Origin: Flavihumibacter sp. CACIAM 22H1
GTDB lineage: Bacteria; Bacteroidota; Bacteroidia; Chitinophagales; Chitinophagaceae
Assembly: GCF_001601815.1 (NCBI RefSeq)
Contig: NZ_LUKG01000019.1
Span: forward strand, 1-32,864
DNA: 32,864 bases
Direction: 5' to 3'
This document shows, piece after piece, positions 1 through 32,864 of this stretch. Below the pieces are notes generated by a model. The model ran no database searches, was not told the DNA's origin, and saw only the letters and a program-made list of their open reading frames with translations. A program made the position numbers and the translations under genes. Every line of letters begins with the position of its first letter. The first letter of the stretch is position 1.

Positions 1-379
1 GCTCCGCACTGTCGCGAACCGCCCGCTTCTCCACCTCGGTAATGGAAGAAGGAATACAGATCATCATCCTCCAACTAGGCGGAAACAAGGGCTTTTTGGG
101 ATAGATCATTTTGATCATTTCCCGTATCATCAGCTCGGCAGCATTGAAGTCGGCGATCACACCGTCTTTAAGCGGCCGAACGGTGCGAATGCTTTCGTGG
201 GTTTTTTCGTGCATCATCAGCGCACGCTTGCCAACCGCCAGCACATTCTTCGGGTTGTTCCTGTCGAGGGCAACAATCGAAGGTTCGTTCACCACTATCT
301 CGTCGTTATGTATGATTAGGGTATTGGCAGTACCCAGATCCATGGCAATTTCCTGGGTCAGAAAGTTGAATAATCCCAT
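1..379 (-). CDS. mreB: Rod shape-determining protein MreB (N-terminal part, cut by window edge)
   Basis: Translating the minus strand from the ATG at 379 gives an open frame of about 126 residues that runs off the left edge. It begins MGLFNFLTQEIAMDLGTANT and contains the actin-fold phosphate-1 loop DLGTANT at residues 14-20, then VNEPSIVALD and a RPLKDGVIADF stretch, all typical of bacterial actin MreB. MreB forms membrane-bound filaments that guide lateral cell-wall synthesis. The stop codon lies outside the window, so the nucleotide-binding core beyond about residue 126 cannot be checked. MreC and MreD usually follow mreB and would lie to the left. The family call is secure; the completeness of the gene is unknown. 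Confidence 0.95.
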   Translation of the reverse strand, partial: MGLFNFLTQEIAMDLGTANTLIIHNDEIVVNEPSIVALDRNNPKNVLAVGKRALMMHEKTHESIRTVRPLKDGVIADFNAAELMIREMIKMIYPKKPLFPPSWRMMICIPSSITEVEKRAVRDSAE

Positions 380-565
380 GTTGTTGAGGTCAATATTTTA
401 GTCAGGATATAATGTGAGCAAAATTGATGCAAATAATTCGATTAATCAAAGTATGACCCTTTGATTATCACTATTTTTTCCACAAATCATGCATGGTTAC
501 ACCACCATCCCGACAAATGTACCGATTTTCAACGGTCAGCTGGCACCCAACCGGCGAAACAGGGA
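380..565. other. Intergenic region upstream of mreB
   Basis: This 186-base, AT-rich gap lies between the 3' end of the fucosidase gene and the mreB start, both on the minus strand. It should hold the mreB promoter. I see no exact TAnnTTTG box and no clear hairpin with a U-tract that would end fucosidase transcription. Confidence 0.4.
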
Positions 566-1918
566 TCAGAGGCCGCCATGACCGGCATATAAACGGAGGG
601 GGCCGTCTAGTTCCAGCGCAACTACAGACATATAATCGTCTTTGACCGTTGGTGGAATGTCAATATAAACCAGCCCCGGTACCTGGCTCCAGGAAATTTT
701 TCCGACAATTTTGTGAGTGAGGGGTTGTCCTGTTCCTACCACGCGGATTGATTTAATTCGATTTACCAGGCCCTTAATCCATACCGTTCCGGATGGTTTA
801 CCGGCCAGGAAAAGATAAAGGGTAGCAGAATCTTTAGAAAGGGTCGACGGACCATAAAAATGCCCATGAGGCATTCCGCCTTTTGAATCAAAAATGGCCT
901 CACTATGTTTCCGATTCCATTTTCCCAGTTCTCTTAACACCGTAACCTGCTCGGGAGGAATGGTACCATCTTCTTTAGGCCCAATATCTAACAACAGGTT
1001 GCCCCCGCTTCCGATTGCATCCGCAAAAATGGAAATTATTTCGGTCGGAGTTTTCCAATTGGTATCACTGTGCTGATATCCCCAGTTATTATTGATGGTC
1101 ATACAAAGCTCCCACCAGTTCCCTTTAGGGCGGTGAATGGGGGTATTTTGTTCCGGCGTTGCATAATCTCCATAACCCTGGAGCCGGGAGTTGATGATAG
1201 CGGTTGGTTTGTCTTCCAGGATCATCCTGCGTATACCGGCGGCATCCCACTCTTCCGCGGAATGCTCCCAATCACCATCAAACCACCATAAATCGGGACG
1301 AAACTGCTGGCTGATTTCACGGATCTGCGCCTTATTAAACCGGCTGAAACGAGCCCACCTGGCTGTATCATTGGCAATCTTGTAACGACTGCTGTCTTTC
1401 AGAAAGCCCGGATAATCGGGATACGACCAGTCTATCAACGAAAAATAGGCGCCGCGTTTTATGCCAAATTGATCCAGCGCTTTAAAAAACGGCGTTATCA
1501 AATCGCGCTTGGCAGGTGTATTTTTAACCGTACTGTAATGTTTTTCTTTGGTATTCCAGAGTGCCAGCCCATCGTGGTGCTTAGTGGTAATAACAGCATA
1601 GCGGGCACCACTTTCTTTAATAAGGGCCGCCCATTGCTCCGGATCATATTTACTTGCCGTGAAGCCCTTCATTTGCTTCATATAATCCGCATGACTGATC
1701 TTCTTATTATGAAAACTCCAGCTTTCATCCACACCGTTTACCGCATACATGCCATAATGTATAAAAATGCCCAGTTTGGCATTCCCAAACCATTCCATTT
1801 TTGCGGTATCGCCCCCCGGCTTAAGCTGGCTATTACTCAGGTTGGTTATTCCTGTTTGACCATATGAAAACAGCGCACAACAAAAACCGGTCACCAACAA
1901 ACAAAATTTTTCTACCAT
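566..1918 (-). CDS. Alpha-L-fucosidase, GH29 family, exported
   Basis: The product is about 450 residues and is predicted to remove terminal L-fucose from glycans by a retaining mechanism (EC 3.2.1.51). An N-terminal signal peptide (MVEKFCLLVTGFCCALFSYG) suggests export to the periplasm or outside. The GH29 barrel is visible in WFGNAKLGIFIHYG (43-56), TTKHHDGLALW (111-121) and WWFDGDWE (211-218), where Asp214 is the expected nucleophile. Glu256 in ATPEQ is a candidate acid/base, though this residue varies in GH29. A C-terminal beta domain follows after about residue 340. I start at the ATG at 1918; a TTG at 1933 would add five residues before the signal peptide and is less likely. The gene lies 65 bases behind the dioxygenase gene on the same strand, with no SusCD pair beside it. 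Confidence 0.9.
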   Translation of the reverse strand: MVEKFCLLVTGFCCALFSYGQTGITNLSNSQLKPGGDTAKMEWFGNAKLGIFIHYGMYAVNGVDESWSFHNKKISHADYMKQMKGFTASKYDPEQWAALIKESGARYAVITTKHHDGLALWNTKEKHYSTVKNTPAKRDLITPFFKALDQFGIKRGAYFSLIDWSYPDYPGFLKDSSRYKIANDTARWARFSRFNKAQIREISQQFRPDLWWFDGDWEHSAEEWDAAGIRRMILEDKPTAIINSRLQGYGDYATPEQNTPIHRPKGNWWELCMTINNNWGYQHSDTNWKTPTEIISIFADAIGSGGNLLLDIGPKEDGTIPPEQVTVLRELGKWNRKHSEAIFDSKGGMPHGHFYGPSTLSKDSATLYLFLAGKPSGTVWIKGLVNRIKSIRVVGTGQPLTHKIVGKISWSQVPGLVYIDIPPTVKDDYMSVVALELDGPLRLYAGHGGL

Positions 1919-1983
1919 ATCTGTAAAATTCAACGGCTAATGTAAGTGCCCTGAATGGATCCGTCTTGTTTAATTTTCCTTTT

Positions 1984-3012
1984 TCAGGCCTGAATTTTAT
2001 CCTTAGGCGGCACGCTGAATCCAAGCCGACGCTCTGTTGCAGGGTCCAGTACCGGAAGGCGGCGGCGTTCTACCAGGAAACTCGTAAGCTGGGCAATTTC
2101 CCGGAAAATATAGTGTTTGTCAACTGCGCCTTTTAGATATTCCTTACCGGTGCTTCCGCCGGTTCCCACCCTGGTTCCGATCATACGGTGTACCATGTTC
2201 ATATGACGGTATCTCCAGGTACTCAATTGTTCATCAATTTCCAGCAGCACATTCAGCAGTTGGAAGGGCAATTGGAGCAGGGGGTACCCGCGGTATAACA
2301 TTATAAACAAGGCCGCCCTCGATGCCCTGCCAGACAATTGCCGAACCGGCTCGCCGGCATTACCAGGCGCCCGCTCGCTGAACATGGCCTGAAAGGCATC
2401 CCAATTAGCTTTTTCCTTCTCAGTTAAACTGGATTGATACACGGTCGCATATTCCTCAAACCAGGAAGAGGCCTCTTCCAAAAATGGCATGCGTTCAAGC
2501 CATTGATTCACTAAACTGATAAGGGGTTGCTCAGACTCCACCTGTTTAATTAAAGCCACCTGCTCCGGCCGAAGTTGTGATATATAATATTCCTGCCCGT
2601 GCCTTTGTCCAAATTGCAGTCCCAACCTGGCTTCCAGCGCTTTAAACTGCCAGCTTTGAAACCCGGAAGCAGGACGCAGCATATCTCTGAAATCCAGGAA
2701 ATCCATCGGCGTCATTGTTTCCATTACATCTATCTGCTGTACCAGCAGCTTCAGTATAGTTACGGATCGCTGTAACCGGTGTACAATGGTTTGTAATTCA
2801 GGAGAATTATCATTAAGGGCAGGCTGTTTGAAAATACGGTTCACGGATTCCACCTCGTACATTATCTGTTTGAACCACAGTTCATATGCCTGGTGTATGA
2901 TGATAAATAACATTTCATCATGAGCAGGCATCTGGTGCAACTCACTTTCCGGCTGCTGGGCACCCAGAATTTTATCCAGTTGCAGGTAATCAGCATAATG
3001 TACAGGTTTCAT
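1984..3012 (-). CDS. kynA: Tryptophan 2,3-dioxygenase
   Basis: This 342-residue cytoplasmic haem enzyme would open the indole ring of L-tryptophan to give N-formylkynurenine, the first step of the kynurenine pathway. The family signature is plain: HDEMLFIIIHQAYELWFKQ at 31-49, with His40 matching the active-site histidine, and WRYRHMNMVHRMIGT at 266-280, where His270 is the likely axial haem ligand, followed by GTGGSTGKEYL. It is longer than the proteobacterial enzymes (about 280 residues) because of an insert around residues 145-225. It starts 9 bases after the purD stop, so the two are probably co-transcribed. NadC, a late enzyme of NAD synthesis from tryptophan, is encoded at 17242-18108, but no other kynurenine gene is in the window. 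Confidence 0.93.
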   Translation of the reverse strand: MKPVHYADYLQLDKILGAQQPESELHQMPAHDEMLFIIIHQAYELWFKQIMYEVESVNRIFKQPALNDNSPELQTIVHRLQRSVTILKLLVQQIDVMETMTPMDFLDFRDMLRPASGFQSWQFKALEARLGLQFGQRHGQEYYISQLRPEQVALIKQVESEQPLISLVNQWLERMPFLEEASSWFEEYATVYQSSLTEKEKANWDAFQAMFSERAPGNAGEPVRQLSGRASRAALFIMLYRGYPLLQLPFQLLNVLLEIDEQLSTWRYRHMNMVHRMIGTRVGTGGSTGKEYLKGAVDKHYIFREIAQLTSFLVERRRLPVLDPATERRLGFSVPPKDKIQA

Positions 3013-3021
3013 GCGATTGGT

Positions 3022-4335
3022 TTATTTAAACTCAAATCCTATATCTGTTCGATAATAGATTCCTTCAAAATCGATTCCTTTCAGCACGTTTTGGGATTGC
3101 TGCACAGCCGCCGAAATGGAATTTCCATACGAACTGACACAAAGCACCCGACCCCCATTGGTAACAATATCGCCATTTTTCACCGCCGTACCGGCATGAA
3201 AGATCAGGCTATCGGAAGAAATGGGCTGATCCAGTCCCTTTATAATTTTCCCTTTTTCATAATCGCCGGGGTACCCTCCACTTACTGCCATTACTGTACA
3301 GACAATGCGGGCATCCTGCTCCACAGTATGTTGATCCAGTTCCTGGCGGGCAGTAGCCAGCATCAGTTCCACCAGGTCATTTTTTAAGCGGGGCATCACC
3401 ACTTCCGTTTCGGGATCACCCATTCTGCAATTGTATTCAATAACATAGGGGTCATCGCCAACTTTAATGAGTCCTATAAAAACAAACCCTTTATAATCAA
3501 TTGATTCAGCCTGTAAACCCGCAACTGTTGGAACTACCACCCGATCCATTACCTTTTGCATAAAGTCTGCCCCGGCAAAGGGAACCGGGCTAACAGCCCC
3601 CATTCCCCCGGTATTCAGGCCAGTATCTCCCTCCCCGATTCGTTTATAGTCTTTTGCTTCCGGAAGCACTACAAAATTTTTGCCATCGGTCAGTACAAAC
3701 ACAGACAATTCGATGCCCGACAGAAAGGCTTCCACCACCACTTTTTTACTGGCATCCCCAAATTTGCTTTCGCGGATCATGAGGGTAAACTCACGGATCG
3801 CCTCCTCCCTGTCATTCAAAATCAGCACTCCTTTACCGGCTGCCAGTCCATCCGCTTTTAGCACAATGGGGAGGCTGTGTGATTGCAGGTATTCAACGCC
3901 CTCCTGGAAATTGCCCGCGTCAAACTCCCGGTAAGCCGCAGTCGGTATTCCATGCCGGTCCATAAATGCTTTCGCAAATGCCTTTGACCCTTCCAACTGT
4001 GCGCCGAACGCATCCGGTCCTATAACCGGTACCTGGCTTAGCCGAAGTGCCTGCGCCATTTCAGCAGAAAGCGCAATGGGGTTGGCTTTGAAATAATCTA
4101 CCACGCCTTTTACGAGCGGCTCTTCGGGTCCTACAATTACCAGGTGAATTGCCTTATCCACACAAAACTGGCGAATACCGGCAAAATCAGTAATAGAAAG
4201 AGAACTATTCGTTCCACAGGCAGCAGTGCCGGCATTTCCGGGTGCTATATAAAGGGCATCACAAAGTGGACTTTGGTTCAATTTCCAGGCAATTGCATGT
4301 TCCCTGCCACCAGATCCAAGTAATAATATATTCAT
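3022..4335 (-). CDS. purD: Phosphoribosylamine-glycine ligase (GAR synthetase)
   Basis: PurD couples phosphoribosylamine to glycine with ATP, the second step of purine synthesis. The 437-residue product has the normal family length. It starts with the LLLGSGGREHAIAWKL signature (residues 4-19) and VGPEEPLVKGVVD, then has the ATP-grasp elements LKADGLAAGKGVLI and YNCRMGDPETEVVMPRL, which carry the metal- and ATP-binding residues. The ATG at 4335 puts the signature at the expected distance from the N terminus. It is the first gene of a minus-strand group running purD, tryptophan dioxygenase and possibly the fucosidase. The promoter must lie in the 218-base gap upstream, shared with the divergent transporter gene. 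Confidence 0.97.
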   Translation of the reverse strand: MNILLLGSGGREHAIAWKLNQSPLCDALYIAPGNAGTAACGTNSSLSITDFAGIRQFCVDKAIHLVIVGPEEPLVKGVVDYFKANPIALSAEMAQALRLSQVPVIGPDAFGAQLEGSKAFAKAFMDRHGIPTAAYREFDAGNFQEGVEYLQSHSLPIVLKADGLAAGKGVLILNDREEAIREFTLMIRESKFGDASKKVVVEAFLSGIELSVFVLTDGKNFVVLPEAKDYKRIGEGDTGLNTGGMGAVSPVPFAGADFMQKVMDRVVVPTVAGLQAESIDYKGFVFIGLIKVGDDPYVIEYNCRMGDPETEVVMPRLKNDLVELMLATARQELDQHTVEQDARIVCTVMAVSGGYPGDYEKGKIIKGLDQPISSDSLIFHAGTAVKNGDIVTNGGRVLCVSSYGNSISAAVQQSQNVLKGIDFEGIYYRTDIGFEFK

Positions 4336-4408
4336 GCTTATGATTTCTACAAGTTAAAAACAATGGCTGCCTGCGCAGCTTTCCCTACATTCAGGCTGCG
4401 AAAATAAC

Positions 4409-4520
4409 GGAGAAAGTGGAGACAAGGGTAAAGAAGGAGGAAAACGGAGAAACAACATCATCCCCACCCTTCCTTCTATCGCCTTTTTACCAGCTTTTCC
4501 TGTTTTCTCCTTATTTTCCC
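4409..4520. repeat. Imperfect polypurine/polypyrimidine inverted repeat between purD and the peptide transporter
   Basis: The gap 4336-4553 holds a purine-rich arm (about 4409-4456, with GGAGAAAGTGGAGA and GGTAAAGAAGGAGG) and a pyrimidine-rich arm (about 4471-4530). The reverse complement of the second arm reads GGAGAAAACAGGAAAA and then GGTAAAAAGG, so the arms match over roughly 40 bases with mismatches. GG pairs recur about every 7-10 bases. A similar purine tract follows the isocitrate dehydrogenase gene at 8262-8287. It could form a long imperfect hairpin or be a degenerate dispersed repeat; its role is unknown. Confidence 0.5.
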
Positions 4521-4553
4521 TTTTTTAACAGCTAACACAAAACAGACAAGTCC

Positions 4554-6266
4554 ATGAGTCAATCCCAGATTGCGTCTAAAGCCAGCCATCCGAAAGGCCT
4601 TTATATTCTCTTTGCCACCGAAATGTGGGAGCGCTTTAATTATTATGGAATGCGGGCAATTTTGGTACTGTTCATGACCAAGGCGCTTCTGTTTGACAAG
4701 GCTTTTGCCTCCAACCTGTACGGCTCATATACCGGATTAATTTACCTGACTCCCCTGATCGGTGGATTTGTTGCAGACCGGTACTGGGGTAATAAAAGAT
4801 CCATTATTGTGGGTGGGCTCCTGATGGCTATTGGCGAGTTTATCCTGTTTTTCTGCGGCTCTCTCTATGAAAGCAATCCTGGCCTGTCGAGCATATTTTT
4901 CTTTTCCGGGCTTGGCTTTATGATTTCAGGGAATGGCTTTTTTAAACCCAATATTTCCTCTCTGGTTGGACAACTCTATCCCGACGGAGACCGCCGCAAG
5001 GATGCTGCTTATACGATCTTTTATATGGGTATAAATGTGGGAGGTGCACTGGGGCCTATCGTTTGTGCCTTCCTGGGCGATACCGGTAACCCGGCCGATT
5101 TCAAATGGGCATTTTTAGCAGGAGGAATAGCCATGATCCTGAGCGTAATTGTACAATTGGTATTCCAGGAAAAATATGTGATAGATCCGCAGGGAAAATC
5201 ATTGGGCACCGTTCCTTCCGACTCTCCCAAAGCATTCTCCAACGCCTTAATTGTTGGCACCGGGCTGGCCCTGTTGTGCAGCCTTATGATTGCCCTCCTG
5301 TATATCGATGCCACCCAGTTTTCTTTTCTAACTTACCTGCTGCTGGCTTCAGCACTTTTTATAATCGTCTATATCTTATCGGATAAAACCCTGTCCAAAA
5401 TAGAAAAAGAGCGAGTTATAGTGATCCTGATCGTGTCATTTTTTGTAATTTTCTTCTGGAGCGCTTTTGAACAGGCAGGCGCTTCTCTCACCTTTTTTGC
5501 GGACGAACAAACCGACCGTGTCCTGAACTGGACCATTCCTAAATGGCTTATTTATGCAGGCGGCGCAGCATTGCTGTTTTATATGGGTACCCTGCTTAAA
5601 AAAACCAGCGTTTCACTTGCGGGTGAATTTGATAAAAACCTGCGCTTAACCGTACAGTTTCTGCTGGCCGCCGCCATGGCAGTATTGATTTACCTTTTAT
5701 TTCAGCTGGCTACCAACGGAAGCTCCTCTATCCTGATTTCTGAAATTCCGGCCAGTGCATTTGCTTCTCTCAACTCCATTTATGTAGTAAGTTTTGCACC
5801 TGTATTCGCCTGGTTATGGATTAAACTGGGAAAAAAAGAACCTTCTTCCCCTACCAAAATGGCCATAGGTTTACTACTGCTGGCTATTGGCTATTTATGG
5901 ATTGCTTTTGGCGTTAACGGGGTACAACCCGGCATTAAAGTTAGCATGATGTGGTTATTTGGCATGTATGCCCTTCATACCTGGGGCGAACTCTGCCTCT
6001 CCCCTATTGGCCTCAGCCTGGTAAATAAACTTGCCCCCATAAAATACGCTTCTCTACTTATGGCAGTATGGTTTCTGGCCAATGCCGTTGCCAATAAATT
6101 CGCCGGCGTATTAAGTGCACTTTATCCAGACGGTAAAAGCACCTATTTTATGTGGTATGAGATCAAAAACAACTATGATTTCTTCCTGCTTTTTGTAGGT
6201 ATGGCCGGAACAGCCTCCATCATTCTTTTTGCACTCACCAAAAAACTGCAGAAGATGATGAATTAG
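4554..6266 (+). CDS. POT/PTR2-family proton-dependent peptide transporter
   Basis: The 570-residue inner-membrane protein belongs to the proton-coupled oligopeptide transporters, which import di- and tripeptides (some members carry other solutes). The diagnostic proton-coupling motif ExxERF is at residues 23-28 (EMWERF). The second family signature, FYMGINVGGALGP, is at 156-168, and GNGFFKPNISSLVG lies just before it. At least twelve hydrophobic helices can be counted, with a less conserved central pair as in bacterial POT proteins. The ATG at 4554 places the first helix directly after a short polar tail. The gene is alone on the plus strand and converges on apaG. Substrate preference cannot be read from the sequence. 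Confidence 0.93.
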   Translation: MSQSQIASKASHPKGLYILFATEMWERFNYYGMRAILVLFMTKALLFDKAFASNLYGSYTGLIYLTPLIGGFVADRYWGNKRSIIVGGLLMAIGEFILFFCGSLYESNPGLSSIFFFSGLGFMISGNGFFKPNISSLVGQLYPDGDRRKDAAYTIFYMGINVGGALGPIVCAFLGDTGNPADFKWAFLAGGIAMILSVIVQLVFQEKYVIDPQGKSLGTVPSDSPKAFSNALIVGTGLALLCSLMIALLYIDATQFSFLTYLLLASALFIIVYILSDKTLSKIEKERVIVILIVSFFVIFFWSAFEQAGASLTFFADEQTDRVLNWTIPKWLIYAGGAALLFYMGTLLKKTSVSLAGEFDKNLRLTVQFLLAAAMAVLIYLLFQLATNGSSSILISEIPASAFASLNSIYVVSFAPVFAWLWIKLGKKEPSSPTKMAIGLLLLAIGYLWIAFGVNGVQPGIKVSMMWLFGMYALHTWGELCLSPIGLSLVNKLAPIKYASLLMAVWFLANAVANKFAGVLSALYPDGKSTYFMWYEIKNNYDFFLLFVGMAGTASIILFALTKKLQKMMN

Positions 6267-6296
6267 GCGGCATTTACAAAGCCGGGCACCCTAATT
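6261..6296. terminator. Possible bidirectional terminator between convergent genes
   Basis: The arms AATTAGG (6261-6267) and CCTAATT (6290-6296) are complementary, with an inner GGC/GCC pairing. Each arm contains the TAG stop codon of one of the two convergent genes. No long U-tract follows on either strand, so termination strength is doubtful. Confidence 0.35.
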
Positions 6297-6677
6297 ATTC
6301 TTAAAGGGCGCAATCATCTCAAATGCGGGGATATTAACGGTGAAGATTTTTTTGGTGTCTATATTTTCCATCTGGTAAGTGCCAGACATGCGGCCCATTT
6401 CTGAATGCAGGTTGCAACCACTTACATATTGGTACCGATCGCCCGGGTATAATACCGGCTGCACCCCTACCACCCCTTCACCTTCTACTTCGCGGTATTC
6501 ACCATTGGAATCGAAAATAAACCAGTGCCTGCGATGCAGTTTAATCGGGAAATTATTGTGGTTTTCGATGGTAATGCGGTAAGCGAACATGAACTCACCC
6601 GACATCGGATTCGAATAGTCGGGCTGGTAATAGGTTTCCACACTCACCTCTACACCCTGTGTGGTAATACTGTTCAT
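6291..6677 (-). CDS. apaG: ApaG-domain protein
   Basis: This 128-residue cytoplasmic protein covers the ApaG (DUF525) domain from end to end. It shows the beta-sandwich pattern with FMFAYRITIENHN (29-41), the conserved RRHWFIFDSNG segment (49-59) and the GEGVVGVQPVLYPGD loop (66-80). ApaG is linked by old genetic data to cobalt/magnesium resistance in enterobacteria, and the fold also occurs in F-box proteins, but its biochemical role is unsettled. The gene is divergent from the isocitrate dehydrogenase gene and convergent with the peptide transporter; their two stop codons are about 25 bases apart. Confidence 0.92.
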   Translation of the reverse strand: MNSITTQGVEVSVETYYQPDYSNPMSGEFMFAYRITIENHNNFPIKLHRRHWFIFDSNGEYREVEGEGVVGVQPVLYPGDRYQYVSGCNLHSEMGRMSGTYQMENIDTKKIFTVNIPAFEMIAPFKNN

Positions 6678-6737
6678 TCCGAAGAATTTGTTTAAAGGTA
6701 TATAAAATCAACCGGTGATACCAGTTTTTGTTCATTT

Positions 6738-6772
6738 TTTGGCAATTTCCTGCTCACCCCAACGTACCTTTG
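6738..6772 (+). promoter_or_regulatory. Bacteroidota-type sigma-A promoter for the isocitrate dehydrogenase gene
   Basis: TTTG at 6738-6741 and TACCTTTG at 6765-6772 match the Bacteroidota -33 TTTG and -7 TAnnTTTG boxes, separated by 23 bases, at the upper end of the known range. Transcription would start near 6778, about 30 bases before the ATG at 6808. Confidence 0.65.
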
Positions 6773-6807
6773 CGCCACCTAACATTCAATCTTCAACTGT
6801 ATAATTT

Positions 6808-8259
6808 ATGAAAATAGCTGTAGCTAAAGGCGATGGAATTGGTCCGGAAATCATGGATTCTGTATTACATATTTTCCAGGCAAACCAGGTACCCCTTGAA
6901 TACGAGTTTGTTGAAATGGGTAAATGGGTATTTGACAAAGGATATTCCAACGGAATGACGCCGGAAGCCCAGCAAACCATCGAAGAGCTTTCCATTCTGT
7001 TTAAAGGCCCCATGGAAACACCCAAAGGAAAGGGCGTAAAAAGCGTAAATGTTACCGCCCGGAAAACCTGGAATACCTACGCCAATAAAAGAGCTTTTCA
7101 AACATTACACGGAGTTGATACGGTTTTCAGCAAAGCCGGTATTCCTATTGACCTAACCATTGTACGGGAAAATATTGAAGACACATATGGCGGAATAGAA
7201 CATATGTTAACCCATGATGTTGCCCTGAGCCGTCGGTTTATTACCCGCCCCGGTAGCTTGCAGGTAATCAAATACGCCTTTGAAATGGCCAGCAAAAACG
7301 GGGCCCGCCGTATTACCTGTGGCCACAAGGCTAATATTATGAAAATTACCGATGGCTTATTCCTGGAGGTATTTTATGAAGTTGCCAAGGAATACCCCCA
7401 CCTGAAAGCGGATGATGTTATTGTAGACGACCTCTGCATGAAACTGGTAAGCCGCCCAAATGAATTTGATGTGGTGGTGCTTACCAATCTGCAAGGCGAT
7501 ATCGTAAGTGACCTATGCGCCGGGCTGGTAGGTGGACTTGGATTTGCACCATCTGCAAATATTGGTGATCATATCTGCATTTTCGAAGCCGTACACGGAA
7601 CTGCCCCCGATATTGCCGGCAAAAATATAGCCAACCCTACAGCCCTTCTGCTAAGTGGTATTGCTATGCTTCGCCACCTTGGATTAATGGAAAATGCAGC
7701 AGTTATCGAAAACGCCCTGCTTTATACACTGGAATCCGGCGTGCATACCGGTGATTTTGGCGACCGCTCTATTCCTTCGGTAAATACTACTCAATTTGCA
7801 GACGCCATTATTGCCAACCTTGGAAAACAGCCTGCACATATGGCCCGCCCCATTCTGCCAAATAAACCAATTACCCCCACTTCTTTCAAGCTGGAAAAGA
7901 ATCCGCTGATCATGTCCAAAGAACTGGAAAATGAAATCATTGTAGGCGTGGATATGTTTATTGAAAGTGCAGAACAACCATCTGCAGTAGCGGAAAAATG
8001 TCTCCTGCATACCGGAGACCTGTTTAAGTTAGTTACCATAGCCAACCGCGGAACACAGGTGTGGCCGAAAGGATCTTCCTTTACAAATCTGGTAAACCAA
8101 TACAGCTGCCGCTTCGAAAGTATCGGTGATGCGCCGGTAACTCAAACCGATATCCTGGAACTTTACAAACGCCTTATGACCGATTTCAAGATCTGTTCTT
8201 CGGAAATACTGAATATGTGGGGAGATAAGAAAGCCTATAGCCTTGCGCAGGGGCAGTAA
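6808..8259 (+). CDS. icd: Isocitrate dehydrogenase, long form with C-terminal extension
   Basis: This TCA-cycle enzyme converts isocitrate to 2-oxoglutarate and CO2. The 483-residue length matches the Thermus/Rickettsia-type enzymes that carry an extra C-terminal domain (about 350-483 here), not the 416-residue E. coli form. Visible elements are GDGIGPE (8-14), the isocitrate-binding SVNVTARKTW (79-88), RENIEDTYGGIEH (120-132), HKANIMKITDG (173-183), LQGDIVSDLCAGLVGGLG (228-245) and HGTAPDIAGKNIANP (263-277). Asp268-Ile269 occupy the positions that are Lys-Tyr in E. coli NADP-dependent IDH; Asp-Ile is the pattern of NAD-dependent enzymes, so NAD may be the real cofactor although relatives are often labelled NADP-dependent. 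A promoter precedes it and a terminator follows. Confidence 0.93.
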   Translation: MKIAVAKGDGIGPEIMDSVLHIFQANQVPLEYEFVEMGKWVFDKGYSNGMTPEAQQTIEELSILFKGPMETPKGKGVKSVNVTARKTWNTYANKRAFQTLHGVDTVFSKAGIPIDLTIVRENIEDTYGGIEHMLTHDVALSRRFITRPGSLQVIKYAFEMASKNGARRITCGHKANIMKITDGLFLEVFYEVAKEYPHLKADDVIVDDLCMKLVSRPNEFDVVVLTNLQGDIVSDLCAGLVGGLGFAPSANIGDHICIFEAVHGTAPDIAGKNIANPTALLLSGIAMLRHLGLMENAAVIENALLYTLESGVHTGDFGDRSIPSVNTTQFADAIIANLGKQPAHMARPILPNKPITPTSFKLEKNPLIMSKELENEIIVGVDMFIESAEQPSAVAEKCLLHTGDLFKLVTIANRGTQVWPKGSSFTNLVNQYSCRFESIGDAPVTQTDILELYKRLMTDFKICSSEILNMWGDKKAYSLAQGQ

Positions 8260-8261
8260 GG

Positions 8262-8287
8262 TAAAAGGAGGAAGGAGAAGGAAGAAA
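8262..8287. repeat. Purine-only tract after the isocitrate dehydrogenase gene
   Basis: About 26 bases consist almost entirely of A and G, beginning GGTAAAAGGAGGAAGGAG. The start resembles the GGTAAAGAAGGAGGAA segment in the purD/transporter gap, suggesting a small family of degenerate intergenic repeats. Confidence 0.4.
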
Positions 8288-8313
8288 GCCGGTCTTGTGA
8301 GGCCGGTTTTTTT
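8285..8313 (+). terminator. Rho-independent terminator of the isocitrate dehydrogenase gene
   Basis: A 10-pair stem (AAAGCCGGTC with GGCCGGTTTT, including two G-U pairs), a TTGTGA loop and a run of seven T form a standard intrinsic terminator 26 bases after the stop codon. Confidence 0.8.
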
Positions 8314-8371
8314 ATGGATAGCACCCAATAATCTAAGAATGCAAACAACAAGGACTTAACGCTGGGGTTAT

Positions 8372-8400
8372 TTTGTTTTTCTAAAATTGTCGTATAATTA
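8372..8400 (+). promoter_or_regulatory. Weak candidate promoter upstream of the ECF sigma gene
   Basis: TTTG at 8372-8375 is followed after 17 bases by TATAATTA at 8393-8400. The first box fits the Bacteroidota -33 element; the second matches TAnnTTTG only partly. It sits 26 bases before the sigma factor ATG. Confidence 0.3.
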
Positions 8401-8425
8401 ACCTGAAAAGTATCAATTAGACGAC

Positions 8426-8989
8426 ATGCCTCAATCGCCTGAAGTGCACTATTGGATTGAACAAATCACACTATTCGGTGATCATCAGGCATTTGAAAAA
8501 CTTTACCTGCACTACTACGATCATCTTTTCAAATTCGCTTTCTCAATTGTAAAGAATGAAAAATCAGCAGAAGAAATCGTTTCCGATACATTTCTTAATA
8601 TTTGGCGCAATCGTTTGCGTTTATTAGAGATTGAAAACATTAAGCTTTATCTCTACGTTTCAGTAAAAAATTTATCGCTCCGGCATATTCGAAAAAATAA
8701 GGGCCGGGGAACTTATTGGCTCGATGACCACCTTATTGAAGAAATCGGCGCCACTACGCAAAACCCTGAGGATCTGCTGGTAACAAAGGAATTATTTTAC
8801 ACCATCCAACAAGCCATTGAAGAATTACCACCCAAATGCAAACTTATTTTCAAAATGGTGCGGGAAGATGGTATGAAATACAAAGAAATTGCTCAACTCC
8901 TTAGCATTTCTGTAAAAACAATTGATGCACAAATGGCTATTGCTTCCAAGAGAATTCTTGAATCAATCAAACTTTCTGTAAAAAAATAA
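8426..8989 (+). CDS. ECF-type RNA polymerase sigma factor (FecI-like, SusCD-linked)
   Basis: The 187-residue protein has only sigma region 2 (about 26-92, with YDHLFKFAFSIVKNEKSAEEIV and the TFLNIW segment) and sigma region 4 (about 125-178, with ELPPKCKLIFKMV and the helix-turn-helix YKEIAQLLSISVKTIDAQM). This is the ECF layout. Such factors direct RNA polymerase to the promoters of a linked SusC/SusD locus when released by the partner anti-sigma factor. A fecR-type gene follows directly and an STN-bearing SusC after it, which makes those the expected partner and target. It has its own 5' region after the upstream terminator. Confidence 0.95.
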   Translation: MPQSPEVHYWIEQITLFGDHQAFEKLYLHYYDHLFKFAFSIVKNEKSAEEIVSDTFLNIWRNRLRLLEIENIKLYLYVSVKNLSLRHIRKNKGRGTYWLDDHLIEEIGATTQNPEDLLVTKELFYTIQQAIEELPPKCKLIFKMVREDGMKYKEIAQLLSISVKTIDAQMAIASKRILESIKLSVKK

Positions 8990-9051
8990 GCACCGGCCTT
9001 AGGTGATTGTTCGGAAAACCGGCTCCTTTATACAGCACAAACATTGTTGTA

Positions 9052-10161
9052 TTGAAAGCCGAAAACAGAGTATACTATTTAATAGCAAGAAAACTTTCCC
9101 GGGAAGCCAGTTCACAAGAATTGGCGGAATTGGAAGACTTACTCAAATCCAACCCTGAACTGGCCTATAAAGCCAACCTTTATTCGGAGTACTTCCATCA
9201 TCCGGTATTAAACAATCCGGCCTACTCCCATCAAAAAACACAGGCTCTTGGCCGTCTGAAAACCCGGCTTCAACAAGAGTTCGGGGAAGACAGCCCGATT
9301 TCTGAACAAGCTCCTGAACCACCAGTAACAGAACCAACCCGTTGGCAATACCGCTGGAAAATAGCCGCCGCGCTGTTATTGATTACCCTGTCGCTGGCAG
9401 GTTTCGTCTATTACTATTCTGCCAGCCACACAAGCTTACCCCCACATTCGAATAACCAATATGCCACCATGCCGGGCACCCGTTCGAAAACAGTATTACC
9501 GGATGGTACCATTGTTTGGCTGAACAGTGAAAGCAGTATTCACTACAACGCCGATTTCGGAAAATCAAAACGGGAAGTAACACTTATTGGGGAAGCTTTT
9601 TTTGATGTTACACATATGGAGGATATCCCATTTATTGTCCATGCAAAATCAGTTGATATCCTGGTAAAAGGAACGGCTTTTAATGTGCGTAGCTATCCGG
9701 GTACGGAGAAAGTTCAGACCTCGCTGCTCCGGGGTTTGGTGGAAGTATCCGGAGCTGCCTTACCGGGCAAAAAAATCAGGTTGCATCCCAATGAAAAAAT
9801 AACGATTGAGGTAGCGGAGAGCCGCCAGGGATCCTCTTCTCAAAAAACAACGCTTCAGGCAAACCAACAAAAGATTGCTTACAGTATCGATTCCCTGAAA
9901 GAAAGTTCCCTGGCGGCCGTAATTCCTGAAGTTGCCTGGATCCATAACCGGTTGGTTTTTGACAACGAGCCACTGGAAGACGTATTGGAAAAAATGGAAA
10001 AATGGTACGCTGTAGACATCTTTCTAATGAATCAGAAAATTGCCAAAAAACAGGTGTCCGGGGTGCTTGAAAATGAAAATATTGAAGAAGCCCTAAAAGC
10101 CCTTCAACTCCTAAACGATTTTGAATATACTATTACCGGAAGAGAAATACGTATCAAATAA
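9052..10161 (+). CDS. FecR-family anti-sigma factor
   Basis: This single-pass inner-membrane regulator is predicted to hold the upstream ECF sigma factor through its cytoplasmic N terminus and to receive a signal from the SusC STN domain in the periplasm. With the start used here (369 residues) the parts are: cytoplasmic head with ENRVYYLIARKLSREAS, transmembrane helix about 102-122, FecR domain about 137-245 (MPGTRSKTVLPDGTIVWLNS, EAFFDVTH, VKGTAFNVRSY) and C-terminal DUF4974 domain about 298-368. There is no ATG near the expected start. I chose the TTG at 9052 because family members begin a few residues before ENR; a TTG at 9007 would add 15 residues. The gene lies about 60 bases after the sigma gene. 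Confidence 0.92.
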   Translation: MKAENRVYYLIARKLSREASSQELAELEDLLKSNPELAYKANLYSEYFHHPVLNNPAYSHQKTQALGRLKTRLQQEFGEDSPISEQAPEPPVTEPTRWQYRWKIAAALLLITLSLAGFVYYYSASHTSLPPHSNNQYATMPGTRSKTVLPDGTIVWLNSESSIHYNADFGKSKREVTLIGEAFFDVTHMEDIPFIVHAKSVDILVKGTAFNVRSYPGTEKVQTSLLRGLVEVSGAALPGKKIRLHPNEKITIEVAESRQGSSSQKTTLQANQQKIAYSIDSLKESSLAAVIPEVAWIHNRLVFDNEPLEDVLEKMEKWYAVDIFLMNQKIAKKQVSGVLENENIEEALKALQLLNDFEYTITGREIRIK

Positions 10162-10217
10162 CCATCCCGAATAATAACCAAATCTGCCGCTTATGTAATC
10201 AACCCAACAAAACAAAA

Positions 10218-10243
10218 AAGAGAGATGCGGTCACATCTCCCTT
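10218..10243 (+). promoter_or_regulatory. Hairpin in the susC leader region
   Basis: GAGATG (10222-10227) pairs with CATCTC (10234-10239) around a CGGTCA loop, and AAG/CTT extends the stem past a mismatch. No U-tract follows, so a leader RNA structure is more likely than a terminator. Confidence 0.4.
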
Positions 10244-10260
10244 AAAACTTAGTCAAAAAA

Positions 10261-10293
10261 GGCATCGGCTTTCTTTGAGCGGATAGCGATGCC
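10261..10293 (+). promoter_or_regulatory. Second inverted repeat in the susC leader region
   Basis: GGCATCG (10261-10267) and CGATGCC (10287-10293) are perfect complements with a 19-base spacer, ending 27 bases before the susC ATG. It could be an RNA stem in the leader or an operator; the sequence alone does not decide. Confidence 0.4.
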
Positions 10294-10320
10294 CATCTTT
10301 AAACGTAAGATTCCAAAATT

Positions 10321-13300
10321 ATGCAAAAAAATCGTATACCCCTATTTCGTTGGGGTATCCACCAGAACTTTCCCAAACTGCTGGTAATTATGAAACTAAC
10401 TGCTTTTCTTTTACTTGGCATTTGCCTGCATGCATCTGCAAAAATCTATTCTCAGCAGGAGGTTACCATCTCAGTAAAAAACCTGGAGCTTAAAAAATTC
10501 TTCAACCTGCTCCAGAAAAAAACAGACTATCGTTTTCTTTATGAAGATGGAAAACTACCTGCAGATTTAATCGTAAACCTGGATGTGGAAAAAGCTTCCA
10601 TACATGCCGTACTTGAAAAAGTATTGCACAATACCAGGCTTCATTACAAATTACTCAATAACAACCTGATTGTTGTACGTGAATTCAATGAGGTTGAAAG
10701 CCGGGTCATACGAGGCAGGATAACGGATGAAAACGGCCTGCCCATGGCAGATGTAAGCGTACGTATCAAAAACTCCAACTCCGGAACCTCCACCAATAAT
10801 AAGGGAGAATTTGAAATTGAAGCAACAGACAATAATATCCTGGAAATCTCCTATATAGGATACATAACACAGGAAATTAAATTACAGGGTAAAACAGAGC
10901 TTATCATTCAACTACAACCTGGCGATAAAAATCTGGAAGAAGTAGTAATGGTTGGATTTGGTGTGCAGAAAAAAGTAAACCTTACCGGTGCTGTTGATAT
11001 GGTTACCGCAAAACAATTGGAAAGCCGCCCGATTGCTAATGTGGGGGCAGGTTTACAGGGACTTATACCCAATCTTAACATCACCCAGTCGAATGGCCGT
11101 GCAACCAGCAATCCGGCATTTAATATTCGTGGTTTCACCAGCCTTAACGGAGGCGATCCACTGATCGTTGTGGACAATGTGCCCTTTACTTCTGATGAAG
11201 TGGCGCGTATTAATCCGAATGATATTGAATCTGTAACCGTATTAAAAGATGCCTCTTCTGCAGCTATTTATGGAGCAAGAGCTGCTTTTGGAGTGGTGCT
11301 TATAACTACCAAATCGGCCAAAGGCAGCAAACTGAATGTAGCGCTGAACTCTATGGTTGCTTTCAGAACTGCCGGGAAATTACCCGAGCTGGTTACTGAC
11401 CCCTACACCGTTATGGATATGAAACATAAGGCGGCTGTGCCCTTATACAATTTATACCCAGAAGCGGTGAGAGAATACGCACGGCAACGCTCTGAAAACC
11501 CTTCGCTGCCGGCTGTTATTCCAAGTCCGGCTAACCCCGAAAACTGGGCTTATTTCGGTTCAACCAACTGGATGGAAGAGGCCTACCTCCAAAAAGCGCC
11601 CACCTACAATACCAACCTCAGTCTTTCACAAAAAACAGAAAAACTGAGTTATTATGTGTCTGGTGACTACTATCAGCAGGATGGCTTGCTGAAATTCGGA
11701 AACGATGTATTCAAACGCTACAATATGCGTGGAAAAGCCGACCTGAAAATCACCGACTGGCTCAACTTTTCCAACAATACACTAATTACCAGTTCGGAAT
11801 ATGATGCCCCGGTTTTCCTGGACGGCGATTTCTTCTGGAACGTTAACCGCACCAACCCACTGGATGTACCTAAAAATCCGGATGGCACCTGGAGTTCAGC
11901 CGGCGCAAGTGTATTGGGCAGATTACAAACCGGTGGACGAGCAGATACCAGGCTCAATGAATTCCAGACTACTTTTTCCGCCAGCGCATCCATCCTGAAA
12001 AACAGCTGGAATATCAAAGCCGACTACAGCATTCGCAGAGGGTCGAGCAACACCCGTTCCTATGATATTCCCATTCCGTATAAAACAGGACCGAACAACC
12101 CGGTGGGTTATACAGGTTCAACCACCAGTTGGGCAAGAAGCCAGAACAGCAGCACCCGATACAATGTATTAAATCTTTATACAGATTTTCACAAGGAACT
12201 GGGTAAACACGATATTCAGGCACTCCTCGGCTTTAACCAGGAATACCGGCTGAATCAACAATTCAGTGCAACCAGGAATAATATCATCTCCACGTCTCTT
12301 CCTTCCATCGGACTTAGTACCGGTACCATGACGGAAACAGAAACCATTACTGACTGGGCCGTTCAGGGCATTTTTACCGGATTGGTTATCATTATAACAA
12401 CCGGTACCTGCTCGAATTCAATGGCCGTTACGATGGTTCGTCCCGGTTTCCTAAAGATAAACGCTGGGGATTCTTTCCTTCTGCTTCGGCCGGCTGGGTA
12501 GTTTCAGAAGAATCTTTTTTTCGGAATATTAATCAGGCAATCGGGTTGGATCACCTGAAACTACGGGCTTCTTACGGGTCGCTCGGTAACCAGGCATCTG
12601 TTAGCGAGTATGCCTATATTCCTACCATGTCGAACGGGCAGGTAAGTTATATACTGGGAAGCGGCCGCCCAATGGCGGTTTACGCACCCGGAGCCGTTTC
12701 GGATAATTTCAGCTGGGAAAAAATCAGTACCGTTAATTTAGGCGTTGATCTTGCTTTCTTCCGTAACAGGTTGCAGGTAAACTTCGATAAATATACCCGG
12801 TATACCAATGATATGCTGATACCCGGCAAAACCTTGCCGGCTGTTTTCGGCACTGGCGTGCCTCGTGAAAATTCAGGCGACCTGAAAACCAAAGGATGGG
12901 AAATGCGCCTGGCCTGGCGCGATAACGGCCTACTTGCCGGCACTCCTTTTTTCTACAACCTTACTTTTACACTGGCAGATAATCGTTCCTGGATAACCCG
13001 CTTTGATAACCCGGCCAAACTACTGAGCAATTATTATGTTGGACAGGAAATCGGAGAAATATGGGGAGCGGAAATAACCGGCTTCTTCCAGAACGAAGAA
13101 GACCTTGCCAAACACCCCGATCAACGGGCTATGGGTACCGACGACCAGGGCTATCAGTTTTTTGTAGGCGACCCCAAATTTGCCGACAGAAACAAGGATG
13201 GCGTAGTTGATATGGGCGCAAAAACCGTCGACAACCACGGCGACCTGTATAAGCTGGGGAACAGCAGCGCACGTTATCCCTTCGGCATCGACCTGTCTGG

Positions 13301-13775
13301 CGGATGGAAAGGTTTTGACCTGCGCTTATTCTTCCAGGGAATCGGAAAAAGAGACTGGTACCCAGGCGCTTCCAACGTATATTTCTGGGGCATTTTTGCC
13401 CAGCCATGGACCAATGTAACTAAACAAAATATGGACTATTGGTCGCCCGAAAATCCGCATGCTTATTTCCCGGCTGTACGGGCATATACCGCAGAAGATA
13501 ATATGGAGCAGCTTGGTATACCAAACAAACGGTATATGCAAAATGCAGCTTATATGCGGATGAAAAACATAACGCTCGGATATTCCTTGCCCACAGCATG
13601 GATCAAACGCTTAAAATTCAATAAAATCCGCTTTTACCTGAGCGCAGAAAATGCATTTGAACTGAGCAAAGTAAAAGTTAAACTGGATCCGGAATCACTG
13701 GGCTCAGGAAGCAGAGCCGGTGCCGCTTATCCTTTCCAACGCACTTATTCTATTGGATTGAACCTGAATTATTAA
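10321..13775 (+). pseudogene. SusC/RagA-family TonB-linked outer-membrane receptor, broken by a single-base frameshift
   Basis: SusC proteins are TonB-driven outer-membrane importers that work with a SusD lid. The first frame (10321-12501) shows a signal peptide, an STN signalling domain (about 45-120, for contact with FecR), a carboxypeptidase-like domain (VIRGRITDENGLPMADVSV onward), the plug (EEVVMVGFGVQKK) and the signature IESVTVLKDASSAAIYGARA. After ...DWAVQGIFT it leaves the correct frame and ends 41 residues later. The missing barrel continues in frame 3, reading RIGYHYNNRYLLEFNGRYDG from 12378 through to 13775 without a stop. Restoring one C at about 12377 gives one continuous protein of about 1151 residues, normal for STN-type SusC. 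It is either a real inactivation or a sequencing error. The second piece has no proper start of its own. The susD gene follows 19 bases later. Confidence 0.92.
12376..12380 (+). other. Frameshift site in susC (one C missing)
   Basis: The sequence reads TTTTTACCGGATTGG. With ACCC instead of ACC the frame reads F-T-R-I-G-Y-H-Y-N-N-R-Y, the usual SusC barrel sequence, and joins the two open frames exactly. Nothing else is lost. Confidence 0.88.
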
Positions 13776-13794
13776 TCATCAAGCGAACAAAACA

Positions 13795-15579
13795 ATGAAA
13801 TACGCACTACGTTTTTGTATACTGCTCGGAATGTTTTTCGCTTCCTGTGAAAAAGATTTCCTGCAACGAACACCGCAGACATCCATTACCAAAGAAGATT
13901 TCTTTAATACCCCCGCTGATCTCCAAACTTATACCAATGGATTTTATAGCCAGCTACGTTCCAAGTGGGAGGACCTGTATTCGGATAATATATCTGTCTA
14001 TACAGGTTCCAGCGAAGTGGACAACCTGGTTCGCGGAGGTATAACACCAGCAACCGTTGGCGGTTGGAATAACTGGGGCACCTTACGCAGCATCAATTTT
14101 ATGTTGCAGAATACAGGTAAAACAACCGGAGACCCCGTCACCATCAATCATTATATCGGCATCGCCCGATTCTTCCGGGCAAATTTCTACTATAACATGG
14201 TAAAGCGATACGGCGATGTACCCTGGTATGGCAGCGTAATTGGCACCAGCGACGAAGACCTTTTGTACAAAGCAAAAGATAGCCGCGCTGTGGTAGTAGA
14301 TTCGATCATGAACGACCTGGAATTTGCAGCTGCCAATATTTTGCCTTCACTTACCAATAACACGCAACTCACAAAGTGGGCAGCACTTCAACTCCTGGCA
14401 AGAATTGCACTGCACGAAGGAACCTACCGGAAATACCATGATGAAATCGGGCTCGAATCTTCCGCAGCCGGCTTTCTGCAAAAAGCAGTAAATGCCTCTC
14501 AGAAAATAATGGAGGAAGGCGGCTTTACCATTTACTCTACCGGTGCAAACGCCCTGGACTACCGGGCTCTTTTTTCCAGCAATAACCTTTCTGCCAACAA
14601 AGAAGTTATTTACCTGGAGAAAAACAACAAAGAAGAAGGCATTGCCAATAATACCCACGTGGTGCTTGACTGGCAATGGGCTTTAAGTGCCGACCTGATG
14701 AATGATTACCTTATGCGTGATGGCACGCCGTTTACCAGCACCGCCGACTATGATAAAAAAACCTTTGTGCAGGTATTTCAGAACCGTGACCCGCGTTTAC
14801 CCGAAACCATTATGCCACCCGGTTTCACCACCGCACCAGGTAATACGCCCCTGGTAATTAAACCTAATTTCGGAGGATACATGCAAGTGAAATTTTACCC
14901 CAGAGATCCGGCATTACGGGGTGGATGGGTCTTAAACTATACCGACCTTCCCATTTTTCGGCTGGCAGAAGTATTGCTAATCAATGCGGAAGCAAAAACC
15001 GAACTCGGTACCATTACACAAGCTGACCTCGATCAAACTATCAACAAACTGCGTCGCAGAGTGGGTATGCCCGATCTTTCCATGGCTGTTGCAAATGGAA
15101 ATCCCGATCCCTATCAGGCGCAAAAATATCCGCTGGTTGCGGGCGCCCAAAAAGGCCTTTTACTGGAAATCAGAAGAGAACGCCGGATAGAACTAGCCTG
15201 CGAAGGATTCCGTTTAGATGATCTTTACCGGTGGAAAGCAGGCCAGTTACTGGGCAAGCATTCAAAAGGCATGTATATACCGGCACTGGGGGCCTACGAC
15301 GTAACCGGAGATGGTGAGGAAGATATTGCCATCCTGGAACAACAAGGTGCCGAAGATCCGATTAATCACCTTCCGCCAAACGTAAAAAATAAACTCATCA
15401 AGTTTTATCTAACAGATCAAAGCTATTACCTGGAAAATGAAAATTCGGGTGCCCTGCTTTTTGGAAAAGACAGGCAACAGCCCAGAAATTTCGTAGAGCC
15501 GAAATATTATCATTTCCCTATTCCGCAGGAACAAACCCTGTTGAATAAAAATCTTACACAACCGGCTGGTTGGCAGTAA
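13795..15579 (+). CDS. SusD/RagB-family nutrient-binding outer-membrane lipoprotein
   Basis: SusD proteins sit on the cell surface over the SusC barrel and bind the nutrient. The 594-residue product has a lipoprotein signal with lipobox FASC and Cys18 as the lipidated residue. It then shows the usual SusD N-terminal pattern FLQRTPQTSITKEDFFN, the TPR-like helical region with ARFFRANFYYNMVKRYGDVPW, and the C-terminal SusD hallmarks LPIFRLAEVLLINAEAK and RRERRIELACEGFRLDDLYRW. It appears intact, starts 19 bases after the frameshifted susC stop and is probably co-transcribed with it. If susC is truly inactive, SusD would lack its transport partner. The ligand cannot be deduced. Confidence 0.95.
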   Translation: MKYALRFCILLGMFFASCEKDFLQRTPQTSITKEDFFNTPADLQTYTNGFYSQLRSKWEDLYSDNISVYTGSSEVDNLVRGGITPATVGGWNNWGTLRSINFMLQNTGKTTGDPVTINHYIGIARFFRANFYYNMVKRYGDVPWYGSVIGTSDEDLLYKAKDSRAVVVDSIMNDLEFAAANILPSLTNNTQLTKWAALQLLARIALHEGTYRKYHDEIGLESSAAGFLQKAVNASQKIMEEGGFTIYSTGANALDYRALFSSNNLSANKEVIYLEKNNKEEGIANNTHVVLDWQWALSADLMNDYLMRDGTPFTSTADYDKKTFVQVFQNRDPRLPETIMPPGFTTAPGNTPLVIKPNFGGYMQVKFYPRDPALRGGWVLNYTDLPIFRLAEVLLINAEAKTELGTITQADLDQTINKLRRRVGMPDLSMAVANGNPDPYQAQKYPLVAGAQKGLLLEIRRERRIELACEGFRLDDLYRWKAGQLLGKHSKGMYIPALGAYDVTGDGEEDIAILEQQGAEDPINHLPPNVKNKLIKFYLTDQSYYLENENSGALLFGKDRQQPRNFVEPKYYHFPIPQEQTLLNKNLTQPAGWQ

Positions 15580-15604
15580 GCAGTAAAGGTCAAACCTTTC
15601 CACA

Positions 15605-15646
15605 GGAACGAAGCCGGCCAAACCGGCGCAGGCTTCGTTCCTTTTT
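15605..15646 (+). terminator. Strong rho-independent terminator after susD
   Basis: GGAACGAAGCC (15605-15615) and GGCTTCGTTCC (15631-15641) are perfect 11-base complements, with an inner GCCGG/CCGGC pairing, followed by TTTTT. It separates susD from the phosphoesterase gene. Confidence 0.9.
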
Positions 15647-15673
15647 AATCTGGGTTTTAAAGAAATTATAACC

Positions 15674-16567
15674 ATGAAAAGAAGACGCTTTTTATCCCTT
15701 TTACCCCTCCCTCTTACGGGTATTGCCCCGGCTTCCCTGGCCATGGAAACTGGCAGCCGCGCAAAACCAGTACTCACTATTGCACATATAACCGATGTGC
15801 ATATCCGGCCCGACGAACAGGTACCACAACGATTCCTGCGCTGCCTCGATCTTATTAAGAAAGAAAAAATCGACTTTTTTCTCAACACCGGCGATTCCAT
15901 TCATGCAGCCGACTATAAAGACATCACCAGAGAACGCGTATTGGAACAATGGAAAGCATGGGATGACTGTATGCAATCTCTTAAAAATTATGACGTCTAT
16001 AGCTGTATTGGTAACCATGATCCCTGGTGGGCAGCCCCCTCCAAGGACGATGCCATGTATGGAGTAGCCTATGCCGCCAAACGTGCGGGTATGCCACACC
16101 GGTACTATCAGTTTAAAAAGAAAAACTGGCATTTTATTGTATTGGATGGCAATAACCCGGGTATTTCGCTCGACCAGGAGCAAATGGACTGGCTGAAGCT
16201 CAAACTTAGCGAAATCAAACAGGGAGAATTTGCTTTGCTAATGTCGCATTATCCGATTTTAACCGTTACCGGAACCTTTGAAGGCGGACAGCATAAAGAT
16301 CATACTGAGCTAAAAAAACTATTCTATCAATATAAGGATCAGGTTAAAGTATGCCTTAGCGGCCACCAGCATTTGCTCGACCGGGCATGGTACAATGGGG
16401 TACATTATTTTTGCAACGGCGCCATGAGCGGATTCTGGTGGGGGAAAGGAGATCAACGATCTGCTGCACCTTATTTTTACCAGGAAACGCCGCCGGGTTA
16501 TGCGATCCTGAAACTCTATGCAGACGGCACCCTGGAGAATACCTATATTCCCCTGGCAATTGAATAA
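15674..16567 (+). CDS. Exported calcineurin-like metallophosphoesterase
   Basis: The 297-residue protein has all the metal-ligand motifs of the two-metal phosphoesterase fold: DVH (Asp41, His43), GDS (Asp74), GNHD (Asn114, His115), the SHYP histidine (His192) and GHQH (His231, His233). It would cleave a phosphomonoester or phosphodiester bond. The N terminus MKRRRFLSLLPLPLTGIAPASLA has arginines before a hydrophobic stretch and looks like a Sec or Tat signal, so the enzyme should be periplasmic. It lies 94 bases after susD on the same strand but behind a strong terminator, so it has its own promoter or depends on read-through. Its place suggests the SusCD ligand may carry a phosphate group; this is inference. 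No glycosidase is in the locus. Confidence 0.88.
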   Translation: MKRRRFLSLLPLPLTGIAPASLAMETGSRAKPVLTIAHITDVHIRPDEQVPQRFLRCLDLIKKEKIDFFLNTGDSIHAADYKDITRERVLEQWKAWDDCMQSLKNYDVYSCIGNHDPWWAAPSKDDAMYGVAYAAKRAGMPHRYYQFKKKNWHFIVLDGNNPGISLDQEQMDWLKLKLSEIKQGEFALLMSHYPILTVTGTFEGGQHKDHTELKKLFYQYKDQVKVCLSGHQHLLDRAWYNGVHYFCNGAMSGFWWGKGDQRSAAPYFYQETPPGYAILKLYADGTLENTYIPLAIE

Positions 16568-16575
16568 AATATCCG

Positions 16576-16842
16576 CTAAAAAGGAAGTTGCCGGGTAATT
16601 GCAAAGGATACCAATGAAACAGCCACCATGGTGATAACGGCCAGTAAAAACAAAACGCGGCCCCTTCTTTCCGTATGCGGATCCTTATCACGCCGACCTT
16701 CATACCAGGTATAAGCACTGTAAAGAGATAATAATACCGCAGCTACAAATATGAGCTGGTATAAGCCAAGCGCCGCTCCCACGGCATCCAGCAAAAAAAA
16801 CGAATTCAAATAAAAAAAGATAATACCAAGCAGATATTCCAT
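16576..16842 (-). CDS. Small membrane protein of unknown function
   Basis: The 88-residue product is mostly hydrophobic. A hydrophobic N-terminal half (about 4-46, probably two helices) is followed by a charged loop, YEGRRDKDPHTERRGR (47-62), and a last helix (about 63-82). I do not recognise the family. It converges on the phosphoesterase gene with only 8 bases between the two stops. It lies downstream of the SUI1-type gene on the same strand, but a terminator hairpin at 16875-16908 stands between them. The ATG at 16842 is the only start that keeps the first helix. Confidence 0.65.
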   Translation of the reverse strand: MEYLLGIIFFYLNSFFLLDAVGAALGLYQLIFVAAVLLSLYSAYTWYEGRRDKDPHTERRGRVLFLLAVITMVAVSLVSFAITRQLPF

Positions 16843-16874
16843 ATACGAACTGGTTTATAAAATCATTCCACTTA

Positions 16875-16908
16875 AAAACTGTGAAACCCTTACCCGGTTC
16901 ACAGTTTT
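16875..16908. terminator. Terminator overlapping the stop codon of the SUI1-type gene
   Basis: AAAACTGTGAA (16875-16885) and TTCACAGTTTT (16898-16908) are perfect complements. On the minus strand the stem is followed by a short T run, so it should end the nadC transcript; the TGA stop of the upstream gene (16899-16901) lies inside the stem. On the plus strand T runs also follow, so it may act both ways. Confidence 0.75.
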
Positions 16909-17240
16909 TTCGTTTTTGAGTACCCTTTTTTGATTAACCAGTCGAGGATCTTAGCACGATGATCGCCCTGGATCAGAATTTCTCCCTCTTTCACAGCACC
17001 ACCGGTACCGCAAAAATTTTTCAGCAATTTGCCCAGGGCTTCCAGGTCGGCAGTAGTACCCACAAATCCGGAAACTAGTGAAACCGCTTTTCCACCCCGC
17101 TGTTTGGTTTCCAGCCAAACGCTCAATACCTGTTTGGCAGGTTCCAGTGTTTCCTGCTCCGTAGCCTCCTCTTCTATCCGAAAATTCGGATCGGTGGAGT
17201 AAACATACCCAAACTTATCGCCTTTATTTTTTTTACTCAT
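16899..17240 (-). CDS. yciH: SUI1/eIF1-like translation initiation factor (YciH family)
   Basis: The 113-residue protein has a variable charged N-terminal half and a C-terminal SUI1 domain (about 40-108) with VWLETKQRGGKAVSLVSGF, LLKNFCGTGGAVKEGEILIQGDH and the closing ILDWLIKKGY. SUI1 domains bind the small ribosomal subunit; eukaryotic eIF1 controls start-codon choice, while the bacterial role is poorly defined. Its ATG comes directly after the nadC stop, with one base between, so the two are translationally close and surely co-transcribed. Confidence 0.9.
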   Translation of the reverse strand: MSKKNKGDKFGYVYSTDPNFRIEEEATEQETLEPAKQVLSVWLETKQRGGKAVSLVSGFVGTTADLEALGKLLKNFCGTGGAVKEGEILIQGDHRAKILDWLIKKGYSKTKKL

Positions 17241-17241
17241 A

Positions 17242-18108
17242 TTACTGGTTTTTTTTCACTGCCTTCAAGCTCAGATCCACGCTTCTTGCCTGGTGAATCA
17301 ACGCACCTACACTTACATAATCCACCCCTGTTTTCGCATAGTCAAGCAAGTTAGTCAGATTAATACCGCCACTGGCTTCTGTTTCAAACATCTGCCCGAT
17401 CAGTGGCAATGCTTCCCCGATCATTTCCGGGGTAAAATTATCCAACATAATTCTAAAAACTTTTCCCTTACCACAGCTTAGAACTTCTTTTACATCATCT
17501 ATACTGCGGGTTTCCACTTCAATCTGCAACCCGGGAGCTTTTTCCTGCACATAGGTCCAGGCTTTTTCTATCGCCTTGGTAATGCCACCACAATAATCAA
17601 TATGGTTATCCTTAAGCATAATCATATCGTATAATGCGAACCGATGATTGACGCCGCCGCCGATGGCTACTGCCCATTTTTCAAGCAGTCGGAAGTTGGG
17701 AGTTGTTTTGCGGGTATCAAGTACGCGGGTATGGTACCCGTTTAACAGATCGGTGTACTGGCGGGTTAATGCGGCTATTCCGCTCATCCGCTGCATGCAG
17801 TTTAGTACCAGCCGCTCACATTGCAGGATCGTTTGTACACTGGCATCTATTTCAAAAGCGATTTCTCCCTTATACATGAGATCGCCGTCTTTTTTAAAAG
17901 GGCGAAAAACGCAATCTGGCTGAACCATGCGAAAAATCCGTTCCGCGGCTTCCATACCGGCCAGAACCCCGTCTTCTTTAATTTTCAGCACTGCTGATCC
18001 ATATGCGGAATCCGGAATACAACAAAGGGTGGAATGATCTCCGGTGCCGATATCCTCTTGCAGGGCATCCTTAACTAGTTTCTCAAAAAGCTGATCAAAG
18101 TTCATCAT
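17242..18108 (-). CDS. nadC: Nicotinate-nucleotide pyrophosphorylase, carboxylating (quinolinate phosphoribosyltransferase)
   Basis: NadC joins quinolinate and PRPP to give nicotinate mononucleotide and CO2 in de novo NAD synthesis. The 288 residues are the normal length. Conserved segments are ALQEDIGTGDHST (15-27), CERLVLNCMQRMSGIA (about 97-112), DTRKTTPNFRLLEKWA with the substrate-binding basic residues, GGGVNHRFALYDMIMLKDNH, and the barrel end EASGGINLTNLLDYAKTGVDYVSVG. It begins with two consecutive ATG codons; either may be used. It is the first gene of a pair with the SUI1-type gene and is separated from the upstream DUF4783 gene by a terminator. Neither nadA nor nadB is nearby; tryptophan 2,3-dioxygenase is at 1984-3012. 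Confidence 0.96.
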   Translation of the reverse strand: MMNFDQLFEKLVKDALQEDIGTGDHSTLCCIPDSAYGSAVLKIKEDGVLAGMEAAERIFRMVQPDCVFRPFKKDGDLMYKGEIAFEIDASVQTILQCERLVLNCMQRMSGIAALTRQYTDLLNGYHTRVLDTRKTTPNFRLLEKWAVAIGGGVNHRFALYDMIMLKDNHIDYCGGITKAIEKAWTYVQEKAPGLQIEVETRSIDDVKEVLSCGKGKVFRIMLDNFTPEMIGEALPLIGQMFETEASGGINLTNLLDYAKTGVDYVSVGALIHQARSVDLSLKAVKKNQ

Positions 18109-18151
18109 ACGAACAAAGATAAGCGCTCCGCCTTTTCACTGGTGGACTACT

Positions 18152-18172
18152 ACCCGGCTGGCAGCGCCGGGT
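18152..18172. repeat. Short perfect hairpin upstream of nadC
   Basis: ACCCGGC (18152-18158) and GCCGGGT (18166-18172) flank a 7-base loop, 44 bases upstream of the nadC start. It has no T run, so it is not a standard terminator; it could be a leader structure. Confidence 0.35.
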
Positions 18173-18176
18173 CAGC

Positions 18177-18203
18177 AAAAAAAATCCCCGCACCAGGCGG
18201 GGA
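18177..18203 (-). terminator. Rho-independent terminator of the DUF4783 gene
   Basis: TCCCCGC (18185-18191) and GCGGGGA (18197-18203) flank an ACCAG loop. On the minus strand the stem is followed by eight T, placing a terminator between the DUF4783 gene and nadC. Confidence 0.85.
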
Positions 18204-18252
18204 GATTCAGCTTTCTTCAGAATATTGTGATACTTTATATTGGAGGTCTAAT

Positions 18253-18642
18253 TTACTCTTCCTGGAACCGCATCTCCTGCAAAAACGCTTTATCGCCCTT
18301 TTGCTTCATAAATAAGGTGGTACGATATCGCCCATTATTCGTCATTAACACCCCGATCAGGTAATTGGAGCCGTTATTGTCTCCCCGGTGTTTTAACTCA
18401 AAAGTCTTCACCCCGCCATTTGAGGTGAAAAAATCTTTAATCACCATTACAGCCTGGCTTCTGCTGTAATTGTCGCTCTTTTCCGGCAAACTGATATCAA
18501 CTCTCGAATCAAAATGATGGGAAAGCTGCGTGGCATTTCCAGCTTTCAAAGCCACCAGTACGGAGTCCAACTCTGCCCCATTATTGAACCCGGATAAAAG
18601 GTTCATGGTACTCAATAGGATAATTGTAAAAAATGCTTTCAT
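18253..18642 (-). CDS. DUF4783 domain protein, exported
   Basis: The 129-residue protein begins with a signal peptide (MKAFFTIILLSTMNLLSGFN) and continues with a small alpha+beta domain of the NTF2-like type: LDSVLVALKAGNATQLSHHF, then AVMVIKDFFTSNGGV and the final strands YLIGVLMTNNGRYRTTLFM. This matches my memory of DUF4783, a Bacteroidota family often found beside nadC, as here. Its function is unknown; the periplasm is the likely location. It is divergent from gpmI, has its own terminator and so is probably a single-gene unit. Confidence 0.8.
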   Translation of the reverse strand: MKAFFTIILLSTMNLLSGFNNGAELDSVLVALKAGNATQLSHHFDSRVDISLPEKSDNYSRSQAVMVIKDFFTSNGGVKTFELKHRGDNNGSNYLIGVLMTNNGRYRTTLFMKQKGDKAFLQEMRFQEE

Positions 18643-18808
18643 ACGCTAACATTTAACGGTCGAAGTATTTCAGAGGGGACGGAAAAACTGAGGGTATCCT
18701 TTACCACCCAAAAGTGTGCCAACTTGTAAAATCAGGCTACCGCTAATCCAGTTGGCTGAATTTTTACCTAGTTTTACCGGATAGAATCAAGCAGAACTGA
18801 TCAAAACA

Positions 18809-20332
18809 ATGAAAAAAGCAATCCTAATTATCATGGACGGCTGGGGACTTGGAAAAGTAGCATCCAGTGACGCCATCCAGCATTCCCAGGTACCTTTCGT
18901 TTCCAGTTTATACACCAGGTACCCGCACACCACCCTGATTACCTGTGGTGAGGCCGTAGGCCTCCCCGACGGGCAAATGGGAAATAGTGAAGTAGGCCAC
19001 CTTAACCTGGGTGCCGGCAGAATAGTTTACCAGGAATTACAGCGGATAAATGTGGCTATACGCGATGGATTGCTGCAACAAAACCCTACCCTGCTGAATG
19101 CCATCCAATATGCCAAAGAAAATAATAAGCCATTGCACCTGCTCGGACTGGTAAGTGATGGAGGGGTACATTCCCACACCAATCACCTGAAAGCTATCAT
19201 AAGCCTGTGCAAAGCAAGCGGACTAGAGCAGGTTTACATCCATGCATTTACAGATGGGCGCGATACAGATCCGAAAAGCGGGCTTTCCTATTTAACCAGC
19301 CTGCAGGCCCATCTCGACCAAACCACCGGCAAAATTGCCACGGTTAGCGGCCGGTATTACGCCATGGACCGCGACAAAAGATGGGAACGCGTAAAACTGG
19401 CCTATGATGCGCTGGTAAGAGGAACCGGGCAATACGCTACCAATGCACTGGCTGCCGTGCAGGCTTCCTACGATAGCAATGTAACCGATGAATTTCTTCT
19501 GCCAACTGTTATCACCAATGAAAAAGGAGCTCCCCTGGCCTCCATACATCCGGGTGATGCAGTCATATGTTTTAATTTCCGGACCGACAGGTGCCGTGAA
19601 ATAACAGAAGTCCTTTCCCAGAAAGATTTCCCGGATTTTTCCATGCATCACCTGCCCCTCCACTACACCACCATGACAGAATATGATAAAACCTATCAGA
19701 ACGTTCATGTCATCTTTGAAACCGACAACCTGAATAATACCCTCGGTGAAGTATTGGCAGCACACGGTAAAAAACAGATAAGAATAGCAGAAACTGAAAA
19801 ATATCCGCATGTAACCTTCTTTTTCAGCGGTGGCCGAGAACTGCCTTTTGAGGGTGAAACAAGAATCCTGAAACCCTCTCCTAAGGTTGCCACTTATGAC
19901 CTGCAGCCGGAAATGAGTGCATTTGATCTGACAGATGCGCTGGTGCCGGAAATTATAGCCGAATCGGCCGATTTTATCTGTCTCAATTATGCCAATGCCG
20001 ACATGGTTGGTCACACCGGTATTTTTCCCGCAGCTATAAAAGCCGTGGAAACGGTTGATAAATGCGTACAGCGGGTGGTTACAGCTGCCCTGGACCATGG
20101 CTACACCGTATTTTTAACTGCCGATCATGGCAATGCGGATTACATGGTAAATGAAGATGGAAGCCCCAATACAGCCCATACCCTGAACCCGGTTCCACTG
20201 TTTATACTGGATAAAGACTGGAGAGGTGAGGTAAGTCCTGGCAAACTGGGTGATATCGCCCCAACGATCCTGGCATTTATGGGTCTTCCGATACCTTCAG
20301 AAATGACCGGCAATTGTTTGGCAAAGCCTTAA
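18809..20332 (+). CDS. gpmI: 2,3-bisphosphoglycerate-independent phosphoglycerate mutase
   Basis: This glycolytic enzyme interconverts 3- and 2-phosphoglycerate using two manganese ions and a phosphoserine intermediate. The 507 residues are the full family length. Asp10 lies in IIMDGWGLG, the nucleophile Ser60 in GQMGNSEVGHLNLGAGR, and the later metal ligands in CLNYANADMVGHTG and TADHGNADYM. The central phosphotransferase domain carries HAFTDGRDTDPKSG and GRYYAMDRDKRWERV. The ATG at 18809 is supported by the motif position. The next gene starts 10 bases after the stop, so a haem-related group seems to be attached to this housekeeping gene in one transcript. Confidence 0.97.
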   Translation: MKKAILIIMDGWGLGKVASSDAIQHSQVPFVSSLYTRYPHTTLITCGEAVGLPDGQMGNSEVGHLNLGAGRIVYQELQRINVAIRDGLLQQNPTLLNAIQYAKENNKPLHLLGLVSDGGVHSHTNHLKAIISLCKASGLEQVYIHAFTDGRDTDPKSGLSYLTSLQAHLDQTTGKIATVSGRYYAMDRDKRWERVKLAYDALVRGTGQYATNALAAVQASYDSNVTDEFLLPTVITNEKGAPLASIHPGDAVICFNFRTDRCREITEVLSQKDFPDFSMHHLPLHYTTMTEYDKTYQNVHVIFETDNLNNTLGEVLAAHGKKQIRIAETEKYPHVTFFFSGGRELPFEGETRILKPSPKVATYDLQPEMSAFDLTDALVPEIIAESADFICLNYANADMVGHTGIFPAAIKAVETVDKCVQRVVTAALDHGYTVFLTADHGNADYMVNEDGSPNTAHTLNPVPLFILDKDWRGEVSPGKLGDIAPTILAFMGLPIPSEMTGNCLAKP

Positions 20333-20342
20333 ATAAACCAAG

Positions 20343-20825
20343 ATGATACGAAAAATTCTATTGTTCCTGCTGGTGGTTTTAGTTATCCTCCAGTTTTTCC
20401 GGCCAAAATTGGACAATACAGGTGCCGGCTCTGCAGCTTCCATTACAGCCACTTCAACCGTTCCTGCAGAGGTGGAGCAATTACTGAAAACCAGTTGTTA
20501 CGATTGCCACAGTAACTCCACCAATTACCCCTGGTATACCAAGCTTCAACCTTTTGGATGGTGGATCGATGAGCACGTACAGGAAGGGAAAAAAGAGTTG
20601 AATCTGGATGAATTTGGAACCTATTCGCTTCGTCGGCAATTCCATAAACTGGAAGAAATCATTGAAGTGGTAAAGGAGGGAGAGATGCCGCTGAAATCTT
20701 ATACACTGATTCATACCAATGCCAAATTGAAGGAAGAGCAGAAAATTCTTCTCACCAATTGGGCCACCGGCGCAATGGAAAAGATGAAGGCCACCTATCC
20801 TATCGACAGCCTTATAAGAAAGTAA
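20343..20825 (+). CDS. Membrane-anchored haem-binding domain protein with one CxxCH motif
   Basis: The 160-residue protein has an N-terminal membrane anchor (about 4-19) and then a periplasmic domain with SCYDCHSNSTNYPWY, where Cys52, Cys55 and His56 form a c-type haem attachment motif. The following WWIDEHVQEGKKELN and FHKLEEIIEVVKEGEMPLKSY segments are typical of the haem-binding (Haem_bd) family of Bacteroidota. Electron transfer or haem sensing is possible; no reaction is established. It lies 10 bases after gpmI and 6 bases before the next gene, with a haem-receptor-like TonB protein downstream. Confidence 0.88.
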   Translation: MIRKILLFLLVVLVILQFFRPKLDNTGAGSAASITATSTVPAEVEQLLKTSCYDCHSNSTNYPWYTKLQPFGWWIDEHVQEGKKELNLDEFGTYSLRRQFHKLEEIIEVVKEGEMPLKSYTLIHTNAKLKEEQKILLTNWATGAMEKMKATYPIDSLIRK

Positions 20826-20831
20826 AAATCC

Positions 20832-21347
20832 GTGCAAGTTATTCCATCCATACAAAGATGGGTGGCGATCGCCGGACTCGCTATCATCCTGTTGCCTCTC
20901 TGCCTTTCCGTGGATCATATGATTCGCCAGCAGGCAGTAAAAATTAATATGAGCGCTGCACTGAAGGGAACGGAATTAACAACCGTTCTGCTTCAGCCGC
21001 AGGAGCTTAGATGGCTAAAACCAGGAAAAGAAATCTGGCTGAACAATAGTTTCTTTGATGTGCTCTCTATAGACTCTTCCGGCTTCCCCTGGAAAGTGGA
21101 GGGTTTGTACGACCCCGAGGACACCAAACTGCATATGAAACTTATCCGTTTATTACACAAGGAGGCGGCGCAGGAAGACGAACAGCTTCGGTTTATAGCA
21201 GGCGCCTGGGCTATGTGGTGTGCCTTACCGCAACGCTTTACTTTTCACTGGCAGCCTCTTCCGCCAGTACAATTACCCGCATTCCAGTATAGCTCCATGT
21301 TATCCCAGGGAATTCGCACTACCAGCGCTCCCCCACCCTGGATGTAA
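20832..21347 (+). CDS. Unknown protein with N-terminal membrane segment, between haem-binding protein and TonB receptor
   Basis: The 171-residue product starts with a GTG, which gives 6 bases of spacing from the previous gene. Residues 11-27 form a membrane segment or uncleaved signal, followed by a soluble, probably periplasmic, domain with PQELRWLKPGKEIWLNNSFF and VEGLYDPEDTKLHMKLIRLL. The last 40 residues are rich in Pro, Trp and Phe and look less ordered. I do not recognise the family. Similar small proteins sit next to TonB receptors in Bacteroidota, so a link to ligand uptake is possible. Confidence 0.7.
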   Translation: MQVIPSIQRWVAIAGLAIILLPLCLSVDHMIRQQAVKINMSAALKGTELTTVLLQPQELRWLKPGKEIWLNNSFFDVLSIDSSGFPWKVEGLYDPEDTKLHMKLIRLLHKEAAQEDEQLRFIAGAWAMWCALPQRFTFHWQPLPPVQLPAFQYSSMLSQGIRTTSAPPPWM

Positions 21348-21373
21348 AAACTTTTCTGACAAAACAAGTTTTT
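21346..21373 (+). terminator. Weak AT-rich hairpin between the unknown gene and the TonB receptor
   Basis: AAAAACTT (21346-21353) and AAGTTTTT (21366-21373) are complementary around a 12-base loop. The stem is AT-rich, so it would at most reduce read-through into the receptor gene. Confidence 0.3.
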
Positions 21374-21390
21374 CATCTTAACTAAATTTC

Positions 21391-23667
21391 ATGATAGCAC
21401 AACGCATTATATGCTTTTGTGGCTGTTATCGTATACCCCTGAATGTTCTATGGATGGCAGGGGCACTGATAGCAGGGCAATCAGCTTATGCACAGGAAAA
21501 AAAAGACAGTACCAGCATACAGGAACTGGGAGAAGTAATTATTTCCTTCAATAAATGGGAACAGCAATTAAATGAAGTCCCCAATAAGATCACAAAAATC
21601 AACCGCGCGCAGATCCAACTGCAACAACCCCAGACAGCTGCCGATATGTTGGCACAAAGCGGATCGGTCTTTATTCAAAAAAGTCAGTTGGGTGGAGGAA
21701 GTCCGATGATACGCGGCTTTGCTACCAACCGGGTTTTATTGGTAATGGACGGTGTGCGTATGAACAATGCCATATACCGGAGCGGTAACCTGCAGAACGT
21801 AATCAGTATAGACCCGCTGGCACTGGAAGCAGCAGAAGTAGTTTTTGGTCCGGGTAGTCTTATTTACGGATCTGATGCTATTGGCGGCGTAATGGACTTT
21901 CACAGTCTGGAACCTCGTTTTTCAACCGGTAAAAACCTTTTTGTAAAAGGATCGGCACAAGCCAGGTATTCAAGTGCTAACAATGAAAACACGCTACATG
22001 CCGACTGGAATATAGCCGGACAAAAACTCTCCTGGTTATCTTCCGTCACTTACAGCAAATTCGATGATCTGAGGATGGGGAAGCACGGTGGGCAGGATCG
22101 TTATCTGAGGCCGGAATACGTAGTCCGGCAGAACAACCGGGATACTATTCTTAGCAATGAGGATCCTCGTACCCAGCGTTTTTCGGGCTACGAGCAGTGG
22201 AATTTTTTACAAAAGCTAAAGTACCGGATCAATGATAAGATGACCTTGCAATATGCCTTCACCTATGGTGGTACGGGTACCCATCCCCGCTATGATCGGT
22301 TGCTTCAATACCGGTCTGGACGCCTGCGGTTTGCTGAATGGAATTACGGTCCGATGTTATGGCGCATGCATACCCTGCATTTCTTAAGCACACAGAAAAC
22401 AGTATTGTATGATAATCTTCGTTTTACGGCAGGTTACCAGAACTATGCGGAGAGCCGGCTCGACAGAACCTTCAACAGAACCATCCGGAACCGGCAGGCG
22501 GAAGCCGTAGACGCCCTGTCGGCTAACCTGGACGCAGTAAAAACGATCGGAGCCGGACAATTGTATTGGGGAGCAGAATATGTACACAATAAAGTAGGCT
22601 CTACCGGCAGCAGCACAGACATCACAACCGGAGAATCCGAAGCTGCGGTAAGCCGTTATCCGGATAAAAGCAAATGGTATACGGCAGGTTTGTATGGCAG
22701 TTACAAAATCAACCTGCATAAGGATGTTACCCTTACGTCGGGTGTACGATACAGTTACAATGGACTCAAAGCTGCATTTGATGACCGCTTTATTCCTTTT
22801 CCTTATGAGCAGGCTTCGATTAAAAAAGGGGCGCTTACGGTTAACCTTGGAACGGTTTACCGGCCGGCGCTTAACTGGCAAATACACGCACATATTTCCA
22901 GCGGTTACCGCATGCCCAATATCGATGATATTGGCAAATTGTTTGAATCCGCCCCCGGTCATCTAACCGTCCCCAACCCGGGTCTGCAGCCAGAGTATGC
23001 ATGGAATATGGAAATGGGAATAGCCCATGATATTCCGTCAAAAGCAGCAGGCAGCCCGGCGGGCAGGCTGGAATTAACCGGGTTTTATACAATCCTGCAA
23101 GATGCAATCGTATTACGGCCCTTTTCTTTCAATGGGCGAGACAGCATTGTATTTGATGGCGTATTGAGCCAGGTGAATGCACTTCAGAATGTGGCTAAAG
23201 CTACGGTTTGGGGCCTGCAGGCGGCTGCCGCATTACCGGTGCACCGCCGGTGGATGCTTAAAATGAATGCCAATTATACCTGGGGCAGAGAAACGAATGA
23301 TGCACCGGGCTCCGACAAACAGGTACCCTTGCGGCATGCCCCTCCTTTTTTTGGCAACCTGGCATTGCAGTTTAAAAAAGCAGACTGGCTACTGGAAACC
23401 AACCTGATCTATAACAGCTCAATAAAAGCCGCCGACCTGGCCCCTTCCGAACAGGCAAAAACGGATATCTATGCGCTGGACGCCTCAGGAAAGCCCTTTA
23501 GCCCCGAATGGTATACCCTGAACATAAAGGGAAGCTACCGGATACTGCCTTCGTTATTGGTAAGCCTGGGCTGGGAAAACCTTACGAATCAGCGATATCG
23601 CCCTTATTCAAGTGGAATTGTGGCCGCCGGCTCTAATTTTATAGCAAGTTTACGAGCCAGTTTTTAA
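21391..23667 (+). CDS. TonB-dependent outer-membrane receptor, haem/haemoglobin-receptor type
   Basis: This 758-residue outer-membrane importer has a signal peptide ending near residue 34 (AGQSAYAQ). A TonB-box-like segment, ELGEVIISFNKWEQ, is followed by the plug (about 55-170) with MLAQSGSVFIQKSQLGGGSP, MIRGFATNRVLLVMDGVRMN and FGPGSLIYGSDAIGGVMDF. The 22-strand barrel follows, ending LRASF with the terminal Phe expected for barrel assembly. There is no carboxypeptidase-like N-terminal domain and no SusD partner, so it is not SusC. YRMPNIDDIGK and PNPGLQPEYAWNMEMG resemble the FRAP/NPNL region of haem and haemoglobin receptors, and the upstream haem-binding protein agrees. The substrate remains an inference; other iron or metal complexes are possible. 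Confidence 0.88.
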   Translation: MIAQRIICFCGCYRIPLNVLWMAGALIAGQSAYAQEKKDSTSIQELGEVIISFNKWEQQLNEVPNKITKINRAQIQLQQPQTAADMLAQSGSVFIQKSQLGGGSPMIRGFATNRVLLVMDGVRMNNAIYRSGNLQNVISIDPLALEAAEVVFGPGSLIYGSDAIGGVMDFHSLEPRFSTGKNLFVKGSAQARYSSANNENTLHADWNIAGQKLSWLSSVTYSKFDDLRMGKHGGQDRYLRPEYVVRQNNRDTILSNEDPRTQRFSGYEQWNFLQKLKYRINDKMTLQYAFTYGGTGTHPRYDRLLQYRSGRLRFAEWNYGPMLWRMHTLHFLSTQKTVLYDNLRFTAGYQNYAESRLDRTFNRTIRNRQAEAVDALSANLDAVKTIGAGQLYWGAEYVHNKVGSTGSSTDITTGESEAAVSRYPDKSKWYTAGLYGSYKINLHKDVTLTSGVRYSYNGLKAAFDDRFIPFPYEQASIKKGALTVNLGTVYRPALNWQIHAHISSGYRMPNIDDIGKLFESAPGHLTVPNPGLQPEYAWNMEMGIAHDIPSKAAGSPAGRLELTGFYTILQDAIVLRPFSFNGRDSIVFDGVLSQVNALQNVAKATVWGLQAAAALPVHRRWMLKMNANYTWGRETNDAPGSDKQVPLRHAPPFFGNLALQFKKADWLLETNLIYNSSIKAADLAPSEQAKTDIYALDASGKPFSPEWYTLNIKGSYRILPSLLVSLGWENLTNQRYRPYSSGIVAAGSNFIASLRASF

Positions 23668-23696
23668 GCCGGACAAATTTGATCTAAGCCTTGTGC

Positions 23697-23726
23697 AAGG
23701 CGGGATTCCGATCCCGCCTTCTTTAT
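23697..23726 (+). terminator. Rho-independent terminator after the TonB receptor
   Basis: AAGGCGGGAT (23697-23706) and ATCCCGCCTT (23711-23720) form a perfect 10-pair stem with a TCCG tetraloop, followed by CTTTATT. It closes the gpmI-to-receptor unit. Confidence 0.85.
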
Positions 23727-23783
23727 TACACATAGTGTAGTTACAAGAAAAATTCCCTAAATTACAAGAGTATAATCCCTCAT

Positions 23784-24362
23784 ATGACGGAAGAAGCACT
23801 CCTGCAAGGTTGCATAAACAACGATCCAATGGCGCAAAAAGAATTGTACCATAAGTATAATTCCAAGATGCTGGCGGTATGTTATCGTTTTGCGCACCAC
23901 CGTGAAGATGCGGAGGATATGTTGCAGGAAGGCTTCATTAAAGTATTTTCCCAGATCCATACGTTTCGCGCTCAGGGAGCGCTGGAAGGCTGGATCAGGA
24001 GAATTATGGTGCATACCTGTATCAACCATCTGAAGCGCAACAAGAAGTTTAATGAAAATGTCGATCTGATTCACGCCACCGGTTTGCAGGTCAGGGAGGA
24101 GTCGATTCCATCCATAGTGCAGGCAAAGCAGGTTATTGAATGTATCCGAATGCTGCCTATAGGGTACCGGACCGTTCTGAACCTCTATGCACTGGAAGGA
24201 TATTCGCACAAGGAGATTGCGACCGTACTCGACATTGAAGAAAGTACAAGTCGTTCTCAATATACCCGTGCCCGTCAGATGCTTGAAGAAATCCTGGTTA
24301 AGAGAAAAATTATGGCTAAACCCCAGGATAAAGTGTCATTATTAGCAGCGTTTGGACGCTAA
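23784..24362 (+). CDS. ECF-type RNA polymerase sigma factor (second system)
   Basis: The 192-residue protein has sigma region 2 (about 20-88: ELYHKYNSKMLAVCYRFAHHREDAEDMLQEGF, split here as YHKYNSKMLAVCYRF and EDAEDMLQEGFIKVF, plus GWIRRIMVHTCINHLKRN) and sigma region 4 (about 115-175: IRMLPIGYRTVLNLYALEGY and the helix-turn-helix HKEIATVLDIEESTSRSQ). It differs clearly from the sigma factor at 8426 and no FecR gene follows. The next gene encodes a membrane protein with a cytoplasmic head and a barrel-like C terminus, the likely partner. It lies directly after a terminator and therefore heads a new transcription unit. Confidence 0.93.
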   Translation: MTEEALLQGCINNDPMAQKELYHKYNSKMLAVCYRFAHHREDAEDMLQEGFIKVFSQIHTFRAQGALEGWIRRIMVHTCINHLKRNKKFNENVDLIHATGLQVREESIPSIVQAKQVIECIRMLPIGYRTVLNLYALEGYSHKEIATVLDIEESTSRSQYTRARQMLEEILVKRKIMAKPQDKVSLLAAFGR

Positions 24363-24422
24363 TAGTACTCTTAGTATGGGGAAGGGTTGGAAAAAGTTCA
24401 GGTATCCCTAACCGGAAGAGAA

Positions 24423-25889
24423 ATGGAGCAACAATTTTTTGAGGACGAATTTGAGCAGTTTCTTCGTGAAAATGCTGATCAACACAGGATGTATCCTTCC
24501 GATGGGGTGTGGACCAATATTTACCGCAGGTTTCACCCCGGAAAAAGGAGAACGATGATCGCCATACTGCTGCTGCTGGTTCTGTCAGGTGTATTCTGGC
24601 TGGCCACCCATACCGTATTACCGCACCGGCAAGCAAAATACCCGGCTTCTTCTTCAACAGAAAATACCGATTTTCACCAGCATTTTTCCTCCGTTACGGT
24701 GGATGATATTATTGAAAAGCTTCGGGCCAAATCATTTATGCCACCGTTGACAATTGAAGCACCGGTAGCTCTTAAACCATTGAGCATTTCGCGCGAACTT
24801 CGCCCCTCCCTGGTAACCATACCCACCATCTTCTCCGCTAATTTTGGCTATGCCAGCCAGTTTTCCATGTCGCATTGGGATTTGGTACTACCCCGCCTTA
24901 CCCTTCCTGTATACAATTTATTCAGCTTACCGGTTCGCCCGCTTAACCCAGACCTGGTTACTGCAAGGGCTGCTGTTCCCAACGAAGAAGAGCTATCCGC
25001 AGATCTTTCTTCGATCGCTGCCTCAGACAATATGGAAACCGCACTGCCCCCTTCCCTGGAACAACTTAATAAAGTAGCGGCGCAACCCTCAATTCAAAAA
25101 AACAGGCCCTTCTCTCATCCGCCAATTTCTGCGCCAGCGGTGGTGGTTCCGTCCGCCCGGCATAAAAATAAATGGGAAACTTCTTTTCATTTTGTTCCAT
25201 CAGTTGGATACAGGAACCTCTTTGAAAGCAGGAACTGGATAACTTATGGCAACTCACCCCTCATGGTTAGCCGGCTGAATGTTAACCAGTTTGTAGATCA
25301 TAAACCAGCCATTGGTTTTGAACTGGGCGGCGGTATGCGATACCGGCTGAACCGTTCACTTGTATTGAAAACAGGTCTGCAACTGAACCTGACCAGGTAC
25401 AGCATCGGTGCTTTTGCGCACCCCAAGGAAAGAACCATGGTTGCCCTCAACCCAAGCCTGGGCTTCCGGCCAGATACTCTGATCACCACCTCCAATATCC
25501 GCAACCTAGCAGGTAACCGACCAGCCCGTTTGCATAATGCCTATTTGCAGATATCCATGCCGATTGGTGCAGAGTTGAAACTTTTTGGCGATGAACGGCT
25601 CCAGGTAAACCTTGGAGGTTCTCTTCAACCAAGCTACCTGCTGAACACCAACCAATTGCAATTGAGCGGCGATTTCAGCAACTATGTGAGCGAACCCTCC
25701 CTGCTGCGGCGCTGGAACCTGGCCAGCAGTATGGAAGTTTTTGTTACCTACAGATCGGGTAAGGTGAACTGGCAAATTGGTCCGCAGTTCCGTTATAACC
25801 TGCTATCCACCTTTAAGAAAGAATACCCCATCAAGGAAAACCTGATGGAATACGGCCTTAAAATCGGCATAACTCACCCGCTTCGTTAA
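24423..25889 (+). CDS. Single-chain transmembrane protein with cytoplasmic head and C-terminal outer-membrane beta-barrel-like domain
   Basis: The protein is 488 residues from the ATG at 24423; a TTG at 24387 would add 12 residues and is less likely because the relatives I recall begin MEQxFF. Order of parts: cytoplasmic acidic head (1-42, EDEFEQFLRENADQHRMYPSD), one transmembrane helix (about 45-62, MIAILLLLVLSGVFWLA), a long Pro/Ala/Ser-rich periplasmic stretch (about 65-248), then about 240 residues of alternating strands and turns (GFELGGGMRYRLNRSLVLK, QISMPIGAELKLFGDERL, VNWQIGPQFRYNLLS) resembling the PorT-like 8-strand barrel family. It ends THPLR and lacks the usual terminal aromatic residue. 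The head could hold the sigma factor encoded 60 bases upstream, in place of an anti-sigma factor. Function is inferred only. Confidence 0.8.
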   Translation: MEQQFFEDEFEQFLRENADQHRMYPSDGVWTNIYRRFHPGKRRTMIAILLLLVLSGVFWLATHTVLPHRQAKYPASSSTENTDFHQHFSSVTVDDIIEKLRAKSFMPPLTIEAPVALKPLSISRELRPSLVTIPTIFSANFGYASQFSMSHWDLVLPRLTLPVYNLFSLPVRPLNPDLVTARAAVPNEEELSADLSSIAASDNMETALPPSLEQLNKVAAQPSIQKNRPFSHPPISAPAVVVPSARHKNKWETSFHFVPSVGYRNLFESRNWITYGNSPLMVSRLNVNQFVDHKPAIGFELGGGMRYRLNRSLVLKTGLQLNLTRYSIGAFAHPKERTMVALNPSLGFRPDTLITTSNIRNLAGNRPARLHNAYLQISMPIGAELKLFGDERLQVNLGGSLQPSYLLNTNQLQLSGDFSNYVSEPSLLRRWNLASSMEVFVTYRSGKVNWQIGPQFRYNLLSTFKKEYPIKENLMEYGLKIGITHPLR

Positions 25890-25958
25890 TTTTTCACCAC
25901 GCTGTTGTCGCCGGTGGGCTATTACCCGACCGGTCAAAAGGATTACGTAATTTCGTGT

Positions 25959-26558
25959 ATGCAATGTTTAAATCGAGTGTTTTACCTGGCCGGACCAGCA
26001 ATGCTGGTGATCGCATTATCAGGTGGTTGTAATGAGCCTGCTAAAATCTCTGAAAAGCAAGCCGCTACCAGTACACCTTTCCCTATTGCCGATTATATCC
26101 GGTCGCAGCTCCAGGAAATAGATTCGCTTCAGTTACCGGTAACGCTGTACCGCACAGGCGCAGAAGGAAATGATACTACCCTGCTTTCAACAAAGGATTG
26201 CCTTGAGTTAGCTAGGCCCTTTACCGAACCCGATATTGCCAAACCAGACGTAGCCAGCCATTTTACAGAAAGCAGTTTTGCAGATCAATCAATACCCAGT
26301 ATCACTTTCAACTACTTGTCAAAAGAGGAAACAATGCCCCTGAAAAGAGCGGATGTGGTACTGCAACCCAACCCATCCGTTTCAGACAAGGTTCGTAGCA
26401 TTTATCTGGAAAAAGCCTTTTCAATCGGAGATACACTTGTGCAGGAAAAACTTTTCTGGAACGATGGACATTATTACCAGATCATCCGGACGAAATCTGC
26501 AGGAGCCTCCAACCCCATTCAATCCACCCTTAAAGTAGTTTGGGACCCAACCGAATAA
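25959..26558 (+). CDS. Predicted lipoprotein of unknown function
   Basis: From the ATG at 25959 the product is 199 residues with a lipoprotein signal ending LSGGC, Cys24 being the lipidated residue. An upstream TTG at 25905 would add 18 residues that do not look like a signal peptide, so I reject it. The mature part is acidic to neutral with YIRSQLQEIDSLQLPVTLY and two repeated-looking strand regions later (YLSKEETMPLKRADVVLQP, EKLFWNDGHYYQIIRTK). I do not recognise a family. It follows the barrel protein by about 70 bases and precedes uvrC by 3 bases, so it may belong to the sigma-factor cassette and share a transcript with uvrC. Confidence 0.75.
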   Translation: MQCLNRVFYLAGPAMLVIALSGGCNEPAKISEKQAATSTPFPIADYIRSQLQEIDSLQLPVTLYRTGAEGNDTTLLSTKDCLELARPFTEPDIAKPDVASHFTESSFADQSIPSITFNYLSKEETMPLKRADVVLQPNPSVSDKVRSIYLEKAFSIGDTLVQEKLFWNDGHYYQIIRTKSAGASNPIQSTLKVVWDPTE

Positions 26559-26561
26559 GGA

Positions 26562-28391
26562 ATGACTGCCGCAGAATTTCAACAACTAGCTTCCACTATC
26601 CCACTATCGCCGGGTATTTATAAATACTTCGACAGTAGCAATACGTTGTTATATGTTGGTAAAGCCAAGAGTTTACGCAAACGGATCAGTTCTTATTTCT
26701 CAAAAACATTTACCAGTTACAAAACCCATGAACTGGTGCAGCGCATTGCCCGTATTGAATTTACGATCGTAGACTCCGAACAGGATGCATTTTTACTGGA
26801 AAATGCCCTGATTAAACAATACCAGCCCAGGTACAATATAGACCTGAAAGACGATAAAACCTACCCCTATCTTGTCATCAAAAAAGAACCTTTCCCCCGG
26901 GTATTTTTTACCCGACAAAAAATCAACGATGGCTCTGAATACCTCGGCCCCTTTACTTCCGTGGGCAAAGTCCGCGAACTACTGGACTTTATCAAACTGA
27001 CTATTCCGCTCAGAACCTGCAAGCTCAACCTGAGCAGTGCCTCTATTCAGAAAGGAAAATATAAAGTTTGCCTCGAATATCATTTAGGTAATTGCAAAGG
27101 CCCCTGTGAAGGCCTTCAGACAGAAGAGGACTACCGCGAGGGACTACTGCAATTAAGAAACCTCATGAAAGGCAACCTGGGGCCAGTTATGCAACAATTC
27201 AAACAGGAAATGCAACTGCATGCCACTAATCTCCGGTTTGAAAAAGCAGAAATGATGCGGCGCAAACTGGAATACCTTGAACAATACCAGTCCAGGTCAG
27301 TAATTGTGAGTAAACACCTGGGCAACCTGGATGTTTTCTCCATTTTAAAAGAAGGCGATATTGCTTATGTTAATTACCTGATGGTACAACATGGCACGAT
27401 CGTACAAACACATACCATACAGTTGGAAACCCATCTGGATGAAACAGAAGAACAGGTATTGCGTTATGCCATCGGGCAATTGCGGGCCTCCTTTAACAGT
27501 TTAGCCGATGAACTGATTCTACCCTTTGAATTACCCGAGTTTCAGGAAGAAGCAATTGAAGAAGAAGTACGCACGATTACCGTTCCAAAAGCCGGAGATA
27601 AAAAAAAGCTCCTGGACCTTTCCCTCAAAAACGTAAATTATTTCAAGGACGAGATCCGAAGAAAAAAAACCTTACATCTCGAAGGGAAGTCCGATTTCGA
27701 AAAAAAACAGGTACTCTACCAGTTAATGGAAGATTTGCAGCTGCCTGAATTGCCTGTTCATATAGAATGCTTCGACAATTCCAATTTCCAGGGTGCCTTC
27801 CCGGTTTCGGCCATGGTATGTTTCAGGGAGGGCATCGCCAGCAAAAAAGACTACCGCCATTATAATGTAAAAACAGTGGAAGGCATTAACGATTTTGCCA
27901 CCATGAAAGAAGTAGTTACCAGGCGGTATAAACGGCTAAAAGACGAGCAGGCCTCCCTTCCTCAACTGGTAATAATCGACGGCGGAAAAGGCCAGTTAGG
28001 AGCTGCTATGGAAGCCATCCATGACCTTGAGTTAACAGGTAGCATGACATTGGTTGGTTTGGCAAAAAATGAGGAAGAGCTATTTTTCCCGGGCGATTCT
28101 GATTCGCTTCGTTTACCCTATAACAGCGAATCCCTTAAACTGATTCGTCGTATCCGCGATGAAGTACATCGATTCGGCATTAGTTTTCACCGCAACCAAC
28201 GTAGTAAAGGAACTTTTAAAAACGAACTGGAAACTATACCGGGTATCGGAAAATCAACCGCCACCCGATTATTACGGGTTTTTCGCAGCATTGCTCAAAT
28301 CCGCGAAAAAACAATGGAAGAACTGGAGCCGGAAGTAGGCAAAGCGAAAGCAAAACTGGTTTACGACTATTTTAATGGTACGAATGCCTGA
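26562..28391 (+). CDS. uvrC: UvrABC excision nuclease subunit C
   Basis: UvrC makes the two cuts on either side of DNA damage once UvrB has been loaded. The 609-residue protein has the full layout: GIY-YIG nuclease (about 15-95: LSPGIYKYFDSSNTLLYVGKA), a cysteine cluster near 145-188 ending CKGPCEG, a UVR domain (about 205-240: FEKAEMMRRKLEYLEQY) for UvrB contact, the RNase H-like C-terminal nuclease (ECFDNSNFQGAFPVSAMV and VIIDGGKGQLGAA) and tandem helix-hairpin-helix motifs near the end (LETIPGIGKSTATRLLR). No part is missing. It lies 3 bases behind the lipoprotein gene. Confidence 0.97.
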   Translation: MTAAEFQQLASTIPLSPGIYKYFDSSNTLLYVGKAKSLRKRISSYFSKTFTSYKTHELVQRIARIEFTIVDSEQDAFLLENALIKQYQPRYNIDLKDDKTYPYLVIKKEPFPRVFFTRQKINDGSEYLGPFTSVGKVRELLDFIKLTIPLRTCKLNLSSASIQKGKYKVCLEYHLGNCKGPCEGLQTEEDYREGLLQLRNLMKGNLGPVMQQFKQEMQLHATNLRFEKAEMMRRKLEYLEQYQSRSVIVSKHLGNLDVFSILKEGDIAYVNYLMVQHGTIVQTHTIQLETHLDETEEQVLRYAIGQLRASFNSLADELILPFELPEFQEEAIEEEVRTITVPKAGDKKKLLDLSLKNVNYFKDEIRRKKTLHLEGKSDFEKKQVLYQLMEDLQLPELPVHIECFDNSNFQGAFPVSAMVCFREGIASKKDYRHYNVKTVEGINDFATMKEVVTRRYKRLKDEQASLPQLVIIDGGKGQLGAAMEAIHDLELTGSMTLVGLAKNEEELFFPGDSDSLRLPYNSESLKLIRRIRDEVHRFGISFHRNQRSKGTFKNELETIPGIGKSTATRLLRVFRSIAQIREKTMEELEPEVGKAKAKLVYDYFNGTNA

Positions 28392-28480
28392 AAAACTACT
28401 ATTTTTCTCTTAGGACTGCTATCGATATAATTCCAAGTTTCGCTGATTGTTCACCCTTTAAAGAGCATAATGTAACTTAG

Positions 28481-31400
28481 ATGGCAATGGTTGATTTTCT
28501 TCTCAATGAAATCCCCTATCCGGCTGTGGTATTACGCATCGCTGATGATGAACCTGTATGCATAACGCATTCCAATAAAGCTTTTCAGGAAACTGATCAG
28601 CTGGGTACAACCATTTGCGCAAGCCCTGCTTTAAACCATTGGGTTAAGAAAATAAAACTGCATAAAAATACCGCTCCAGTCCAATCACTTCAAAAGGACA
28701 AACTGGTAATTGACGGTCCTTTTTCCAGCAAACTGTTGCTGGAATTAAGCCTGTTGCCGGGTTCCGGCACTGCCGAGCGCCAGTTATTATGCACTATTCC
28801 GCCGGTCCATCAGCCAACGCCGGGTAATAGTTACAGTTCCTTGATAGCAGGCACCACCGACCTTTGTGTAATCCTGAACAAGGCCGGCGAATACACTTAT
28901 TTAAGTGCCAATTTTCCCGCAATGCTGGGTTACGACGCAGCAGAACTAATGGGCACCAACTCGCTTGAACTGGTACATCCGGATGATATATCGGCCACCA
29001 GGCAGGCATTTGAGCGACTGGGGTCTGAACTGAGTGTACAAGCCCCCCCTTTTCGCTATAGAAAAAAAGATGGCTCCTGGTGTTGGCTGCAAAGTGTAGG
29101 CACCAATTTACTGGAACTACCCTCCGTGCAGGGATTTGTTATAAACAGCATCGATATTACGCAATTAGTGGAAGCACACCAGTTGCTGAAACAAAACAAT
29201 GAACGCTACCAGTTGATCTATAAAGCCAGCAATGATGCTTTATACGATTGGGATATTGAAGCCGACAGCTTCTATTGGGGCGAAGGCTTTTACCGGCTAT
29301 TCGGTCATTCCGCCAAAACAACTCCCTTCCGCCTGGCCAATTGGATTGAACTTACCCACTACCAGGATGCCGAAAAAAACAAACAACGCTGGGACGAATT
29401 CCTGAAAGACACCCAACAGAATAGCTGGATAAATAAATTCCGCTTCCGAAAAGCAGATGGCAGTTATGCCTATGTAGAAGAAATCGCTTACCTGATCCGC
29501 GACAAAGAAGGCCGGCCACTCCGAATGATCGGATCCATTCGCGACAAAACCGAATCCAAACTTGTTTTATTACGAAAACTGATTGAACAGGATATAACGG
29601 ATTTATTCAAATCAACCGATACCTTACCGGCAATTCTGCAAAGAGTAACCGACTACCTGGCACAGACCGGAAACTGGTCGCTGGCAGAACTCTGGTTGTT
29701 AAACAACCGGCAGGATAAGATAAAGCTGGTAGCTTATCATTTAAACCCACAAACAGAAAAAGCTTTTTATCCAGGCAGTCAACCAGTACAGGAATTTTCA
29801 CCCGGTAACGGTTTACCAGGTACAGTATGGAAAAATAAACAACCCACCTATTGGGACCAGACCAGTATTCAGAAAAATTTTATCCGCAAAGAAGCCGCCA
29901 GCAAAGCCAACCTGAAAGCCATTAGCGGTTTACCTATTTTTGATAATGGGCAAATACTGGGCACACTGGTATTGGGAAAAAATACTGACCTGGAAGAACA
30001 GCAAGCTAACCTTGAAATACTTGAATCCATACTACCATCGCTTGGTACAGAAATCCGGCGGAAACAGCAGGAAGAAGAAATGCGACTGGTATTTGAAAGC
30101 GCTCCGGATATTCTGGCTATTGTTTCACCGGAAGGTTATTTCACCAGGGTAAATCCTACTTTTTGCGCTATAATGGGCTATTCCAGCCAGGAACTTACCA
30201 GCCGCCCTTATCATATGTTTATTCATCCGGATGACGTAATGCAAACGCTTAAAGAATTCGGAGAAATTATTCCGCTCAATAAAAAAGCGGTCAATGTTGT
30301 TAACCGGTATATCACCAAAACTGGCGAACAACGTTGGATTTCCTGGAGCAGCTCCGAAATTTTCGGAAGTGAAAAACTGGCCTTTGCCTATGGTCGGGAT
30401 ATTACAGAAATGAAAGAGCTGGAAGACCTTATTGACAACACTTCCAAACTTGCCAGGGTAGGAAGTTGGGAAATCAACATGAGCGATAAATACATCTTCT
30501 GTTCCAAAATTACCCGCCAGATTTTGGAACTAAAAGATGGACTTCAGTTAAGGTTGAATAACCGGCTGGAATATATCCGCCATAGCAGCCGGGAACGAGT
30601 GCGTAAGCTATTGCAGGAAGTTCTTTTTGATCAGAAACCCTGGGATATAGAGGTAGAAATCCGAACAGCAAAAGGCGCATCGAGATGGGTGCGGTTAATC
30701 GGCCAGGCCAGTTTTCACCAGGGAAGATGCGTACGGATTTACGGAAGTATCCAGGATATTCATGAAAAGAAACTGGTACAACTGCAACTCGAAGAGGCCA
30801 ACGACCGCTTTGAACGGGTTTCTTCAGCAACCAACGATGCTATCTGGGATTGGGACCTGATTCATAACCGGCTGATCTGGAACGATCGTTTCAGTAAAAT
30901 TTTCGGCTATCCGGTTAAAGCAGAAGGTACTGGGCCAAATGAATGGAAAGACATGGTACACCCCGATGATCTGCCCCTATTGGGCAAGAATATCCGGGAA
31001 GCAACCAACGATCCCGAACACCATCACATCGATATCGAATTTCGTTTTCGCCGGTCTGATGGCAGTTACGCATACGTTTCCAATAAGGGTACCCTTATCC
31101 GCAATAAAGAAGGACAGGTAATCAGAATGGTGGGCGCACTTTCAGACATAAGCGTACGTAAAAACTTTGAATCCTCTCTGAAAAACCTGAACCAGGAATT
31201 AAAGCGCATTAACCACGAACTTGCCGGTTCCAATGCCGAACTGGAACAGTTTGCTTTTGTCGCTTCCCATGATCTCCAGGAACCGCTGCGCATGATTACC
31301 GGCTTTCTTACCATGCTGGAAAAGAAATACGGCCCTCAACTGGATGAAAAGGCCAATCAATATATCTATTTCGCCGTAGATGGGGCAAAACGGATGCGGG

Positions 31401-31900
31401 GTATCATTCTCGATCTATTAGAGTATTCCAGGGTGGGCAGGATGAACACCACCAGAGAACTGGTAGATGCCAACCTGGTTATTAAAGATGTGGTGCAACT
31501 ATTACAAAATCAGTTGGAAGAAAAAAATGTAGGTCTTTCCGTACATCCAATGCCTTCTTTATACACATACAAATTACCCTTACAGCAGGTACTCCAGAAT
31601 CTTATCAGCAATGCAATAAAATACAGCCAGCCAGGAAAACAACCACTGATAGAGGTTTCCTGCCAGGAATTGGACCAGTACTGGGAATTTTCTGTAAAAG
31701 ACAACGGCATCGGCATCGAAGCAGCCTTCAAAGAGAAAGTGTTTGTTATATTTCAGCGGTTGAATTATACCCCTGAAATTCCGGGCTCCGGCATGGGACT
31801 GGCCATAGCAAAAAAAATTATTGACTGGCAGGGCGGAGAAATTTGGGTGGAATCAGTAGTCGGCGAAGGCAGTATATTTTATTTCAGGCTACCAAAATAA
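28481..31900 (+). CDS. Large cytoplasmic PAS/GAF sensor histidine kinase
   Basis: The 1139-residue kinase has no signal peptide or membrane helix. Order: a degenerate PAS-like start (1-115), PAS (about 117-235), PAS (about 240-360), GAF (about 365-520), PAS (about 525-645), a weaker PAS (about 650-765), PAS (about 775-900), a coiled segment with NQELKRINHELAGSN, HisKA with VASHDLQEPLRMI (phospho-acceptor His930), and the ATPase with N-box NLISNAIKYS, DNGIGIE and GSGMGLAIAKKI. The second and last PAS units are alike (FRFRKADGSYAYV against FRFRRSDGSYAYV), pointing to internal duplication. The HDLQEP-type kinase core resembles the phytochrome-like kinases common in Bacteroidota. No response regulator is in the window; another kinase gene starts 5 bases later. 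Confidence 0.93.
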   Translation: MAMVDFLLNEIPYPAVVLRIADDEPVCITHSNKAFQETDQLGTTICASPALNHWVKKIKLHKNTAPVQSLQKDKLVIDGPFSSKLLLELSLLPGSGTAERQLLCTIPPVHQPTPGNSYSSLIAGTTDLCVILNKAGEYTYLSANFPAMLGYDAAELMGTNSLELVHPDDISATRQAFERLGSELSVQAPPFRYRKKDGSWCWLQSVGTNLLELPSVQGFVINSIDITQLVEAHQLLKQNNERYQLIYKASNDALYDWDIEADSFYWGEGFYRLFGHSAKTTPFRLANWIELTHYQDAEKNKQRWDEFLKDTQQNSWINKFRFRKADGSYAYVEEIAYLIRDKEGRPLRMIGSIRDKTESKLVLLRKLIEQDITDLFKSTDTLPAILQRVTDYLAQTGNWSLAELWLLNNRQDKIKLVAYHLNPQTEKAFYPGSQPVQEFSPGNGLPGTVWKNKQPTYWDQTSIQKNFIRKEAASKANLKAISGLPIFDNGQILGTLVLGKNTDLEEQQANLEILESILPSLGTEIRRKQQEEEMRLVFESAPDILAIVSPEGYFTRVNPTFCAIMGYSSQELTSRPYHMFIHPDDVMQTLKEFGEIIPLNKKAVNVVNRYITKTGEQRWISWSSSEIFGSEKLAFAYGRDITEMKELEDLIDNTSKLARVGSWEINMSDKYIFCSKITRQILELKDGLQLRLNNRLEYIRHSSRERVRKLLQEVLFDQKPWDIEVEIRTAKGASRWVRLIGQASFHQGRCVRIYGSIQDIHEKKLVQLQLEEANDRFERVSSATNDAIWDWDLIHNRLIWNDRFSKIFGYPVKAEGTGPNEWKDMVHPDDLPLLGKNIREATNDPEHHHIDIEFRFRRSDGSYAYVSNKGTLIRNKEGQVIRMVGALSDISVRKNFESSLKNLNQELKRINHELAGSNAELEQFAFVASHDLQEPLRMITGFLTMLEKKYGPQLDEKANQYIYFAVDGAKRMRGIILDLLEYSRVGRMNTTRELVDANLVIKDVVQLLQNQLEEKNVGLSVHPMPSLYTYKLPLQQVLQNLISNAIKYSQPGKQPLIEVSCQELDQYWEFSVKDNGIGIEAAFKEKVFVIFQRLNYTPEIPGSGMGLAIAKKIIDWQGGEIWVESVVGEGSIFYFRLPK

Positions 31901-31905
31901 AAGCA

Positions 31906-32864
31906 TTGCTTAAACTTACCAACCATATCCGCACCTATAGTATCCTGGCAATAGCCGCCCTGATTATTATTTCCTCTTTTATTGTTTTCTACCTGGGTTA
32001 TCAGGAACAGATAGAAATCAATAAACAAATTTACCAGGAAGAAGAACAAAAAGAACGGCTGCATCTTATCCAGGCAAGTATTTCAAGAGCTGGAATTGAC
32101 CTGCGGGATTTTATCTTATTCGGGCAGGCGGCCTCTATGGAAAAATCATTGGCTGAAATGAACAAAGCGGATAGCCTCTCCAGTATTCTTTCACCAGTTT
32201 CCACGCGGGAAACCAGCATTCAAAAACTGGGCTTTCTACTTAAGGAAGGCACAGGACGAATAAAGCGTATCGATAGCACTTATCAAAAACATGGGCAAGC
32301 TGCTGCCGCAGCTATTCTCCAGGAACATGGAATGCGCCTGTTTCGACAGGATATAAATTCCGTACTTCAGCGTTTAAAAGCTGATTCAGCCAGCCAGTTT
32401 GAACACTTACTACACACCGTTAAAATTATACGGTTAAGAAACATTATTGGTTTTCTTCTCCTATTTGTAGTTTCCTTTTTAATTCTACTGATGTTATGGC
32501 TTTATTTCAGGACCACTGAAAAAAGACTGGCAAAAAAAAGGGCGCGTTTGCAGGAGATTGTAGAACGCCAGGAACAATCAGAACAATTACTGCAAGGCGG
32601 CTATTTCGAATGGTATCCCGACCAAAAAAAGCTACTCTGCTCCAATGGATTTTATGCACTTTTTGATTGGCCGGCCGGAAAAGATGTTCCCCACCTCAAC
32701 TGGGTACTGGATCGGGTAATAGATCCACAGGACCGGGAAATAATCCGGAGCTGGATGCAAGAAGTTCGTCCGGCCAAACGAATTTCCAGGCAGGTGCGGA
32801 TCCAAACAGCCAAGGGCCATGAAAAAATTATCCAGATAGAAGGTTATCCCAGCAAAGCTCCGGT
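31906..32864 (+). CDS. Membrane-bound sensor protein, probably a histidine kinase (N-terminal part, cut by window edge)
   Basis: An open frame of about 319 residues runs to the right edge. The likely start is a TTG at 31906, five bases after the previous stop; there is no ATG before the first membrane helix. Transmembrane helix 1 is at about 12-30 (SILAIAALIIISSFIVFYLG) and helix 2 at about 179-201. The roughly 150 residues between them are helical and periplasmic, in the style of CHASE3 or four-helix-bundle sensors. After helix 2 comes a charged coil and the start of a PAS domain (GGYFEWYPDQKKLLCSNGFY). The kinase core is expected beyond the edge. It is probably co-transcribed with the soluble kinase before it. 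Confidence 0.8.
   Translation, partial: MLKLTNHIRTYSILAIAALIIISSFIVFYLGYQEQIEINKQIYQEEEQKERLHLIQASISRAGIDLRDFILFGQAASMEKSLAEMNKADSLSSILSPVSTRETSIQKLGFLLKEGTGRIKRIDSTYQKHGQAAAAAILQEHGMRLFRQDINSVLQRLKADSASQFEHLLHTVKIIRLRNIIGFLLLFVVSFLILLMLWLYFRTTEKRLAKKRARLQEIVERQEQSEQLLQGGYFEWYPDQKKLLCSNGFYALFDWPAGKDVPHLNWVLDRVIDPQDREIIRSWMQEVRPAKRISRQVRIQTAKGHEKIIQIEGYPSKAP

Follow-up and report, generated by a model that had tools for sequence, protein, structure and literature searches.

A probable Dma/Reo-type envelope-sensing sigma/anti-sigma operon in Flavihumibacter sp. CACIAM 22H1

A block of three genes in Flavihumibacter sp. CACIAM 22H1 very probably constitutes a Dma/Reo-type envelope-sensing sigma/anti-sigma operon and, judged by its architecture, sigma pairing and sigma phylogeny, it is a member of this type, that is, a known design in a new lineage. 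The block lies at positions 23784-26558 of the 32,864-nucleotide stretch that was analysed (the window), and re-checking of the coordinates upheld the order given by the initial annotation, in which an ECF sigma factor is followed by a one-chain protein predicted to reach both membranes (hereafter the Dma protein) and by a lipoprotein. The second protein most likely begins at the ATG at 24423 rather than the listed TTG at 24387, since the homologues start at the same Met, and the lipoprotein is best read from the ATG at 25959. The sequence comparisons also indicate that the head and the C-terminal domain are not joined by chance, since the two are found again within a single frame, next to a sigma gene, at homologous loci. 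The features are the following:

23784..24362, plus strand: ECF sigma factor, Das-like, 192 aa (Pfam, NCBIfam and sigma tree)
24423..25889, plus strand: Dma/Reo-like dual-membrane-spanning putative anti-sigma factor, 488 aa
24423..24551, plus strand: cytoplasmic head, residues 1-43, with two short predicted helices and the motif ADQHRMYPSxxVWxxI
24552..24608, plus strand: transmembrane helix, residues 44-62 (hydropathy)
24612..25169, plus strand: periplasmic linker, residues 64-249, poorly conserved (alignment)
25170..25886, plus strand: C-terminal domain, residues 250-488, ~8 predicted strands, OMP_b-brl_2 type
25959..26558, plus strand: predicted lipoprotein, 199 aa, without a Pfam family or a convincing PDB relative by sequence
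26562..28391, plus strand: uvrC-like gene, 3 nt past the lipoprotein stop
23697..23720, plus strand: terminator-like hairpin of 10 pairs (6 G-C) with a T-rich tail, between the TonB-receptor gene and the sigma operon
23750..23767, plus strand: promoter-like element AAATTCCCTAAATTACAA, ending 16 nt before the sigma ATG

In the working proposed for this operon, the outer membrane would house the barrel, the inner membrane the helix, and the flexible linker would cross the periplasm between them, while on the cytoplasmic side the small head would hold sigma in an inactive state. The trigger would be a disturbance of the outer membrane, such as damage, failure of barrel assembly or contact with the barrel, and the signal would be passed along the single chain, or the chain would be exposed to cleavage, releasing the sigma factor. 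Once released, the latter would transcribe mainly its own operon, comprising the sigma, Dma and lipoprotein genes and, by close abutment, uvrC. The present comparisons show the order and content of the genes, the layout of domains, their conservation, the phylogeny of the sigma factor and the promoter-like motif; the closure of the barrel, the binding of sigma by the head, the signal, the release step and the regulon are inferred, as is any part played by the lipoprotein.

The Dma protein shares with Dma and Reo a single transmembrane segment placed after the head (residues 44-62, Kyte-Doolittle 2.37, with a runner-up stretch of 1.01), and in all 27 homologues compared the most hydrophobic 19-residue stretch begins at residue 43-50, with values of 1.46-2.88 and the weakest found in L027. 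The head had been described as acidic, which is true of its first ~20 residues, but its net charge is only -1 over 43 residues and a basic stretch stands just ahead of the helix. The linker, in turn, agrees with the Pro/Ser/Ala-rich segment of about 180 residues originally noticed, since it spans ~186 residues (64-249) with 40% Pro, Ser, Thr and Ala; it corresponds to the long disordered tether of Dma and Reo, varies from 137 to 223 residues among the 27 homologues and shows pLDDT values of 25-40 per block within an AlphaFold model that is poor overall. Over the 27 proteins, mean pairwise identity reached 51% for the head, 46% for the C-terminal domain and 17% for the linker.

It could be argued that the hydrophobic stretch is a signal sequence of an otherwise ordinary outer-membrane protein and that the sigma gene is a mere neighbour, given that the C-terminal domain resembles a common outer-membrane type and that a lone N-terminal hydrophobic helix might serve as a signal. 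However, this reading is very unlikely in view of the 43 residues ahead of the helix, which are the best-conserved part of the protein, of the constant position of the helix, of the head recurring as a unit, in two or four copies, in certain distant relatives, and of the sigma adjacency observed in all 47 loci described below. The relatives with two or four heads would also offer a direct handle on the binding target of the head and on its ratio. Likewise, an inner-membrane helix, a long linker and a barrel-like domain would physically join the two membranes, and the chain might be a tether first and a switch second, pinning outer to inner membrane with the sigma factor reporting loss of the tether. 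Such a role is very unlikely, since a poorly conserved linker of such variable length is ill-suited to a fixed-distance tether, and sigma regulators are generally expected at low copy number. A putative anti-sigma factor that would also reach the outer membrane is the preferred reading of the Dma protein.

With regard to the C-terminal domain, an 8-strand barrel had been proposed at first. AlphaFold predicts, at low confidence, eight strands within residues 252-487 when 375-378 and 381-388 are taken as a single strand, and 21 of the 27 homologues matched the Pfam family OMP_b-brl_2 at E ≤ 0.01, but the window protein itself falls under the Pfam cut-off (23 bits against 27, E 9.4e-5). The match was also absent from three of the 10 distant homologues, out of 22, that were scanned against Pfam. 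AlphaFold was run with sequences from the window and eight close relatives (eight of these nine for the sigma factor with the head); the model of the Dma protein with the lipoprotein had a mean pLDDT of 35.7 and no closed barrel at good confidence, and that of the sigma factor with the head had a mean pLDDT of 45.2 and no reliable contact. A Foldseek search with the poor model placed a model of OmpA from E. coli at the top (E 1.8e-5), which is no evidence of fold, considering the quality of the query, the TM-scores of 0.06-0.10 and a list in which barrels are mixed with unrelated proteins. No solved relative was found by sequence with either the single Dma protein or the 27-row profile.

The association with sigma genes was verified at several scales. 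The product of 23784-24362 matched Sigma70_r2 (E 1.7e-16) and Sigma70_r4_2 (E 1.5e-15), both over the Pfam cut-offs, and the families listed for it (Pfam; best 25 of 109 in NCBIfam) include no model of ECF21, the group to which the sigma factors of Dma and Reo belong. A sigma homologue lies immediately 5' of the Dma gene on the same strand in 27/27 loci, and the same adjacency was found in 47/47 distinct Chitinophagaceae loci, obtained from the best-scoring 60 family loci fetched by removing 13 duplicates in sigma sequence, which confirms the initial impression that such homologues are common beside ECF sigma genes in this family. A class-wide search gave 29 loci, with sigma adjacent in 27; of the 22 that lie outside the family, 20 had it, and no sigma was present in the stretch examined at L078 and L080. 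An adjacent ECF sigma gene is likewise a trait of Dma and Reo. Dma homologues occur in 132/195 Chitinophagaceae genomes at E ≤ 1e-10, and the Dma profile matches 79/395 Bacteroidia genomes. Confinement to Bacteroidota is a further trait of Dma and Reo, and a search within the own phylum matched 28/296 genomes, all of the same class.

In a sigma tree built from 25 of 30 own-genome sigma loci (out of 48 region-4 matches) and 17 of 22 distant loci, one branch of 37 members with support of 100/98 takes in all 33 Dma-partner sigmas, so that the sigma factor of the window groups with Dma-partner sigmas from across the class. The branch also includes four further sigmas from the own genome, whose neighbours are short single-helix proteins with heads of a similar type as judged by eye. 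The label "Dma partner" requires three changes on this tree, and these sigmas are therefore not one clean clade; the program also warned of long branches among the own-genome sigmas.

The third gene encodes a lipoprotein with a weak lipobox, LSGGC, missed by an automatic rule that found lipobox and start in 32/41 loci. The 33-row alignment omits the nine loci without such a call, apart from the window copy, one of the nine, which was added by hand; the lipobox Cys is invariant in it, 32 of the rows having been chosen for possessing a lipobox, and a Pro and two Trp are conserved. Pfam includes NigD models, and neither these nor any other Pfam family was matched at E ≤ 0.01 by any of the 33 relatives, the best PDB hit of the profile being an unconvincing one (E 0.069). 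By tblastn, the lipoprotein follows Dma in 41 of the 47 distinct Chitinophagaceae loci, and for two of the remaining six, in the genomes of L027 and L073, its profile picked up a copy behind Dma, the one in L073 carrying an internal stop.

The lipoprotein might be part of the sensor, attaching to the barrel or the linker on the periplasmic side and triggering release in the manner of RcsF or CpxP in other systems. Its recurrence after Dma and its conserved Pro and Trp residues speak for this role. However, the family is also found apart from Dma, with 29 matching genomes outside Chitinophagaceae: among 16 regions fetched (15 of those genomes plus G133 inside the family), Dma and uvrC are absent from the vicinity in every case and a sigma homologue in 15, L179 having a weak one ~2.7 kb away. 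A sensor role for the lipoprotein is rated as improbable.

Upstream of the sigma gene, the element AAATTCCCTAAATTACAA is kept in the genus and matches by eye the second box of a motif from other Chitinophagaceae, TGCAGCA-N-TGTCTAAATTACA. This two-box motif was chosen by eye partly on the tested sequences, and its count, which ignores the relatedness of loci, was 22 of 42 upstream regions, L105 having been left out for a sigma gene cut by the contig start and four more of the 47 loci having fewer than 100 nt upstream; shuffling gave a mean of 0.2 and a maximum of 2 (200 rounds, 43 regions). The strict motif is missing from the other 20 loci, the genus of the window included. A scan of 15 genomes returned 10 matches at sigma loci and six elsewhere, against six for the reversed control, with none in three genomes. 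In a second scan of 12 genomes, all nine matches with up to two mismatches, in nine genomes, fell at sigma loci, and three mismatches gave 10 matches (one at the sigma locus of G017 and nine elsewhere) against five in the control, no sigma-locus site being found in G021 and G022. Six Flavihumibacter-group genomes had one match each at zero to one mismatch, at the sigma locus, and eight matches elsewhere at two mismatches, against 25 in the control. Since the other genomic matches are near control numbers, the motif suggests that the operon chiefly targets itself, and a few further weak sites may exist elsewhere; the motif carries no indication of which sigma factor reads it. If it is a true promoter, the locus would be a small circuit for asking how a single chain relays an outer-membrane event to a sigma factor.

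The gene at 26562..28391, which we take to be uvrC from its sequence, without a family search, has counterparts at 45/47 distinct Chitinophagaceae loci; it nearly touches the lipoprotein gene in 37/41 and is possibly on the same transcript. A bolder reading, which we consider doubtful, is that the two-membrane anti-sigma of Chitinophagaceae forms a closed, self-only circuit, in which the sigma factor has in essence a single promoter to serve, that of its own operon, with the lipoprotein and uvrC as outputs, and that the head is a portable sigma-binding module stacked by evolution in up to four copies or joined to short non-barrel tails. If the self-only reading were true, nucleotide-excision repair would increase in response to a signal at the outer membrane.

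Control of the sigma operon by the upstream TonB-receptor gene was considered and rejected, given the terminator-like hairpin between them and the absence of a receptor homologue in ~3.3 kb 5' of sigma in L036 and L038. Terminator-like sites in the region numbered eight, against a shuffled mean of 3.2 (sd 2.0). In FecI-FecR systems, an outer-membrane signal reaches the ECF sigma factor by way of FecR and a TonB receptor with an STN domain, so that the work is split over two proteins. This arrangement was also discarded: among the matches listed, neither Pfam nor NCBIfam (best 25 of 109) gave FecR for the Dma protein at E ≤ 1, and Pfam gave neither FecR nor STN for this protein or for the adjacent TonB receptor.

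The Flavihumibacter protein is likened to Dma1, Dma2 and Reo by its layout and by its sigma partner. The founding Dma paper reportedly appeared in PNAS in 2024, and the EcfO paper is said to date from 2013. According to PMC13088901, the Dma (dual membrane-spanning anti-sigma) family combines a sigma-binding N-terminal domain, one transmembrane helix, a long disordered tether and a C-terminal barrel, its members in Bacteroides thetaiotaomicron being Dma1/Das1 and Dma2 (BT_1558)/Das2 (BT_1559), and dma2 is a three-gene operon of sigma, anti-sigma and a protein of unknown function. An anti-sigma factor predicted to cross the periplasm with an outer-membrane barrel domain had been described in 2022, in a Phocaeicola vulgatus pair whose sigma gene rose 33-fold under the toxin BcpT, envelope stress being proposed as the signal (PMC9308784). 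The claim that no named system has this design was thus mistaken, since the Dma family has been described with this four-part layout and this operon, and also in view of Reo (PMC13088901, PMC9308784, PMC13114119). Its companion, that one chain may unite the anti-sigma and outer-membrane sensor roles, keeps the backing of conservation, sigma adjacency and this precedent, but not its novelty.

In EcfO-Reo, the anti-sigma is reported to span all five bacterial compartments and the regulon includes NigD lipoproteins (PMC13114119); antibacterial toxins induce the system in P. vulgatus, and a response to oxygen or oxidative stress is reported in Bacteroides fragilis (PMC9308784, PMC13114119). Work by others on such relatives shows that the sigma regulon is released when the anti-sigma is lost and that a membrane-targeting toxin induces the sigma gene; passages of PMC8999054, PMC12596196 and PMC12045153 contain nothing further on the mechanism. 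The present locus resembles EcfO-Reo in a sigma gene followed by an anti-sigma factor predicted to reach an outer-membrane barrel, and differs in that its lipoprotein has no Pfam match, in contrast to the NigD lipoproteins of that regulon. With the Dma family it shares the single helix and long linker beside an ECF sigma gene, its head and C-terminal domain being the putative counterparts of the sigma-binding domain and the barrel, and with dma2 the three-gene order of sigma, anti-sigma and a third protein. Unlike the B. thetaiotaomicron systems, it belongs to a Chitinophagaceae host, and its third gene encodes a lipoprotein of an unnamed family with uvrC close by. The predicted two-membrane anti-sigma design, previously named from gut Bacteroides, is thereby found in many Chitinophagaceae.

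The window, contig C19 of its genome, encodes a 488-residue putative anti-sigma factor, referred to here as the Dma protein after the Dma family of Bacteroides (also called Reo), within the following arrangement:

23697-23720, terminator-like hairpin separating the upstream TonB-receptor gene from the sigma gene
23784-24362, + strand, ECF sigma factor, both region 2 and region 4 matched
24423-25889, + strand, Dma protein of 488 residues, comprising a 43-residue head, one transmembrane (TM) helix, a linker and a C-terminal domain
25959-26558, + strand, predicted lipoprotein
26562-28391, uvrC-like gene, named from its own sequence, starting 3 nt past the lipoprotein gene

The TM helix spans residues 44-62 and is followed by a linker of about 186 residues. 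Among 27 Dma proteins, mean pairwise identity was 51% in the head, 30% in the TM helix, 17% in the linker and 46% in the C-terminal domain. Of 59 relatives, own genome counted, 27 carry the protein, and a survey of Chitinophagaceae recovered it from 132 of 195 genomes (E<=1e-10). A contig scan yielded eight named relatives, seven labelled Flavihumibacter and one Flavipsychrobacter. Its profile matched 79 of 395 genomes drawn across the class Bacteroidia (E<=0.001) and 28 of 296 drawn across the phylum, every one of the latter from the same class.

The initial annotation expected Dma homologues to sit beside sigma genes, and this was borne out, since a sigma homologue was found immediately 5′ of the Dma gene on the same strand at 27 of 27 loci and at all 47 distinct Chitinophagaceae loci, while the class search recovered one at 27 of 29 loci (20 of 22 outside Chitinophagaceae).

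Several observations bear on the C-terminal domain. The Pfam family OMP_b-brl_2 matched the Dma protein of the window with an E-value of 9.4e-5, under the cut-off, and at E<=0.01 it matched 21 of 27 homologues and seven of ten distant Dma-like proteins, the other three giving no match (ten scanned out of 22). In the AlphaFold model (mean pLDDT 35.7), eight strands were placed at residues 252-265, 296-308, 312-325, 375-388 (with a gap at 379-380), 392-405, 427-442, 448-463 and 471-487, and their connections are short and long in turn, as in a small outer-membrane barrel. In a Foldseek search with this model, the top match was an OmpA model from E. coli (E 1.8e-5), which was discounted as evidence for a barrel given the poor model, the TM-scores of 0.06 and 0.10 and the mixed list of matches. 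The domain is likely to be an outer-membrane barrel.

A tree was built from 55 sigma factors. Those encoded beside Dma-like genes, 33 in number, formed one branch (support 100/98) together with four others from the own genome, and the remaining 18 own-genome sigma factors fell outside it. The Dma-partner label requires three changes in this tree, so that Dma partners form no single clean clade. Each of the four additional sigma genes (loci L042, L046, L047 and L063) is followed by a gene for a short single-TM protein with a P..W-type head, Dma-like by eye, for which no Pfam match was obtained; these are perhaps a non-barrel cousin class. Two more head-linker-barrel proteins adjoin sigma genes in the own genome, at loci L048 (contig C85) and L053 (contig C7), with OMP_b-brl_2 E-values of 3.2e-7 and 1.4e-6, respectively; the Dma profile recovers only the former, and the TM helix of the latter is weak.

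In four distant relatives, each with an upstream sigma homologue, a head unit of about 31 residues is repeated N-terminal to the TM helix, which lies at residue 80 or 137. Two copies were found in L084 and four in each of L085, L088 and L096 (in the last by eye, three stretches being scored), these three loci coming from one genus. Such repeats could possibly allow multivalent sigma binding.

A promoter-like motif, GCAGC-N12-18-GTCN, lies upstream of the sigma gene in 22 of 42 usable Chitinophagaceae loci, its commonest form being TGCAGCA followed by TGTCTAAATTACA. Across 15 genomes, the strict form gave 10 matches at sigma loci and six elsewhere, the reversed control likewise giving six. With a longer form in 12 genomes, all nine matches at up to two mismatches were at sigma loci, and three mismatches gave nine matches away from them versus five in the control. 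A related Flavihumibacter element occurs at 23750-23767, with the sigma locus as best match in each of six genomes; in the own genome it matches once, at the sigma locus, and the control also gives one match. From this candidate motif, we infer that the sigma factor would autoregulate and control a narrow regulon, and a few weaker targets may exist beyond the sigma locus.

By tblastn, uvrC was found at 45 and the lipoprotein gene at 41 of the 47 Chitinophagaceae loci. Genomes G027 and G309, counted there as lacking the lipoprotein, carry a copy after Dma according to a later profile, the G309 copy with an internal stop. Of 41 loci, 37 have the lipoprotein gene and uvrC spaced -4 to 37 nt apart, and the remaining four have them 96 to 287 nt apart. 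Neighbourhood counts and gaps suggest that sigma, Dma, lipoprotein and uvrC share one transcript, and the close spacing hints that DNA repair is co-expressed with an envelope circuit.

The lipoprotein family also occurs away from Dma and uvrC, as in all 16 regions fetched (L170-L185), 15 of which belong to other families of the class; in L174 and L176 the gene comes, by eye, after a phosphoglycerate-mutase-like gene.

In the proposed mechanism, the Dma head would keep the sigma factor bound, the single chain would relay an outer-membrane event inward, and the freed sigma factor would then boost transcription of its own operon. This outline is experimentally backed in relatives. The vesicle effect of dma2 deletion depends on das2, its sigma partner in Bacteroides (PMC13088901). 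In Phocaeicola, transposon insertions in the anti-sigma gene gave partial, sigma-dependent toxin resistance, and the sigma gene rose 33-fold under the antibacterial toxin BcpT (PMC9308784).

No published account of a Dma-type anti-sigma factor in Chitinophagaceae was found within the open-licence library searched. The initial proposal that no named system has this design did not hold, since PMC13088901 already describes the same layout for the Dma family, with dma2 in a three-gene operon alongside a protein of unknown function. The Dma protein of the window is, by architecture, sigma pairing and sigma phylogeny, a putative new member of the Dma-type design in another lineage, to which the uvrC linkage, the narrow promoter-like motif and the repeated heads of distant relatives add fresh points.
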